A stretch of DNA of 64,000 bases from Natronomonas moolapensis 8.8.11 (lineage in GTDB: Archaea; Halobacteriota; Halobacteria; Halobacteriales; Haloarculaceae). Positions 1 through 64,000 of the stretch are shown piece after piece. Location: positions 1,550,001 through 1,614,000 of the forward strand of contig NC_020388.1 of NCBI RefSeq assembly GCF_000591055.1. Direction: 5' to 3'. Under the pieces are notes generated by a model. It did no database searches. It had not been told where the DNA came from and saw only the letters and a list, made by a program, of their open reading frames with translations. A program made the translations under genes and the position numbers. Every line of letters begins with the position of its first letter. The first letter of the stretch is position 1.

Positions 1-592
1 GCAAAGATGGGAAGACTATGTGGAGGAAAGTCCCATGACAACGCTGTCGGAGGTGCTTCGTCTTGCCATGGAAAAAGAGATTTCTCGGGATGGGCCAATC
101 ACTGCAGCAGCCACGCATGGGGCAGACTCGGAGGAGCCGTCACCTGAGGTGATACACAAACTGGACCAAATCTCGAACAAACTCCAGTCGATGGACCGTA
201 GGCTATCCGCTATCGAATCTGACCGCTACGGGGATGAAGACCTTACTAAACTGGCGACAGAGGTCTATAGAATCCTCCCGAGTTCCATTTCGGAGATTCA
301 GCAGGCCGTGGCACAAAAAGAAGGTGCAGTCCCAGGCGAGGAAGATGAGGTAGATATAGAATACATGGCGGAGGCCATGGGTCCTGACGAGCAGGAGGTG
401 ACATCTCCGTCCAGGAGTACTACTCAATCTGGTCGGGGACCATGTACCGGTTCAATAGACGATATCGCTGCTATCCTTGATGCTGATGAAGAAGCCGTGC
501 AGTTAGCTATCAACCGGTTGCAGAGTACGACTCATTCTGTATACTCCACCGAATCAGCTGCTGGAACCGTCCACTACTACAAAGAGGACTGA
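1..592 (+). CDS. Hypothetical protein upstream of integrase (5' end probably outside window)
   Basis: The frame is open to the left window edge. The first visible codons (from base 2) read QRWEDY and run into the ORF, so the true start is probably upstream. If not, the ATG at 35 has a GGAGG 8 bases upstream and would be the start. Acidic protein without a recognised catalytic domain. The stretch after WEDYVEES looks like an amphipathic helix and may be the end of a ribbon-helix-helix fold (inference). The middle has a helical segment with regular leucines, and the C-terminal 50 residues look helical. It ends 5 bases before the tyrosine recombinase on the same strand, so the two are probably co-transcribed, and a DNA-binding or recombination-accessory role is possible. 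Function unknown. Confidence 0.6.
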   Translation, partial: QRWEDYVEESPMTTLSEVLRLAMEKEISRDGPITAAATHGADSEEPSPEVIHKLDQISNKLQSMDRRLSAIESDRYGDEDLTKLATEVYRILPSSISEIQQAVAQKEGAVPGEEDEVDIEYMAEAMGPDEQEVTSPSRSTTQSGRGPCTGSIDDIAAILDADEEAVQLAINRLQSTTHSVYSTESAAGTVHYYKED

Positions 593-597
593 GTCCT

Positions 598-1872
598 ATG
601 CTCAGGTCAGCAGAAGCCTTCATCGGTGAGTGTCGAGACTGCGATTACGCAGAGTCAACCATCAAGACTCACAACCAATCTCTGAGCTCCTTCTCCGAGT
701 GGATTGCGGAGCAAGATTTTTCCGAGACGGAGTGTGGGGCAACGGAGATAGAGGAATTCGTCCAGTGGGTCAAGCAGCGGAAGCCAACACCCTATGGAGA
801 TATCCGGTCAGGTGTCTTCTGGAGTCTCAAGAAGTACTTCGTTTATCTCGTTGAAGAAGGCGAGATTCAACAAAATCCATGTGATAACGTGGACATTGTC
901 GACTGTATCATTCTGGATGACGCTTCTCGGTATCTCCAGCGAACAAGAGCGACCAAAGCCGAAGGGACAATCCAGAATCGTGAACTTGGTCTCATCCAGT
1001 TCACTGAGTGGCTCGAAAACCAGAATGAAGAGACCCTTCAGGAATTCACACCACTCAGACTCGAAGACTACGCGATACACCTGAAGCAGAAGGGATACGG
1101 CGATACGACAATCAAGGACAAGTTCGCGGCTGTCTCGATGCTGTATGAGTTCTTGCACGACAAAGCGAACGTCATAGATGAGAACCCAGCAGAAGAGGTC
1201 AACCTGAACCAGGCGGATATCGTCGATTATCGGAATCCCACAAAGAAGAGCGACAAACTCGCCGAGGACATCCCATATGTGACCAGAGAGCAGAAAGAGG
1301 CGATGAAAGAGCACTGCCCTGGTCCTAAGACTCGGAACGAACTATTGATTGAGTTGATGTGGCAGACCGGTCTCCGTCGTGAGGAAGCTGCGGACATACT
1401 ACTCGACAACCTCGACAGAGAGAACAGAGATATTCAGATTCGAGGCAAGAACGACAAGAATCGGGTTGTCTTCTATCAACCGACTCTCGATACACTCCTG
1501 CAGATATGGCTTGATAGCGGCTATCGTCAGAGCTACAACTGGGCTGAGAAATCGAACCACCTTTTCGTCTCTGAGCGAAGTGGTCGACTCAACCCCCACC
1601 AAATCAACCAAGTCATCGTGAAGTCCGCCAAGAACGCAGGCATCCAGTCGAAGATGTATACTGATGGTAACGGCCAGAACAGATACAAAATCACTGCTCA
1701 CTCCCTGCGACACGGATTCGCAGTCCAATCTCTGAAGAACGGCATGGATATCAAGACGCTAGCGGATATCATGGGTCATGAGAGTCTGGATACGACAAAG
1801 CAGTATCTCCGGTTGATTACTGACGACCTCCGAGAGCGCTATCGGAAGTACGGGCCTGAAGGGACTGAATAG
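598..1872 (+). CDS. Tyrosine recombinase / XerC-XerD-like integrase
   Basis: A 424-residue site-specific recombinase that would cut and rejoin DNA through a covalent tyrosine intermediate. The catalytic domain (about residues 220-415) shows the family residues: arginine in TGLRREE, H-x-x-R in HSLRHGF, histidine in MGHESLD and the tyrosine in TTKQYLR. The N-terminal part appears to hold two SAM-like core-binding segments, about residues 5-90 and 105-190, which makes the protein longer than the usual 300 residues. The start ATG lies 5 bases after the previous stop. No tRNA gene or att repeat is visible nearby, so the element it serves and its target cannot be assigned. A role in integrating a plasmid or provirus, or in resolving replicon dimers, is the usual one for this family. 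Confidence 0.93.
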   Translation: MLRSAEAFIGECRDCDYAESTIKTHNQSLSSFSEWIAEQDFSETECGATEIEEFVQWVKQRKPTPYGDIRSGVFWSLKKYFVYLVEEGEIQQNPCDNVDIVDCIILDDASRYLQRTRATKAEGTIQNRELGLIQFTEWLENQNEETLQEFTPLRLEDYAIHLKQKGYGDTTIKDKFAAVSMLYEFLHDKANVIDENPAEEVNLNQADIVDYRNPTKKSDKLAEDIPYVTREQKEAMKEHCPGPKTRNELLIELMWQTGLRREEAADILLDNLDRENRDIQIRGKNDKNRVVFYQPTLDTLLQIWLDSGYRQSYNWAEKSNHLFVSERSGRLNPHQINQVIVKSAKNAGIQSKMYTDGNGQNRYKITAHSLRHGFAVQSLKNGMDIKTLADIMGHESLDTTKQYLRLITDDLRERYRKYGPEGTE

Positions 1873-1877
1873 TTCGT

Positions 1878-2093
1878 ATGTGTGGTGAAGAGATAGACGA
1901 CCCTCGACATGCATGTGCAGCCTGCGGTGAGTACAAGCCGAATCTCGTGGCTCACCACGTCTCGTACAAGGAGAATATCCGAGTGCCGGTCTGCAAGAGC
2001 TGTCATCCGAAAATCCACCTGACAGACCAGTATCCAGAACTGACACCTGACCTAACGAGGAAAGAAGCCGAACAACGAGGACTACTCGACTGA
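1878..2093 (+). CDS. Small HNH-type zinc-finger protein
   Basis: A 71-residue protein with a compact HNH/zinc motif: CAACGE, then AHH about 15 residues on, then CKSCHPKIH. Two CxxC pairs would bind zinc. The HH dyad followed by an N-less region and a final H matches the HNH nuclease core in layout. It starts 5 bases after the recombinase stop codon, so it probably shares its transcript. Proteins this short could be free-standing HNH nucleases or DNA-binding zinc proteins. Activity cannot be decided from sequence. Confidence 0.75.
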   Translation: MCGEEIDDPRHACAACGEYKPNLVAHHVSYKENIRVPVCKSCHPKIHLTDQYPELTPDLTRKEAEQRGLLD

Positions 2094-2152
2094 GGGGTCT
2101 AAACTTCCGAAGTTGCACAGATTGAAGAGTCCGCCACCCTCCAACACACAGT

Positions 2153-2923
2153 ATGTATCTTGCCGACGAGACCTGGCCAGAACTTGGGGATTACTTTGAG
2201 AACGAATCCCTGGCGCTGGTTCCACTTGGCTCAACTGAGCAACACGGACCTCATCTCCCAGAGGGGACGGACCACCTGATTGCAGAGGGTTTTGCACGAG
2301 AAGTCGCTGAACGAACTGGCTACCTCTGTACGCCGACTATCAATATCGGAGTAAGTCCTCATCACAGGCAGTTTCACGGGACGATGTGGGCTGACGCTCC
2401 TGTCTTTCGGGACTATGTAGAGTCAATAACACGAAATCTAGCGTACCACGGCATAGACCGAGTCATCTATGTCAACGCTCATGGCGGAAACATAGAACAT
2501 CTCCGCGAGGTTGGTAGACGGCTTCGTGATGAGGAGGTACTCTATGCAATAGAATGGATGTGGAACGATAGTATCCCTGACCTCGTAGATGACTTGTTTG
2601 AGCAGAACGGGCCTCATGGAGGTCCGAAGGAGACGGCGATGATTCAGCACCTTAGGCCAGAACTTGTCCGTGAAGACCGTCTAGAAGATGCGAGAGATGG
2701 AGGGATAGCGAGTGTTGATGCAGCAGAGACAGAGAAATTTGGGGCACGTACATTCTACGATGCTGCTGATAACACGGGGAACGGCGTCTTAGGAGACCAA
2801 ACAGATGCCACTGCGGAGAAGGGCGAGCAAATGTTTGAAGCTGCGACAGAGCAACTTGTCAAACTCTGTGACTGGCTTGATGCTCAGGACTTCCAGGACC
2901 TCATGCCAGAGGAGCACGTGTAG
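2153..2923 (+). CDS. Creatininase family protein (creatinine amidohydrolase-like)
   Basis: A 256-residue protein of the creatininase superfamily, metal-dependent amidohydrolases of the cytoplasm. The signature near the N-terminus is clear: VPLGSTEQHGPHLPEGTD supplies the glutamate and histidine metal ligands. VNAHGGN (about residue 105) and GGPKETA (about residue 160) supply further conserved residues. Length is normal for the family. Archaeal members act on varied cyclic amides or in cofactor pathways, and no neighbour here fixes the substrate. The start follows the HNH gene by 59 bases. Confidence 0.88.
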   Translation: MYLADETWPELGDYFENESLALVPLGSTEQHGPHLPEGTDHLIAEGFAREVAERTGYLCTPTINIGVSPHHRQFHGTMWADAPVFRDYVESITRNLAYHGIDRVIYVNAHGGNIEHLREVGRRLRDEEVLYAIEWMWNDSIPDLVDDLFEQNGPHGGPKETAMIQHLRPELVREDRLEDARDGGIASVDAAETEKFGARTFYDAADNTGNGVLGDQTDATAEKGEQMFEAATEQLVKLCDWLDAQDFQDLMPEEHV

Positions 2924-3053
2924 AATCGGCTAATCCACGTAGAGAGCGTTCATCTAACCTATTTTGAATAGATTTGATAACCGTGGTTTGTATCTCTGCT
3001 TCCTGAATCGGCGATTCAGCGGTTGAACCAGCCGATTCTTTGAGAGATTGGCT

Positions 3054-3557
3054 ATGACAGAAAACTCAGCAGACGAGAGTATCTCGACGTGTGACCGGTG
3101 TGGCAGCTATTCCGGTATCACTGTCGGGTACTTCGAGCAGTACAGGATTCCAGATGAGTACGACACGCTGTGTACCGATTGCGCTGAAGAAGAAAACACC
3201 CACACGGCGGAGGAGATGAGCGATGAGGAGTTGATAGCGGCGATAATGGACGACTCGATAGGCTACGCAAGTCCCACACATGCAGCGAAGCACGTTGCAG
3301 ACTTCAGAGAAAGCGGATACTCGGCATATTGTGAACGGGGAGCGGCTGTGTTCGACCGAGATTTGGATGCTCTGATTGAGTCAGCTAGAGCTCACTGGCT
3401 CCGGATAAAACAAGGCAACCCCGAGAAAGCAAAGCAATTACTCGAAACCGTAGAGCAGTGGAAAGAAGTCGAGGAACAAGAAGGCCCGATGGCGAGTATG
3501 GGTATCTCGGTTCTGTATCCTACGCACGCGCCCACGGGAGATGGTGAAGATGAATGA
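3054..3557 (+). CDS. Hypothetical protein with N-terminal zinc-binding CxxC pairs
   Basis: About 167 residues from the ATG at 3054; a TTG two codons upstream is less likely. The N-terminus has CDRCGSYSG and, about 28 residues later, CTDCAEE, which together form a small zinc ribbon. The remainder is acidic and helical, with a central EEMSDEELIAAIMDD segment and no recognised domain. It is the first gene of a tightly packed set: the next gene starts inside it and two more follow by 4-base overlaps. Function unknown. Zinc ribbons of this kind are common in small haloarchaeal plasmid and viral proteins. Confidence 0.7.
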   Translation: MTENSADESISTCDRCGSYSGITVGYFEQYRIPDEYDTLCTDCAEEENTHTAEEMSDEELIAAIMDDSIGYASPTHAAKHVADFRESGYSAYCERGAAVFDRDLDALIESARAHWLRIKQGNPEKAKQLLETVEQWKEVEEQEGPMASMGISVLYPTHAPTGDGEDE

Positions 3558-3765
3558 GGTTCTCTGCGGCCAATGTCGAGAGCCATGGGGTTTCTACTAT
3601 ATCACCCACGAACTGGGCGAGGACGAGAAAGAAGACATCCTCCGTGGCAACGGCTGTCCGTGCTGCGATTGGGGCGAGAGCGACCGTGCGACAGGTGAAT
3701 ATCAAAACGAGCGTGTTCGGTCAATAGCGAGAAACACCGACCTCGACCCCGTGAGGTATATCTAA
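3541..3765 (+). CDS. Small zinc-ribbon hypothetical protein
   Basis: A 74-residue protein with CGQCREPW near the N-terminus and CPCCDWGES about 30 residues later, a typical rubredoxin-like or zinc-ribbon knuckle pair. It overlaps the previous gene by 17 bases. A second possible ATG at 3550 would shorten it by three residues. The stop TAA shares its last base with the ATG of a 16-codon ORF, which suggests translational coupling. No function can be assigned. Confidence 0.65.
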   Translation: MVKMNEVLCGQCREPWGFYYITHELGEDEKEDILRGNGCPCCDWGESDRATGEYQNERVRSIARNTDLDPVRYI

Positions 3766-3815
3766 TGAGCATTCGCTATCAGATCTGGTCGAACAACCGA
3801 GGAGAAAACGCATGA
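3765..3815 (+). CDS. 16-residue micro-ORF linking two operon genes
   Basis: ATG at 3765 overlaps the upstream TAA by one base, and the TGA at 3813 overlaps the next gene's ATG at 3812 in an ATGA junction. GAGGT precedes the start by about 8 bases. The product would be MSIRYQIWSNNRGENA. The micro-ORF also carries the GAGGA ribosome-binding site for the next gene, so it may serve only to carry ribosomes across the junction. It could equally be an accident of a compact operon. Confidence 0.35.
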   Translation: MSIRYQIWSNNRGENA

Positions 3816-4105
3816 TCGATGATGAGCCAGAGATAGACGTGCCTGAGAGATGGACAGCTACCGAGTGCCGGTTCTCAGGCAACTTCAAACTCATCGCGGA
3901 GTTTGAGCATGAAGAAACAGGACAGAAAGTGCGAATCGCTCCGTACAAGACCTACACAGACCAGCCAGGATTCTGTAACGCTCACAGAGTGACATCAGTT
4001 GATCCTGAAGACGGTGTGACTGAGATTGCAGTCGGAATGGAAGTAGAGCACATTCAAGAAGCTAAGAAGGCAGCAATTCGGGTGATGAAAGAGATAACCG
4101 ACTGA
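3812..4105 (+). CDS. Hypothetical protein, 97 residues
   Basis: Acidic small protein preceded by GAGGA at a normal spacing. The middle reads like a single alpha-beta domain: strands around WTATECRFSG and KLIAEFEHEETGQKVRIAPYK, then a C-terminal helix EHIQEAKKAAIRVMKEI. The pattern resembles small haloarchaeal proteins of unknown function found on plasmids. It is the last gene of the 3.05-4.1 kb operon. No catalytic or metal site is visible. Confidence 0.65.
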   Translation: MIDDEPEIDVPERWTATECRFSGNFKLIAEFEHEETGQKVRIAPYKTYTDQPGFCNAHRVTSVDPEDGVTEIAVGMEVEHIQEAKKAAIRVMKEITD

Positions 4106-4244
4106 ATATCTGTTTTATCTGGGATGAAATACAATATTTAATGTTCCTACTTTGATCGTTTTGTGATCCTACGCAATCTACTTCGGATGGATCACTTAGT
4201 ATGCAGCCAATTACTTGTGCGGCAGAGACTAAGCGAAAAAGTGT

Positions 4245-4736
4245 ATGGGATTGGACGATTTTGAGCAGCCAAACACAGACTGGATGGCAGAACTCAAGGA
4301 TCGTGCAGAATTCCGTGGGTTCTCACTGACGCATTCCCATGTAGCTGCTAAGTCTCACTATTTTTTGATTGAGGGAAATACAGCCTATGCTGTCGGAAAG
4401 ACCCATCACACCAGAGTAACAAGCGAGAATAAATCACATATCTATCTCAATTCAGCTGAAGAAACAAATTGGAGAGACAACCAGCAGGATATTCCGCCCA
4501 GGATTGAGATTGAATACGATTCCGAACTAGTGGATATCTTCGGAATAATCATCGACCATCTTACTCCCAACGGCTATACCGATGATCAAGACAACTTCCT
4601 CGTCTTGAGTGAATGCATTCTTGAAGAAATCCCGGAGTCGGGAAAGAAAGAACTCCGAACCAAACGAGACGGATATCGGCATCCATTTGGCAAATATACG
4701 AACTCTTGGGAGAGATTATTCAAAAACCTTGAGTAG
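4245..4736 (+). CDS. Hypothetical protein, 163 residues
   Basis: Monocistronic ORF of lower GC than the metal island further right. It contains an apparent beta-rich core (SHYFLIEGNTAYAVGKTHH, then PRIEIEYDSELVDIFG). There is no signal peptide, membrane segment, zinc motif or known domain. The upstream 139 bases are AT-rich and could hold its promoter. Probably a cargo gene of the integrated element. Function unknown. Confidence 0.6.
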   Translation: MGLDDFEQPNTDWMAELKDRAEFRGFSLTHSHVAAKSHYFLIEGNTAYAVGKTHHTRVTSENKSHIYLNSAEETNWRDNQQDIPPRIEIEYDSELVDIFGIIIDHLTPNGYTDDQDNFLVLSECILEEIPESGKKELRTKRDGYRHPFGKYTNSWERLFKNLE

Positions 4737-5001
4737 CAAATCCCCAAATTAGCAGACCGACAAATAGCAAAATATTAAACTCTTCTCACCGCTAATTCTA
4801 GAATCGTGGGATTGTTCACGAGCTGGTGGGAGTATGGTCGTGAATTGCTAAATCTCTGTTAATTGCCTGTCGTGTCTATTCGTTCAGAGCAGAATTGGCT
4901 AGCATCGCAGCAATGTCTAGACAGTAACAGGAAGAGGGTGTATCCCCGAAGACTGGACGGGATCAAAATAGACTGATCCCACAGAGCGATAAAAGTAAAA
5001 T

Positions 5002-6330
5002 ATGAGTAAAAATAATGCAGTAGAAGCTGAAAATCCCGAAATCTGGGGAGAAGAGTTTATAAGTAGCTACATTCAGATCGCAGATCAAGAGTCTCATGAC
5101 AACCCAAGGATGCACCTTGGGTTGGCACTGGGATTGCTTGGCGAGAGCCTCCGCAATTGCAGCTTCAAGAACGGAAGTGAACCTTGCCGAGTCCACCCCT
5201 TGGTGTTCCAAAAAAGCGGCAGCGGAAAAGAGTCGGCGTTCAACGTGGCCGAGAGGGTTGCTAACCGGGTTGACAAGCGACTTGATGATGAGATGAGCTT
5301 CGATTTTTATAGTGTTGACAACATCACCAACGGGAACCTCGTGGGCACGCGCGTTGATGGACAGCATAAGCAGGGAGTAGCCGACCAGCATGATGTCCTC
5401 GGTCTCCGAGAAGCCAAAGACCTGTTTAGTCACCAAGATGTCCGTCGTCGCCTACGAATCATCATGGACGAAGAGGAGGTCACTCGTGAGATGCGAGAGG
5501 GGACTATTACAACAGACTCCTCATGTACTATTGTGGGAACCGTCCCCCCACGCGAGATTAGTGCTGAGAAGGTCTCAGAACTCGTTGGGGAGGGGACACT
5601 GGCGAGGCCACTTTATTTTTTCACCGAGGTCAACCTCAGCGACACGACTGAAACCATTGGCCAGATTCTCACAGAGACAAGCGTTGATGAAGAGCGAGAG
5701 AGGAGCATCAGCGCAGACAAACAAAAAGAACTCACTCAACGCATCTGTCGGACTCTCAGCCACATAACCGAGCACTACTCAGAGGGCATTGAGTTCAAGA
5801 TTGAACTCTCACAGCAAACGCTTGAGGCAATGATCCGTAAGCGAATCGAGACAGATCTAGAATATTACTCGGAGGGGGTCGGAGTAATTGTCCAACCAAT
5901 GCTCACACGTTACACGATTCATGCGCTACGGATTGCCTGTATCATGGCCGCCTTGGACAACTGCTCGCATACCGTTGAACAGGACCATCTTAAGCAAGCA
6001 ATGACCTATTGGGGCCAATCGTTCTCCAGTATGCTGGATTACTTTGCCCGGAGGCGAGATGAAATCTCTGGCGTGAATAGGGCAGCAATGAGGCGGCAAC
6101 GAGACAAAGCTCGTGATAAACTTGACCTGCTCACGAAGATTCTGGAAATACCAAACGTCAGACAAGCTCGATTAGCGGAAGAGCTTCGAGTGAGTCCGGA
6201 AACCATCCGAAAGCACGCTAATGAGCTTGAAGATCAGGGAGCAATAGAGATCAGCAATGGAGGAAACAGTGCTCAATACCTCCCTGTAGATAACTCCCGA
6301 AATCATAACGTGACAGACTTCATGGAGTAA
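5002..6330 (+). CDS. DUF3987-like P-loop ATPase with C-terminal winged HTH (possible replication protein)
   Basis: A 442-residue protein. Around residues 68-78 FQKSGSGKESAF occupies the position of a Walker A loop but lacks the first glycine and the hydroxyl residue after lysine. IIMDEEEV around residue 155 fits a Walker B strand. The pattern of a target-loading loop, VDNITNGNLVG, followed by an all-helical region is reminiscent of plasmid or phage DUF3987/YfjI-type primase-helicase proteins. The last 70 residues form a winged helix (ARLAEELRVSPETIRKHANELEDQGAI). In an accessory element next to an integrase it could initiate replication. The altered Walker A makes ATP hydrolysis uncertain. 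Start ATG at 5002. Confidence 0.6.
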   Translation: MSKNNAVEAENPEIWGEEFISSYIQIADQESHDNPRMHLGLALGLLGESLRNCSFKNGSEPCRVHPLVFQKSGSGKESAFNVAERVANRVDKRLDDEMSFDFYSVDNITNGNLVGTRVDGQHKQGVADQHDVLGLREAKDLFSHQDVRRRLRIIMDEEEVTREMREGTITTDSSCTIVGTVPPREISAEKVSELVGEGTLARPLYFFTEVNLSDTTETIGQILTETSVDEERERSISADKQKELTQRICRTLSHITEHYSEGIEFKIELSQQTLEAMIRKRIETDLEYYSEGVGVIVQPMLTRYTIHALRIACIMAALDNCSHTVEQDHLKQAMTYWGQSFSSMLDYFARRRDEISGVNRAAMRRQRDKARDKLDLLTKILEIPNVRQARLAEELRVSPETIRKHANELEDQGAIEISNGGNSAQYLPVDNSRNHNVTDFME

Positions 6331-6668
6331 TATAAGCAGACACACCCCGTTCTTGGTGGTTGGTTCTTGGGGGTAAGCCGGAGAATATAGCAGTTCACAT
6401 TTTGCTAAATATATCGTCTTTTGAAGGTATCTAATGTTCACCGTTGTACGGCGCTTGTGACGGATTTCAACACGGTGTGGTGTATCCCACGTCCGGTCCG
6501 TTGAAACTGATCGTAGCCGGGAACACGCCCGATATTAGCGAACGTGCGTCATCACGTGTTTAGCTCAAATTCCAGCGCGTGAACCTCTCTATATCAAATC
6601 TAATCAAATCAGGAAAATACTTTATAATCGTGCCAAACGTATCATAATATGAACCGGTGACAATAAAA
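6331..6668. other. Intergenic region, 338 bases, no gene seen
   Basis: No convincing ORF on either strand. Near 6344-6375 a GGTTCTTGG motif occurs next to a similar copy, flanked by ACCCC and GGGGT. The last 60 bases are AT-rich, and TTTATAAT near 6621 could be the TATA element of the following gene. Confidence 0.4.
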
Positions 6669-6821
6669 ATGCCAGCAGTAAACGTTACAGAACACGCCGT
6701 AGAATTGATAGATGAGTATCGAGAGCAGACGGAGTGGGACTTAAATAAAAAGGATGTTGCGACGAAGGCCATCGAGGAGTTCCATCAGCGCCACTTAGAG
6801 GCTGGTGACGGAGGTGACTGA
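6669..6821 (+). CDS. 50-residue protein, ribbon-helix-helix-like
   Basis: Short ORF starting MPAVNVTEHAVELIDEYR and ending GDGGD. A beta strand followed by two helices (AVELIDEYREQTEWDLNKK, then DVATKAIEEFHQRH) resembles a ribbon-helix-helix DNA-binding fold. Its TGA lies one base before the ATG of the next gene, and the GGAGGTG inside its last codons serves as the next gene's ribosome-binding site. The two thus form an operon, and this protein may regulate it, as antitoxin-like RHH proteins often do. Confidence 0.6.
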   Translation: MPAVNVTEHAVELIDEYREQTEWDLNKKDVATKAIEEFHQRHLEAGDGGD

Positions 6822-6822
6822 G

Positions 6823-7203
6823 ATGGAGCAGTCATACCTGATAGTAAACGAAGAACGAGAGGAATACCTCTCACCCGAAGATCTTGGATGTGGAGCCAAG
6901 CTCTGGGAAATCTGCGCTAATGACTTGCCTCGGGTGCTTCCGTACTTGCTCCAGCGGAGTAGCGAACTTGGAGAAGGCGATCCACAAAATCAGGAAGTCA
7001 CACATCTCGGAAGATGGGCAGGAGACATCATAACCGTCGTTGGGGATTCTGATTCCTCTAGATTGTATCAAACGGCAGAATCAGAGTATACAGAAATCAG
7101 CGACGAAATCCGTCCTGAAATTAATGAATTCCTACCGTTTAGATATCAACTCGACAGTTCGATCTATGGTCGGCATGGCCCAGAACATCACCGCAGCAAA
7201 TAG
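6823..7203 (+). CDS. Conserved haloarchaeal hypothetical protein
   Basis: About 126 residues from the ATG at 6823, which has GGAGGTG upstream. The pattern YLIVNEEREEYLSPEDLG, KLWEICAND, VLPYLLQRSSELGEGDPQ, GRWAGDIITVVGDSD, LYQTAESEYTEISDEIRPEINEFL recalls a conserved family I know only as unannotated haloarchaeal proteins. No catalytic motif stands out. It pairs with the RHH-like 50-residue protein upstream. A toxin-antitoxin-like arrangement is conceivable but unproven. Confidence 0.65.
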   Translation: MEQSYLIVNEEREEYLSPEDLGCGAKLWEICANDLPRVLPYLLQRSSELGEGDPQNQEVTHLGRWAGDIITVVGDSDSSRLYQTAESEYTEISDEIRPEINEFLPFRYQLDSSIYGRHGPEHHRSK

Positions 7204-7405
7204 TTGAAATTCGGTCGTTGACCCGCAGCTGGTGCTTTCAGGTAGTTCGATTCTACCTGCGGGTCTCTGCCTCACTGGAGGCATTGTATCCAGTGTGAAA
7301 TCATGAACGATACGATCAGTACTGGAATGAATACATTCCTGATAGACAACGGAAGGAGTAGGCAAACACGATCTGAGCCAATGGTTGCTTGTAAGAGTGA
7401 TCTGC

Positions 7406-7771
7406 ATGTCTCTTGATGATTTTAACTCCTCTGGCGGCCCTAAACAAAAGAACGAAGAAAACGATGATAGCGAGCCTACAAATCGTCGATCTGATACGTT
7501 TTCCCGTCTGGAAAGTATCGAATTACCCGATTTTGTATCCGTGTGGGTTTCTGATGATGGGCTGCTAACGATGATGGACGTAGAACCGAGCTACTTTCGA
7601 GAGCACGTTTCAATGGATGTCAAAGATCGGGCAAAGGAGGAGAATCTCATTTATTTTGATCCTACTGATGAAGTGATCGTACTCATTGATGACCCTGAAG
7701 AGTTCAATCAGGAGTTAGAGTCGTATGGGTTAGAGAAATTCCTTCAAAAACGATGCGAAGAAGCGATCTAA
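7406..7771 (+). CDS. Hypothetical acidic protein, 121 residues
   Basis: Start chosen at the ATG at 7406 (MSLDDFNSSGG); a TTG 21 bases upstream is less likely. The first 45 residues are low-complexity and charged. The rest has strands VSVWVSDDGLLTMMDV and VIVLIDDPEEF. No known domain. AT-richer than the window average, consistent with the accessory block. Confidence 0.55.
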   Translation: MSLDDFNSSGGPKQKNEENDDSEPTNRRSDTFSRLESIELPDFVSVWVSDDGLLTMMDVEPSYFREHVSMDVKDRAKEENLIYFDPTDEVIVLIDDPEEFNQELESYGLEKFLQKRCEEAI

Positions 7772-7860
7772 TGCCTATGTTCAGTCCACCACAGAGATTC
7801 GTGCGAGGTTGCGATTGGATTAAAAAGCTTGTCGATCAACTATACAAATCATAAAAATAT

Positions 7861-8553
7861 ATGGGCGAAACTATCTACCAGACTGTTCGATTAGAAAGGG
7901 TAATGAAGACATATATTAACGAAGCATGTGAGAATCTGGATAGTTATCATTCGATCAAACATTTCTGTGAGCAGGCTGTCCTCAATAATATCAGTGCTAT
8001 TGAGCAAGAGGTCAAAGGAGCCGCAGATCTAAAACGACTGGTTCAAGCACTTTCACGAGTTGACTCTATTGAACTGGAGTTTCCCAAAAAGACATTCAAT
8101 ACTAAGATTGCAAATCAAAAGCTAGCTACCTCAACCAAAGTAGAATTACCACCTCAAGTACTGGCATCAGTGGATGAAACTGCTAATTCAACAGCAATGA
8201 GCAATAGTAGCGTTGTCCGGGCCTGCATTATTGGACAACTCTACGAGATTTCATCTTCAAGTGAATTGCTGTATGAACCTCGTCGAAGCGATATCAAGCA
8301 GAGCTGGTACTCAATCAAAAATAATATCGATATGTTATACTCCATGCTAGTAGCACAGTTAAAGACCAAATTTATTGCTCAATGGCAATCAACACAGAGA
8401 GCACTTGAGCATGATAAAAATGCTCGACAGGATCTGATTGCTCACTACCAGAATTACTTCAAAGATTCAGTAGGTTACGAGCGTCTTCAAGAGAGCAAGT
8501 CCGGTGAAGAAATCCTCTCGAATCTTGAGGCCCTCCCCCACGGGACGGGATGA
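7861..8553 (+). CDS. Hypothetical protein with internal RHH-like segment
   Basis: A 230-residue, low-GC ORF. Two segments look like ribbon-helix-helix units: residues 1-50 (YQTVRLERVMKTYINEACENL) and about 90-125 (TKVELPPQVLASVDETANS, then MSNSSVVRACIIGQLYEI). A helical C-terminal half with several lysine-rich helices follows. It could be a DNA-binding partition or copy-control protein, by analogy with other two-RHH proteins. This is inference only. Confidence 0.55.
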   Translation: MGETIYQTVRLERVMKTYINEACENLDSYHSIKHFCEQAVLNNISAIEQEVKGAADLKRLVQALSRVDSIELEFPKKTFNTKIANQKLATSTKVELPPQVLASVDETANSTAMSNSSVVRACIIGQLYEISSSSELLYEPRRSDIKQSWYSIKNNIDMLYSMLVAQLKTKFIAQWQSTQRALEHDKNARQDLIAHYQNYFKDSVGYERLQESKSGEEILSNLEALPHGTG

Positions 8554-8981
8554 GGTCTGCTACTGGAAGACGCCGTCTCAAACCCCCTTACATTGTTCTC
8601 ACAATCTACACGGGGTAGAATGAGAAATGTACGAGTGTGTGAATGTGAAAAGACAATATATTGACATTATACCGGAGAATCTATTCGAGTATTGAGAATG
8701 GAGTCTCCGCCGCCACCGTGGGGGAGCATCCACTGCTTCAGTACCGCACGCTCTGTATGGTCAAGAGGGTCTAGCCGAACGCAGTGAGATAGCAGTACTC
8801 ATCTGGGGACTGGTGAATATAAGCCAGTGTACAGCGTGTCATAGAATGCGCAGTGGGGCATCTATCTAAGCGCTGTCAGAAACAGCGTGCAAGATACAGA
8901 GGTCAGAGGTTAAGTTCAGCGAGATGCGGCTGGTAGATTGGTCCCGCAGAAAATCCTTAGAGGGATTATTACTGAGTGGGA
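8554..8981. other. Intergenic region, 428 bases, no gene seen
   Basis: No ORF supported on either strand. It contains CACCGTGGGGG at 8718-8728, one of several CCGTGGGG-type motifs scattered through 8.5-15.4 kb. The region separates convergent genes, so it should hold their terminators, but no clear hairpin plus T-run is visible. Confidence 0.35.
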
Positions 8982-10052
8982 CTATAAGCCGCTAATGAAT
9001 AGCTGAAATGCTTTCGGAAGTGCAATACTCAACAGGATTTGGGTCCAGATTGTGAATGTGGCGGGATACTCTCGTGTTTTACTGACTTTTTGAATCCGGT
9101 CCTGCAGATTTTGCACGTATTCTTGGCGGTCGTCTTGAATTTCGTATTCAAGTATATCATAACGGGAATCAATATGAGCCGAGAGCTCCGCTTCAAGACG
9201 TTGAAGTTCCGCTCGCTTTTCACGGCGCATGAACCGATGAAGGATAAGCACCGCAAATGCAACTGTTCCGATTGATATAATCCACACAGTAGTAAATATC
9301 ACGTTCACTCCCGTATTGGGTACCCATCCTGTATCTATAAGCGGAGCATATATGACAAAGGCGTATCCGATCAATCCAGCACCGATATAATAGTACGCGG
9401 TTTTGACCAGTTCACCAAGTGGCCGAAGCCCACCTACCCCCTCTGGATCTAAGAAATCGATCCCGACAGTTGAACGCCAGAGCCGGAATGGTGCAATAAA
9501 TTCAATAGAAAAGTAGACTGCAAGAAACTGAATGACGATGGGTGTGTACACAAACGGAAGCACGAAATAGTTCATTACGTAATCGGTAAAGACAAGGCCG
9601 GAGGGATCCGTCACTGACGGGAGAAATTGAACAGTTGCGCCGATTACAAACAGGACCCACGGTAATTTCTGGGGAACGGTGTCAACAAGATCATCTGCTT
9701 CATGCGTCTGTGCTCGGTCTTCAAGATTCATTTCCCTCACCGCTGTGGCGTACTCTTTGCGGAGTTTTCGTGCTCCATACACCGCGCCGAGTAACAAGAA
9801 TGGATTGAGCGCATAATAAGGGTTCAGATAGTAAATGTGCACTTCGCCACCAATTACGAACAAGTCGTAACCGAAATCAAACGCTGTAAAGATGGGAATC
9901 ATAAATCCAGCATACACATATGATGGCGGGAAATTTCCGGGAAGTGACTCGGCAATTCGTTCAAACCCGAGCAATGAGGCAAACTCATCCAACCAAAGAG
10001 TTACCTCCGGTGGCTCTCGTACAAGTTCTTCGGCCGATTGATTCGTTGTCAT
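8982..10052 (-). CDS. Multi-pass membrane protein with cytoplasmic coiled-coil
   Basis: About 356 residues from the ATG at 10052; a TTG 12 bases upstream is disfavoured. Hydrophobic segments are visible around residues 45-65, 75-95, 130-150, 160-190, 220-240, 255-275 and 335-355. Between the last two lies a charged helix (MRREKRAELQRLEAELSAHID and onwards) likely to form a coiled coil. The N-terminus is acidic and soluble. No transporter signature is recognised. It stands alone on the reverse strand with 265 bases to the divergent gene at 10318. Confidence 0.7.
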   Translation of the reverse strand: MTTNQSAEELVREPPEVTLWLDEFASLLGFERIAESLPGNFPPSYVYAGFMIPIFTAFDFGYDLFVIGGEVHIYYLNPYYALNPFLLLGAVYGARKLRKEYATAVREMNLEDRAQTHEADDLVDTVPQKLPWVLFVIGATVQFLPSVTDPSGLVFTDYVMNYFVLPFVYTPIVIQFLAVYFSIEFIAPFRLWRSTVGIDFLDPEGVGGLRPLGELVKTAYYYIGAGLIGYAFVIYAPLIDTGWVPNTGVNVIFTTVWIISIGTVAFAVLILHRFMRREKRAELQRLEAELSAHIDSRYDILEYEIQDDRQEYVQNLQDRIQKVSKTREYPATFTIWTQILLSIALPKAFQLFISGL

Positions 10053-10456
10053 AGAGAATTCCAATCATAACTACGAAAAAAAAGTGTCGAGAAGTTCGCA
10101 CATTTTTCATACGCCAAACCCACGATGAATATGCGCCATAGGTCTTGCATACCAGTACGAATACCATTCCAATCTAGCAGCAATCTCACCACTCAATTTA
10201 TACATCTACCTTCGGTTGAGAATGGTTCTATGACACGCTGCAGTGTAAGATACGGGAGGGTAGACCCCTTAGGATACCGGCACTGGGCTTTTTGTATGAG
10301 ACTACTCAGATGACAGTATGGCAAACGATCCAACGATTCCACTTGGAGATATTCGACAAGAAGATCCCGGAAGCGACCGGCAAGGAGCGTTCAAACGAGG
10401 GTGGACTGCAGCTGTCAAAGACCTCAATGATGATGGGGCATCATCAAAATATTCTG

Positions 10457-11563
10457 CTCTGTTGAACGCAAGACAGCGACAGAATCAGTATTATGATATT
10501 AGATTTTTCACGGGTAGCTACGCTCTCTCTGCGGATTCTAAGATCGGACGATTCAATTTTAGCGGCTTTACGCAGTGGTCAAAACATCAGTTTCACAAGA
10601 TACCGCACGAAGAATGAGGTGGACGATGGCGATGCCTCTCACGGATACGTCCAGAGAAGGAGAGCAGGCGGCGAGCCTAACTCGCCGCCTGCGTCAGGTT
10701 ATGTACGATGCACTTGCGCGTGAGCTCCCGGAATTGGCCGTGCCAACTCCGGGAGCGAATCTCATCGCCACCGTCCTTCACCATCGCAAACACTGTCTCG
10801 CTCATTGACCGCTGATTGTAGACATCGTCGTCAATTCGAGCGTTGTGGGCCTTCTTGAGTCCGTTTTGCTCACAGTGTTTGATTACTGGTCGCGTTGACG
10901 CGTCACGGCAGGCTTCACGGAGATCGCTCCACGAGTACATCTTGTCAGCCAGCAACTCCTGCAGGTCTTCGGCGTTGCGCCGAAAGACCTGCAGTCCGAT
11001 ATGGCCGTCATAGGCTTTCTTCGTCGTGAAATGAGCATCCATGATGGCAAGTGAGTCCGTATCAACGAGCAGCGTCGTCTTCATAGCATTGAACGAGTAA
11101 CCGACTCGATTTCGGTAGTGTGAGCTAGCTTGATCTCGTTGGAAGCCACTGGCATCAATCGACGCAGTGCCCGAAAGCCCCGCCTGCTCCGCTGACTGGC
11201 GGAGCAGGCGGCGCAACTCTTTCATCGGAAATTCACCGTCCCAAACGCTGAACGACGAGTAATCTGGAGATTTCTCAAGGCCGAACACATCGAGGATTCC
11301 CGGCATCTCGTTCAGGTAATCTTCGAGCTTCCGGAGTGGTTTATTGATTTCCTCTTTAAGTAGAAGCAGCGCGATTTTCGTGGAGTTAGCGTACCCGTCC
11401 GCGCCGTCCGGCGCGGCGGGTACGTCTGGTTCCTCTACGTGGTTTGTGGCAAAGTCTCGAAACGTTTGTGCGAGGGTCCTGAGACGCCCCATATCGCAAG
11501 ACGGCGTCCAATTCCCCTGAAATCAGCGATATAATCCGCAGACGGCGTCGGTATTCAACGGAG
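10457..11563. mobile_element. IS5-type insertion sequence, 1,107 bp
   Basis: Left end starts CTCTGTTGAA at 10457. The right end read in reverse starts CTCCGTTGAA, ending at 11563. The direct repeat CAAAATATTCTG flanks it at 10445-10456 and 11564-11575. That repeat is itself nearly palindromic, so the true target duplication could be shorter than 12 bp. The transposase gene is on the reverse strand, followed by a GCGGCGAG/CTCGCCGC hairpin at 10669-10688 that looks like its terminator. Confidence 0.85.
10677..11492 (-). CDS. IS5 family transposase
   Basis: A 271-residue DDE transposase. The central SIDASGF gives the first aspartate. DTDSLAIMDAHFTTKKAYDG gives the second aspartate and the basic segment usual in haloarchaeal IS5 enzymes. 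The C-terminal YNQRSMSETVFAMVK segment contains the Y-(2)-R-(3)-E signature of this superfamily with its glutamate. It lies inside the element bounded by CTCYGTTGAA ends. It looks full length and possibly active. Confidence 0.88.
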   Translation of the reverse strand: MGRLRTLAQTFRDFATNHVEEPDVPAAPDGADGYANSTKIALLLLKEEINKPLRKLEDYLNEMPGILDVFGLEKSPDYSSFSVWDGEFPMKELRRLLRQSAEQAGLSGTASIDASGFQRDQASSHYRNRVGYSFNAMKTTLLVDTDSLAIMDAHFTTKKAYDGHIGLQVFRRNAEDLQELLADKMYSWSDLREACRDASTRPVIKHCEQNGLKKAHNARIDDDVYNQRSMSETVFAMVKDGGDEIRSRSWHGQFRELTRKCIVHNLTQAAS

Positions 11564-11715
11564 CAAAATATTCTGAAGGGCCGCCACCTGAGACTCTCAC
11601 ATGGGATAATCTCGGGTACCGTCTTGGAAGCATGTTCGGAGAAACAGATGATAACCTGAGACAGGAATTGTTCAACTGGTGTGAACAGAAACAAAGACGA
11701 GAACAGGAGTCCTGA

Positions 11716-12123
11716 TCAACAGAATTCTGTGCTGCATCTACTCGCCGGACCTGACACGCTACTCGGTAACGGCATCAAATATCTATCAGCCGTGGCTGGG
11801 CGAGAGCATTGGCGTAAAAGTACGCCCCACGGTGGGGTACGATCGGATGAGAGGCACTCAACTAGGTGAGGAAGCAATTAGCTGTTTTGAGTCCATTTTA
11901 GCAACCGCCGTGGGGTAGCATGACGCAGATATTCCCCGGTAGGAATATACACAATTCACACTCATGTGAAACGTGTGGATATATGTAATACGCTACGTCT
12001 TAGATGATTCTGAACTGATTTTGGCGTGTATAGCTACGAAATAGTGCCTCAATGGAGCTAGCCAGAACTGGGCAATAATTATTCGCGTAAGGTACTTTGG
12101 TAGCACCGATATTGGGTATAGTT
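11716..12123. other. Intergenic region, 408 bases, no gene seen
   Basis: No ORF supported. It has an inverted repeat CCCCACGGTGGGG centred near 11835 and a related GCCGTGGGGTAGC at 11909-11921. AT-rich towards the following gene, where its promoter should lie. Confidence 0.35.
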
Positions 12124-12372
12124 ATGGTTGATATCTCCCGGACTCTTGATGAGATTGAAGGACGAGCCAAGGTTTTCTACTATCTCATCGGAGCAGAGTG
12201 GTCGACGGCTCAAGAGACAGCTACTGATCTCGGTATGAGCCGTTCGCAAGCAGATCGACTTTTACGTAATCTATATCAGATTGGTGTTGCTGATCGACGG
12301 AAGAGAGATACGGATTCCCCAGGAAGACCTCAATTTGAGTACCGGATTAGCTCACCGTTCAAACCTGATTAG
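12124..12372 (+). CDS. Winged-helix transcriptional regulator, 82 residues
   Basis: Start at the ATG at 12124; upstream in-frame codons lack a better site. Residues 12-60 form a winged helix: KVFYYLIGAEWSTAQETATD, then LGMSRSQADRLLRNLYQIG as the recognition pair. A wing follows, ending in FEYRIS. A single-domain DNA-binding protein. It lies 113 bases upstream of the secreted PKD protein on the same strand and may control it; this is an inference from position. Confidence 0.75.
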   Translation: MVDISRTLDEIEGRAKVFYYLIGAEWSTAQETATDLGMSRSQADRLLRNLYQIGVADRRKRDTDSPGRPQFEYRISSPFKPD

Positions 12373-12485
12373 ATATTAATAAATACCTAACGTGCATTTT
12401 TATCGGCTCTAGCTAAGATTTAGTCGACTTATTACCGCAGGGCATGAGCAAAAATACTATGTTGATGCGTGAGCCATTCTGAGGT

Positions 12486-14939
12486 ATGATAGCTAAGATC
12501 CTGCAAATAATAGGTGGGATAACTATACTATCCGCTGTAGCTGCTGGCGGCGTATTAGTTGCAGCACCAGGGATGGTTCCAACTGTTACAGACTCGCCAA
12601 ATGATTCGGCGGAGATAAGAATAGTTGACAACCAGTGGGGAGAAGTAACAGAAGAGTCAATAGAGGTACAGTCAGAGGCTCAAATAACCAACCCAGCTAC
12701 GACGTTTCAATCTGAGGTGAGTGCTGATATTTCGATGAACGGATATCAGATGGTATCTACAACGACATCTGAAGAGACAATTGAGCAAGGCACATCGACT
12801 GCAACTATTGAATCTCAGATATCGAGAGAAGACATCCCAGAGTGGTGGGTATCACATATTGAGAACGGGGAAGAGTCTGAAATGAAAGTCGAATTATCTG
12901 GGGACTTTTCGAAAGGTGATCTCAACGTCAGTCCATCTACTGAACAAAATCGAAGATTTCAGACAGATATTCGAGAAAGTATCCGAATGCAGCTGAAGGG
13001 TTTTGAGGGAGATAAGGCAGGGTATCTTATTACAGTCAATAACACGAATGCAGAGTGGGGAACAGTAAATCAACAGCAGACAGAAATTATTTTAAAAGTG
13101 CCGGTGAGAAACAACCATCCTACTGAAGAAATCCCAGTTACTGATTTTTCAGGGAGCCTTAGACTTAATGAAATACTATTGTTGGATTGGGAATCGGAAC
13201 AAAATAGCTATATAATTCAACCCGGTGAAACACAGACAATTGAAATCCGGGCATACATAGATAATCAAGATATTGACGACTGGCTTGCAACTCATATAAA
13301 AAATGGGGAATCTTCAGATTACGAAATTGAGCTATCGTTGTCGATAGGTCCTCTTGGAGATAAGTCATCATTAGCTGTCTGTTCTGGCAGACTCAATACA
13401 ACCCTACTGTCTGAGAATATACCTGGGCCAACACGGGACGGGTGCGAGCTACAGCGGCCAGAAATTGTCGATAGTTTTGATACTGGTAGTTTTGAACTAC
13501 GCGAGAATCCTGTAATAAAGCTGCGTGACGAGAAAATAATAAGCGGCGAAGATATAGACAGTGGTGGAGTCTTACCCAACGACGGAGACAACCTGCCTAA
13601 CGGCGGAGACAACTTACCCGGCAGTGAAGAGGAGGGAGACGAGAGCTCAGACGAAAATACGCCTGGTCCAAACGAATCTCCAGACGCTATCGCTAACGCC
13701 GATCAGTTATCAGGTACAGCTCCACTTACTGTAACACTTGACGCTGGTGAGTCATCGGATCCTGATGGAGCTATTGAGGAGTACAGATGGAGCGTTGAGG
13801 GTCCAACCCCAGATGGGCGTAGTGAGGAAGTCACGAGACAGTTCCAAACAGCAGGAGAGTATAACATTGAATTAAGCGTGGTTGACGACGACGGTGCAGA
13901 AGATACTGATACGCTAACAGTAACCGTCGAAGCTGCAGATAATCCACCAGAAGCAGTTGCTGAAGCGTCTCCTACATCAGGTGAGGCCCCGCTTAACGTT
14001 GATTTTGACGCAAGTGGGTCGAATGACCCTGATGGAGACATCGCAGAATATGTATGGCGATTTGATGATCTAAGTTCTCCCGAGCGTGGTGAAGATGTTT
14101 CTCATGAATTTGATGACCCCGGCAGATACGATGTCCAATTAAGAGTGGTTGATCAAAGGGGAAATGAAGATACCGATACGGTGACAATCACTGTCAACGC
14201 TCCAGACAATCCTCCAGAAGCAGTTGCCGAGGCCTCCCCGACATCTGGGAAAGTCCCGTTAGAGGTGGACTTCGACGCCAGTGAATCGTCTGACCCAGAT
14301 GACGATGTTGCAAGATACCGCTGGGAATTCGATGATGGAAGGGGACCAAGGTTTGGAGAAGAGGCTACACGCACATTTACTGATCCAGGTACTTACGACG
14401 TTGAACTGACGGTAACTGACGAACAGGATAACACAGATACAGATACAGTCGAAATTGAAGTTGAGTCAAACGAACCACCGAATGCTGTTGCTGAAGCTAA
14501 CCCATCTTCAGGCGAGGCTCCACTAGACGTGACATTCGATGCAAGCCGCTCATCGGACCCAGATGGTGAGATCGAGCGATACACATGGCAGATCGAGGGG
14601 GCGACCCCCGGTGGACAAGGCGAGACTATTGAACGAACGTTCCGAACTCGAGGTGAATACGAAGCCACGTTGATCGTTGTTGATGATAATGGAGCTAGAG
14701 ATCGGACAAGTGTGACCGTTGATGTCGAAGGTAGGTTTCAGGCTAATCAGGAAACCGTCGATCTGGATCCTACGTTAGAATTGACAGAGGCATCGTTCCA
14801 AAATAGGTCTACTATGTCTTCGGCTCAAATTCCGAGATCTCCGCTTCAGCGTGATGATTCTATAGTACGATGGGGATCTAGTGAAATGCTTTCTCTCCCA
14901 TCTGCTTCGCGCGTAAAACAGTTAGCTGGAGATAGCTGA
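12486..14939 (+). CDS. Secreted protein with four PKD domains
   Basis: An 817-residue protein. Residues 1-25 are a hydrophobic signal sequence (MIAKILQIIGGITILSAVAA). Residues 40-360 hold two related beta-sandwich-like segments of the type found in haloarchaeal surface proteins, each with a W-(x)n-HI-NGE/S-S element (WWVSHIENGEES and WLATHIKNGESS). A short acidic, glycine-rich linker with repeated LPNGGDN-like units follows. Four PKD domains of about 85 residues run from about 400 to 745. Each has the SSDPDG core and a YDVELTV-like last strand. The C-terminal 70 residues show no membrane anchor or PGF-CTERM signal. Likely an extracellular adhesive or binding protein, retained by other means or released. 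Confidence 0.82.
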   Translation: MIAKILQIIGGITILSAVAAGGVLVAAPGMVPTVTDSPNDSAEIRIVDNQWGEVTEESIEVQSEAQITNPATTFQSEVSADISMNGYQMVSTTTSEETIEQGTSTATIESQISREDIPEWWVSHIENGEESEMKVELSGDFSKGDLNVSPSTEQNRRFQTDIRESIRMQLKGFEGDKAGYLITVNNTNAEWGTVNQQQTEIILKVPVRNNHPTEEIPVTDFSGSLRLNEILLLDWESEQNSYIIQPGETQTIEIRAYIDNQDIDDWLATHIKNGESSDYEIELSLSIGPLGDKSSLAVCSGRLNTTLLSENIPGPTRDGCELQRPEIVDSFDTGSFELRENPVIKLRDEKIISGEDIDSGGVLPNDGDNLPNGGDNLPGSEEEGDESSDENTPGPNESPDAIANADQLSGTAPLTVTLDAGESSDPDGAIEEYRWSVEGPTPDGRSEEVTRQFQTAGEYNIELSVVDDDGAEDTDTLTVTVEAADNPPEAVAEASPTSGEAPLNVDFDASGSNDPDGDIAEYVWRFDDLSSPERGEDVSHEFDDPGRYDVQLRVVDQRGNEDTDTVTITVNAPDNPPEAVAEASPTSGKVPLEVDFDASESSDPDDDVARYRWEFDDGRGPRFGEEATRTFTDPGTYDVELTVTDEQDNTDTDTVEIEVESNEPPNAVAEANPSSGEAPLDVTFDASRSSDPDGEIERYTWQIEGATPGGQGETIERTFRTRGEYEATLIVVDDNGARDRTSVTVDVEGRFQANQETVDLDPTLELTEASFQNRSTMSSAQIPRSPLQRDDSIVRWGSSEMLSLPSASRVKQLAGDS

Positions 14940-14973
14940 CACGAGGCAGCAGAGCTGATTACCGCGATAGGCC

Positions 14974-15126
14974 TTACTCGGGTTTCACAACTTCACCGCA
15001 TGAATAGCAGTCAACGAACCGACCAGTGTCTCCTTCAGTAGTTTCGTACTCGATGAGCGTCTGATGCGATTGCAGCTCGGTCTCGCACTCTGGACAAACA
15101 CCGAGTGGTTCAGTTTTGTTCGACAT
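14974..15126 (-). CDS. 50-residue zinc-ribbon protein (DUF7837-like)
   Basis: A short reverse-strand ORF from the ATG at 15126 to the TAA at 14974. It reads MSNKTEPLGVCPECETEL near the start and CYSCGEVVKPE at the end, giving two CxxC knuckles about 30 residues apart. The LIEYET element between them matches small haloarchaeal putative zinc-binding proteins. Whole-protein zinc ribbon with no other domain. It is convergent with the PKD gene and possibly a transcription- or nucleic-acid-related factor; function unknown. Confidence 0.8.
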   Translation of the reverse strand: MSNKTEPLGVCPECETELQSHQTLIEYETTEGDTGRFVDCYSCGEVVKPE

Positions 15127-15554
15127 AGCAGAGAATCAAAGGGAGCAACGGAGCGTGTGACATTGAATTCCGTAGCTCCCGTGTGTCACTCCTTGCTTTA
15201 TGCACAAAAACGTCACCCAGCCGGTGTGAAAGTGAAACTAGTGGCCGCTTACGCTGATGATACCAATGCTATCCCACGGCGGCTAATTCAACGCGGCAAA
15301 GCCGACTGAGGGGGAGGGGGAACGTGCTGATCGCATCGGTTCCGTTGCTATCTTCCCCACAATAGGCTATTACTCACATTATACGTTTCTCGCCCGCCCG
15401 TGGGGGGACATAAATACCACATTCTATCCATGCCAGTATACTAACGATATTCTGGGCTACGACATGCTCGATGTTCTGCACTGGGATCTGTGGTATACGA
15501 TGCAACCCTACCTATATATGAATGCATCACAGAGGAGGGGTGAGAGGTTCCAAA
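15127..15554. other. Intergenic region, 428 bases
   Basis: No protein-coding ORF supported. The inverted repeat GGGAGC/GCTCCC encloses a nested GTGACA/TGTCAC between about 15140 and 15187 and could form a hairpin. A GAGGGGGAGGGGGA run sits at 15309-15322 and CCCGTGGGGGGA at 15398-15409. The final 100 bases are AT-rich and include TATATAT near 15513, a plausible TATA element for the HTH gene. Confidence 0.4.
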
Positions 15555-15830
15555 ATGCCCGAATCAGAGGGATACAGAGATGTTAACTGGGATTTAGTAA
15601 GCTCAATCCGAGCCAGCAAGAGGCGAATGCAGGTCCTCAAGGCGCTAGCCGAAAGCCCCCAAATGAACGGTGAATTGGCGGATGATCTTGAGATTTCAAC
15701 GCCCTGGGTGAGACGCCAAGTGAAGTGGTTGGAAGAGCGGGGACTCGTTGAAGATCTTACTGAATCAAAACCGAATTACAAAATCTTTGGAGTAACGGAA
15801 GATGGAGAACACGTTTTGGAGGTCATATAA
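15555..15830 (+). CDS. Winged-helix regulator, first gene of an IS-split operon
   Basis: A 91-residue protein from the ATG at 15555 (MPESEGYRDVNWDLVSSIRA). The winged-helix core spans about residues 20-75: RMQVLKALAESPQMNGELAD, then ISTPWVRRQVKWLEERGLV, and a wing ending YKIFGVTEDGEH. Its TAA ends at 15830. In the pre-insertion sequence the next gene's ATG began one base after it. An IS630 element now separates them. It may regulate itself and the disrupted partner. Confidence 0.75.
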   Translation: MPESEGYRDVNWDLVSSIRASKRRMQVLKALAESPQMNGELADDLEISTPWVRRQVKWLEERGLVEDLTESKPNYKIFGVTEDGEHVLEVI

Positions 15831-15832
15831 TA

Positions 15833-16899
15833 TACTGACGGCTAAACTTATTTGTGTATAGAGCTTGTTTTTACGGTATGGACTACTTGGAGAAGATCAC
15901 TGTTGACGAACTCCAAGAGATTTTAGCCGAAGTTGATGAAAAGAAACCAGTTCAGAGAATTCTTGCCGGTATCGCCTACAAGGACGGTGTCGAGCAGCAG
16001 ACAATTGCGGAGCGGCATGATGTCCATCCAAACACGGTTCGTAACTGGCTGATCCGACTCGAACGGCTCGACTCAGAGCCGTTCGAGTCGGTCGTCTACG
16101 ATGATCCTCGCCCCGGCCAATCACGCGAACTTGACGAAGCTGACCACGACCAATTCATCGAAGCTCTCCACGATTCTCCCAAAGAAGTTGGACTTGATGC
16201 GCGTGCGTGGACGGTTCCGCTAGCCCAGCAGTATCTTGAAGATGAGTTCGATATTGAGTACTGCCGCCGTCATATCCGGCGATTGATGTCCGAGGCCGGG
16301 CTGTCCTGGAAGACAGCCCGGCCAGAGTACGTCAAAGCTGATGAACGAGCTCAGGATGCGTTCCGCAAAGGCTTCAAAAAAAGACGGACGATCTGGACGA
16401 CGACTACACAATCATAGCAATCGACCAGACACGCCAAGAGATCACGACGGATCTTGTCCACGCGTGGTTTCCAGAAAAAACGCGCCCGACACTCCCGGTG
16501 TCGGGCGCGTGGGAGAGTCTCAAACTGCTGGGCGGTGTCACCGCCAGCGGTGACACCTTCTTTCTGAAGTGTGAAGACAACTTTACCGCTGACATCACGA
16601 CGCGGTTACTGGACGCACTCCAGACCGAGTTCGGCGAGAAAATCTGTGTTGTCCTGGACAATGCCCCGTATTTCGCGGCGAACGATGTCCACGACTACGT
16701 TGAAGACACACCGATCGAACTGTGCCACCTTCCGCGGGGTTCACCGGAGCTGAACCCCGCGGAAGGGTGCTGGCAGAAACTCAATCAGCGGCTTGGTAAC
16801 CAACTTTTCGAAGAACTTGATGAACTGAGAGAAGCCGTCTTCGATGCGCTTGCGTCTATAGACCCACCAAACATCTATAATTATCTCTGTCCGTGAGTA
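15833..16899. mobile_element. IS630-type insertion sequence, copy 1
   Basis: Ends are TACTGACGG at 15833 and, read in reverse, TACTCACGG at 16899. The TA dinucleotide is duplicated at 15831-15832 and 16900-16901, as expected for IS630. It encodes one transposase through a frameshift. It landed between the stop codon of the HTH gene and the start codon of the next gene. The duplicated TA rebuilds the ATG, so both flanking coding sequences keep their ends. Confidence 0.85.
15878..16896 (+). CDS. IS630 family transposase (two frames joined by -1 shift)
   Basis: Frame 1 (15878-16417) holds the N-terminal HTH (QQTIAERHDVHPNTVRNWLI) and the winged-helix segment with LSWKTARPEY. Frame 2, offset by -1 and ending at 16896, holds the DDE domain: TIIAIDQTRQE with the first aspartate, CVVLDNAPYF with the second and HLPRGSPELNPAEGCW with the glutamate. 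The frames meet at seven adenines, 16376-16382. The same A7 in the same place occurs in the second copy at 19299-19305, so this is probably programmed -1 slippage yielding a protein of about 339 residues. Confidence 0.85.
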
Positions 16900-17335
16900 T
16901 ATGAACGAGCACGAACCTAGCCTGTTCAGACACTTCGAGGATAGCATCGGTATTAGACAGTCAACACTACAGGAAGTCCTACTGGGCGATATGAGTCCCG
17001 TGGAAAGACGCGCTAAGATCATTAACCGCCGAAGAAATCTACTGTTTGGCCGTCCAGATCTCGGCTCCAGCTCAGGTACTATCGAAATAGAAGCAGACAA
17101 GCTGGATAAAGAGGCAGAGGACGAGAATGATGAAGGTGAGGAGGAGAGTAGCGAAGATCAGAAACCAGCCGTTCTCCCGTTAGATCCTGTAGAGGTCGAA
17201 GCGGAGTCACCCACAGACAATGAGATCCGAGCAGCAAATGCTGTCGCACAAAGGCATCCTGAGGCGGAGAGCGTCGTGCTCGCAGATCAAATCAGAGTGA
17301 CTCAATCTTCAGGTAATTGGTTTGAGCTAGAAACC

Positions 17336-18080
17336 GGCACTGTCTAGTTTAGCACCTCGTCAGCTGGCGTTCGTCCGTTGAGCGATTGATGCGGTCGTTG
17401 GCGGTTGTAGTAGTGTGTGAACTGTTCAAACCATTCACGTGCGCTTGACCGACTGCCGACCCATGAATTATGGAAGCGGTCGACCCGCATTTTGAGTGTG
17501 TGAAACCACTTTTCGATGAGGTTTCGGTCGACGTAATCAAGCCGACCACTCAGTCCTAACCGAGCAAGGGCAGTCTGATAGCCATAGCCATCGACGAGAA
17601 ACACGGTGTCGGAGAGATCGTGCTTCTCGCGGAGTCCATGCAGAAACGCAGCCGCCGGATCGGTGCCATGTCGTCCAAACAATTGTACGTCGAGGATCAA
17701 CTTCGTCTCGATGTCTATTGCAGCGTATAACCAAGACCACTCTCCATTGATTTTGACAGCAGTCTCGTCGACAGCGACCCGCGTCGGCTGCGCCGACGGC
17801 GGGTCAGGAACGCTGTCAGCAACCCGATGCACCCAATTCCAAACCGCTCCGTGAGAGCGTTCTACGCCTAATTCAGCAAGAATCGTTGTTGTTTCTCTGA
17901 GTGAACAACCGGTCGCGTGGAGTCGGACGGCGAACGCCCTGACGGGCGTCACCGTCCGCTCACGCTCCCAACATTCTTCTAAATCCGCCGCAAAACACTC
18001 GCTGAGCAGGTCTGCGAGCATCATCCCAAATTGCCTCGACGACCTGCTCGTTCCTCAAACTAGTTTAACTAGACAGTGCC
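17336..18080. mobile_element. IS6-type insertion sequence, 745 bp
   Basis: Terminal inverted repeats GGCACTGTCTAGTT at 17336 and, read in reverse, at 18080. The direct repeat TAGAAACC flanks it at 17328-17335 and 18081-18088, the 8-bp duplication usual for IS6. Both ends and the transposase look intact, so this is a recent insertion. Confidence 0.92.
17344..18024 (-). CDS. IS6 family transposase
   Basis: A 226-residue DDE transposase. The N-terminal HTH reads GCSLRETTTILAELGVERSH. TRVAVDETAVKINGEWSWLY gives the first aspartate and the W-x-Y/L core. DTVFLVDGYGYQTAL gives the second. YNRQRPHQSLNGRTPADEV gives the C-terminal segment after the catalytic glutamate, which lies in RNLIEKWFHTLK. The stop codon overlaps the terminal inverted repeat. 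Two adjacent ATGs at 18024 and 18021 are possible starts. Confidence 0.92.
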   Translation of the reverse strand: MMLADLLSECFAADLEECWERERTVTPVRAFAVRLHATGCSLRETTTILAELGVERSHGAVWNWVHRVADSVPDPPSAQPTRVAVDETAVKINGEWSWLYAAIDIETKLILDVQLFGRHGTDPAAAFLHGLREKHDLSDTVFLVDGYGYQTALARLGLSGRLDYVDRNLIEKWFHTLKMRVDRFHNSWVGSRSSAREWFEQFTHYYNRQRPHQSLNGRTPADEVLN

Positions 18081-18184
18081 TAGAAACCAGAGATGTAATA
18101 GAGCGAAAACTTGGAATTGTAGACGATACAGCGTCTCCAGACCGATCTACGCCGAGCATGAGCGAAGCGCCGAAGTCATCATAG

Positions 18185-18592
18185 CTCATCGTATGTTCCT
18201 CTTTGGCGTAGATGACGGTCATCATATGGAACCGATGGGGGTGAACCTGCAGCATTTCACCGCTCAGGTCATCATATATATGACGACGCAGATAGCGTTA
18301 CTCTCGTAGGCGAGAACCGCGCCAGGAGAAAGAGAGAGAGTACGACTCAGGTATGAGGCTCACTGTCAGAGTGACTGAGGCACTTGGGGAAGGCACCGAT
18401 GATTCTGAGAGTGCTACGTTACCGTCTTCTACGCCGAGTATGGTAGAAGCAAAAGCGAACAAACGGGGTAGTCAGACAAAGTGATCAGTGGCCTAAAAAT
18501 GAGTAAAGACAGATAATGCTCAGATATAACTGGTTCGTGGACAGTAATCAGATCGTCTCAATTAAGAATACGACCCACCCATATCATATACC
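18185..18592. other. Region after the split gene; one weak small ORF
   Basis: Apart from the 43-codon ORF listed separately, no gene is supported. TCATCAT occurs several times between 18176 and 18280. A purine-rich GAGAAAGAGAGAGAG run lies at 18326-18340. The last 100 bases are AT-rich and end in CATATACC just before the glycosylase fragment. Confidence 0.35.
18353..18484 (+). CDS. 43-residue ORF resembling the tail of the upstream gene
   Basis: ATG at 18353 to TGA at 18484. The second half reads LPSSTPSMVEAKANKRGS, similar to RSTPSMSEAPKSS at the end of the split gene about 270 bases upstream. The bases TCTACGCCGAG are identical in both. It may be a duplicated C-terminal fragment of that gene rather than an independent one. 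No start signal or domain stands out. Confidence 0.3.
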   Translation: MRLTVRVTEALGEGTDDSESATLPSSTPSMVEAKANKRGSQTK

Positions 18593-18749
18593 ATGAACTT
18601 TGGACACAGCGGAAGCTTAGGGGTAGAACAACCGATTGATCTTACTGCCATTCTTGAAAGCGGACAAACCTTCCTATGGGAGAGAGAAAATCAAAACACA
18701 GCCGAGGAAACTCCCCCTGAAAATTCGGTATTCACCACTACAAGACTCA
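18593..18749 (+). pseudogene. N-terminal fragment of an OGG1-like DNA glycosylase
   Basis: About 52 codons from the ATG at 18593. The segment PIDLTAILESGQTFLWERE matches the conserved N-terminus (DL-x-LESGQ-x-FLW-x-RE) of archaeal 8-oxoguanine/3-methyladenine-type glycosylases, proteins of roughly 300 residues. The second IS630 copy cuts it at 18750. The catalytic helix-hairpin-helix region is not found after the element, so the gene is lost and not just interrupted. The family assignment rests on a short match. Confidence 0.5.
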
Positions 18750-19819
18750 TACTGAGGGCTAAAAATTCATGTAACTCCAGCCACGAGAAACGGTATGGCG
18801 AGGCTGGAGAAGGTCTCTGTCGAAGACCTCCGCCAGATCCTGGCGGAGGTCGATGAAGCCGACGCAGCAAAGCGGATTATGGCTGCGATTACCTACAAGG
18901 AGATCGACGATCTGACGCAGACAGACGCTGCCGAACTCTACGGATTTTCCAGTAGTTGGGCCTCAAAGTGGTTCACCCGACTCGAACGGCTCGCCGACGA
19001 GCCGTTCGAGGAGGTTGTCTATGATAAACCACGAGAAGGCAGGCCGTCCGAGCTTTCTGACAAAGAACACGACCAGTTCGTCGAGGCTCTTCACGACTCA
19101 CCCGGAGAAGTCAGATACGACGCACCCGCGTGGTCTGTTCCATTGGCGCGTCACTATCTCTCCGAGGAGTTCGGTGTTGAGTACTGCGAACGTCACGTCC
19201 GACGACTGATCTCCGAGGCCGGGCTGTCCTGGAAGACAGCCCGGCCGGAGTTCTACAAATCCGACGAGAGAGCCCAAGAAGCCTGGCAGGAAGGGTTCAA
19301 AAAAAGCGCGACAACTTGGACGATGAATACACGATCCTGACCATCGATCAGACGCGTCAGGTACTCTCGACGCTGATCTATGCGTGGTTTCCGGAAGGGG
19401 AGCGCCCGTCACTTCCGGTGACGGGCGCGTGGGATAGCATCAAGTTGCTCGGTGCAGTCAGCGATTCTAGGGAGACGTTCTTTCTGCCGTGTGCAGAGAA
19501 CTTCAACAGCGACACGACGATTCGCTTGCTAGACGCACTCCAGACAGAGTTCGGCAAGAAAATCTGCGTCATCTTGGACAACGCGTCGTATTTCACGGCT
19601 AACGCAGTCCAGGAGTTCGTCGAAGACACGCCGATCGAACTATGCTACCTTCCGCGGGGTTCACCGGAGCTGAACCCCGCGGAAGAGTGCTGGCGACAAC
19701 TCGATCAAGAACTTGGCAACCGTCTGTTCGACACACTCGACGAACTTCGTGATGCTGCGCTCTGTGCACTCAACCGGATTACCGTTCCAGATGTCTTTAC
19801 GTACTTATGTCCGTGAGTA
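18750..19819. mobile_element. IS630-type insertion sequence, copy 2
   Basis: Ends are TACTGAGGG at 18750 and, read in reverse, TACTCACGG at 19819. Unlike copy 1 there is no TA duplication. The three bases TCA occur immediately outside both ends, which may be chance. The missing remainder of the glycosylase gene agrees with a deletion or recombination at the right end after insertion. It is diverged from copy 1, so it was not produced by a recent local transposition. Confidence 0.78.
18795..19816 (+). CDS. IS630 family transposase (two frames joined by -1 shift)
   Basis: Frame 1 runs 18795-19340 with the HTH (DLTQTDAAELYGFSSSWASK) and LSWKTARPEF. Frame 2 at -1 ends at 19816 and has TILTIDQTRQ, CVILDNASYF and YLPRGSPELNPAEECW carrying the DDE residues. 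The shift point is the A7 at 19299-19305, at the same protein position as in copy 1. The product would be about 340 residues. Many codon differences from copy 1 without loss of frame argue that both were maintained by selection. Confidence 0.85.
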
Positions 19820-20091
19820 TCAACTATGATCCTGAGAGACTGCTTATCTCAATTTGGTAAGGGGGGTTGGGAAAGTTTTCTCCCACCCCCATACTCTGAA
19901 AAGCCACACAAGCCGATTAGAATTGATATGTGATTGATACCCTTCGAGACAGTATGGAATAACTCATACGGCTTGTGAGAAGGCTTAGATAGAAGTGAGG
20001 GTATATACTACACTCAGGAATCAAACCGGAATCTAATTTAAGGTATTTCTAACCGATTTTTATATTTGGTATTCATTTGTCCAATAATAAC
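19820..20091. other. AT-rich intergenic region, no gene seen
   Basis: No ORF with coding character on either strand. The bases just after IS630 copy 2 do not continue the interrupted glycosylase. AT content rises from about 20020 to 20130, leading into the candidate RNA promoter. Confidence 0.35.
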
Positions 20092-20106
20092 CGAAAGTTT
20101 TTCAAA
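20092..20106 (+). promoter_or_regulatory. Candidate BRE/TATA promoter of the structured RNA
   Basis: CGAAA at 20092-20096 followed by TTTTTCAAA at 20098-20106 resembles the haloarchaeal BRE plus TATA arrangement. With the usual spacing the start would fall near 20127, which is where the first hairpin begins. A second AT-rich block, TATAAGTATAAATT at 20115-20128, is an alternative. Confidence 0.4.
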
Positions 20107-20186
20107 CCTTAAGGTATAAGTATAAATTGATTCCGTCTTTGACGGGATCGAGTAAGCCCCAAGCCCGGACCAAGAGGAAGGGAATA

Positions 20187-20261
20187 ATGTTTCACAAATC
20201 TCATACTGATATTCTCTTTCTCACGTTCCTCAGGGGGCTTGTGCCTTTAAATCGTGCATAA
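20187..20261 (+). CDS. 24-codon micro-ORF inside the candidate RNA
   Basis: ATG at 20187 preceded by GAGGAAGGG 5-13 bases upstream, TAA at 20259-20261. The peptide has a hydrophobic middle (DILFLTFLRGLV) between polar ends. The long-range stem of the RNA would pair the region before the ribosome-binding site with bases inside this ORF. A leader peptide or small membrane peptide is possible. Chance is also possible at this length. Confidence 0.25.
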   Translation: MFHKSHTDILFLTFLRGLVPLNRA

Positions 20262-20333
20262 CCCTCGCCAACTGGGGGCCAATACAGTTGGTCAACCCAC
20301 CTACTCGGGGGTTAATACGAGTAGGGACATAGG

Positions 20334-20373
20334 CTTCCCCCGGCGGGGAAGAGAAAATAACAGTCGATTTTTT
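20334..20373 (+). terminator. GC hairpin plus T6, terminator of the candidate RNA
   Basis: Stem CTTCCCC (20334-20340) with GGGGAAG (20345-20351), loop CGGC, then an A-rich spacer and TTTTTT at 20368-20373. Archaeal termination depends mainly on the T-run; the hairpin may protect the 3' end. Confidence 0.45.
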
Positions 20374-20459
20374 CAGAGACAGATAGCGATAGCAATATTT
20401 GCCGCTTCATTCAGATAAGCATATAGAACACGGTATCTACCTACCTAATTTAGATGGTG

Positions 20460-20858
20460 TCATAGAAGAGTTCTCACACCGTGATCACTGCTTCCCGGAT
20501 TGTCTCCTCGTTCGTAGTTGGTGACTGCGACGACGAGACGCAGACACAGCGCGAGGAACACCTGCGCTCGTGCATGCAGGCAGACTCGGGCGTGCGTTCG
20601 CTCAAGGCCGCAGTCTTTCACCACGTCGTCAGTCCGTTTGACCCCATTACGGTGGCATATCCCACGACTGAAGTCGCGAGAGGAGGTCGATAGACTCAAC
20701 GAATCTGAGAATAGACGACCTACACCTGAGTCCTGAGCGACGACTCGTTGATACCAACAGTTGATACGTTTGCGGACAGAGTCGCCGCGGAGCCACGGGA
20801 GCCGAGCGGGTTCGCATTCAATTCTGTTTTGGTAGAGCGCACCGACAGATTTCCCCAC
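20460..20858 (-). pseudogene. Probable remnant of a transposase C-terminal region
   Basis: The reverse-strand frame contains RGDSVRKRI, RLFSDSLSLSTSSRDFSRGI, CHRNGV and ALCLRLVVAVTNYERGDNPG, a pattern I associate with the C-terminal part of a haloarchaeal transposase. No upstream catalytic domain is present. Degraded sequence continues to about 20950. The assignment is from memory of family patterns and is tentative. Confidence 0.35.
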
Positions 20859-20990
20859 TTACCGCTACGACTGTATTTCGCTCAAGAAGCGTTTAGAACC
20901 AGATCGCCGCCGGAACGCGGAATAAGACGGTGGCGCTGTCCGGGCTACCATGCACCCTAAGACGCTGAGTTCCCAACAAACAGTCGTGGG

Positions 20991-21503
20991 ATGTATAAGA
21001 AAGGTCACTACGGGGCTGCGCTGACGGCATATGCCCCAGTTGGGATGGGAGCGTTGGCCGTTGGGTTTGAGGTAGCCGCTGTCGGTGGTGCCATCCTTTC
21101 GGTTGGGTTAGCGATGGTGCCGGATTGGGATCAAAAGCTGCCGAATGTTCCCCACCGAGGGCCGACACATACAGTGCGGTTTGCGATCGGCGTTGCCGCC
21201 GTCGCGGGACTACTCGGTGGGGCGCTCGGACTCACTGTCACGTCACAGTGGTTCCTCGTCGCTGGAACAGGCGTATACATGGCGCTCGTGGGCGGACTCA
21301 CGATCGGCTCGCATATTGCTGCGGATGCGCTTACCCCGATGGGAGTCACACCGTTTGGCGATAACCGGCATTATTCGTACGACCTCTGGAACGCTGACAG
21401 CACGGTCGGCAATTACGTATTATTGGGGCTTGGTATACTCTCGACAGCGATTGCGCTAGTCATCGGGGCTGAATTGAACGCTCTCTTGAGCCCCTATCTG
21501 TGA
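20991..21503 (+). CDS. YdjM/DUF457-like membrane metal-dependent hydrolase
   Basis: A 170-residue protein starting MYKKGHYGAALTAYAP. Four hydrophobic segments lie around residues 12-40, 62-85, 90-115 and 140-165. The family residues are present: an early KKGHYG histidine, VPDWDQKLPNVPHRGPTHT with aspartate and histidines, and GSHIAADALTPMGVTPF with HxxxD. The layout matches the YbcI/YdjM group of membrane-bound putative metal-dependent hydrolases. Substrate unknown. Just downstream the convergent helicase gene ends. Confidence 0.85.
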   Translation: MYKKGHYGAALTAYAPVGMGALAVGFEVAAVGGAILSVGLAMVPDWDQKLPNVPHRGPTHTVRFAIGVAAVAGLLGGALGLTVTSQWFLVAGTGVYMALVGGLTIGSHIAADALTPMGVTPFGDNRHYSYDLWNADSTVGNYVLLGLGILSTAIALVIGAELNALLSPYL

Positions 21504-21535
21504 CCCCCCTCGGATAGCGTATAGCTGAGATAGCA

Positions 21536-23989
21536 TCACAATCGGTCGATGACGTCACCGAGAATTTGTCTCCCAACTACACGATCAAGCGGATCGTTCT
21601 GATTTCCACAGTGCTCAGACATAATACAGAGCGGACACCCACGTCGTCGTTGACAGTCGCAAGTGTCTAAGTGGTCGTAAGTTCGTCTGGCGATCGCCTC
21701 GAAGTTATCGTAGATGGCTCGAGAAAATCCGATCCCACCGTCGATCCCATCGTGGACGAACCACACCGGCCCTGGAATTCGCTCGTCCCGGTGTCTGGGC
21801 GTTGAGAGTCCACCGATATCACTATTATCAATCATTAACTCAAGCGGAGCTAATTGGATGATCCCGTGCTCGGCAGCATGAATACCGCCACCGTAGGTGT
21901 ACCGCTCCGGTTCGGTGAGTCCAGTGTCTGCCTCGGCGTGTTTGGTCGGTTCCAAAAGCGGTTGATCAAGTCTGCTAATCGTGGTCGAAAGATGGTCGCT
22001 GGGGAGCGACACCCACATGAGCTCGGTGTCAAGCGACAACGGTGGTGATCCAGTTGGATGCGGTCCACTTTCAATTTCGCCAGTTGAAATGTTATGAACA
22101 AGATATTGCGCGTAGTCGATATCGACGTTAGCACGACCGAACCACAACGTGTAGCCGTCGCCGAGGTCTTGAGACATCTCTGGACGGAGATTCGAAATAC
22201 GCTTGTCAGACAGCGTTTGTGTGTAGCGCCCCGTTCCCCGTTCTTCGACTAGGATTCGCGGGGTCCGAGTATCGTGTTCGACCTCCACGACCTCGTACTG
22301 TTCGCCATCGTGCAAAAAGAGTGCACCCTTGTGGTAGTCGCGGTAGGCACGCTCTTTTGTGACGGGGTCGTGGTCTATCTCGCCATCGATGCAGTTGATG
22401 AGATACTGCCGTCCGCTCGTGTCGTAAATCGAGATCCGGCTTTCTGGCCGTGAATCCCCCATGTAGTGAACGCCGTTATCGAGATCGACGCCACGCTCAA
22501 GCACGCCGGCTTCTTGCCACATCGACACCATCTCCGCAAGCCGGTCCTCTTGGCCGAGTATCCCGGCATCTTCGTCAGTCAATGGTCGTTCCTTCGCGGC
22601 GACGCACAGGTGATCTGCGTAGACCTGTTCGTTCTCGATGGAGACGACCGCATCCTCGACATCGTCTTCGAAGAGATACGACGGATTGTCAAGAATATAC
22701 GAATCCATCGCGTCAGCGCCGCCAACTAACACCGAAAGTGCGTCGGTTTGCCCACGCCCGGCCCGCCCGATTTGTTGCCAGAATGATTGACGGGTGCCCG
22801 GGTAGCCACTCGTGACTGTTGCGTCGATACCGCCGATATCAATACCAAGCTCGAGTGCGTTCGTTGAGGCGACCGCGTCGACAACGCCATCTTGGAGTTG
22901 GGCTTCGATCCCTCTCCGAGTGCGCTTTCCAAGCCCCCCGTGGTAGGCTTTTGTATCGACATGGTAATTTCGGGGATGATCCCTGGCGGCACCACCGATC
23001 TTTTGAGCAGCAATTTCTGTCCCTTGGCGAGCTGAACAGAACTGGAGCGTCTGCCGTTCGTTGATAGCAAGATGAGCAGTGACCTTTGCGGCTTCTTCTC
23101 CCGTAGAGATACGGAACTCTTCGAGTCCACCCTCTGAAGGATCCATATTATATGCCTCGGCTTCACGAAGCGCCTTGTCATCTATCGGCGGCTTCCACAG
23201 GACGATGTCACGCTTTCCGTGAGGTGATCCATCCTCGTCGATAACGGTGAACTCCTCACTTGTGAGTCGTGTGGCGTGTTCGGCAGGGTTTCCAATAGTC
23301 GCCGTTGTTAAGACGAATTGTGGGTCAGCATTGTAGTATTTTAATAGCCGGCGCAGTCGGCGAAGGATCCAAGCCACGTGAGTACCCATACTACCGGAGT
23401 ACTGGTGTGCTTCGTCAACGACAATGAGCTCCAAATTATTGTAGAACCGCGACCACCCATTGTCGGTGTTGTGCCGCGGAAGGTAAACGTTCAATCCCGC
23501 GGGATTGGTTAGGATTGTGTCAGCATTGCTCCGGATATCTCGCTTGAGATCCTGCTTCGTATCCCCATCGTAGGCCTCCGTCCGGGTATCAACATCCCAC
23601 TCGGCGAGGCGATCGTTGAGTGTCCTCTCCTGATCCCGAGTTAGTGCTTTCATCGGGTAGATGCACAGTGCCGTCGAGTCTGGGTTGTCCAGTTGATTCC
23701 TGGCGATTTGGAGGGCGTAGATACGAGTCTTCCCGGAAGAGGTTGACGTCGTCACTACGATATTTTCATCGTTGGCAAGTGACGCGAGCCCCTTCGCCTG
23801 ATGCCGGTACAGATCGTTATTAAGACTATCGGCGAGCTTATCTCGGAGGACCTCCTCGGCAGGGACTGTGTCTGCATCCCGTGCCGGTACGTGTTCACTC
23901 GCAGTTACCTGCCTGGAATACTCTGGGAACGATTCTTTCAATGCCTCCTCGGAGAGGACATCGTCATGCTGTGGTGCGTTACGGCTCAT
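21536..23989 (-). CDS. DUF1998 SF2 DNA helicase, MrfA/Hrq1-like
   Basis: An 817-residue helicase. RecA domain 1 has motif I TSTSSGKT, motif II VVDEAHQ and motif III TTATIGNP. RecA domain 2 has TNALELGIDIG and motif VI QQIGRAGRGQ. The C-terminal DUF1998 region ends in a zinc-binding set CDCQRRRGCPLCIMSEHC. This is the architecture of yeast Hrq1 and Bacillus subtilis MrfA (YprA), which act with an RNase H-fold exonuclease in mitomycin C repair. The gene upstream, 5 bases away, encodes exactly such an exonuclease, so a two-gene DNA-repair operon is likely. Mitomycin repair in archaea is inferred. Confidence 0.88.
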   Translation of the reverse strand: MSRNAPQHDDVLSEEALKESFPEYSRQVTASEHVPARDADTVPAEEVLRDKLADSLNNDLYRHQAKGLASLANDENIVVTTSTSSGKTRIYALQIARNQLDNPDSTALCIYPMKALTRDQERTLNDRLAEWDVDTRTEAYDGDTKQDLKRDIRSNADTILTNPAGLNVYLPRHNTDNGWSRFYNNLELIVVDEAHQYSGSMGTHVAWILRRLRRLLKYYNADPQFVLTTATIGNPAEHATRLTSEEFTVIDEDGSPHGKRDIVLWKPPIDDKALREAEAYNMDPSEGGLEEFRISTGEEAAKVTAHLAINERQTLQFCSARQGTEIAAQKIGGAARDHPRNYHVDTKAYHGGLGKRTRRGIEAQLQDGVVDAVASTNALELGIDIGGIDATVTSGYPGTRQSFWQQIGRAGRGQTDALSVLVGGADAMDSYILDNPSYLFEDDVEDAVVSIENEQVYADHLCVAAKERPLTDEDAGILGQEDRLAEMVSMWQEAGVLERGVDLDNGVHYMGDSRPESRISIYDTSGRQYLINCIDGEIDHDPVTKERAYRDYHKGALFLHDGEQYEVVEVEHDTRTPRILVEERGTGRYTQTLSDKRISNLRPEMSQDLGDGYTLWFGRANVDIDYAQYLVHNISTGEIESGPHPTGSPPLSLDTELMWVSLPSDHLSTTISRLDQPLLEPTKHAEADTGLTEPERYTYGGGIHAAEHGIIQLAPLELMIDNSDIGGLSTPRHRDERIPGPVWFVHDGIDGGIGFSRAIYDNFEAIARRTYDHLDTCDCQRRRGCPLCIMSEHCGNQNDPLDRVVGRQILGDVIDRL

Positions 23990-23994
23990 GGATG

Positions 23995-25344
23995 TTATGA
24001 GAAGTCCGAAAGCGAACCTTGTCTACTCTGCTCGCCTGTTCGATTCCTCGGTGTCTCTGTTCCCGAGGGGCGGCGGCTAACATCCTGAAGGGATTCATAA
24101 ATTGTTGCTAGCGCCCGTACATCGTCTTCGCAGTAGGCCTCGAGGCGCTCCCAATCCGGTTGATAGCCGTCTGGCTGGTCCGCGGTCTGTCGCCATGTAT
24201 TGTACTCTCTTGCGGCTGTACTTCCATCGACCCCAGTCGTCGTTGACACCCATCCAAGTGCTGCAGCGACGGCCTCTAGCCGGTTGCTCCGAGCCGGGAG
24301 CGTTGCGTGTCCCTGCGTTGTAGCGTAGTACAGTGGGTCGAACTGATAGCGACTCTCCCAGTCAGCGACCCATTCCGGGGCATCTCGTTCAAGATGGTGT
24401 TTGATGATCGGGAAATCGAAATTGTAGCCGTTCCAAGCAATCACAGGTCGCCCCCTCGCGACGCCAGTCAGCCACGACATGAACGCGTCGACGTGTTCGG
24501 TTGGGTCGTCGTGTTCCCGCTGTCGAAACGAGAGATAGTGACCCTCCTCACTCCCGCCATCGAGAACCCCAACCAACCATGCGATTTCGCCGTTAAGCCC
24601 GTTGGTTTCGATATCGATGAACACCGGATCTCCGTTCGGAAGCGCCCCACCGTCTCGCTGGATAACCTCACCGGTCGCGATAGCCGTCGCTGATGTATGC
24701 ACTGCTGTCGCTGTCTTCTCACCGAACCCGCGAATCTTGGCGAGTTCCTTCGGCGTCGTCCCCGCAATCGCGTCACGGGAATTGAATCCATGCTCTCGAA
24801 GCCGCTCGGCTTTCGTCGGCCCAATTCCCTCGAGTCCCTGAAGCCCGAAGTTCGTCGGGTCGTGCGTCTCGATCCTGATAGCCCCGTTTGAGTAGACCGA
24901 TAGCTCGATGAGTGGGCGTTCGTTCTCGTCGATAGCAGCGCCGACAGAACTGGTTGGCGGACCAGCACCATGAATCAGATAGGTGTCTGTCGCTACCTCG
25001 TACCGCGTCTGGTATTCTGCTCGTAGCCCAGTTGAGACGTGTGTGACTATCGACTCGTCGACCCAGCTACCTGGCAGGGAGTCGAGATACCTATCGATGC
25101 CCTCAAGCCTGGTTTCGCGGTGATGGGGGTCGATAGTTAATTCTAAACAGTCGCTTACAACATAGCAGCGTTCCACTCCTGCGAGGCCCCCGTTTTTGAT
25201 ACTTTCTCGGGGAACGTCTGTCGGCCTCGGTGGCAAATGGTCCGGCGTAGGGACCATCGCAAAGAGAATGTTCAGATCTTCCACGATGTGATAACTAGCA
25301 GATTGACTTGGGTCGACAACTGGAACATCAGTGAGCCGAGTCAC
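23995..25344 (-). CDS. RNase H-fold 3'-5' exonuclease, MrfB/YprB-like
   Basis: A 449-residue protein. A DEDD-type exonuclease domain occupies about residues 240-420: VFIDIETNGL with the first D and E, WNGYNFDFPII with the next D and YCEDDVRA with the last. Ahead of it, about residues 170-225, is a helix-hairpin-helix pair (LEGIGPTKAERLREHG and IRGFGEKTATAV) for DNA binding. Family COG3359, as B. subtilis MrfB, which works with the helicase MrfA. It is first in the operon. The final 30 residues are a charged tail. Confidence 0.85.
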   Translation of the reverse strand: MTRLTDVPVVDPSQSASYHIVEDLNILFAMVPTPDHLPPRPTDVPRESIKNGGLAGVERCYVVSDCLELTIDPHHRETRLEGIDRYLDSLPGSWVDESIVTHVSTGLRAEYQTRYEVATDTYLIHGAGPPTSSVGAAIDENERPLIELSVYSNGAIRIETHDPTNFGLQGLEGIGPTKAERLREHGFNSRDAIAGTTPKELAKIRGFGEKTATAVHTSATAIATGEVIQRDGGALPNGDPVFIDIETNGLNGEIAWLVGVLDGGSEEGHYLSFRQREHDDPTEHVDAFMSWLTGVARGRPVIAWNGYNFDFPIIKHHLERDAPEWVADWESRYQFDPLYYATTQGHATLPARSNRLEAVAAALGWVSTTTGVDGSTAAREYNTWRQTADQPDGYQPDWERLEAYCEDDVRALATIYESLQDVSRRPSGTETPRNRTGEQSRQGSLSDFS

Positions 25345-25599
25345 TGGTCCAAGAGCAATATGCGCTGAGTCCGGTGGCGCAGCGATGATTCAACACAGCC
25401 CTTTCACTCAAACCCGATGTGATCGACTGAGGATAAATACCACAAGTCGACATCCATACACTCACTCACTAATATATCACGTCGAATGATCTGGCAGGTC
25501 GTTAGTTATCATAGTGAGCAAATTAATACTCCATACCAATTCTACTGACCTGCTTTTTAATAACTATTTTAATGTATCAGCACCTGAGTTGTTAATGTA

Positions 25600-25752
25600 A
25601 TGTCGTACACCTGCTCCAGTTGCGATGCACAGTTCCAGAGTGCTGCCGGCGTGACCCAACACGTTGCGCTTCATCACAACACGTGTGCTGAGTGCGATGA
25701 ACAGTTCGACGAGACCGACGCGCTGCGCAACCACATCCACGAGAACCACTGA
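25600..25752 (+). CDS. 50-residue protein with two C2H2 zinc fingers
   Basis: ATG at 25600, TGA at 25750-25752. Finger 1 is YTCSSCDAQFQ with HVALHH. Finger 2 is TCAECDEQF with LRNHIHENH. Each has CxxC, about 12 residues, then two histidines in the classical C2H2 spacing. Free-standing two-finger proteins like this are frequent in haloarchaea and presumably bind nucleic acid or protein. The upstream 100 bases are AT-rich. GCAGGTC/GACCTGC repeats at about 25494-25559 lie before it. Confidence 0.82.
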   Translation: MSYTCSSCDAQFQSAAGVTQHVALHHNTCAECDEQFDETDALRNHIHENH

Positions 25753-25884
25753 GCGGACAGTTCGGTAGGATTTCGCTCGAAATCCCCGTTTTCTCGTCAG
25801 AGCCAGTCGTCGTCAGTTGAGAACGTGGTCCCAAACAGCTAGTCTGCTGCCGTTGCAGCGTCGGTCACCGACTGAGACGTCCAG

Positions 25885-27177
25885 TCAGGACTCCCCTCTG
25901 AGAGCCGACGGTAGTTTCTTTAAAACAGTCCCCGCTCGTGACGTGAGGAGCCGTTCTGCGACTCGACGAGCGCCGACGATGTTCCGGGCAAAGGGACCGA
26001 CGCTGGGCTCTGCGAGCGCTCCAGAAACGTACACCGCAGAACGGGTACCATCAGTCCCTCGCCACGCGAGCGTCTCATCATCGAGGACGGGAAAGCCGCC
26101 GGCCCCGCGTTCGAGTGACAACGACTCGGCGACGGATCCGACTAGTGGGTGCTCCGGGACCGGATCGAGTCCGGTCGCGAGGACGACCTGCGCATTCGCT
26201 GCCGTCGTGCCGTCGTCGAACCGCACGAGTAAGCCGTCGTCTGTGGCGTATGCAGATTTGATTTCGCCGCGCCGGATTTCGAGGTCGTCACAATCGCGAG
26301 CCTCATCCAGTCGCCGCTCGACGTACGGCGGGATCGTCGCGTCGTTGCGGGCGGCTCGAATCCGGTCGAGCCGAGCGTTCGACCCCGGCGGGAGCGTGTG
26401 GATCTCCTGTTCGATGTGTCGCCAGTTGATCCAGTACGGGTCGGCTTCGGTCAGTTCGATCTCTAGGTCGTGACGCGAAAGGAGTGTCACGTCTGTGTGT
26501 TCCGAGAGGCGGCAGGCAAGTTGCCCAGCGGTGATACCGCCCCCGACGACGAACGTCGGCCCCGAAAATTCCGCTGCGATCGTTGGGTCGAACTGGTCGT
26601 CCCAGACGTGAACGAGCGGGGCGTCGTCCGGGAGTGACGTCCCCCACGTGGGGAGCGTTCGCGAGCCACCGAGTCCGATGGCTAACACGACGTGGCGAAC
26701 TTTGAGCGACCCAGCATCCGTCTGTACTTCGAGTCGGTCACCTGCCCCCGTCCTAGTAACTCCCGTCGCCCTCAACTGGAGGTGACACTCGTCGATACCA
26801 CGTCGGTCAATGACGTATCGAGCGTGATCGAGAAAGAGTTCCAGCGTCGGTCGATTCGGATAGTTCTCCGTCGAGACGAGTTCGTCCTCCCGACCCGCTC
26901 CCTCGGCGAACGACTCCAGCGAGAACGGCTCTGTGCCGATGTGGTGGACGAACGTCGACCGGAGCGTTCGCATTCCACACTGACGAGCCTTCGTCTCGAA
27001 CGACGCGAGTAACTGTTCGCGAGGTTCGATGAGACATATGTCTTGGTGACTGTACCCTCCCTCGGCGAGGAGATAGTTCGCCAGGCAGGTGCCGTGAATA
27101 CCGCCGCCGACGATCACGTACTCGTATGGCTGACTGTCAACGTCCTTGTGTTCGTTGCGGGCACAGTCAGTAGTCAC
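25885..27177 (-). CDS. FAD/NAD(P)-binding oxidoreductase in the zinc-uptake operon
   Basis: A 430-residue flavoprotein. The N-terminal Rossmann motif VIVGGGIHGTCLANYLL binds FAD. A second dinucleotide fold, FVVGGGITAGQLACRL, lies about residue 210. ATGLDP about residue 335 is the usual ATG motif before the C-terminal NAD(P)/FAD contact. The overall layout resembles FAD-NAD(P)-binding monooxygenase-like proteins (SidA/IucD-type and relatives). It starts with GTG in a GTGA overlap with ZnuB, so it is the last gene of the ZnuACB operon. It might make or process a metal-binding metabolite, but no substrate is shown. Confidence 0.8.
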   Translation of the reverse strand: MTTDCARNEHKDVDSQPYEYVIVGGGIHGTCLANYLLAEGGYSHQDICLIEPREQLLASFETKARQCGMRTLRSTFVHHIGTEPFSLESFAEGAGREDELVSTENYPNRPTLELFLDHARYVIDRRGIDECHLQLRATGVTRTGAGDRLEVQTDAGSLKVRHVVLAIGLGGSRTLPTWGTSLPDDAPLVHVWDDQFDPTIAAEFSGPTFVVGGGITAGQLACRLSEHTDVTLLSRHDLEIELTEADPYWINWRHIEQEIHTLPPGSNARLDRIRAARNDATIPPYVERRLDEARDCDDLEIRRGEIKSAYATDDGLLVRFDDGTTAANAQVVLATGLDPVPEHPLVGSVAESLSLERGAGGFPVLDDETLAWRGTDGTRSAVYVSGALAEPSVGPFARNIVGARRVAERLLTSRAGTVLKKLPSALRGES

Positions 27178-28229
27178 TCTCGTTCACCGCCATCGGCTTC
27201 GAGTCCCTGTTGTGTGTGTTCGATTGACTGGCCAGTACGTCTCGGCAGTGATCGGATCAACCACCGAGTATCAGCTTTCGCCACCACGAGAACCGTCGCG
27301 TAGACTGCCGCCGCAGAGAGGACGATCGATCCGCCGGCTGCGAGTCCATAGACGTACGCGATCGTCACGCCCGATAGTACGGCGAACTCGGCTGCGAGGA
27401 TTGCCAGTAATATCGACTGCTTGAAACTTTGGGCGACGAATCCCGCCGTGGCAACCGGCACGACGAGCATCGCCGCAACGAGGATGACACCCATGATCTG
27501 CATCGCACTGACGACGACGAGCGCCGTGAGCACGACCATCAGGCGCTTGTAGAGCCGAACGTTGATCCGGGCGGCCCGCGCTGCGGTCGCATCGACAGTG
27601 ACGTACAACAGCGGACGGTACGCGGCTGTGACGAGCGTACCGATAAGGAAACTCATCGCGACGAGTAGCCCGACATTCTCTTTTGAGACGGTCGAGAGGC
27701 TCCCAAAGAGATACGCATCGATTCCGACGGCGATCCCGCCGTCTGTCGCGGTGATGAGGACACTCCCGAGTGCGAATCCAGTCGTGAGGACGATCGCTAG
27801 TGAGGTGTCGCTGTACGCCCCCGCGTAATCGATCAGGAGTTCGACGAGCAGCGCCGTTCCGATGGCGACGATCATAGCCGTCAACAGCGGCGACAGCGAC
27901 AGCGATAGCGCCGCGTTGAGAAACAGCCCGACCGCGACGCCCGCGAAGGCAGTGTGAGCGAGCGTGTCGGCGAGCATTGACATTTCGCGGTGGACAAGAA
28001 ACGTCCCGACGAGCGGCCCGATTACGGCGATACAGGCCCCCGCGAGATAGGCTCGCTGCATATACGGATAGCCAAGCATCCGTACACCTAACAACTCGGA
28101 CAGCAGATTCATTCCAGCTCCGTACACGTAGACGAGAAGCCATTCGAAGAGTCGCCATAGACCCTCGATCGGCGACAATCGATCTGCCGACGCCTGTAAT
28201 AGGGCCGTCGCGAGGGAGTGAGAAGTCAT
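27174..28229 (-). CDS. znuB: Zinc/manganese ABC transporter permease
   Basis: A 351-residue permease of the metal-chelate ABC-3 family with about eight to nine membrane spans. The ABC-3 pattern is clear: MQRAYLAGACIAVIGPLVGTFLV near residue 60, then MLADTLAHTAFAGVAVGLF, and late in the protein MQIMGVILVAAMLVVPVATA. It would form the membrane channel with the ATPase encoded 2 bases upstream and the ZnuA lipoprotein. Zinc rather than manganese is suggested by the histidine-rich ZnuA and the COG0523 GTPases nearby. Confidence 0.9.
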   Translation of the reverse strand: MTSHSLATALLQASADRLSPIEGLWRLFEWLLVYVYGAGMNLLSELLGVRMLGYPYMQRAYLAGACIAVIGPLVGTFLVHREMSMLADTLAHTAFAGVAVGLFLNAALSLSLSPLLTAMIVAIGTALLVELLIDYAGAYSDTSLAIVLTTGFALGSVLITATDGGIAVGIDAYLFGSLSTVSKENVGLLVAMSFLIGTLVTAAYRPLLYVTVDATAARAARINVRLYKRLMVVLTALVVVSAMQIMGVILVAAMLVVPVATAGFVAQSFKQSILLAILAAEFAVLSGVTIAYVYGLAAGGSIVLSAAAVYATVLVVAKADTRWLIRSLPRRTGQSIEHTQQGLEADGGERE

Positions 28230-28231
28230 GA

Positions 28232-29017
28232 TTAGTGATCGTGAGTCAGCACGTGCTGATCGGTGCCGTACGCAGCTGCGAGGGCGTCCGTTGCAACGAA
28301 CTCTTCCGGGTTGCCGTCGAAGTACAGTCGTCGATTGAGACAGGCGATCTCGCTGGCGTAGGTCGTGACGACGCCGATGTCGTGTTCGATCAGCAAAATA
28401 GTGAGTCCCGAGTCGTTGAGATCAGCTAACAACTCGTAGAAAGCCTCTCTGGACTCGGCGTCGACACCGACCGTCGGTTCGTCGAGCGCCAACAGATCGG
28501 CTTCGGCGGCGAGCGCACGGGCGATGAAGACGCGCTGGCGCTGGCCTCCAGAGAGTTGACCGACTCGGCGGTCTGTCAGATCTGTGATCTCGACCGCGCG
28601 GAGTGCGTTGTCGATCGCTCGACGGTCGTCGTCTGAGAACCGACCGACGAGCCGCCGCGGGTATCGCCCCATCGTAACGAGTTCACGGACGGTAACGGGC
28701 ATTCGATCAGCGGCGGTCGTGGCGTTCTGTGGTACATAGCCGATCCGCTCGCCGGCGTCGAACTCGCTTGCGGGCTCGCCAAACAGCCGAACCATTCCCG
28801 TATCGGGCTTTTGAAGACCGAGCATCAGGTTCAATAATGTGCTCTTGCCGCTGCCGTTTGGTCCGACGAGTCCGAGAAACGCCCCTGGCTCGATATCGAT
28901 CGACACTGATTCTATTACGGGGAGGTCCCCGTACGCGAAGCTAACGTCATCGACACTGACGACGGGGACAGTCGAGCGCTCTCGCGTTGGCTCCGAGTTC
29001 GTTGTTTCGGCAGTCAT
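28232..29017 (-). CDS. znuC: Zinc/manganese ABC transporter ATPase
   Basis: Start chosen at the ATG at 29017, in an ATGA overlap with the small gene upstream; longer in-frame starts would overlap it heavily. About 261 residues. Walker A GPNGSGKST, signature LSGGQRQR, Walker B LLALDEPT and the switch histidine in LLIEHDIG are all intact. It energises metal import with ZnuB and ZnuA. The C-terminus ends in HVLTHDH, a short histidine tail seen in several ZnuC-type ATPases. Confidence 0.92.
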   Translation of the reverse strand: MTAETTNSEPTRERSTVPVVSVDDVSFAYGDLPVIESVSIDIEPGAFLGLVGPNGSGKSTLLNLMLGLQKPDTGMVRLFGEPASEFDAGERIGYVPQNATTAADRMPVTVRELVTMGRYPRRLVGRFSDDDRRAIDNALRAVEITDLTDRRVGQLSGGQRQRVFIARALAAEADLLALDEPTVGVDAESREAFYELLADLNDSGLTILLIEHDIGVVTTYASEIACLNRRLYFDGNPEEFVATDALAAAYGTDQHVLTHDH

Positions 29018-29235
29018 CGGTACTCCTCGAGGTTGACGAACGAATCCCCGTGCGCCGTAATCCACGTCGTCGTCCGATACGGAACGGCCACGTCCGGCGG
29101 AAATATCGTGCAGGCTGGCCTCTTCGCCGGACCGACAACCAGTGCGATCAGTCCCGACCGAGGACTTTCAGACGGACCAGGCGTTTCGGCTCCGTCCCAA
29201 CTCGGACGCGTTCTTTCAGGCCCCGTGTTGTTCAT
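29014..29235 (-). CDS. DUF7511-like small protein between znuA and znuC
   Basis: 73 residues. Its ATG at 29235 overlaps the znuA stop, and its TGA at 29014 overlaps the znuC start, both as ATGA, so it is translationally coupled on each side. The motif ACTIFPPDVAVPYRTTTWIT, then GDSFVNLEEYR, matches a small haloarchaeal domain I know as DUF7511. One conserved cysteine, no signal peptide. A role in zinc import is implied only by position. Confidence 0.75.
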   Translation of the reverse strand: MNNTGPERTRPSWDGAETPGPSESPRSGLIALVVGPAKRPACTIFPPDVAVPYRTTTWITAHGDSFVNLEEYR

Positions 29236-30788
29236 GCGTTGAGAGCGGTTTCGAGTGTGTCGAGATTGATGTTCTCCATAATTTCGATGTACCCCCAGTC
29301 ATTGTCGGCCCATTCACTCGTTTGCCCCGGGATTGCCGTCAGCGGCAGAATCCCGGTTGCGTCGGTTTCCTCGACGAGCTGCTCAGCTGCGGTCTGATCT
29401 TCTAGCGGGTCGGAACAGACGTGCGCGAGACCGTGTTCGTCGATTATGTCTTGGGCACGTTCGATGTCTCGGGGAGTCGGCTGGTCGTCCGGCGAAAGGT
29501 CTGTCAGCGACTCGACTCGCAGGCCGTAGCGGTCTTCGAGATACTGGAAAGCATCGTGACCAGCAACAAACAGCGTGTCCTTTGGCGCGTCATCGACTGT
29601 CGACCGGATCTCATCATTGAGTTCCTCGAGCTGGTCGCGGTAGGCGGCCGCGTTGTCGGCGTACGCATCGGCGTTTTCGCCATCCATTTCGGCGAACGTC
29701 GTCTCAAGCGTACCGACTGCTTGAGCGGCCCGTTGGGGGTCGAGCCAAAAGTGCGGATCCATCGCCCCGTGGTCGTGTTCGTCTTCACCTTCGGCCTCGT
29801 GGTCGTGTTCGGTTTCGTGTTCATCCTCGCCCTCGTGGTCGTGTCCGCCAGCCGTTTCAGTCACTTCTGGCGAGACCGACGTGCCACTCTCGTTCGACAA
29901 CGTCGCGCTGAACTCCGAGGGAACGTGCTGGGCGAACAGCACGTAGTGTCCGGCTGACTCGATCTGGAGACGGTAGCTCGTCGTCCCGCTCTCGGCGAAC
30001 TGGAGCGTATAGAGCGACTCGGAGGACGGCGTCAATGTCCCACCGGCTTCGACCGACGTTTGTGCGTCGTGGTCGCTCTCGTACAGCGGGTGTGCAGTCT
30101 CTTCGACGTGGTGGATACCGTGGTCGCCACCCTCCTCGGTCGTGAGGACGGCAAGGTGCATCCGTGGGTCCGGCCCCTGCTCGAACTCGTAGGTGTACGT
30201 GCCGGCGTCCAGGTGATACAGGCCAGCCCACTCCCACGGGGTCGAACTGCCATGCTCGTCTTCGTGGTCGTGTCCGCTCTCGTCGCCGTGTTCCTCACCA
30301 TGGTCGTGTTCGTCTTCACCTTCGTCTTCGTGGTCGTATCCGTCCTCTTCTTCAGCCTCGTGGTCGTGTCCTCCCTCGGCTCCATGATCATGACCCCCCT
30401 CGATGAGGTCTACCTCTCCGCCAACAGAGACCATTTCCACGTCTGCTCCGTCGTCACTGAGGCTCGCAATAAGATCGCCGACCCACGGCTGAAACCCGTC
30501 GGGCCCATAAATAAACAGGTTCGACTCCAAAATATCTCCCTGGATGTCTGGACCGGGCTCCCAGCCGTGTCCGTGTTGGCCGACTGGGACGAGCGTCTCG
30601 GCAGTCGCGGTGTCGCCCGCAACGTGGGTAGCGAAGTCACCGAACACAAAAAACGATGACTGAGCTTCCGGTCCATTTCCATTTGAGTCACCGGTATCGG
30701 CGTCATTCGAGAGACAGCCAGCGAGGGAGCCGATGGTGGTGAATCCGATTCCGGTCGCGACGAGGCGTCGTCGGGTGTATCGAGGCAT
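29232..30788 (-). CDS. znuA: Tat-exported lipoprotein ZnuA, zinc-binding
   Basis: A 518-residue cluster A-I solute-binding protein. The N-terminus MPRYTRRRLVATGIGFTTIG has a twin-arginine motif followed by the lipobox LAGC, the usual haloarchaeal lipoprotein export signal. Two long histidine/aspartate-rich stretches (about residues 130-185 and 310-345, repeats of HDHE and EDEHDH) are probable zinc-collecting loops. Ligand histidines of the fold include HGHGWEP near the start, DPHFWLDPQ in the middle and VAGHDAFQYL later. An unusual insert of about 100 residues between the halves (AGLYHLDAGTYTYEFEQG) makes it longer than typical ZnuA proteins. First gene of the operon. Confidence 0.92.
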   Translation of the reverse strand: MPRYTRRRLVATGIGFTTIGSLAGCLSNDADTGDSNGNGPEAQSSFFVFGDFATHVAGDTATAETLVPVGQHGHGWEPGPDIQGDILESNLFIYGPDGFQPWVGDLIASLSDDGADVEMVSVGGEVDLIEGGHDHGAEGGHDHEAEEEDGYDHEDEGEDEHDHGEEHGDESGHDHEDEHGSSTPWEWAGLYHLDAGTYTYEFEQGPDPRMHLAVLTTEEGGDHGIHHVEETAHPLYESDHDAQTSVEAGGTLTPSSESLYTLQFAESGTTSYRLQIESAGHYVLFAQHVPSEFSATLSNESGTSVSPEVTETAGGHDHEGEDEHETEHDHEAEGEDEHDHGAMDPHFWLDPQRAAQAVGTLETTFAEMDGENADAYADNAAAYRDQLEELNDEIRSTVDDAPKDTLFVAGHDAFQYLEDRYGLRVESLTDLSPDDQPTPRDIERAQDIIDEHGLAHVCSDPLEDQTAAEQLVEETDATGILPLTAIPGQTSEWADNDWGYIEIMENINLDTLETALNA

Positions 30789-31008
30789 CTATTGTTAATA
30801 AAAGTGCTTTAGATAATAAGTGCTATGATTTAGAACTATAAAGTTAATAAGAATCCACTGGTTGGGGATTTAGTTTACTAATCAGATCTGGAATAACTAA
30901 TGTGGGCCCTGGAATTGCTAATCGTTGCCACCGCAGATTCTGTATTACATAAGCCCGAGAAGCGTGGTAACAGGCATTTAGTAGCTATGCCCCTCTGATT
31001 GGATTGCG

Positions 31009-31143
31009 ATGTGCCACTGCTTCAGCGACCTGACCGAGATGAGTGACGAAGAGCGAGCGGCAGTCCTCGAAGAGCACTCGACGGAAGAACTGCGCGCGGA
31101 ATACTCCACCGAAGAACTAGAAACTCTCGGTGTCACCGCCTGA
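31009..31143 (+). CDS. 44-residue acidic protein
   Basis: ATG at 31009 to TGA at 31141-31143. Starts MCHCFSDLTEMSDEERAAVL and continues with two similar helical units, STEELRAEYSTEELETLGV. The CHC at the start might bind metal. It lies between the zinc and cobalamin-type operons on the opposite strand. Coding is supported by strong codon-position GC bias and acidic composition. No function known. Confidence 0.55.
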   Translation: MCHCFSDLTEMSDEERAAVLEEHSTEELRAEYSTEELETLGVTA

Positions 31144-31251
31144 GGCCGCCTCTCGTTGATCCTACCCGGACGACCGACGCTTCCGTGTATCACTTGGACC
31201 CGGTTGCCTGCCGTTTCTCGGCATACGCGAGCGTGTAGTAGTCCCGATCGG

Positions 31252-31854
31252 TCACCTCACCGGGTCGTTCGTGACGAGAGTCTCTTCCGTATCCATGAAG
31301 AATCGCCGACCGAATGTCACATCGTACCCTGCCGCAGTCAGCTTCTCGTGGGTCGTCGGTGCGTCAGTCAATTTAAACAGGATCAACCGATTCGGACTGA
31401 TCGGTGCTTCTCCGTCGGTCGCCTCGCGTAGCGTCAGTTCAGCGCCAGCGTCGATGTCGACCCCGAGGACCGAAGCGAACGCCGTCACACTGCTGACACC
31501 GGGAACGACTTGGATGTCGACACTGGGATGCTGCTCGCGAAGCGTCCGACGCAAGTGCCCGAACGTCGAGTAGATACAGGGATCGCCGAGCATGACGAAC
31601 GCCGCGTCGGACTCTCGCGCTTTCGGCGCAACTTCTGCGGCTGCCGTCGTCCACGCCGCCTGCAGTTCTTCGGGATCAGTCGTCATCGTGAACTCGAGGT
31701 CACTCAGTTTCGATTCGGAAACGTACTCGGCTGCGACGCGCCGTGACAGTCGTCCTGGCGAGTAGACGACGTCAACCGATTCGAGTCGTCGCTTGCCGCG
31801 AACCGTGAGCAGGTCCGCCGACCCCGGTCCCAGCCCGATTCCGTAGAGTGTCAT
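31252..31854 (-). CDS. cbiL: Cobalt-factor II C20-methyltransferase CbiL, 3' end frameshifted
   Basis: A 200-residue ORF of the SAM-dependent tetrapyrrole methylase family. GIGLGPGSADLLTVRG at the N-terminus, FVMLGDPCIYSTFG and VVPGVSSVTAFAS are the diagnostic motifs. CbiL methylates C20 of cobalt-factor II in anaerobic cobalamin synthesis. The ORF stops early after TNDPVR. In another frame the sequence immediately continues TDRDYYTLAYAEKRQATGSK to a stop at 31190, which is the expected C-terminus. A 1- or 2-base indel around 31250-31262 has therefore removed about 20 residues, or the sequence has an error. Last gene of a five-gene operon. Confidence 0.85.
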   Translation of the reverse strand: MTLYGIGLGPGSADLLTVRGKRRLESVDVVYSPGRLSRRVAAEYVSESKLSDLEFTMTTDPEELQAAWTTAAAEVAPKARESDAAFVMLGDPCIYSTFGHLRRTLREQHPSVDIQVVPGVSSVTAFASVLGVDIDAGAELTLREATDGEAPISPNRLILFKLTDAPTTHEKLTAAGYDVTFGRRFFMDTEETLVTNDPVR

Positions 31855-31857
31855 CGG

Positions 31858-32247
31858 TTACGTACCCTCCTCGTAGCTCTCGACGCCGTCCTGAACCACT
31901 TTCTCCGCGAGCACGGCACACGGGATGCGCATCGGCGTCGGCTCGATTCCCAAGAGATCGAGAGCGTCATCGCGGTCGAGATCACGAACCTCCGAGAGCG
32001 TCATTCCCGGGAGTTCCTCCGCAAGCAGGCTCGCGCTCGCAATGCTGATCGCACAGCCTTCTCCAGTGAACGCGACCTCTTCGATCGTCTCACCGTCCCC
32101 GGCGAGTCTGAGGTCGAACGTGAGTTCGTCGCCACAGGAGGCGTTCTCGCCAGTGTGAGAGACGGTAACCGGCGAGAGGCGGCCCCACCTTCGAGGGTTA
32201 CGGTAGTGATTCAGGATTACCTCCTGATACATCTTGGACCCCTGCAT
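31858..32247 (-). CDS. sufU: SufU/IscU-like iron-sulfur scaffold protein
   Basis: 129 residues of the NifU-N fold. Three conserved cysteines that hold the nascent cluster or zinc are visible: NASCGDEL, GEGCAISIAS and RIPCAVL. The N-terminal MYQEVILNHYRNPRRWG matches the SufU/IscU family start. It lies between MoaB and CbiL in an operon of metal-handling genes, adjacent to each without gaps of more than 3 bases. In this setting it may deliver Fe-S clusters or sulfur. Function in the operon is inferred. Confidence 0.85.
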   Translation of the reverse strand: MQGSKMYQEVILNHYRNPRRWGRLSPVTVSHTGENASCGDELTFDLRLAGDGETIEEVAFTGEGCAISIASASLLAEELPGMTLSEVRDLDRDDALDLLGIEPTPMRIPCAVLAEKVVQDGVESYEEGT

Positions 32248-32820
32248 TTACTCCACCTCGTGGCTAGTTGCAAGTCCGGCGAGATGCGGGGCTTCCTCAG
32301 CGATGATTTCCGCCGTGGCGAGCCCGACGGCGTTTTCACTTCCCGGGAGGACAAACACCGGTACGTCGCGGGCGATACCCGCTGTCGCACGGGTGGAGAC
32401 GATGCGCGTCCGTACCTCCTCCCACGAGAGCCATCGGAACGCCTCGCCGAAGCCCGGTAGTTCGCGGTCGAAGAGCTCGCTCGCCGCGTCCGGAGTAACG
32501 TCGTCGACGGTGACTCCCGTCCCGCCTGTGGTCACGACGAGGTCGACGTCCGGGCTGTCCAGACAGTCGCTCACTGTGGTCTTGATTCGGACGTAGTCGT
32601 CTGGAATCATCCGGCGTGACGTGACGACGTGACCCGCTTCGATGAGGATACTCGCAATGGCGTCGCCACTGGGATCGGACGGCGTCTTTTCGACGCCATC
32701 TCCGCGGGACGAGGACACGGTTACGATGGCCACGCCCAGCGGGTCGATACAGTCGTGGCCGTCGGCGTCCGTCGTCCGTCGGTCCGCTGCTGGCGGGAGT
32801 TCGCGGTCATTCTGGATCAC
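32248..32820 (-). CDS. moaB: MoaB/MogA-type molybdopterin protein
   Basis: 190 residues. The MPT-binding motifs are clear: VAIVTVSSSR, DLVVTTGGTGVTVDDVTPDA, PGFGEAFR and VFVLPGSENAV. The family adenylylates molybdopterin before molybdate insertion. It overlaps the COG0523 gene upstream by 4 bases and abuts the scaffold gene downstream. Why a molybdopterin enzyme is encoded with zinc/cobalt genes is not evident. One possibility is a low-zinc substitute for another copy elsewhere. Confidence 0.87.
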   Translation of the reverse strand: MIQNDRELPPAADRRTTDADGHDCIDPLGVAIVTVSSSRGDGVEKTPSDPSGDAIASILIEAGHVVTSRRMIPDDYVRIKTTVSDCLDSPDVDLVVTTGGTGVTVDDVTPDAASELFDRELPGFGEAFRWLSWEEVRTRIVSTRATAGIARDVPVFVLPGSENAVGLATAEIIAEEAPHLAGLATSHEVE

Positions 32821-34127
32821 GATCGGTCACCTACCACGAGGCGTTGCTCCATCGGGGGCTGTGAGTACTCCATTGTCCCCGGGAACGGATTCTCGAACGC
32901 TCCCCAGTCGTCTTCCACCTCTGTCTCCGAAACGAGGCGGTCGTCAAGGGCGTCGGTGATACTGGGTTCGTCCATTCCAGCGCCGATGAAGACGAGTTTC
33001 ACCTCGCGGTCACCCCATTGATCGTCCCAGTGGAGGTCCGACCGCGATTCGCGGTAGGACTCGCGCTGGGGCTTAGGAAGCGTGACCGCCCACCGACCGT
33101 TGACTTCGATGTGAGTTTGTGTTCCCGCTTGGCTCAGGTTGAGGGCGTAGCGATCGCGTCCGGCGACCCACAGGTGCCCTTTCGCTCTGACGACGGATTC
33201 AGGGAACGAGCGGAGCCACTCGCTGAACCGTTCGGGATGGAACGGTCGGTGGCGCTCGTAGACGAACGAGTCGACACCGAACTCCTCTGGTGGGTGACTG
33301 TGGTCGTGCGCTTGATCGTGGTCGTCGCCATGTTCGTGGCTGTGGTCGTCCGCCTCCGTCTGGCTCTCGTGGTGCTCGTCTGAATCGACGTCTGTGCCGT
33401 CTCCGTGATCGGTCGAGAGGGCCTGTTTCCACCGGGCGGAGTTACTCGCCTCGTCCCGATCGAATCGACCCGTTCCGAGAACTCGTTCCGGGTCGACAGT
33501 GCTTTCAGTCGTTTGGACGACCTCAACCCCTGGGTGCAGTGTTCGGACGACGCGTTCGACCGCTTCGCGTTCCTCGTCAGTGACGAGGTCGCACTTGTTG
33601 AGGACGAGTACGTCGCAGAACTCGACCTGTTCGGCGAGGAGGTCCGACAGTGGTCGGGCGTCGTCGTCTGTCGACTTGAGTGGGTGGCCATCGACGAACG
33701 CCTGATGGAACTGTGCGGCGTCGACCACCGTGACGGTCGTATCGAGATCGTACAGTGCCGACGAACGTGCGGGCGGGACGAACCGCTGGGCGATGGGGGC
33801 TGGATCGCTGATACCTGAAGCTTCGATAACGAGGTGATCGAACTCCTCGTCGAAGGCGAGACGCAACAACTCCTGATCCAGCTCGTCCTGTAGCCCACAG
33901 CAGATACACCCGTTCGACAGCTCCGTGACACCGCCACCCTCCATCGAGAGTTCGGAGCCGTTCTCGATGAGGTCGGCGTCGACGTTCATTTCTCCGACGT
34001 CGTTAACGAGGACAGCAATGTCGTATTGCTCGCCGGCGACGCTCAGCAGGTGGTTCAGCAGGGTCGTCTTCCCAGCTCCGAGCCCACCGCTGAGGATCGT
34101 AATCGGGGGTTGCTCGTCGATAGCCAT
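32817..34127 (-). CDS. COG0523 GTPase metallochaperone (CobW/ZNG1-like), histidine-rich
   Basis: 436 residues of the CobW/COG0523 family. Walker A GGLGAGKTT, the metal site ELSNGCICC (CxCC), Walker B and VLNKCDLV are all present. A histidine-rich stretch near residue 260-285 (HSHEHGDDHDQAHDHSH) is typical of members that move zinc or cobalt. The C-terminal CobW-C domain begins near PFHPERFSEWL. It shares one base with the stop of the gene upstream (TGATG). Such proteins insert metal into client enzymes or act under zinc starvation. Confidence 0.9.
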   Translation of the reverse strand: MAIDEQPPITILSGGLGAGKTTLLNHLLSVAGEQYDIAVLVNDVGEMNVDADLIENGSELSMEGGGVTELSNGCICCGLQDELDQELLRLAFDEEFDHLVIEASGISDPAPIAQRFVPPARSSALYDLDTTVTVVDAAQFHQAFVDGHPLKSTDDDARPLSDLLAEQVEFCDVLVLNKCDLVTDEEREAVERVVRTLHPGVEVVQTTESTVDPERVLGTGRFDRDEASNSARWKQALSTDHGDGTDVDSDEHHESQTEADDHSHEHGDDHDQAHDHSHPPEEFGVDSFVYERHRPFHPERFSEWLRSFPESVVRAKGHLWVAGRDRYALNLSQAGTQTHIEVNGRWAVTLPKPQRESYRESRSDLHWDDQWGDREVKLVFIGAGMDEPSITDALDDRLVSETEVEDDWGAFENPFPGTMEYSQPPMEQRLVVGDRS

Positions 34128-35344
34128 CAGTCGTCGGCTAATGCGAGTTCACGCTGCTCGTCGGGACCGAATGGGTCCGGATACTCGTTCCAGTTCTCGT
34201 CCATTTCGGCCTCCGAGAGGACGCAGTCCTCAAGCTGCTTGACGAGCGCTTTTTGATCGAATTCACGGCCGATAAACACGAGTTCCGTCCCGCGGTCGCC
34301 CCACTGTTCATCCCAATTCTCCTTGATCTCAGGGCGGGCGGCAAAGTACCGTTCTTGTTGTGCCTTCGGGAGTGAAGCGATCCAAGTCCCCTTCGGACCA
34401 GCGCGGACCGACTGGCCCGCCTTGTCGAGACCCATTGCGATATCTTCACGGCCAGCCGACCAAAAGAACCCCTTCGCGCGGATAATACCGTCGGGAAGGT
34501 CGGCGAACAGATCAGCGATCCGTTCGGGGTGGAACGGCCAACCTGCATCGAAGACGAACGACGTGACACCGTGTTCCGCAGCCGCTGCCTCATGATCGTG
34601 GCCCTCCTGTAGTTCACGCATCCAGCCAGCCGACTGACTCGCGCGATCAAAGTCGAACCGACCGGTGTCCAGAACGTCGTCGGGATCGACCGCGCCGTGT
34701 TCGGTCCGGATGATCTTCGCCCGTGGCTGAAGCGTTTCCAACACCGCTTCGATCTCTTCGAGTTCCGCATCCGGCACGAGGTCACACTTGTTCAACAGGA
34801 GGACGTCACAGAACTCGATCTGGTCCATGAGCGCCTCCTCCGGGACGCGGTTCCCTTGGGGATCGATCGAGTCGTCGGTGAGTGCCTGACCCGAGTCGAA
34901 CCCCTGCCAGAAGCTGTGTGCATCGACGACGCTAACCATCGTGTCAAGTTCGTAGACGCCCGTCGGGTCGAACTCGGCGTCCTCGAACCCGCGAGCGAAC
35001 GTCTGTGCGACCGGAATCGGTTCGCTGATCCCGGACGATTCCACGAGGAGATACTCGAAGTCTCGCTCGTCGGCTAACCGCCCTACCTCGTCGAGCATGT
35101 CTCCGCGGAGCCGACAGCAGATACACCCGTTCGACATCTCGATAATCTCGTCGTCGCTCTGGGTGAGATCCGACTCGCGTTCGACGAGGTCGGCGTCGAC
35201 GTTCACCTCGCCCATGTCGTTGACCAAGACGGCGGCGTTCAGTTCCCGCTCGCTACTGAGAATCTGGTTGAGTGTCGTCGTCTTTCCGGCACCCAGGCTG
35301 CCACTAAGGATCGTCACCGGGATCGGATTGTTGTTGGACTGCAC
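34127..35344 (-). CDS. COG0523 GTPase metallochaperone (CobW/ZNG1-like)
   Basis: 405 residues, paralogue of the downstream neighbour and first gene of the five-gene operon. Walker A SGSLGAGKTT, CxCC in EMSNGCICC, and LLNKCDLV are intact. The C-terminal CobW-C domain starts near PFHPERIADLF. Unlike its neighbour it has only a short histidine patch (EGHDHEAAAAEHG). Two diverged copies side by side suggest different metals or client proteins. It is transcribed divergently from a NikR-type regulator 98 bases away. Confidence 0.9.
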   Translation of the reverse strand: MQSNNNPIPVTILSGSLGAGKTTTLNQILSSERELNAAVLVNDMGEVNVDADLVERESDLTQSDDEIIEMSNGCICCRLRGDMLDEVGRLADERDFEYLLVESSGISEPIPVAQTFARGFEDAEFDPTGVYELDTMVSVVDAHSFWQGFDSGQALTDDSIDPQGNRVPEEALMDQIEFCDVLLLNKCDLVPDAELEEIEAVLETLQPRAKIIRTEHGAVDPDDVLDTGRFDFDRASQSAGWMRELQEGHDHEAAAAEHGVTSFVFDAGWPFHPERIADLFADLPDGIIRAKGFFWSAGREDIAMGLDKAGQSVRAGPKGTWIASLPKAQQERYFAARPEIKENWDEQWGDRGTELVFIGREFDQKALVKQLEDCVLSEAEMDENWNEYPDPFGPDEQRELALADD

Positions 35345-35442
35345 ATCCTTATTATGAATTTGCTTAGTTAAAATACTAATTATTACGTTAAAATGGAAAT
35401 AGTAATAACAGTAAATAATAATATAGAGTTAAAAATTGCTAT
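35345..35442. promoter_or_regulatory. Divergent promoter region with GTTAAAAT repeats
   Basis: AT-rich 98 bases between the COG0523 operon and a NikR-type gene. GTTAAAAT occurs at 35367-35374 and 35387-35394, exactly 20 bases apart and so on one face of the helix. A third related GTTAAAAA lies at 35428-35435, just before the regulator's start. Candidate operator for the adjacent regulator. Confidence 0.4.
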
Positions 35443-35907
35443 ATGAGCGTCGTTAGCATCTCGATGCCCGAGGCGTTAGTTGAACACATCGACGAGTTTG
35501 CCGACAAGCATGGGTACAGTGGACGGAGCGAGGTCGTACGCGAAGGGGCACGGACGCTGCTCGAAGAGTTCCAGGGAGGAGCTGTTGACGGGCAGAAACA
35601 TATGTGTACAGTCACGGTAGTCTTCGAATACTGCCAACCCGCTGTCCAACAGCGTCTCACGGGAGTACGCCACGAGTACGATACTATCGTCTCTGCGACT
35701 ACCCATGCTCACGTTCAGGACCAGTACTGCATGGAACTGTACGTCCTGGAGGGGACCACGGAGGCCCTATCCGGATTCATCAACACCGTCCGGGCAGTGC
35801 CGAATGTCCGAGTAGTGGATTACTCGATCGCCTCATTAGGAGAGGACACCGTTCACAAACACATCAGAATATCGGTACTTCCCAACCGGTGTGAGCGGCG
35901 GAGCTAG
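35443..35907 (+). CDS. NikR-type metal-responsive regulator (C-terminus altered by ISH3 element)
   Basis: Ribbon-helix-helix domain (residues 1-45, MSVVSISMPEALVEHIDEFA) and an ACT-like metal-binding domain. Counterparts of the E. coli NikR ligands are present: histidine in VRHEYD and H-x-H-x5-C in THAHVQDQYC. So nickel or a similar metal should bind. The ORF is extended at its end: the IS inserted at the stop codon. Before insertion the protein would have ended HKHIRI. Now about ten residues (ISVLPNRCERRS) come from the element. It is divergent from the COG0523 operon, which it may regulate. Confidence 0.87.
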   Translation: MSVVSISMPEALVEHIDEFADKHGYSGRSEVVREGARTLLEEFQGGAVDGQKHMCTVTVVFEYCQPAVQQRLTGVRHEYDTIVSATTHAHVQDQYCMELYVLEGTTEALSGFINTVRAVPNVRVVDYSIASLGEDTVHKHIRISVLPNRCERRS

Positions 35908-37312
35908 ATCACCGGTCTGATTGAGGAAGACGTCTGGTTGGGTAAGTGTGCTTGATCTCCCCGAACCAGACGGTGTTCTTTCAGCAAGGGACGTCAAAGA
36001 AGTGGCGGCTGATGTAATCACAGAGCTTCCTCTGCCAGGAATCGAGGGCTCGCCCCTCGATTCCGGCGATATCTGGCCGGTCGTTACCATGGCCAGCGTC
36101 AACCAGACGTCCGTCTGGGACGTGACCTCCCAGACGGACGGTACCCCCTGTGACGACACCGTCATGACCTGGTTGCACACCCTCCAGCGTGGTTGGCTCG
36201 AGTTCAGTGCCAATCTCCTGTTTCGGCACCTCGCCCTGACGATTCTCGACCCTGACCGGTCGAGAATCGTCTCCATCGACTTCGTCGATAACCCCTATCA
36301 CGGCCACCCCGACGAGGACGACGGCGAACTCTGCTCGTCCAGTCCCACCGACGGCACGACGACCTGCCACCGCTACTGCACCGCCTACGTCGTCTCGAAC
36401 GGCAAACCCGTGACGCTGGCGCTGACCTACGTCCGCAGCGACGAGCAGGAAGCCGACGCGGTCGAGCGCGTCCTCGACCGCGTCGGCGCCTACCCATTCG
36501 CCATCGACCTGCTGCTGGCTGATCGAGGCTTCTACAACGGGCGCGTCATCCGTCGTGGACGGGAGCTGGCAACCACCGTGATCCCTGTCCAGGAGAAGGG
36601 TGAGCGGATGAAAGAGAAACTCGACACGCACTGCTCGTACATGACGACCTACCGGATGTTCAAGGACAGCGAGCGGGAACTCCGGTTCCCGCTCGCAGTT
36701 TCGGTCTCGTATCACAACGGTGACCGAGGGAAACACGGGGAGGTGGTGCGGGGGTACGTGGCGTGCGATCTGGCCGATCGCACGCCCACGCAGATCGAGC
36801 GTCGCTACCGGAAACGATCGGCGATCGAGACGAGCTATCGGCTGTTTCGCCAGGCGCGAGCGACGACGACAACCCAAGATCCACTCGTTCGATTTGCGTT
36901 CGTCCTGGTGAGTTTCTTGTTGGAGAATATCTGGTTAGTGCTGCGATGGGCGGTCGTCGCCCGCCCCCGGCGGGGCGGGCGCGACCTGCCAACGCAGTTC
37001 ACGTTCGGTACCTTCTGTGACTGGATCAGGCACGTACTGGAACAGGAGTTGGAGCGTCGGTGGGAGATAGAGATGAACAGAACTGGCGTCCCGGACGCAT
37101 ACGGATCGGCCGCGGGCTGAACGCTCAGCCCGCGGCCTCGGGGTGCCCGCTGTGAGCGGCAGCTCTCAGTTGAGACGTCGACATCGTTCGACACAGCTCA
37201 TCTCGGCACCTCAGAACTCGTTCAGCGTGAAGTCACCTCAAGAACACGGCGGTGATCGCTGGAGAGACTCACCGATCCAGCGACCCGCCGAAACATCGAT
37301 TGGGAAGTACCG
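35873..37312. mobile_element. ISH3-type insertion sequence, 1,440 bp
   Basis: Ends CGGTACTTCCCAACCG at 35873 and, read in reverse, CGGTACTTCCCAATCG ending at 37312. Five-base direct repeats AATAT flank it at 35868-35872 and 37313-37317, as is usual for the ISH3 family. Joining the flanks restores the original stop codon TGA of the NikR-type gene. Confidence 0.87.
35948..37120 (+). CDS. ISH3 family transposase
   Basis: About 390 residues from the GTG at 35948 (a TTG at 35921 would add nine). SIDFVDNPYHGHPDED, LLADRGFYNG and the YRKRSAIETSYRLFRQARA segment supply the D, D and Y-(2)-R-(3)-E catalytic residues of this IS4-superfamily group. Length agrees with ISH3 enzymes (about 389). The element looks complete. 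Confidence 0.88.
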   Translation: MLDLPEPDGVLSARDVKEVAADVITELPLPGIEGSPLDSGDIWPVVTMASVNQTSVWDVTSQTDGTPCDDTVMTWLHTLQRGWLEFSANLLFRHLALTILDPDRSRIVSIDFVDNPYHGHPDEDDGELCSSSPTDGTTTCHRYCTAYVVSNGKPVTLALTYVRSDEQEADAVERVLDRVGAYPFAIDLLLADRGFYNGRVIRRGRELATTVIPVQEKGERMKEKLDTHCSYMTTYRMFKDSERELRFPLAVSVSYHNGDRGKHGEVVRGYVACDLADRTPTQIERRYRKRSAIETSYRLFRQARATTTTQDPLVRFAFVLVSFLLENIWLVLRWAVVARPRRGGRDLPTQFTFGTFCDWIRHVLEQELERRWEIEMNRTGVPDAYGSAAG

Positions 37313-37378
37313 AATATGATCTAGATTTGTTATCAATATAATAATCTTGATTAACATAAACGTGTTGAATACGGGTGG

Positions 37379-37561
37379 ATGAGTGAGACAATTACCGAAG
37401 AACTACCGACAGAGTATGACTCACTCTGCATTGGAATCACACTATACGACCCACAGACGGGGAGTATTCTGGACGCGAATCAGAGGGGAGAGGCGATATT
37501 CGGATACGATCTTGAGCGTCTACAGCAGATAGATATCGTTGAGTACACCGCCGATACGCAC
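37379..37561 (+). pseudogene. N-terminal PAS-domain fragment of a sensor/regulator
   Basis: About 61 codons from the ATG at 37379. ITLYDPQTGSILDANQRGEA, then IFGYDLERL, matches the first half of a PAS domain as in haloarchaeal sensor kinases and Bat-like regulators. The frame then runs into truncated tnpB sequence on the other strand at about 37562. Everything after the PAS start is lost. The promoter side is intact, with an AT-rich upstream stretch. Confidence 0.7.
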
Positions 37562-38180
37562 GGCCCTTCCACATGAGGATGCCGAGGTCGATACCCACGC
37601 TGTTGCTCGCGTTGAGCGTGTTCACGTTGGGTTTCTCGGGCAGTTCTGAGTCGTCGGTTTCGAGGCCGAAGGAAACGAACCATTCCCCGGTCGTCTCCTT
37701 CTTGAACGTGACTTCCTTGACTGAAGCGCAGTCAGGAATCGGGCGGTGGTAACGGATTTTGACCCAGCCGATTTTGCTGAAGCGAATGTAAGCGAACCTG
37801 TCGTGGCCCCTCTTTTCATCGAGGTCGAAACCGGACTGGTTGTACGTTACGCTTCGGTAGTCGGTGGGCGATTGCCGTTTGAGCCGACCAACGTTGTAGC
37901 CCTTCTCTTTCTTCTTGCGAAGGTTCGAGAGGTTCCGGTGGAATCGTGCGACGGTAGCTTGTGCGGCTTTCGAGTGTAGTTCACTGAAGACAGGCCACTT
38001 GCGTTTCCACTCGGGAAGTTTGTTGTTCTGGTCGTACTCACTCGGTTTGTCGTCCTCGGGGCTGTTCGTGTAGTCCCAGCGGACGTGGTTGTAGAGTTGG
38101 CGATGAACATTCAGATGGCGTTCCAGTCGTTCCGCTACCTCTCCTGTTGGGTAGGCTTGGTAGCGGTGACTGTGTTCCAT
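37562..38180 (-). pseudogene. Truncated TnpB (IS1341/IS605-type)
   Basis: About 205 residues of an RNA-guided nuclease-type TnpB: the N-terminal helical and beta part (MEHSHRYQAYPTGEVAERLE and onwards) up to the first RuvC aspartate in NSVGIDLGIL. It is cut right after that motif, so the other RuvC residues, the zinc finger and the right end with its guide RNA are missing. Frame codons left of about 37562 are a shadow of the PAS fragment. Confidence 0.8.
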
Positions 38181-38242
38181 CGCTGTCTCTTGATTAGGTA
38201 TGTTTCAACTTAATGATTTGTATTACTGCGTGTCGGCTTCAT

Positions 38243-38263
38243 CCCCGAGGTCAAGCCTCGGGG
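38243..38263. repeat. Hairpin CCCCGAGG/CCTCGGGG at the end of the TnpB remnant
   Basis: Perfect 8-bp stem with loop TCAAG, 63 bases upstream of the tnpB start codon. Subterminal hairpins like this mark the ends of IS200/IS605-type elements, so this is probably the remaining left end. Confidence 0.5.
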
Positions 38264-38331
38264 TATTCGCCTTGTCCGCTGATAAATTATCATCAATCAA
38301 GGATCTCAACAGAACCAGCCGTCAGTACGGC

Positions 38332-38721
38332 CTAGTGCTCCGCAAGGAGCATCAGTTTGACCCGACTCACCGCATCGAAATCGCGCAAGCGATAGGTGAG
38401 GTCCCGGACACGGGGTGCCGATCCGCTGCAGAAGAGCGTCTCGAGACACCACTCCCGTTCATGGATATGATTCGTGGCCGTGATGACGTCCTGGAACTGA
38501 TGCTGTACGTCGTGAACCTCTTCGATAACCGCTTCGTGTTCGTAATCGAAGGCGATGATAACGACGACGTCGCCTTCGATATCCTCCAGTCTGGTGTGGA
38601 CCTCGATGTACGCCTGCATCGCTTCGCGGACGCCACGCGAGCGTGAATCTAATCCCTCTGCTTGCCACGTCTCATCGAACTTGGAGAGAAGGTCGTCGGG
38701 GATGTTGAAGCTCGTGCGCAT
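38332..38721 (-). CDS. NikR-type metal-responsive regulator
   Basis: 129 residues. RHH domain MRTSFNIPDDLLSKFDETWQ with a helix pair, then an ACT-like domain. Ligand positions are kept: histidine in VQHQFQD and H-x-H-x5-C in NHIHEREWC. More diverged from the other three NikR-type proteins here in its N-terminus. Transcribed away from the GYD gene. Targets are unknown; neighbouring metal transport genes are the obvious candidates. Confidence 0.83.
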   Translation of the reverse strand: MRTSFNIPDDLLSKFDETWQAEGLDSRSRGVREAMQAYIEVHTRLEDIEGDVVVIIAFDYEHEAVIEEVHDVQHQFQDVITATNHIHEREWCLETLFCSGSAPRVRDLTYRLRDFDAVSRVKLMLLAEH

Positions 38722-39091
38722 CGGGTATTAATCAAAGCTCAAAACATATGTATTGCTAGTAACTATAATTCTTATTTTATTATATACTTTGGGAGTGATA
38801 TAGTGGCCTACCGAGTCCGGGATCGATGCACGCACCGGATAGCCTCCTGTCTGACGTCTAACTTGCCCGTCGCACAGTCTGGAGTCAACCCAGCCGCCCG
38901 AGACTCGTCGCAATTCGGTTAATACGCAATCTGCCAAATGAGGAATTGTCGGTGACATGGGTGGAAATTATAAGTATAATAGTATCTGAATCCATCGTCA
39001 GTTTAACATTCTAATTCTCTATAATAGCAGAAAATATTAAAATTTATATCCAAAATATTATTTTTGTCGGTGGCATATTCCTATATGTCGT

Positions 39092-39388
39092 ATGCAAACG
39101 TATCTAGCGCTGGCCAAGCACACGACGGATGCGAAGCAGGAGATCGAGAGTATGCCACAGTGGCACGAAAATATGCGAGATATCGTCAGGCAGGTAAACG
39201 GGGAAGTTCTCGATACCTACCACGGAAGCATTGAGGACTACGACGCTGTGATCGTCTTCGAACTACCCGATAGTCGGAGTAGTGAACAGGCTCGGCTGTT
39301 ACTGGAGCGTGACGGTACGCACGAGGTTGAGATCTCTGAAGTGTTCGACCACGACGAGTACAAAGAGTTCGTTGAAGAACTCCCTTGA
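39092..39388 (+). CDS. GYD-domain protein
   Basis: 98 residues. MQTYLALAKHTTDAKQEIES at the start and GSIEDYDAVIVFELPD in the middle match the GYD domain family, a ferredoxin-like alpha-beta fold of unknown biochemical role. The signature GYD reads DYD here. The upstream 100 bases are very AT-rich. It overlaps the end of a degraded reverse-strand DUF1405 gene, so its 3' flank has been rearranged. Confidence 0.8.
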   Translation: MQTYLALAKHTTDAKQEIESMPQWHENMRDIVRQVNGEVLDTYHGSIEDYDAVIVFELPDSRSSEQARLLLERDGTHEVEISEVFDHDEYKEFVEELP

Positions 39389-39399
39389 CGGCTGTTTCA

Positions 39400-39575
39400 C
39401 ACAGAGAGAGCTATTCGGCACGACTGGCCACGCGACGACCGGTTCGAGTTGGAACTGGGGGATGTAGTACCAGAAGGCAAACGCGATGCCCGCGAGGTCG
39501 ATCACGACGATCACCTACACATACCAGAGGGCCACCGATTCGACTCGATCGGGAAGTGGCGCGAGGCACCCGGGG
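39400..39575 (-). pseudogene. Remnant of a DUF1405 membrane protein gene
   Basis: Reverse-strand codons read VIVVIDLAGIAFAFWYYIPQ, then FQLEPVVAWPVVPNS, the first membrane helix and following conserved segment of DUF1405 proteins. Upstream an in-frame TAG and a frame change interrupt ALWYV. Downstream it is truncated by the GYD gene. Only about 50 codons survive. Confidence 0.6.
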
Positions 39576-39581
39576 AGGCGA

Positions 39582-40460
39582 TCAGTCTCCGCTACGGCCA
39601 TCGAGCGACTCCGTGCGGATCGTTTCAGACAAAGTCTCGTGGTCGGAGAGAGCCTCGACGAGTTCGGCTTCCGTGACTGGTCGGGTACTCCCTTCGAGTC
39701 CTGCGTCGCGAGCGATCCGGACTGCCGCCGGCGGACGAAGGTTCGCTCGATCTAGTAGGTCGTCATCGTAGAATACTTCCCGTGGTGTGCCACCCCCGAC
39801 GACGTTCCCATCGGCCATCACACAGACACGGTCGGCAATCTCGGCGGCGAACTCGAGGTCGTGGGTCGATAGCACGACGCTGATGCCTTCTTTATGAACC
39901 TGTCGGATTCGCTGGGCAACCAGCTGCGATCGTTCAGGGTCGAGACCAGCCAGCGGCTCGTCGAGGACGACCACACTCGGCTCCAGCACGAGCACGCCGG
40001 CGAGGCCGACCAACCGCTTCTCGCCGCCGCTGAGGTAGTGGGGGACTCGATCCTCGAGATGGGCGGCGTCAACCGTCGCCAGCGCCTCACGGGCGCGATG
40101 CTCCGCCTCCTCACCAGCCATTCCGTAGTTCTGCAGGCCGAATAGCACGTCGTCCAGCACCGTGGGCGCCACCAGCTGTGTATCGGCATCCTGGAAGACA
40201 AACCCGACTTCTTTGCGGGCATGAGGCTTGTTGTCCTCGGTGACCGCAATTCCGTCGACTACCAGTTCGCCCTCGTCGGGCATGAGGGTAGCGTTCAGGT
40301 GTTCAAGCAGCGTCGACTTGCCGGCACCATTACCGCCGACGAGTGCGACCACCTCGTCGGGGTACACCGAAAAGTCGACATCGTGCATCCCGACGGTGCC
40401 GTCGGGGTAGGTATGGGCGTTACACCGGAGGTCGACCAGCGGGGAATCGGTTTGACTCAC
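39582..40460 (-). CDS. cbiO: Cobalt/nickel ECF transporter ATPase
   Basis: About 292 residues from a GTG at 40460 that overlaps the cbiQ stop (GTGA); the longer upstream frame is a shadow of cbiQ. Walker A GGNGAGKST, signature LSGGEKRL, Walker B VVVLDEPLAGLDP and the STHD switch are intact. The C-terminal 50 residues are typical of the CbiO/EcfA group. It energises uptake with CbiM, CbiN and CbiQ. Confidence 0.92.
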   Translation of the reverse strand: MSQTDSPLVDLRCNAHTYPDGTVGMHDVDFSVYPDEVVALVGGNGAGKSTLLEHLNATLMPDEGELVVDGIAVTEDNKPHARKEVGFVFQDADTQLVAPTVLDDVLFGLQNYGMAGEEAEHRAREALATVDAAHLEDRVPHYLSGGEKRLVGLAGVLVLEPSVVVLDEPLAGLDPERSQLVAQRIRQVHKEGISVVLSTHDLEFAAEIADRVCVMADGNVVGGGTPREVFYDDDLLDRANLRPPAAVRIARDAGLEGSTRPVTEAELVEALSDHETLSETIRTESLDGRSGD

Positions 40461-41269
40461 GGTCTCACCCCATATACCGCGACTACTGCGTAGCCGACGA
40501 CAGCGACGTACAACCCGATTACGATGAGTAGTTCGTGGATCGGTGGCCGCGATACATCGCCGTACAGCGTGATGTCGCCGTCGTAGCCGCGAGCTTCCAT
40601 CGACTTGACGAGCCGCTCGGACTGCTCGATCGCCGACAGCATCGTCATGCCGAGGATTCTGGCGTACAGCCATTTGTTCGACCAGAACTCCGAGAAGTTC
40701 GCTCCACGGGAGAGTGCGGCTTTCACGAGATCCTCGAGCGTCTCGAGCATAACGAACGTGAACCGATAGGTGAGCAGCGCGATCTGGTCGATCGGTCGCG
40801 GGAGTAGTCGTCCGAGCATATACGCGACGTCGGTGTATTTTGTTGTCATCGACGCAGTCAGGGCAAACGTGACGACTGTGAGTGATCGGCAGCTGAGCTC
40901 GAAAAAGAGGACGAGCCCTGCCCACGTGAGAGAAAGTTCACCAAGCGGCGTTGAGAGCGCCCCACCGATCGGCATACCCGGTTCGAGAAACGCCAGCGGT
41001 CCGGCGACCGAGACGATGAACAGCATCGGCAGCGTGTACCAGCCGGCTAACCGTCGGAAGGGCAGCCCTGCGAGTCCGTAGATCACCAGTACGGCTCCGT
41101 ACAGACCGGCCAAGAGCGCGAGACGGTCAAACACAGTAACCGCGAGGACGAGTGCACCGACGACGCCGACCTTCGTCCATGGATTGACGCGGTGTAACGG
41201 TCCGTCTCGGCGTTCGGCGAACGCCGTGATGAGCCGCGGATCGGGAACGTGGTTCGAGAGTGTCGTCAC
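40457..41269 (-). CDS. cbiQ: Cobalt/nickel ECF transporter transmembrane protein
   Basis: 270 residues with five to six membrane spans. The cytoplasmic coupling motifs of EcfT/CbiQ proteins are visible: AALSRGANF around residue 177 and SMEARGYDG around residue 225, both of the A-R-G type that contacts the ATPase. NPWTKVGVVGALVLAV near the start is also characteristic. It lies 2 bases after the CbiN-like gene. Confidence 0.9.
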   Translation of the reverse strand: MTTLSNHVPDPRLITAFAERRDGPLHRVNPWTKVGVVGALVLAVTVFDRLALLAGLYGAVLVIYGLAGLPFRRLAGWYTLPMLFIVSVAGPLAFLEPGMPIGGALSTPLGELSLTWAGLVLFFELSCRSLTVVTFALTASMTTKYTDVAYMLGRLLPRPIDQIALLTYRFTFVMLETLEDLVKAALSRGANFSEFWSNKWLYARILGMTMLSAIEQSERLVKSMEARGYDGDITLYGDVSRPPIHELLIVIGLYVAVVGYAVVAVYGVRP

Positions 41270-41271
41270 GG

Positions 41272-41595
41272 TTACCGGGCCGGGCGTTCTCCGTCTTCAA
41301 AGCCACCGTAGCGGTCGACGTAGACGTACAGCCCGATACCGAGGACAGCCAACACGAGAACGAGCGCGCTGAACTCAAGCATCAGCCCGCCCTTCCGAAT
41401 GGGGCCGGCCACCACGATACCGCGGCCAAAATCGACAAGCGAACCGCCGCCCTCCTGCACACCACGCTGGAGGGCTTTCGCAGAGCGTTTGGCCCACGGC
41501 AGGGCACCACCGGTCGCGGTGAACCCCCAGTAGCCAGCGGCGAGAAAGGCAGCGAAGAGGCCAGCAAGGCCGCCGTACTGCTTCCAGCGCTGCAT
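41272..41595 (-). CDS. cbiN: CbiN-like small membrane component
   Basis: 107 residues with two hydrophobic helices, at about 8-26 and 72-93. The connecting segment is extracytoplasmic by prediction. Position between cbiM and cbiQ and the two-span layout fit CbiN/PDGLE-type accessory subunits, though the sequence motif itself is weak. ATG shares one base with the cbiM stop (TGATG). Confidence 0.75.
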   Translation of the reverse strand: MQRWKQYGGLAGLFAAFLAAGYWGFTATGGALPWAKRSAKALQRGVQEGGGSLVDFGRGIVVAGPIRKGGLMLEFSALVLVLAVLGIGLYVYVDRYGGFEDGERPAR

Positions 41596-42275
41596 CAGGC
41601 GGTCACCCCAGTCGGCTCCTCTTGGCTGTCACGGTCTGCGAGACCAACGAGGTCGGGGCGGACGGAAGCGAGGAACTGGACGATGAAACCCGTCAGAATC
41701 CCCTCGATGACGGCGACACCGAGGTTGAGCCCGACGAGCCCGGCGACGGCAATCGTCAGGTCACCACGCGGCAGCGCGCTTCCGTTCACGCCGCTGATGA
41801 CGATGATCGCGCCCATCAGGAACGCGCCTGCCGAGAGACCGAGCGTCGCAGCACTCGCACTGGCAGGAAAGACGTCCCAGTCCATCCTCATCAGGGTTTT
41901 GAACGCGTAGTAGGCAACGATGGCCTCAGAGGCATTGACGAGCGTATTCGCGCCGAGCAGGCCAACTGCACCGTGGCCAAGCGCTGCGGAAAAGATGTTG
42001 ACGACCAGTGCGATGAGCGCTCCGAGCAGCGGCCCAGCAAGAATCCCCACGAGGCCGGTGAGGTTCATGTGGATGCCACCCCACACAGGGATATTCAACT
42101 GGAAGATCGCGAAGCTCGCGGCTGCGCCGATACCAGCGAGCGCAATCTGGTGTGTCTTGATCCCGCCCTTACGGACCCGGTAGACAACTGCGCCGACGAG
42201 CGCGACGCCGAGAGTCGTCCACACGATCAGTGCCCACAGCGGAAACGAACCTTCGCCGAGGTGGATATGTGCCAT
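41595..42275 (-). CDS. cbiM: Cobalt/nickel ECF transporter substrate-binding subunit
   Basis: 226 residues with six to seven spans. The N-terminus MAHIHLGEGSFPLW holds the metal-binding histidines near the free amino end that define CbiM/NikM. GGIHMNLTGLVGILAGPLLG and GHGAVGLLGANTLVNAS are family signatures. Sequence cannot separate cobalt from nickel. The truncated CbiL nearby favours cobalt and the NikR-type regulators favour nickel. First gene of the cbiMNQO operon. Confidence 0.92.
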   Translation of the reverse strand: MAHIHLGEGSFPLWALIVWTTLGVALVGAVVYRVRKGGIKTHQIALAGIGAAASFAIFQLNIPVWGGIHMNLTGLVGILAGPLLGALIALVVNIFSAALGHGAVGLLGANTLVNASEAIVAYYAFKTLMRMDWDVFPASASAATLGLSAGAFLMGAIIVISGVNGSALPRGDLTIAVAGLVGLNLGVAVIEGILTGFIVQFLASVRPDLVGLADRDSQEEPTGVTA

Positions 42276-42403
42276 TGCTATGTTGGCAATTTAGAATATA
42301 GATATAATAAACTTGCCTTCTGTAAGATAGGATGATAATAAATATTCTGTTATGGAGTGGTTGTTATTGACAACATCTCGGTTCCGCGATTCGGTTTTCA
42401 GGG

Positions 42404-42853
42404 CTATTCAGCGCTTTTTTCGAACGGCTCACCAGCTTCGACGTTCATTACGTTGACCGGAACAGCAGTGTACTCAACGGACACAGACTCGTCCACGCCG
42501 CGTACAGTCGCGATGAATTCAAGAACGACATTATACTTTGCCTCGATAACGAACGTCTCGACACAGCCAGCGTTTTTTTCGAGACAGTTGTGGGAGTTCG
42601 ATCGGACCGACACTTCAAATTCGTGGCGGATATCCATCATCCGGCGTTCGATTTCCGGTTCGTCGTATCCGAAGACAGCAGTAACTGTCGCCAATACCCG
42701 CCGATCTTCGTAATCTGTCTCTTGATACTCTTCAAGCAGTGATTGGCACGCCTCGCGGATGACCTCACTCCGGCCGGTGTAACCGTGTTCGTCCGCAAAT
42801 GTATCGAGACCGTCTCGGAGTCGCTCCGGCATCGAGGAGCTCACGATGGGCAT
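42404..42853 (-). CDS. NikR-type regulator with altered metal ligands
   Basis: 149 residues with the RHH start MPIVSSSMPERLRDGLDTFA and the ACT-like domain. The histidine of RHEFE is kept. The H-x-H-x5-C motif is replaced by H-N-C-x6-C (SHNCLEKNAGC), with one ligand changed to cysteine and the last one shifted by a residue. A thiolate-rich site suggests another metal such as zinc, cobalt or copper. It lies directly upstream of cbiM on the same strand, separated by 128 bases. Confidence 0.82.
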   Translation of the reverse strand: MPIVSSSMPERLRDGLDTFADEHGYTGRSEVIREACQSLLEEYQETDYEDRRVLATVTAVFGYDEPEIERRMMDIRHEFEVSVRSNSHNCLEKNAGCVETFVIEAKYNVVLEFIATVRGVDESVSVEYTAVPVNVMNVEAGEPFEKSAE

Positions 42854-43096
42854 ATATTAAAAATTGTCTTGAGAGTAATATATCTAATGGACTCACCAGC
42901 AAGTATTAACAAAAATTCCACAAGAGAGTATCAATATCTAGTGTTGATTAGACTGCCGAGCTCATCCCGAAGTCGCTCAATGTGGTCTACAGAGTCACGA
43001 TCTGTCCGTTCACGTGGACGTTCTATGCCAATGGAAGGTAGAGTTCGTATATGTTGCTAGAGCTGGCGTGAATTCAGCGAGAGAGGCAAGATAGAA

Positions 43097-43525
43097 TCAG
43101 TTCATTTCGGCCAACGGGCCGAAGTCATCTACCGGTACCACCGAGTAGTCGATTGTGAGCGTATCCTTGGTCGCTCGAATCTTCCCGACAAACGTTGAGA
43201 TCTCTTCGAGCGACCCCTCAAGGACGAATAGCTCCATACAATGATGACCTCCAACGTGACTGTGGAAGTTCGAGACGACGGTGTCTTCGTGTTCGTGGCG
43301 TAGGTGCATCATCTTCTCCTCGACGCTTGTCGTCTCGTAGTCGAAAACGACGGTGACGACACCCATCAAATCGCGGTTTTCGAGTTTCTTGTCCTCGAAC
43401 TCGCCGAGGAGGTTCCGAGAGGCTTCACGAAAAACCTCACTACGACCAGTGTAGCCGTGTTCCTCCGCGAATTCGTCGATTCGTTCGAGCAGTTCTTCGG
43501 GCATCGAGACGCTGACGACGCTCAT
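43097..43525 (-). CDS. nikR: NikR-type nickel-responsive regulator
   Basis: 142 residues, the most canonical of the four here. RHH domain [20 protein letters not shown] with [12 protein letters not shown]. The metal site keeps histidine in LRHEHED and H-x-H-x5-C in [13 protein letters not shown] binding controlled by nickel is the family role. It lies upstream of the altered NikR and the cbiMNQO operon on the same strand and may repress that importer. Confidence 0.88.
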
Positions 43526-43839
43526 ATAACAACATAGAATGTGAAAATATTAACAATTATCATCTACAGCTGCAGCATTGCAGTGATGTAGATATGCTCT
43601 CTCACGATGGGGGAATACCAGCACTCCAAGAGGTACCGAGCTGCTTCGAAATTTCGGAGTATTGCGAAGCGATTTGTAGGGTTAGTCTGGAGCTTGTTGT
43701 GGAATCTGTTGGAATGGAGAAGACAGAAGGCACGCATCATTCTCATCCTCCGAGGTTGTGTTCACACTGACCGTCTCAATCCATATCGCAGCTTGGCGCA
43801 GTTCATAAATAGTATGAAGTTGTAGTCTGGGATAGAACG
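43526..43839. other. Intergenic region, 314 bases, no gene seen
   Basis: No supported ORF. The first 40 bases, upstream of the canonical NikR gene, are AT-rich and contain ATTAACAAT, a possible operator half-site. The rest has no evident structure. Confidence 0.35.
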
Positions 43840-44208
43840 ATGGCACGAATTACCGGATCCTACCCAGACGATCTCGATCTCCTCATTGAGGGTGCTGTCG
43901 AGGCTGGTGTGTTCGGGGGGAAGAGCGATGCGTTGCGAGAGTTCGTGCGTGACTATTTCGAGGACCACGAGAACGAACGTATTGCAGCTGTGGTTGCCCT
44001 CTACGAACGCGAACGGATTACCCTTGGTGAGGCCGCGAGACTTGCTGATGTCGACCGCTGGACGATGCGTGATCTTCTCCGCGAGCATGGTATTGAACTC
44101 CGCCTCGGACTCCTTGACGAAGACGACGCAGCTTACGAGGTGGAAGCAGCAAAAGAACTCGAATTTGATAATGAAGATTCGGATGGGGAGGAGTCTCCTG
44201 CGAAATGA
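43840..44208 (+). CDS. UPF0175-type antitoxin
   Basis: 122 residues. An RHH-like start (ARITGSYPDDLDLLIEGAVE, then FGGKSDALREFVRDYF) is followed by the UPF0175 helix-turn-helix (RITLGEAARLADVDRWTMRD, then LLREHGIEL). It ends in an acidic tail. The ATGA overlap with a PIN-domain gene makes this a toxin-antitoxin pair. The protein should neutralise the toxin and repress the operon. Confidence 0.85.
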   Translation: MARITGSYPDDLDLLIEGAVEAGVFGGKSDALREFVRDYFEDHENERIAAVVALYERERITLGEAARLADVDRWTMRDLLREHGIELRLGLLDEDDAAYEVEAAKELEFDNEDSDGEESPAK

Positions 44209-44711
44209 CAGGCGACGGGATTCCAGCGAATCCGAGCGTCCTAAACACGACTGTCATCTCGAATTTTGCGTATATCGACGAGTTATGGGTGGTTTCTGGA
44301 CTCTCTGGAATTTGTGCAGTGCCGGTCGTTCGCGAGGAACTGGAAAACGGCGTTAATGATCACCCGTATCTTCAATCCGCACTCGATATACTCGCCGATG
44401 AGATTCCGGTCGCACCAATCTCGGACGCCGTCGCAAACAGAGAAGCAGTTGTCAGCGATCATCTTGATCCCGGGGAAGCGCAGGCGTTCGCCTTAGCAGA
44501 CGCACATGACGGTCGGCTGCTCACCGACGACGGAGATGCCCGATCGTTTGCGAAAGACCAGGGCGTGACCGTTATCGGGTCGGTTGGCGTTCTGTTGGCT
44601 GCAATCGATGCTGGGAAGATCGATGAAGCTACTGCCGACAAGTGGCTGTCGACATGGATCGATGAGATCAGCTACTACGTCCCGTATCGAACGGTTTCGC
44701 AGTATCGATGA
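44205..44711 (+). CDS. PIN-domain toxin (DUF3368-like)
   Basis: 168 residues. PIN acidic residues are visible: N/T-T-x-x-S-N-F start (LNTTVISNFAYID, with an N in place of the usual first D), HLDPGEAQAFALA with glutamate, and LLTDDGDARSFA with the paired aspartates. PIN toxins cleave RNA. The replacement of the first aspartate (LNTTV rather than L-x-D-T-x) could reduce activity. It is coupled to the antitoxin by a 4-base overlap. Confidence 0.85.
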   Translation: MTGDGIPANPSVLNTTVISNFAYIDELWVVSGLSGICAVPVVREELENGVNDHPYLQSALDILADEIPVAPISDAVANREAVVSDHLDPGEAQAFALADAHDGRLLTDDGDARSFAKDQGVTVIGSVGVLLAAIDAGKIDEATADKWLSTWIDEISYYVPYRTVSQYR

Positions 44712-44845
44712 CGGATAGCTAGCGGAAGCCTCGCCGTTTCGCGCGGGGAGGAAGTCGAAGGCTCCCAGTAATATCTCCATGCGGTCAAAAGTGGATTCTA
44801 TCGTTAGGTTGAGGACTGTGGACCGTTGAATACTGCTCTGTATGC

Positions 44846-44946
44846 GTGTTCAGTAAATATGTTCACTATATGTATTCATGAGTTGTGTTCAATATGGTGT
44901 GTATGTAGTTTTACTCTTTAACGTAACTACTCACTTTCATGAGTTG
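44846..44946. repeat. Short direct repeats upstream of parA
   Basis: RTGTTCA at 44846-44852, 44859-44865 and 44885-44891, with start-to-start spacings of 13 and 26 bases. TTCATGAGTTG at 44875-44885 and 44936-44946. The block is AT-rich and directly precedes the partition operon, so it may be a centromere-like or operator site. Confidence 0.45.
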
Positions 44947-45014
44947 CAAAAATGAATTGTTATTTTATATGTGTCTGACGAACATTCAAGATGAATGGCA
45001 TCAATGAACATCAC

Positions 45015-45890
45015 ATGCTAGCATACTCAACATACAGCGAGGCAGGAGGAGTTGGCAAAACCACTACTGCCGCGAATCTCGCTGTCGCACATGCACGGGC
45101 GGGCCTCAAACCACTTGTAGTCCCCCTCGACCCGCAAGATGGTGATCTCTCCCGACTCTTCGGTGTCGATACTGATCGTACTGAACCAGTCGATAACCTC
45201 GTCCGGCACATGATTCGTCGATCAAAAGGTGATTTCGACGATCTCATCCGAACAGTCGAGGGAGTCGATATCATTCCAGAGCACAATATGCTCTCAGACC
45301 TTGCCGAGTACCTCCAACGAGAGAAAGAACAAGCAGAGGCAATGGGCGAAGCCTTCGGTATGCACGCTCAACTACTTCGTGTTCTCCGGGATGCTGGTGT
45401 CCCCGATGAATACGACGTTCTCATTTGTGATCCACCGGCTACTGAGGGACCGCACCTCTACAATGCAATTCACGCGACTCGTTCGTTGGTTATCCCCGTT
45501 GAGCCAAGCGCGAAAGGTCGCGCAGCGGTTCAAGGACTAGAATCACTAGTTGCCGGTCTTGAGGACCAACTCGACGTAGAGGTCGGCGTTTTGGCCGCTG
45601 TTCCAATCGGGTTCAAAAATACTCGTGACCAACGAACGATCCTCGAAAAAATCGATTACCCGATTCCAGAGATAATTGGCGAACGAGCCTCAATGATGGA
45701 AGGTGCGTGGATGCAACAGTGTTCTGCGTTCAGGTATGTGCGGGACCACCGCGATCGCCGCCGTGGCTACGAACTTGAGACACTCGGGCAATTCGATCGT
45801 ATTGCACGACATCTTGAGGCCGGCGTCGGGATCAAGGCACCGAATCCGCCGGAACCCGGTGATCTCGACCACGGGGTGCTATCTGCATGA
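45015..45890 (+). CDS. parA: ParA/Soj family partition ATPase
   Basis: About 291 residues from the ATG at 45015 (MLAYSTYSEAGGVGKTTTAA); an ATG at 44991 adds eight residues and cannot be excluded. The deviant Walker A AGGVGKTTTA, switch VVPLDPQDGDLSRLF and Walker B DVLICDPPATEG define the family. These ATPases segregate plasmids or chromosomes together with a DNA-binding partner, here the overlapping next gene. Confidence 0.9.
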   Translation: MLAYSTYSEAGGVGKTTTAANLAVAHARAGLKPLVVPLDPQDGDLSRLFGVDTDRTEPVDNLVRHMIRRSKGDFDDLIRTVEGVDIIPEHNMLSDLAEYLQREKEQAEAMGEAFGMHAQLLRVLRDAGVPDEYDVLICDPPATEGPHLYNAIHATRSLVIPVEPSAKGRAAVQGLESLVAGLEDQLDVEVGVLAAVPIGFKNTRDQRTILEKIDYPIPEIIGERASMMEGAWMQQCSAFRYVRDHRDRRRGYELETLGQFDRIARHLEAGVGIKAPNPPEPGDLDHGVLSA

Positions 45891-46288
45891 CGGGGATGAA
45901 GGAAGGTGCTGGTGAGGACCCGTTTGCTGACGAGACGACAACAGATGACCCAGCTCTTGGTGAAACAGAGTCTAAACAGGCGACCAATGACACAACACGT
46001 GAGCGATCTAGTACTAAGACCACCGAGAGCCAACAGCGGCCAATGAGTATTCCGTATAAATTCCGTCGGGATGGGGTACAGGATGGTCGTGATCGCGTCC
46101 CACTGTTTTTGCAGCCAGAAACAAAACGGGCGGAACGAGACGCTGTACGGGAACTAGAGGAGCGATTTGATACTAACGTCTCCCTTACAGATCTTCGGGA
46201 GGCCCTAGTCCGGGCTGGACTCGACCACCTCGATGATGTCGAAGGCGAACTCGAGGAATGGGGCTATGGAATGTCGTTCGATACCTGA
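45887..46288 (+). CDS. ParA-partner DNA-binding protein
   Basis: 133 residues overlapping parA by ATGA. The first 55 residues are disordered and rich in D, T and E. The C-terminal half (SIPYKFRRDGVQDGRDRVPL, then FLQPETKRAERDAVRELEER) looks like a strand plus helices able to bind DNA, ending SLTDLREALVRAGLDHLDDV. Haloarchaeal ParA genes commonly carry a partner of this form. No ParB catalytic motif is present. Confidence 0.72.
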   Translation: MTGMKEGAGEDPFADETTTDDPALGETESKQATNDTTRERSSTKTTESQQRPMSIPYKFRRDGVQDGRDRVPLFLQPETKRAERDAVRELEERFDTNVSLTDLREALVRAGLDHLDDVEGELEEWGYGMSFDT

Positions 46289-46635
46289 GCCCTCTGCTGT
46301 CGCCCAATCAAAACGCTCGAAGAGTCTGTCGCTAATCTCAACGATAGTGTGGTAGTATGGAGAGCCAGAGGCAGTTTTATGACAAACACCTTTGTCAACA
46401 AGTGGTTTGATAATGAACTACGCTCTTGTGGCGTAGATTGTTGGCGACGATCTCTGTCGGGAGGCTTGCCGGTGGGGTCGGGGGTTCGTAGGACATCAAC
46501 CCTCCCCGTGTTAACCAACACAAACGACGAATTCATACTTTTGTTGGTTAAGACGACTGGAGCGGTTCTTTTGTCTGCTGACTGTAGCTCCACTTGAAAT
46601 GTATTTAATAGACCTCCAGCCCCATCGAATGGAGT
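46289..46635. other. Intergenic region, 347 bases
   Basis: No supported gene. It contains the inverted repeat listed at 46511-46551. TATTTAATA near 46601 may be the TATA element of the lipoprotein gene that follows. Confidence 0.4.
46511..46551. promoter_or_regulatory. Perfect 10-bp inverted repeat, candidate operator
   Basis: TTAACCAACA (46511-46520) and TGTTGGTTAA (46542-46551) are exact reverse complements with a 21-base spacer. The centres are 31 bases apart, close to three helical turns. It lies 85 bases before the lipoprotein gene and after the partition operon. A repressor site or a hairpin terminator are both possible. Confidence 0.45.
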
Positions 46636-48051
46636 ATGAAGCGTCTCCACGTCGCGACCGTTGTCGTCCTTCTGTTGTCTGTCTCCCTTGCGGGCTGTAC
46701 CGGCGGCCTGCCAGCCGGCGACACGCCACAGGACGACGACGGCGACCAGCCGACGCCCCCTGCCGAGGGCACACTCCAGGTCCACTACATCGCGGTCGGG
46801 CAAGCCGCGGGCGTCCTCGTCATCGGCCCCGAGGGCGAGACGATGTTGATCGACTCGGGGCATTTCAACGACGACGGCGAGTACGTCATCCAGTATCTCG
46901 AAACGCTGGGTATCGACCGCCTCGATTATCTCGTCACGTCGCATCCAGACGCCGACCACATCGGCGGCCACGCCGACGTCATCACCCACTTCGAGACGAC
47001 TGGCGACGGCGTCGGCGCGGTCTACGATCCCGGCATCACCTCGAGTACCTAGACCTACGACCAGTACCTCGACGCCGTCGAAGAACACAACGTGACGCTG
47101 ATCCAGGCCCACGCCGGCGACGAGATTCCGATGGCGGGCGTCAGTGCCGACGTCCTCGGGCCGCCCGAGGGCTATCTCGCCGGCGAGGATCCAAACGAGA
47201 ACAGCCTCGTCCTCCAGGTGCGCCACGGCGAAACGAGCATGCTGTTCACCGGCGACGCCGAAACTGAAGGTGAGGCCTTCCTCGTCGAGGAGTACGGCGA
47301 CCGACTCGAAACGACCGTCATGAAGGCTGGCCACCACGGCAGTTCCAGCAGCACCGGGTCGGCGTTGCTCGACGCAGCCCACCCACAGGCCGTCGTGATT
47401 TCCCCGTCGTACGACTCCCAGTACGGCCATCCACACGACGAGACGCTCCAGCGGCGCGCGACGCGGTCGATCACGACCTACTGGACGGCCACCCACGGCA
47501 CCACCGTTTTCCAGAGCAACGGTACCCACGTCAGCGTCGGCACCCAACAGACAGCCCCGACCGCGCCGCTGTCGTTGCGGGACGGGACGGCGATCGAACC
47601 GGGCGATCCGAGCGGCCTCCGCGAGCGGGCCGTCATCGACGCTTCCGGCGGCGTGCGCGAGTCCACGCCGGTCGCCACGGACGGCGGCGTGGAGGGGACG
47701 GACACGAACGAGGGGCCAGCAGAGGGACTCGCCGTTGCCGAATTCAACTACGACGCCGCGGGCGACGACAGGGAGAACCGCAACGACGAGTACGTCGTCT
47801 TCGAGAACACGGGCGAAGCGCCCATCGATCTCTCGGGGTGGACGGTCCAAGACGACGCCGGGGCGACGTACACGTTCCCCGATGGGACGGTTCTCGATCC
47901 GGGCGCGGAGGTGACGCTTCGAACCGGCAGCGGGGAAGACACCGCGACGGAGCTGTACTGGGGTTCGGGCCGACCGATCTGGAACAACAATGGTGACACG
48001 GTGATCGTGACGAACGACGCGGGCGAGCAGGTCCTCACGGAGGGGTACTGA
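46636..48051 (+). pseudogene. ComEC-like metallo-beta-lactamase lipoprotein with lamin-tail domain, broken by one stop codon
   Basis: Reading through an in-frame TAG at 47050-47052 gives 471 codons. Signal peptide and lipobox: MKRLHVATVVVLLLSVSLAG followed by C. The metallo-beta-lactamase domain (about residues 45-290) has TSHPDADHIGGH for metal binding, and FTGDAETEGE and KAGHHGSS later. A lamin-tail domain occupies about 365-471 (SGWTVQDDAG and PIWNNNGDTVIV). After the TAG the frame reads TYDQYLDAVEEHNV without damage. TAG is one base from CAG, so this is either a recent nonsense mutation, a sequencing error or readthrough. Family members are secreted hydrolases, possibly nucleases. Confidence 0.85.
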
Positions 48052-48329
48052 TGATTCCCGATAGCTCCTACACGGCAGTAATCGACGAATTCGAGGGGTC
48101 GTTAGCGCGCCTCAAGCTAGCGGACGACTCCGGCGATCTCTACGAACTCGTCGTCGAGACCGAGGCGCTCCCGGAGGACGGTCGCGAGACGGGGGCGGTG
48201 TTGGCCGTCGAAGTCCTCGACGAAGCGCTAGTTGAGGCCGCATACGACTCCGAGGAGACCAAGCGGCGACGAGAGAGTGCGAGAGAGCGGTTCGATCGAC
48301 TCTCGAAGCGGCCCGACGAGGACGAGTGA
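48051..48329 (+). CDS. DUF3006 protein
   Basis: 92 residues. The small beta-barrel start (YTAVIDEFEGSLARLKLADD, then YELVVETEALPED) matches DUF3006, which is often encoded next to ComEC-like metallo-beta-lactamase proteins, as here. The ATG shares one base with the preceding TGA. The C-terminal 35 residues are a charged helix. Function unknown; still intact although its partner gene is broken. Confidence 0.82.
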   Translation: MIPDSSYTAVIDEFEGSLARLKLADDSGDLYELVVETEALPEDGRETGAVLAVEVLDEALVEAAYDSEETKRRRESARERFDRLSKRPDEDE

Positions 48330-48524
48330 CTCCGAGATTCGAAGAACTACACACTGAGACGGAGGAGCTTTTTCTTGACCTCCGACAAGCCAGCCATCTC
48401 GCCAAGTGTGTGATCTGTGTGGAGATAAAAATAGGAAGGCTGTCCCCAACAAAAATGAAGAGTCGGTTCACAGCTAGTGTTACGTCGTTGCCCGTGATAT
48501 GCCGGTGTAGGTGGTCGACTGCGT

Positions 48525-48740
48525 ATGTCTGATTCTCCCGACGACACGACCGACTATGCGACCCCCTCGCATGACTACCTCCGGCGACGGCTCCAGCAGA
48601 TGGATCCATACGATTTTGAGTTGTTTGTCGGCGACGTCTGGGAATATCTCGGTTGGAACACGCGGGTAGTAGGGGAGCCAGGCGACCGTGGAATCGACGT
48701 GATCGCAACGGATGGTGGGGACAAACAAGTGGGTTCTTGA
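48525..48740 (+). pseudogene. N-terminal fragment of an Mrr-like restriction endonuclease
   Basis: About 65 meaningful codons: RRRLQQMDPYDFELFVGDVW, then LGWNTRVVGEPGDRGIDVIA matches the start of the Mrr-type PD-(D/E)XK nuclease domain, with the GDRGIDV aspartate. It then stops in DKQVGS. The Q-x-K lysine segment and the rest are missing. The flanking 48741-48833 shows no continuation. A decayed defence gene. Confidence 0.7.
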
Positions 48741-48833
48741 GAGACTATAGTGGCGATCAGGAGACACTGCACACTCGATCGCACGACAGTAGTGCGACCG
48801 ATGTGTAATCACTTGCGATGGTTACTACAGCGG

Positions 48834-49271
48834 TCACCACAGAGATTCAATACGTTGCTCAACCGCATCAAAGACTGTTGAGTACACAGCGAGTGGATGA
48901 TGCGAAGAGAGTTCGAGATCAGTGATGTCATCACCTGTCGGCGGTTGGTGAACATGTACCCGGGTGTTGTGCGTGTTTGGGTGTCGGTCCCACCGGCACT
49001 CCCAGTGGTCACCATCCCGTGTTTCGAGGTAGTGAATCGAGAAGTCATCCGTCGTGAACCACCGGATATCGACTCGAACTGCGGTCACGACTCCGGGATA
49101 CTGGCCTGCGTCTAGTACCGCTCGCAGTAATCGAGGCTCATACGGATCCGGCTCGAAGACAGTCTCGGCGACCAGTGAATCCGATGCAAGTTGTCGCTCG
49201 AAAAGACGCAACGTTTGCCGATCAGGGGGGCCTGTCGGGTCGGGCCCTGAATCCTCTGTGGGAGGACTCAT
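48834..49271 (-). CDS. Hypothetical protein, possible TumE-like toxin
   Basis: 145 residues. The core VRVDIRWFTTDDFSIHYLET, then ECRWDRHPNTHNTRVHVHQP, is rich in histidine, tryptophan and arginine. It recalls the DUF6516/TumE toxin pattern and similar haloarchaeal proteins paired with a HTH gene. The HTH regulator ends 2 bases upstream on the same strand, which supports a toxin-antitoxin-like unit. Assignment tentative. Confidence 0.6.
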   Translation of the reverse strand: MSPPTEDSGPDPTGPPDRQTLRLFERQLASDSLVAETVFEPDPYEPRLLRAVLDAGQYPGVVTAVRVDIRWFTTDDFSIHYLETRDGDHWECRWDRHPNTHNTRVHVHQPPTGDDITDLELSSHHPLAVYSTVFDAVEQRIESLW

Positions 49272-49272
49272 C

Positions 49273-49800
49273 TCAAGCAGGGATCAGATGGCCGTCGTTT
49301 TGCGAGAGTCGCCGGGCAAGTTCGTACAGACGAAGGTCGCGAATCACGCCTTTCCACTCACTCACCGCCGTCATACGTTCGTGAATCGTCTCGTGGTCAC
49401 CAGCCTCAAAGACGGAGACGGTATCTGGATCGGACGTGCCGAACTGCTCTTCGTACTCGGAGCGTTGCGCTTCGAGGTCCGAAACCCGGTCGAGGATATC
49501 GTCGACAGAGAGGTCAGCGGCAATCCGGTTCGCATCCTGCCATTCGAGATACCCTGCGTTTCGTTCGTACGTTGCAGGGCGGTTCTCGCGATGCGCACGG
49601 ACAATACCCATCTCCGCCAGACGATCGAGATGCTTTTTTGCTGTATTCGGAGAGCAGTCCGCGAGCTCCGCGAGATCAGTGTACGCTGTCGGGGATGTGA
49701 CCCCGAGAGCTACATCGTAGACACGGCTAAATGTGTCTGAGCCCTCCTGCCATCGTGGCTGGTCGGTCTCAGGCTCAGGAGTTGGATTGAATTCGGTCAT
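49273..49800 (-). CDS. Winged-helix regulator (DUF7342-like)
   Basis: 175 residues. The HTH core is at about residues 30-90: TSPTAYTDLAELADCSPNTA, then KKHLDRLAEMGIVRAHREN. A coiled-coil-like helix (DILDRVSDLEAQRSEYEEQF) follows. Pattern and pairing with a small downstream gene match a common haloarchaeal two-gene unit. It may act as antitoxin and repressor. Divergent from the HTH-nucleotidyltransferase gene across 221 AT-rich bases. Confidence 0.75.
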   Translation of the reverse strand: MTEFNPTPEPETDQPRWQEGSDTFSRVYDVALGVTSPTAYTDLAELADCSPNTAKKHLDRLAEMGIVRAHRENRPATYERNAGYLEWQDANRIAADLSVDDILDRVSDLEAQRSEYEEQFGTSDPDTVSVFEAGDHETIHERMTAVSEWKGVIRDLRLYELARRLSQNDGHLIPA

Positions 49801-50021
49801 AGTAGCATAGATGCGCTGGGTTTCAATATATCCTTATATTGCTCAAATATTCATAAAAACGTTCTCAGGCTTGCGTTTGATTTGGACCCACAGACCGAAT
49901 TGTCTCCCGGGAACAAGCTTGCTCAATCGTCTCACCGGTTGGCCACTCGGATTGCGCACGAACGCGTTTTTATTCTATCCTCACCGATATATTTATAAAC
50001 AATTCGGTGAGAACAGAATAT

Positions 50022-51683
50022 ATGAGGGAAGCAGAGCTACGGGTTCTCGACTGTTTGCGGGATCGGTCCTACTCGGTTGGCGAGTTAGCCGATGCGATCG
50101 AAAAAAGTCAGAGCTGGACGTCGGAGGTCGTTGGCGATCTCGAAACCGACCACCTCGTGGACCGAACCGATGGCGTACAGCTGGCCACCACGTACGAAGC
50201 GACGCTGCTTGCCGAGCTGCTCGACCGGTACGCACTCGAAAACGTGCTGACAGGGACGAAAGAGGACATTCTGGATGCGCTTCTCGACGGTCCGAAGACG
50301 ATTTCGGAGTTACAACAGCAAGGATTCGCCACATCCACCCTCTACAAGCACGTGAACGAAATCCAGGAGACCGGTGCGATCACACGCACGGACGACGGGT
50401 ACGCGGTCGCCGATGACACGCTTCGGTCGTTTCTCCGAGCCAGAACCCGAACGACACCGTTCGAAACGGAATACCGCGCGAACGGCGACCGACTCGTCGC
50501 GACGAGCAAGGACACCATCGACGGAACGCCGACGGCGTTCTCGGCGTTCACCCGCTACGGCGTCGACTACCACCCGGCGAAGACATACGCCCACCGAGGC
50601 GACCGTTCGCTCGAGCTCGAAGCGGTTTTGATCCATGCGGTGACCGTCGCAGAGACGAAAAAACAGATGGCGATGGCCGGGGTGTTCTATCTCACGCATC
50701 GCGCGACCCTCGAGGCCAGCGAGCTGTGGCGGCTCGCAAACAGGTGGGACTGCGTCGAGAAGTGGGCGGACCTCTTTGCATACATCGACCAGCGGGAGGT
50801 CCACCACGAGGAGCTCTTTCTCCCGTGGGAGGAGTTCGTCGATCTCGCGAACGATTATGGGGTGTACCCCCGCGGCCAACACCCGGAAAATAGCCTTCGA
50901 CGGGGGCTCGAAGAGCTTGGAGCACATCTGGAGACGCCCGTCGACGTGTATCTTCTCGGGGGTGGCAACCTCATCCTGCGTGGCCTGAAGGACTCGACGA
51001 AAGACGTCGACCTCGTCGTCGACGACGGACAGACGTTCCTCGCACTCGCCGAATCGCTTCAGGAACTGGGATATGAGGAGCGTGGCGATCTGAAAACGGC
51101 ATACGACCAGCTCGATCCCAGTCTCGTACTGGAAAAGGAGGGGTGTCCGCGCTGGGACATCTTCGTGGAGGCAGTTGCCGGCCAGCTCCAGCTAACGCCG
51201 GCGATGATCGAGCGGTGCGACCAGTCATTCGAGTACGACAATCTCCACGTGCATCTGCTCTCGCTGACCGACATCTTCGTGTTCAAATCGATCACGGAGC
51301 GCGAGGGCGACCTCGAAGACGCCGCACTGATCGCCAGGCGAGCCGACCTCGATTGGGAGAGCATCTTCCGGGAGATCAAGGCCCAGGAGGACCGCACCGG
51401 TCAACTCTTCTCGTTTGCTGTGCTCGATACGCTCGACGTCCTCGAGGAACGGCACGACATTGTCGCGCCAATCACGGAGCGGCTCGTCTCGTACTGTCTC
51501 GAGAACGCGCTGCTCGTCTCGTTGGAGGCCCCGAAAACGATCGAAGACCTCCGCGAAGAGCTGGATTTTCCAGACCACCGGATCTACAACAAACTCCGGA
51601 AGCTCGAGGAGGAGGGGCAGATCACTGTCGACCGCAGCGGTCGGCTCAATACGTACCGGCGGGCCGGATCGATTGACCGGTAA
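50022..51683 (+). CDS. Multi-HTH nucleotidyltransferase fusion (DUF6036/AbiEii-like)
   Basis: About 553 residues from the ATG at 50022. Two winged helices open the protein (about residues 4-48, YSVGELADAIEKSQSWTSEV, and 83-127, KTISELQQQGFATSTLYKHV). A middle helical part follows. A nucleotidyltransferase core lies at about 305-420 with the motif LLGGGNLILRGLKDSTKDVD followed by LVVDD. A third winged helix lies near 503-548. The G-G-x-x-L/N...D-x-D motif is that of minimal nucleotidyltransferases used as toxins (MNT, AbiEii). Having the DNA-binding part in the same chain would merge AbiEi- and AbiEii-like functions. It sits among restriction-enzyme fragments, consistent with a defence locus. 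Confidence 0.78.
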   Translation: MREAELRVLDCLRDRSYSVGELADAIEKSQSWTSEVVGDLETDHLVDRTDGVQLATTYEATLLAELLDRYALENVLTGTKEDILDALLDGPKTISELQQQGFATSTLYKHVNEIQETGAITRTDDGYAVADDTLRSFLRARTRTTPFETEYRANGDRLVATSKDTIDGTPTAFSAFTRYGVDYHPAKTYAHRGDRSLELEAVLIHAVTVAETKKQMAMAGVFYLTHRATLEASELWRLANRWDCVEKWADLFAYIDQREVHHEELFLPWEEFVDLANDYGVYPRGQHPENSLRRGLEELGAHLETPVDVYLLGGGNLILRGLKDSTKDVDLVVDDGQTFLALAESLQELGYEERGDLKTAYDQLDPSLVLEKEGCPRWDIFVEAVAGQLQLTPAMIERCDQSFEYDNLHVHLLSLTDIFVFKSITEREGDLEDAALIARRADLDWESIFREIKAQEDRTGQLFSFAVLDTLDVLEERHDIVAPITERLVSYCLENALLVSLEAPKTIEDLREELDFPDHRIYNKLRKLEEEGQITVDRSGRLNTYRRAGSIDR

Positions 51684-51744
51684 TTCCACACATCGTCGTT
51701 GCGCCGGAGAGCATGGCGACCGGCCACTATCTCGGAGATCACGA

Positions 51745-51969
51745 GTCGACGCGAAGGTCCGCGGAGACGGCTATTCTATCGCCACAGATGACCGAGCGAT
51801 TCGGGAGTACATTGAGACACACGCCCGGCAGTTGCGCGATCAACGCGTTCGCCGCATCTATTTCGCTATCGTGTCCTCGACGTTCACCAATCCTGACCAC
51901 AGCACACTGCGTGAGCTCCGGGAGACAACCGCCGTGGAGAGCATCGTATTCCTAAGCGCCGATTTATAG
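51745..51969 (+). pseudogene. C-terminal fragment of an unknown (nuclease-like) protein
   Basis: 74 codons in good reading frame without a start: VDAKVRGDGYSIATDDRAIR, then VRRIYFAIVSSTFTNPDHST, and VESIVFLSADL to the stop at 51969. The D-A-K motif followed by strand-helix-strand segments could be the end of a PD-(D/E)XK nuclease core. It begins 60 bases after the nucleotidyltransferase stop; the 5' part is missing. No family is identified. Confidence 0.5.
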
Positions 51970-51987
51970 GAAGGACGTCATTCCGTA

Positions 51988-54900
51988 TCACTCGGTACGG
52001 CGCCACCACAGACCGAGTGCCAGCAATACCAGGAGTAGTATCGTCACGGCGAGCAGCGGTGAACTGCCATCGATAGCCCCTGCCGAAGGCGTATCGCCGT
52101 TCATTGGAGTTGGACTCGGCGTGGCCTCCTCGGCGTCTTCAATACTGAGTGTTTCGAGATCACTCCCTCCCACAGTGAGATCGTACTTGCCGGGCTCCCC
52201 ACCATCGAATGATAGCGTTACATCCTTTGAGTCACCGCTCTCAACGACGACAGTCTCAGTATCGACAACTGCACCACCGACCGTGAGATTGACAGTCGTC
52301 TCTCCCGCAGTCAGTCCGCGGTTGGTGACGGTTGCGGTGGCTGTCACCGTCTCTCCGGTTTCGATTTTCGTCTTAGCGAGGCGGCTATTAGTTACGTCCA
52401 GTTGAGGGGCGTCAGTATCAATCACGAACATCGAGAATTTGGACGTTGTTCTCTTGAAGTGGTGGTACCTCTCACCACTGTTACGGTACGCAGTGGCACG
52501 CTCCTCCCACTTGCCGTCGGAAAGCCGGTGATAGAGCGTTATGTCTTCGGGTTCAACGCTTAACTCGTGGAGATATGACCTTCGAATACTAAATTCGATG
52601 GACCCGTTGGTGACTTGCTCAGGAGCGAGCGTGGTGTTGATTTTCAGGTAGCCTGCCGAGATGGTTCCCATTTGGCTCTCGAATGACTGCGCGGCCGTCC
52701 GGACATCGTTGGAGACACCCCTCGTCTCAGCTTGGGCAGATGCCGTGTCACCCCTCAGTATCGACGCACTTGGCGTCAGGTCGTGCTTGTATGCTGTCAC
52801 CGACAGCTCAAAGTTGCGGTCGGTGTCAATATCGACGGTCAACTGGTTTATTCTGAAGTTGTTCGGTGCGAACTCGGTCCTGCCGCCAGCGCTGGCTCTG
52901 TCGATAGAGTCACTGGCCGCTGTCGCCCCTTGATCAACGATTACGGCCCCAGTCCTGTTGATAACAAGTGTCTGGCCCGGTCGGGGGTTCTCTACCGAGA
53001 TCGTGATAGGCGGCCGCGGTTCGACGCGCCCCGTGTCAGTCTCACCAGTTGTGGCTCTCCCATCCTTGTCATCAGGTTGCTGAACTCCCGTGGCGCCAAT
53101 GGATACCGATGTACGGCTTCCTACGGTCTCTCCGTCTCTATCCGGTGGTGTCCCACTCTCTCCGCCGGAGGGTGTATTTTCGGGGCCTTCTGGCGAGGCA
53201 GTGGGTGCCTGAGAAACTGACACTGTCTTTCTCTTTTCGCCGATTTCTTCGCCGGTTTCATCATTTATAAATGTTACTGTTATATTGACTGTGCCAGCCG
53301 AATCGGTCGCGGTGCTTTCCAGACCCGAGACCGTCTGAGTAGCACCCGCAGCCAGCGCTTGTGTCGAACTATCGTGCTGGGTCCCATCCACCTCCAGTTC
53401 GACCACGGCATCGCCAGAGTGACCGCCAACATTTGTGACCGTTGCGTCTGCTGTGATTGACTCGCCGACTGAGACCTCCGCTGGTATGTTCACTGTGTCA
53501 AGCGTGGGGTTGAATGATTTGATGCTCACTGTGCTCGTCGAAAACGTTGTAAACGTTGTTTCGAAAATTAATGATGTCCCGCGATCAGCGACGAGCGTCG
53601 TGTTTTGCGTTTCGAATTCTGCGTTCTGGTGACTGTGGAACACACCTACAGAATTCTCGACGTCCGTCTGGTTGGTGATATCCACACCAGCCTCGTCAAG
53701 TGTGGCTTTCGTGACTCGGAACTCGAGGGTTCCTTTGGTGAAATTTGCCGCCGATAAACTCGACTTAGTTTCAAAAATCCGTACCGTGTCGAATTTTGAG
53801 TCGAATTTCGAGCGGTCATATTCAGCGAATCCAGCAGCTAATGCCGTCGATTCGTTTTCGGCCGTCACGTCTGTGAACTTGACGGAGATATCTCCATCGC
53901 GAGCAGCAGTCAGGTTAAACGAGTCAAACGCTCCGTCTCGCTCGATTCCATCGTACACATCGGTCTTTGGCAAACTTCCGTCATCGGTATTAAAGTAGTC
54001 AATTAGCACGCTACCGAACTTGACGACGACGTACGTTTCCGAGTTGGTGAGGCTGATGATTTTCGACGGCTGTCGTGGATCGTTCGTCTCCAGACGGAGC
54101 GAAGCCGATCGCCTCACCGGCTCAGACGGAGTGAATGCAACCGCAATCTCGACAGATTCGCCTGGTTTGAGTGACTTTTCTGCAATTGCGTCACGGTTCA
54201 CAATCTCAAAGTCCGTAGGATCCTCTCCTCCAAGCGTCGTGTCTTCAAGCGTGATGGGTGCTGTCGCATTCGGCGTATTTCTCACCGTGATATTGCGCGT
54301 GACTCGTTTTCCAAGCGGGACTTCGCCGAATTGCATTACATCAGGGGCGGTGAAATCTGGCGTCACGCCCATCGCGTCGACAGCAACTGTGTGAGTCGTG
54401 GCATCCACATCAGTTGTAATCACAAGCATCAACGAAGAGTTGTTCCCGTTGAGTGCCTCGTCATCGTCAGTTGGTGCAAACACCAGCGGTGCCGAAATGG
54501 TGTCTCCGCCAGCTACTGTCTTACCCTCGAGATTCGCAGTGAGGTTCTGTCCGAACTGATTTATGTCACCAGTGACCGAAACCGACTCAATCGTGTATGG
54601 TCTGTTGCCGTTGTTACCGAGTGTAACGAATCGCTCTGAGCGGTGTCCCACCCGTGTGTCTGCAAACTGTACTTTATCTGATATATCTGGTTCAGCTTCA
54701 ACACTAGTCACCCGGAGGGTGATTGTCCGGTCGGTCCCGTCACTGAAACTCACGCCCATGACAGCAGTAAGGTCGCCCGCAATAGTCGGTGTCGCCGTGA
54801 CTGACTCTGTTCGGGTCGTGTCAGCCTCAATGATTGTGCCGGTCTCGAGACTTGTCTCGAAGAAGTTAGCGTCGGTGCCAGCGATGACAACGTCAGTCAC

Positions 54901-57900
54901 CGTAGTGTTCACAGCACCATCGTTGTGGATGCTGAATGAAGCAGTCTTGCTGTTCCCGTGTTCAACCTGCTTGAACTCAACAAAATCACGCGAGACTGTG
55001 ACGTCGGCGTTAATCCCCTTCCCACTCAGATCAAACGTCAGGTGTTCCACGTTGTCGTCGTTTGTCGTCGGGAACACGAGTCTCGCTGTTGCAGTCCCTG
55101 TAGTCTCTGGAGTAAATCTAACCCTGTATCGGAGTGACTCGCCGGGCCCGATCGTAGTGACTCCCTTGGTCGGCCCCGTCGAAAGTGTAAACACATCGGT
55201 GCTGTCGGCCCTGATCTCAGGGGCCGCAATTATCAGCGGCGCGTCACCAGTGTTTGCGACACGGACGCTCTTGCTAGCAGTGCTTCCCACAGGCGTCTCT
55301 CCGATAGTAATCTCGCTTGTATTCGTCGGAGTGACCGACAGTGCTGGGGTCACTCCCGTCACGGTTAGAGGCACAGCATTATCCGCGATAGCTGTCCCGT
55401 TCGTGTGGGTGAGTCCGAACGGGTCATCTGTCTGAATTTTGAGGGCGGCAGCAAGGGGTCCCGTCCGACTGGGGGTAACTTCGACAGTGATTTGTCGCTC
55501 GCTGCCCGGGGCAAGTATCCGACCATCATGGGAGCGGGTAAGGCTGACAACACCGGCATCAGGACCTTCTATCGAGACGGCCTCTATCGTGAGCACATCG
55601 TTCCCGTCATTTGCCAGCGTCACGGACGCCTCGGTCGAGTCTCCGATGGGAATCTTTCTGCTCGATATATTTTCACTCCTGATAACGGCCTCGGGTGCGC
55701 GACTCTCAGCACTGACCGGCAGTCGCACTGTCGGTGACTCGGGGTCACTCGTGTTGATCACGAGCTCCGTGCTGAAAATACCGGTCTGAGAATCCTTGGG
55801 GGCGAACCTGACCGCTACATCGGCGCGCTCACCACTAGCAAGGTTGGTTCCGGTGGGTGCCGTCGCGATTTCAAACGGTGTGGATGGGTCAGCGAGGCGC
55901 ACATTCTCGATTGTGAGTGTCGTTCCTCGAGTGCCGTTGTTTATAATGCCAACCCTGTGTGTTGTGGGTTCGCTGACAACGCTGACCGGTCCGAAGGCAA
56001 TCGTATCGCGAGTGAGTTCGAGCTCAGGGGGCGTGGAATCTCCCACGAGCGGTACTGTCGTGGTTGTCGTCTGCCCATTCTCATTCGTGCCAGTAAACGT
56101 CACTAAAGCCGTCTTCTCGCCAAGAGTAGTCGGTTCGAAGCGGATAGTGACCGGCTGACGCTGCGCGCTCGCAAGTGAGACGTTCGTCAGGTCCGTCTCA
56201 ACTGTGAACTGCTCTGGACTGTCACCAAGCATAGTCGCAGTCAGATTACTGATAGCTGACTGGCCGTCGTTAGTGAGACTAACAGTCCGCGTCGCGCGTG
56301 TCCCATTGCCAACAGCGTTGAACTCAGGGGCTGACGGCACGGCTGTGAGGTTCGACGTGATGCCGGTACCGGTGACCGCTATTGTTGTCATGCCAGCTGG
56401 AAGTGTTGGATCGTTCGTTTGCAGGATCAGGTCACCGGTGAGCGGCGTAGCAGCATCAGGCGCAAATTGGAGGCGGACGGCTGTGGTTTCGCCTGGTGCA
56501 AGCTGCTGATGCCCTGTGTCCAAGATGGTCACCCACCGCTGCTCAGAGGAATTGAAACCGGCAGAAGTGTTCACCGCAAGCGTGGCGTTGCCCGTGTTCT
56601 TAATCTGAACTGCGGCAGTGGTTGCTCCGCCGACTGCCGTGTCGTCGAGGGTGATGCTATCGGTGACAGCCGCCGACGGCGCTGTTGCGGTCATTGTGAC
56701 GTTTATGACAGCTGGTGAGGGCAATTCGTCCGCGGTTATTTCGAGTGTGGCCGACTGCTCGCCGAGTGTTGTCTGGTTGGCGATAGCAGTAATGCCGACG
56801 AATTTTCCTGAATCACTCGGTGAGAGGGTCCCAAAATCCCCATCGGAAGCGAGTTTGAACGCTTTGGTGTCAGAGGCAAAAGCCACTGTCAGATTCGACA
56901 GTGGGACATTGCCGGTATTCTGGAGGTAGAGGCGTCTTTCGGTGATCTGCTCACGGGATACGTTGCCGGTCGTATCCGGTGGGACGATCGAGAGGTTGCC
57001 AAACGCGATGCTATCCGGTTGCGTGAATAGTCTGGGTTCTTTGACCACCGCCCGGAGTGGAACGCTTACTGTGTCAGTCTCTGGGTCGCTCGACGATATC
57101 GTGAGACTATCTGTCACCGTGCCACCGGTCTCAGGCACGGTGTAGGTGAGCGAGATGGTTCGGGAGTTCCCCGCAGCTATCGTCAGTGGCACAGTCGTGT
57201 CAATTTCGAAGCTGTCGCCCGAGCCAAGGCTAAGATTGGTGACTTCAAGAGCCGCGTTGCCGTCATTTGTAATAATAATGTCCTTAGACATAGTAGAGCC
57301 TGCTTGGTCCGGCGTACTCCTGCCGAAATCTAGGGAGTCTGCCGGGGCCACGTTGATGAGGGGAGATTCGGAAGCACCACGGAGTGTGATTGTCTGTGTC
57401 GGCGTATCGGGGTCCGTAGTATTGATTGTGAGATTTGCAGTCAGGTCACCCCCGCGCGTACTCGGATCGAATGTGACTGTCAGAGCTTCCGTTGTGCCGG
57501 GGGCGACATCACCTGCTGGCTCACTTATATTAAATTGCCTCGCAGCGTTGTCCCTGAGTTCGGCTTCTGTCCGAAGGGTTACATTGCCTATGTTCTGGAT
57601 TTTGATTGTCTGTGCTGCCGTTTCGGTGAGGCGAAGAGTGCCGAAATCAAGGACGTCGGGAAGGCCAGTAGTGTTGACTCTCGGGGTGGCATCCGTGAGC
57701 GTCACGACCGAAACGTCGGCAGTAGCCGTGTCACGACCAGTCGTAATCTCAAGCGTGTAAACGCCGGCCTGTTCAGCAGTTGGATTCCACGAAAACGTCT
57801 CTTGAGATGTTTCGTTTGGCCCAAGAGTAACCAATGTCTGCTGGGTGTGATTCCCGACAGAGAAGGTGAGCGGTTGTGTACCGGCCGTCTGCCCAACATT

Positions 57901-60900
57901 CTTTACTTTGGTCGTGACGACCAGCGAGTTCGCGGTGAGAATTGGTGAATTCGTCTCAATCGCCGAAATAACAACGAACGAATCGGTGGGCGCGCTGACC
58001 GGGATAATCTTCGTTGCATTGTTTTCACTGCCCTCGATAGTGATCGTGAGGTCATCTGTGGTAGACGGATCCGTCCCGATCTGGAACTCAACTGTGGCGG
58101 TCTCGTTTGGAGCAAGGTTAGCACTGGCAGTCGCACGTTGAGTACCGTTCACAAACAAGGTGAGTGGTTCCAGTATGGCGACTGGACCGGAATTCGTAAC
58201 GTTCACCGCAACCGTGGCGGTGTTCCCAGCAATAAGGCTCTGGTTGGTTCGAGTAGTATCGATTTCGAGACTACCATTCGCAGCAACCGTCACCACGACC
58301 GTGTCCGTATCGGTATTCCCGCCGTCGTCGGAGACAGTCAACGCCACGGTGTAGATGCCTGGTCGAGAGTAGGTGTGGGTTGGTGTCGGGCCAGTGGTAT
58401 TCGTACCGTCGCCGAATCGCCACTCGTATGTCGTGATATTGACGTTGTCGGTCGAGTCGGTCCCATCGAATTGGACGCTCCTTCCCTTCTCGACGGTGCG
58501 ATTGTCACCGGCGTCGGCGCTCGGAGCAGTGGTGTCTTCGACGGTGACAGTCAATGTGTCCGTGGCAGTGTTATTGTTCCTGTCGGTGACTGTCAGTGTC
58601 ACTGTGTACGTGCCCGGCTGAACATATGTGTACACAGGTGACGGGCCAGAAGCCGTTGCGCCGTCACCAAATTCCCACGAGTAGCCCGTGATATTGAGGT
58701 TGTCTGTCGAGTTGGTTCCGTCAAAATATACGGTCACTCCCTCATCGACGGTCTGAGAACTTCCAGCCTCGGCGATTGGAGCCGTCGTATCTACGGTGAC
58801 ACTGTCGGAGTCACCGCTCGCCCCGTCGTTGCCGTCTGCGTCTTCGGCGGTGTCCAGCGTGGCGGTGTAGCGACCATCACTCGAACCGTCGTAGGTAGCC
58901 TCGTACGTGTAGGTATCGTTGCCATTATCGGTCTCGGAGAAGTCGCCGGCTGAGAGCGTGGCAGATTCGACGCCACTCACCGAGACAGCGATCGTAGCGA
59001 GTTGTTCATCCGTGGTGAAGCGTACCTGTACATTCCGTCCGGACGGGTTCGAAACGCTAAATGAGGATACCGTCGGTGCAGTGGTGTCCACAGTGATGCT
59101 GTCTGACTCTCCATTGGCGCCATCATTGGCGCTGCTGTCTTCGGCTGTCTGGAGTGTCGCGGTGTAGTCGCCGTCACTCGAGCCGGTGAACATCGCGGTA
59201 TATGTGTAGGTGCCGTCATGGTTGTCACCCTCGATGAAATCCGATCGAGTGAGTATCGTAGACTCGGCACCACTGATTGATATGTTAATTATCGAGAGTT
59301 GTTCATCGCTCTCGAACGAGATCGACACGTTCTGTTTCGACGGGTTGCTGACGTTGAACGACGCTGTCGTCGGTGCGACACCGTCCATATCAAAGATTGT
59401 TCTCCTGCCTGAAGTGAGCGAATTGCCACTGGTATCGTTGATATTCCCGGTAATCGATATGTTGACACTGTTAGTGTCGACTGGAGAACTGAGGTCAATA
59501 TCCACAGCCGCGCCTGTTTCAGTTTCGCGGGGCGTAACCGATGCAATTGAACCGCTGCTCAAGGAAAAATCACTCGCGTCGATAGATGTCTCGTCGACAT
59601 CGACTCCGTCTGTGAAAGTGACCTGTATCGTGGTGTCGTCAATCTTCGACGTATCGTTCAGTGTGGGCGCGACGCCGTCCATGCTCGAGGCGCTGGCCGA
59701 CCCACTGGTCTGTGCGTTGCCATTCTTGTCATCGATTCCGTCGGATTGCAGACTGACAGAGACACTGTCGGCGTCGATGGGCGACTCGAGATGGATAATG
59801 ACTGTCTGCGTACCGGGTGCCCCGTCAGTGACACCGCTCGTGTCGATTTCGCTGATCGATCCCGAACTGAGGATGAAGTCTCCGGGGTCGATGCTTGCCT
59901 TGTCGATGCCACTACCGCCGTCTGAGATGTCGACCCTGATAGTAGTGGTGTCGACGCTTGATGCACGATCCAACGTTGGCGCGACGCCGTCTATATCCGA
60001 GACGGTTTGGGTGCCCGCTGTGAGTGAATTTCCGTTGATATCTTCGATGCTGCCGACAATCGAGACGTCGACCGTGTCGGCGTCGATCTTGGATGCAAGC
60101 TTGAGTGTGACACTCGTGTTCGACTCACTCTCAGCGGGCGTGATGTAGGAAATCGAGCCTGTATTCAGCGAGAAATCACTCGAATCGATAGTTTTTTCGT
60201 CAATATCGACCCCGTCTGTGAGTGTAACCTGAATGGTCGTGTCGTCGATCTTCGAAGCCCCATCGAGCGTTGGTGCGACACCGTCCATTCCTGAGACGCT
60301 GGTCGACCCACTGCTCAGTGTGTTTCCATTCTTGTCATCGATTCCGTCCGAATAGAGGCCTACCGAAAGAGTGCTCGTATCGACCGGAGCGTCGAGATTG
60401 AGTGTCACTGTCTGCGTGCCGGTCGCACCGTCGGAGACGCCGCTTGTGTCGATTGAACTGATAGTGCCGGTGCTAAGAGTGAAGTCGCTCTGGTCGATGC
60501 TAGCCTTGTCGATGCCGCTGCCGCCGTCGAAAATGTTGACCTCGACCGTGGTTGCGTCCACCTTTGATGCATCCGCAAGCGTCGGCGCAACACTGTCCAT
60601 TCTAAACGCGCTCACCGACCCGTTGATCTGAGTGTTGCCGTTCAAGTCCTCGATGCCGTCTGGTTGCAGACTGATAGCGACCGTGTCGTCGTCGACGGCA
60701 GAATCCAAATTGATGATGACTGTCTGGGTGCCGGTGTCTCCGTCGGAGAGACTGGCTTTTTCGATGCTGGAGATCGTCCCAGAATCCAGCGAAAAGTCAC
60801 CCTGCTCGATGGACGAAACATCGAATCCTGCGTTTCTCTCTGAAAGGGCGATTTCGATGGTTGTGTCGTCGATTTTTGTCGCATCCACGAGGGTCGGTGC

Positions 60901-63900
60901 CGTGTTGTCGATGGTGTAGCTCTCGCCGCTGGTGAAACTGCCGTCACCATAGCTATCAGTGTGGCCGACTCCACCGAGTTCGACGTCGGTGTTGTCGCTC
61001 GTAATTGTGCCGTCGTCGGTAAGGGTGAGGCCGAGCGATCCATCACCGCTGACAGAATCGACAGTGACAGTAATCGTGTCCACTCCACTCCGTGGACCGA
61101 AACTCTGGATGTTCCCGCTGGCGGTGCCGGTGAGGGCGAAGTCGCCGTCGTCCACGCCGGAGACGAGTTCCGAAAAGCTCACATCGAACTTGGCGGTGTC
61201 CGCGTTCGTGTTCTGATTTGTCGGTGAGGCGCGCGTGATAGACGTGACTTCGGGAGCATCGTCGACGGAGATACCCACCGTGGTTGTATTGCTCGAAAAA
61301 GCGGTTGTCCCGCCGTGTGAGCCTGCGTCGGCACCGCTGTCTCCTGCCGATCCACTCGACTGATCCCACGCACGTACCGTGAGCGACCCGCCAGCACTGC
61401 CCGAGAAATCGGCACCGGGAACGAACCGAACGAGGTCGTTGTCAGCCAGCAGGAGTGCGCTGCTGCCCGAAGGCGAAGCCGAGGCAACTGTGTTCCAAGA
61501 ACTCCCGCCATCGGTAGAGTACTCCCAGCTGCCGTCGGTGTCGTCGACGCTGATGACGGCCATTCCCAGCGTGTCGCCTTCGGCGTCGCCCGTACTGCCA
61601 GCCGAAGACAGAATCGTGCTGACCTGCGTGCCGCTGTTGGCGGCTGCGTCCTCGTCGATGTTGCTGAGCGAGCGCGCGTCTGTGGAGAGCGTCGGCGCGT
61701 CGTTGGCGCTCGAGATAGACACGTTACTCGACGTCGAAAACGTAGCCGTATCGTCACCGCCGTTGGTGGCCCCACCGTCGTCGGTGAGTTTTGTAATCGT
61801 GATTCGCCGGTTTAGGGCGATAGTCGGGTCATCGCCGGTGTGCTCGTACGCGAGGGTATCTATGATCGTGTTCGCGGTCGTCTCGCTGACCGACCCACCA
61901 TCGACCGTGACCGTGGCAGTGGTCTCTGAGACTTCGACGCTGACATCGAGTCCATTGTTGCTCGTTGTCAGGACAGTGTCGTCAGTCAGGGCCGCGCTGC
62001 TGCCATCGACGATCAGTTTCTCTGCCGAGCCGTCGATGACGTTGCTCACGGTGAGTTCGATACGCTCAATTTGCTGGCCGTCTTCAACGACATCCACGTT
62101 TGGCGGTGAAAAGACCTCGACAGAGTTCCCGTCTTCAGTGAACGTTGGGTCGGTTGGCGACACTGAAAGCCTCGGCGCGTCGTTGACGCTGTCGATGGTG
62201 ACTTGAAACGTGTTTCCGGCCACGGTGTTTGTGCCATCTGTCAAGTCGAACTCGAACGTATCAGTGCTGGCCTCCGAACCGCCGTGGCTGTACAGGAGGT
62301 TACCGGCATCTATGTCTGCCTGCGTGAACGTTCTTGTGCCGATGGCAGATTCACCGTCCTGCGTGCCGTCGTCGGTCCCGCCGGAACTCCCGTCGATGAA
62401 CAGCGTGCCGTCCGAGGGAGCGGTAGCCACGTCATAAGTAATCGACTCGGCCGACTGTTCGAGGTCGCTGGCGGCCAGAGTCGCGTTCGCGATTTGGTTT
62501 TCCTTCGACCCCTCGTCGACGGTCATACCCGCGTTCGTGTCCAGTGTCGGCGCTTCGTTCACATTGATGATCGACACCGTCACCGTCTGGGTGTTCGTGT
62601 TTCCGACATCGTCCGTGGCCGTCACGATGAGTTCATATTCGTTGTCGGTGTTTGCGTCCGATGGAGTCTCGTAGTCCAGCGCGCTGTCGAGAGATATCTG
62701 GCCCGTGTTGCTGTCGATACTGAAGCTACTGGCATCGGTACCGGCGGCGCTGGAGAGACTGTAGTCGGACACTTCCGACCCCGGCGTGCCGTCGTCGCCG
62801 GCATCGATGTTCAGGAAGTTGTTCGCTGTGCTTTCTTCGCTGATTGACGCGGTGTTACTGCTGCCGGCACTAAATCCTGGCTTGGTGTTGTCGATAGTGT
62901 AGCTCTCGCCGCTGGTGAAGCTACCGTCAGCGCTACCACTAGTGCCTATACCCCCTAAGGCGACGTTGTTGGCCGTGTCTCGTATTGTGCCGTCGTCAGT
63001 CACGTCCAGCCGGAGCTCGCCGTCACCTGAAACCGAGGCGACTGTGACCGTGATTGTATTGCTGGCGGAGGTTGGCCCAAAGCCCTGGATAGTACCATTG
63101 GCGTCCCCACTAAGCGTAAAGTCACTCTCGTCCACCCCACTCACCCCAGTGCTGAAGGTAACATCGAAATCGACGCTGTCTGCGTTGGTGACCTGATTCG
63201 TCGGCGAGGCGCGCGTGATCGACGACACTTCTGGCGCGTCATTGACACTAACCCAAAGTGTCGCTGTGTCTGTGCCACCGTTGCCGTCACTCACTTCGTA
63301 GGTGATACTGACATCACTGCTCTGGTCGGCACCCGGGTCAAACCGAATCTGGCCGTTACTTGGCCCAGTTATTTGCGCAGAGCCGTGGGACGGACCGTTG
63401 ATGATACTGGTTACAGCCAGAGAATCTCCGTTCGGATCGGTATCATTATTGACGACATCGACAGTGACACGAGAATCTTCATCGGCGCTTGCCGAGTCAT
63501 CACGCGCTGTCGGTGGATCGTTTGGCACCTCAATCTGTCCGGTCCCCGAGTCCGACGACCCACTGGACGGCGTCCCGGTTAGCGTCACGTCGTAGTCACC
63601 GGGGCTGTCCGACCCCGGTGGCACCACCGAATCTGGCGGATCCACAGTTATCGTCACTTGCTCCGTGGCACCGGCACTAATCGTCCTCTCGGCGGGTGTC
63701 GTAATACCCCAACCGCTGGGCCCACTCGTGGTGAAACTCGCGGTCGTATCTGCAGTTCCGGTATTCTGAACGTCGAAGGTGAGGTCTACGGTGTCACCGC
63801 TGAGTGTCTGCTTACTAGGGGGCGTCACAACGAGTGACGACAGCGTGAACGACTCGCGGGCGTTGACTGTCCAACTATCCCCATCAGCAAGCGCGCTCAT

Positions 63901-64000
63901 CCGCCACTCCATCGCGTAGCCGTTGTCGTGGGAACTCGTGTCGACATTCTCGGTTAGCTCGCCGTTGGCTATGCTACTCCTAATACTGCTATACTTGTCG
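51988..64000 (-). CDS. Giant multi-domain cell-surface protein (5' end beyond window)
   Basis: At least 4,003 codons. The frame is open beyond the first ATG at 63912 to the right edge (DKYSSIRSSIANGEL and on), so the start lies outside. Domain order from the visible N-terminus, residues counted from 63912: CARDB-like (1-125); cadherin/Ig-type modules, one with a DYETPSDANTDNEYELIVTA cadherin core (130-1010); about seven 80-residue repeats of the form APTLDGASKIDDTTIQVTLT (1010-1510); two SNPS-TDEQL modules (to 1680); two PKD domains (1690-1870); CARDB-like (1880-2060); more than ten HYDIN/ASH-type repeats with FG-x4-N-x-G patterns (2070-3270); a beta-rich domain; CARDB; a PGF-pre-PGF-like domain (3600-3800); CARDB; a P/T-rich linker; a C-terminal membrane helix LLAVTILLLVLLALGLWW and RRTE. 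A cell-anchored adhesin or S-layer-associated protein. Confidence 0.9.
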   Translation of the reverse strand, partial: DKYSSIRSSIANGELTENVDTSSHDNGYAMEWRMSALADGDSWTVNARESFTLSSLVVTPPSKQTLSGDTVDLTFDVQNTGTADTTASFTTSGPSGWGITTPAERTISAGATEQVTITVDPPDSVVPPGSDSPGDYDVTLTGTPSSGSSDSGTGQIEVPNDPPTARDDSASADEDSRVTVDVVNNDTDPNGDSLAVTSIINGPSHGSAQITGPSNGQIRFDPGADQSSDVSITYEVSDGNGGTDTATLWVSVNDAPEVSSITRASPTNQVTNADSVDFDVTFSTGVSGVDESDFTLSGDANGTIQGFGPTSASNTITVTVASVSGDGELRLDVTDDGTIRDTANNVALGGIGTSGSADGSFTSGESYTIDNTKPGFSAGSSNTASISEESTANNFLNIDAGDDGTPGSEVSDYSLSSAAGTDASSFSIDSNTGQISLDSALDYETPSDANTDNEYELIVTATDDVGNTNTQTVTVSIINVNEAPTLDTNAGMTVDEGSKENQIANATLAASDLEQSAESITYDVATAPSDGTLFIDGSSGGTDDGTQDGESAIGTRTFTQADIDAGNLLYSHGGSEASTDTFEFDLTDGTNTVAGNTFQVTIDSVNDAPRLSVSPTDPTFTEDGNSVEVFSPPNVDVVEDGQQIERIELTVSNVIDGSAEKLIVDGSSAALTDDTVLTTSNNGLDVSVEVSETTATVTVDGGSVSETTANTIIDTLAYEHTGDDPTIALNRRITITKLTDDGGATNGGDDTATFSTSSNVSISSANDAPTLSTDARSLSNIDEDAAANSGTQVSTILSSAGSTGDAEGDTLGMAVISVDDTDGSWEYSTDGGSSWNTVASASPSGSSALLLADNDLVRFVPGADFSGSAGGSLTVRAWDQSSGSAGDSGADAGSHGGTTAFSSNTTTVGISVDDAPEVTSITRASPTNQNTNADTAKFDVSFSELVSGVDDGDFALTGTASGNIQSFGPRSGVDTITVTVDSVSGDGSLGLTLTDDGTITSDNTDVELGGVGHTDSYGDGSFTSGESYTIDNTAPTLVDATKIDDTTIEIALSERNAGFDVSSIEQGDFSLDSGTISSIEKASLSDGDTGTQTVIINLDSAVDDDTVAISLQPDGIEDLNGNTQINGSVSAFRMDSVAPTLADASKVDATTVEVNIFDGGSGIDKASIDQSDFTLSTGTISSIDTSGVSDGATGTQTVTLNLDAPVDTSTLSVGLYSDGIDDKNGNTLSSGSTSVSGMDGVAPTLDGASKIDDTTIQVTLTDGVDIDEKTIDSSDFSLNTGSISYITPAESESNTSVTLKLASKIDADTVDVSIVGSIEDINGNSLTAGTQTVSDIDGVAPTLDRASSVDTTTIRVDISDGGSGIDKASIDPGDFILSSGSISEIDTSGVTDGAPGTQTVIIHLESPIDADSVSVSLQSDGIDDKNGNAQTSGSASASSMDGVAPTLNDTSKIDDTTIQVTFTDGVDVDETSIDASDFSLSSGSIASVTPRETETGAAVDIDLSSPVDTNSVNISITGNINDTSGNSLTSGRRTIFDMDGVAPTTASFNVSNPSKQNVSISFESDEQLSIINISISGAESTILTRSDFIEGDNHDGTYTYTAMFTGSSDGDYTATLQTAEDSSANDGANGESDSITVDTTAPTVSSFSVSNPSGRNVQVRFTTDEQLATIAVSVSGVESATLSAGDFSETDNGNDTYTYEATYDGSSDGRYTATLDTAEDADGNDGASGDSDSVTVDTTAPIAEAGSSQTVDEGVTVYFDGTNSTDNLNITGYSWEFGDGATASGPSPVYTYVQPGTYTVTLTVTDRNNNTATDTLTVTVEDTTAPSADAGDNRTVEKGRSVQFDGTDSTDNVNITTYEWRFGDGTNTTGPTPTHTYSRPGIYTVALTVSDDGGNTDTDTVVVTVAANGSLEIDTTRTNQSLIAGNTATVAVNVTNSGPVAILEPLTLFVNGTQRATASANLAPNETATVEFQIGTDPSTTDDLTITIEGSENNATKIIPVSAPTDSFVVISAIETNSPILTANSLVVTTKVKNVGQTAGTQPLTFSVGNHTQQTLVTLGPNETSQETFSWNPTAEQAGVYTLEITTGRDTATADVSVVTLTDATPRVNTTGLPDVLDFGTLRLTETAAQTIKIQNIGNVTLRTEAELRDNAARQFNISEPAGDVAPGTTEALTVTFDPSTRGGDLTANLTINTTDPDTPTQTITLRGASESPLINVAPADSLDFGRSTPDQAGSTMSKDIIITNDGNAALEVTNLSLGSGDSFEIDTTVPLTIAAGNSRTISLTYTVPETGGTVTDSLTISSSDPETDTVSVPLRAVVKEPRLFTQPDSIAFGNLSIVPPDTTGNVSREQITERRLYLQNTGNVPLSNLTVAFASDTKAFKLASDGDFGTLSPSDSGKFVGITAIANQTTLGEQSATLEITADELPSPAVINVTMTATAPSAAVTDSITLDDTAVGGATTAAVQIKNTGNATLAVNTSAGFNSSEQRWVTILDTGHQQLAPGETTAVRLQFAPDAATPLTGDLILQTNDPTLPAGMTTIAVTGTGITSNLTAVPSAPEFNAVGNGTRATRTVSLTNDGQSAISNLTATMLGDSPEQFTVETDLTNVSLASAQRQPVTIRFEPTTLGEKTALVTFTGTNENGQTTTTTVPLVGDSTPPELELTRDTIAFGPVSVVSEPTTHRVGIINNGTRGTTLTIENVRLADPSTPFEIATAPTGTNLASGERADVAVRFAPKDSQTGIFSTELVINTSDPESPTVRLPVSAESRAPEAVIRSENISSRKIPIGDSTEASVTLANDGNDVLTIEAVSIEGPDAGVVSLTRSHDGRILAPGSERQITVEVTPSRTGPLAAALKIQTDDPFGLTHTNGTAIADNAVPLTVTGVTPALSVTPTNTSEITIGETPVGSTASKSVRVANTGDAPLIIAAPEIRADSTDVFTLSTGPTKGVTTIGPGESLRYRVRFTPETTGTATARLVFPTTNDDNVEHLTFDLSGKGINADVTVSRDFVEFKQVEHGNSKTASFSIHNDGAVNTTVTDVVIAGTDANFFETSLETGTIIEADTTRTESVTATPTIAGDLTAVMGVSFSDGTDRTITLRVTSVEAEPDISDKVQFADTRVGHRSERFVTLGNNGNRPYTIESVSVTGDINQFGQNLTANLEGKTVAGGDTISAPLVFAPTDDDEALNGNNSSLMLVITTDVDATTHTVAVDAMGVTPDFTAPDVMQFGEVPLGKRVTRNITVRNTPNATAPITLEDTTLGGEDPTDFEIVNRDAIAEKSLKPGESVEIAVAFTPSEPVRRSASLRLETNDPRQPSKIISLTNSETYVVVKFGSVLIDYFNTDDGSLPKTDVYDGIERDGAFDSFNLTAARDGDISVKFTDVTAENESTALAAGFAEYDRSKFDSKFDTVRIFETKSSLSAANFTKGTLEFRVTKATLDEAGVDITNQTDVENSVGVFHSHQNAEFETQNTTLVADRGTSLIFETTFTTFSTSTVSIKSFNPTLDTVNIPAEVSVGESITADATVTNVGGHSGDAVVELEVDGTQHDSSTQALAAGATQTVSGLESTATDSAGTVNITVTFINDETGEEIGEKRKTVSVSQAPTASPEGPENTPSGGESGTPPDRDGETVGSRTSVSIGATGVQQPDDKDGRATTGETDTGRVEPRPPITISVENPRPGQTLVINRTGAVIVDQGATAASDSIDRASAGGRTEFAPNNFRINQLTVDIDTDRNFELSVTAYKHDLTPSASILRGDTASAQAETRGVSNDVRTAAQSFESQMGTISAGYLKINTTLAPEQVTNGSIEFSIRRSYLHELSVEPEDITLYHRLSDGKWEERATAYRNSGERYHHFKRTTSKFSMFVIDTDAPQLDVTNSRLAKTKIETGETVTATATVTNRGLTAGETTVNLTVGGAVVDTETVVVESGDSKDVTLSFDGGEPGKYDLTVGGSDLETLSIEDAEEATPSPTPMNGDTPSAGAIDGSSPLLAVTILLLVLLALGLWWRRTE

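Follow-up and report, generated by a model that had tools for sequence, protein, structure and literature searches.

The window analysed here, a 64-kb stretch of DNA from a genome resembling that of a salt-loving archaeon, contains one element of about 240 letters whose RNA fold is unusually good on one of the two strands. The explanation that we tentatively favour is a small structured RNA confined to one lineage, in which tandem pseudoknots would act as binding modules, a function that we infer. Such an RNA of about 240 nt, either horizontally moving or fast-evolving, would be transcribed from the + strand, from approximately 20127 to approximately 20370. Its 3' half carries a ~34-nt unit twice in tandem. 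Each copy could form a hairpin, and pairing of AACCC with the loop G's would turn this hairpin into an H-type pseudoknot whose remaining loop strand, AATA, is A-rich. The most likely role of each unit would be to bind a protein, with a ligand or an mRNA as less likely partners, and having two units would provide avidity. The flanking helices and a rod-like alternative fold would contribute stability or a second state. The features of the locus are summarized in Table 1.

Strand-specific fold and tandem units

The analysis of folding energies showed that the region 20120-20380 reached -96.6 kcal/mol on the + strand (z -5.35, with 0/200 shuffles as good), and that the z value on the - strand was -1.58. 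For the 236-nt core, the difference between strands was -3.47, while 107 control windows of equal length gave a mean of 0.06 (sd 1.21, minimum -3.17); the + strand bias was also seen with 120-nt windows. The z value alone is not special because several other places in the window, mostly at transposase genes, fold equally well or better; what is special is the strand bias. Very strong folds (z ~-6) were observed at 35900-36135 and 37080-37315, at both ends of the transposase gene 35921-37120. The strand bias points to RNA rather than to a DNA palindrome, from which a fold excess confined to one strand is not expected. Rfam 15 gave no match at gathering score in the window, and relaxing the threshold to E 10 brought up just two matches within 19800-20600, both at chance level. 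The preliminary description of this locus as a structured + strand RNA candidate without a known family was supported in this respect. The element is a fair candidate RNA for a single sequence, and a real sequence oddity.

The two perfect hairpins of the preliminary description, with equal-length, near-identical loops and ACCC before each, were found as described at 20260-20325. Both loops of H1 and H2 read GGGGYYAATA, and AACCC stands ahead of each hairpin (20260-20264 and 20294-20298). The same description had called the stems unrelated and had taken different stems around a conserved loop as an argument for selection on RNA shape. That argument is not supported, since the stems align with a one-base gap as CC[A/T]ACT[-/C]G and its complement. 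On the basis of this alignment, the units are diverged tandem duplicates of about 34 nt; their start-to-start spacing is 34 nt when taken from AACCC and 33 nt when taken from the loops. The copies differ in one A-T to T-A pair swap and one added C-G pair, and both stems are still perfect. The window has 91 perfect hairpins with stems of 7 bp or longer; among them this was the only pair of neighbours with alike loops, and a neighbouring perfect-hairpin pair with loops at least 80% alike was obtained in 0/60 dinucleotide shuffles of the whole 64 kb. In a simple simulation, the chance of a perfect 7-bp stem surviving one substitution and one deletion per arm was ~1%, which is modest evidence; a template-switch mutation at quasi-palindromes could also produce this result. 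The only compensatory evidence is that between the two copies inside one locus.

The remaining components that had been described, namely the 9-bp hairpin, the AAGCCCC/GGGGCTT pairing, the GC hairpin, and the T6 run, are all present in the sequence. The 9-bp hairpin was confirmed at 20129-20149 with one G-U pair; in the folding model, the 5' hairpin and the 13-bp hairpin are nearly certain. For the AAGCCCC long-range helix, alternative pairings with GGCTT at 20332-20336 were noted. The proposal that the T6 run completes the unit was borne out as regards its presence, but the run begins 17 nt past the GC hairpin and the terminator scan found nothing. The BRE/TATA-like element proposed upstream would correspond to CCGAAAG at 20091-20097 and the T/A-rich sequence after it, a possible promoter judged by sequence. 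A 44-codon frame (20127-20261, inner ATG at 20187) stops at a TAA just ahead of unit 1, and no protein family was recognised in the small frames at the locus. The position of this frame and the alternative folds would suit a 5' leader or attenuator of a now displaced gene. We regard this explanation as highly unlikely: the frame is not conserved, and no recognisable + strand gene follows downstream until 20991, 0.6 kb off and beyond the IS-like repeat.

Table 1. Coordinates and composition of the features at the candidate RNA locus (window positions)
Feature	Position	Strand	Sequence or basis
Candidate structured RNA	20127-20375	+	Fold z on + versus -; strand difference outside 107 controls
Possible archaeal promoter	20091-20125	+	CCGAAAG (20091-20097), then T/A-rich GTATAAGTATAA; from sequence only
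5' hairpin	20127-20151	+	TTGATTCCGTC-TTT-GACGGGATCGA; inner 9 pairs probability ~1
Long-range helix	20154-20241	+	AAGCCCC 20154-20160 / GGGGCTT 20234-20240; in MFE of transcripts ending 20255-20330
13-bp hairpin	20174-20222	+	GAGGAAGGGAATA/TATTCTCTTTCTC, two G-U pairs; pair probabilities 0.85-1.0
Alternative fold, one ~40-bp rod	20233-20338	+	Same nucleotides as H1/H2, excludes both; MFE helices and growing-transcript folds
Repeat unit 1	20260-20291	+	AACCC-TCG-CCAACTG-GGGGCCAATA-CAGTTGG; possible pseudoknot CCCT/GGGG
Hairpin H1	20268-20291	+	CCAACTG 20268-20274, loop GGGGCCAATA 20275-20284, CAGTTGG 20285-20291; perfect stem
Repeat unit 2	20294-20325	+	AACCC-A-CCTACTCG-GGGGTTAATA-CGAGTAGG; possible pseudoknot AACCC/GGGTT
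Hairpin H2	20300-20325	+	CCTACTCG 20300-20307, loop GGGGTTAATA 20308-20317, CGAGTAGG 20318-20325; perfect stem
GC hairpin	20334-20351	+	CTTCCCC-CGGC-GGGGAAG; pair probability ~0.7
T6 run, possible archaeal termination signal	20368-20373	+	Sequence
Second structured element, orphan segment	19901-19987	+	AAGCC-A-CACAAGCCG ... CGGCTTGTG-AGAA-GGCTT
Orphan A+T-rich segment, 629 bp	19824-20452	.	Flanked by IS630 copy and repeated IS-like remnant; segment itself without homologue
IS630 copy	~18745-19823		Boundaries set from two other near-identical copies in own genome
IS-like repeat/remnant	20453-20655		Matches in many genomes

Predicted competition between the rod and the possible pseudoknots

The preliminary description had also suggested two pseudoknots between ACCC and the loop G's. 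The required complementarity was found in both units (5 bp, AACCC/GGGTT, in unit 2; 4 bp, CCCT/GGGG, in unit 1), but when pseudoknots are left out of the model the favoured fold is a rod in which neither H1 nor H2 can exist. The predicted pseudoknot loops of 1-2, 0-1, and 4-6 nt would suit the H-type, L1 being short and L3 rich in A; a pseudoknot option of 4-5 bp was present in 4/27 other comparable perfect hairpins of the window. In the rod, GGGGGCTTGTG...TAACCCTCG...TGGG-GGCCAAT pairs with GTTGGTC-CCCA...CGGGGGTTA...CATAGGCTTCC. Because the long rod competes with them, H1 and H2 both have a probability of ~0 when the full RNA is modelled as an ensemble without pseudoknots. Between 20244 and 20331, the rod and the H1+H2 state were calculated at -33.2 and -24.7 kcal/mol, respectively, under a model without pseudoknots.

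These values raise the alternative that the RNA really folds into a single long rod hairpin and that H1/H2 with ACCC and GGGG are a quasi-palindrome by-product, or that the element is a bistable switch. The MFE of the full RNA contains the rod, as does the ensemble, and the MFE of the growing transcript has H1 first and shifts to the rod once 20315 is made. However, the energy model lacks pseudoknots, which could add several kcal/mol to H1+H2 (S1 stacks), and the perfection of both the 7- and 8-bp stems is not required by a rod. We consider this alternative rather unlikely. According to a rough estimate from stack energies, the double pseudoknot may be about as stable as the rod, and the duplication of a pseudoknot unit in itself yields a rod as a domain swap. 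A more specific proposal is that of an archaeal tandem H-type pseudoknot RNA that binds a protein, acts as an orphan antitoxin or decoy (sponge) outside any known family, and can switch to the 40-bp rod; this we hold to be improbable.

Genomic surroundings and search for relatives

The candidate RNA lies in the orphan segment between the IS630 copy and the IS-like repeat. The latter, about 200 bp long, is shared by many genomes of the order, has one further copy in the genome under study, and is probably an IS remnant or a MITE. On the other side, the start of a frame at 18593-18744, adjoining IS630, is weakly similar to 8-oxoguanine DNA glycosylase (Pfam OGG_N, E 0.0036, below the cut-off); this frame was apparently interrupted by the IS630 insertion. 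Synteny with relatives ends at ~21543, and conserved sequence restarts with a helicase from ~21543 onward; the RNA was absent from the syntenic region of the relatives with the helicase orthologue that were inspected. The orphan segment also carries the second structured element, with a double stem (AAGCC...CAAGCC/GGCTTG...GGCTT) resembling that of the main RNA and likewise orphan; the fold of 19895-19995 had z values of -4.36 on the + strand and -2.91 on the - strand. Elsewhere in the window, a tyrosine integrase is encoded at 598-1872, which together with many transposases suggests that the left third is an integrated element, and a frame of 3974 aa at 51988-63912 on the - strand encodes a giant protein.

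The segment is situated among insertion sequences and may be debris, and the neighbouring IS630 and IS-like repeat as well as the nearby synteny break are consistent with mobile-element debris, or with its DNA palindromes forming recombination or replication hairpins rather than RNA. This origin nevertheless seems quite unlikely to us, given that the element is a single copy in the genome, that its fold excess occurs on one strand only, and that searches of plasmids, phages, and viral contigs returned nothing beyond one 39-nt chance match in phage MT836065.

Searches with blastn against its own genome and 146 genomes of the family returned the locus itself only. Covariance models were run for the whole RNA on 392 genomes of the order, for the 3' half on those of the genus and on 146 of the family, and for the single unit on 40 genomes; each gave matches at chance level only. 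These included the matches in genomes G116, G125, G127, G132, G133, and G090 and the matches of the R3 model in G120 and G159. One further candidate, G119:C1:2828521 (covariance model E 0.056 per genome), combines ATAACCC with a partly covarying intergenic hairpin; it was rejected because it retains the first hairpin alone, its gene neighbourhood is a different one, and a score of this size is what chance yields over 145 genomes. In pattern scans of the 392 genomes, viral_contigs, and genome_contigs, a second locus with two perfect stems around the loops was not found among the loci read. The loop-pair pattern matched 115 stretches of genome_contigs, with no haloarchaeon among the 80 of 115 listed. 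The covarying haloarchaeal family anticipated in the preliminary description thus did not emerge from blastn, covariance models, or patterns. The outcome named there as refuting the proposal, namely no homologues with compensatory stem changes, is so far the result in the genomes searched, and the idea of a conserved RNA family lacks support. Intergenic sRNAs from hypersaline communities usually have no relatives: 44 of 613 were conserved by blastn (PMC7002113).

Taken as a whole, the lineage-specific structured RNA is favoured by the strand-specific fold, the tandem units unique in the window, the pseudoknot option of both units, the empty Rfam result, and the small frames devoid of protein families. 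Against it stand the absence of a homologue, and hence of phylogenetic covariation, the predicted rod, the IS neighbourhood, and the template-switch route to the compensatory changes. If transcribed, the element would join a small number of structured RNAs in Archaea that have tandem pseudoknot units, and its two-state fold could be put to the test; so far it is a single-sequence candidate, the value of which hangs on transcript data and a second example.

Comparison with known systems

Guanidine-II and tandem preQ1-I riboswitches are built of tandem hairpins or tandem pseudoknots. The element shares with them two adjacent units with the same loop, whereas it has no Rfam match and no regulated gene downstream. 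A reading as IS200/IS605 omega RNA was rejected, as no tnpB lies upstream, and a retron was set aside because no reverse transcriptase was found among the window proteins scanned, which represent part of the frames. In size, intergenic position, and poor conservation, the element resembles haloarchaeal intergenic sRNAs, such as the ones described for Haloferax volcanii and for the halite community; unlike them, it is strongly structured with a tandem repeat and is a candidate predicted from sequence.

The type III antitoxin RNAs (CptI, ToxI, and TenpI) have in common with the element tandem short repeats that could each adopt an H-type pseudoknot, a very short L1, an A-rich loop strand, and a hairpin afterwards. 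CptI goes back to a tandem pair of 45-nt repeats, which fold into H-type pseudoknots whose L1 is a single base, and the ToxI repeats are 36 nt long (PMC4627078). The two ~34-nt units agree with the ~35-45 nt expected of type III antitoxin repeats, although they are slightly below the 36 nt of ToxI and the 45 nt of CptI. Complementarity for one H-type pseudoknot per repeat exists in both units, while the pseudoknot-free fold prefers the rod. The differences are that the element has no toxin gene, that its repeat length and sequence are other, and that its pseudoknots are predicted only.

The locus could be imagined as what is left of a CptIN/ToxIN-like toxin-antitoxin system of type III whose toxin gene was removed by insertion sequences. 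The two ~34-nt units, the L1 of 1-2 nt, the A-rich loop strand, and the GC hairpin that follows recall CptI/ToxI (PMC4627078), and type III loci have been reported in Archaea (PMC5086642). No toxin frame follows the RNA, however, and the IS-like repeat begins ~80 nt later; we find such an origin unlikely. As for the downstream endoribonuclease of type III systems, no toxin family was found in the frames at 20254-21168; a PF13958 search of 60 genomes was empty, as were its controls, and is uninformative either way. The element is not filed as a type III antitoxin because the defining adjacent toxin gene was looked for and was absent; by analogy, the type III antitoxin is nonetheless its nearest working analogue.
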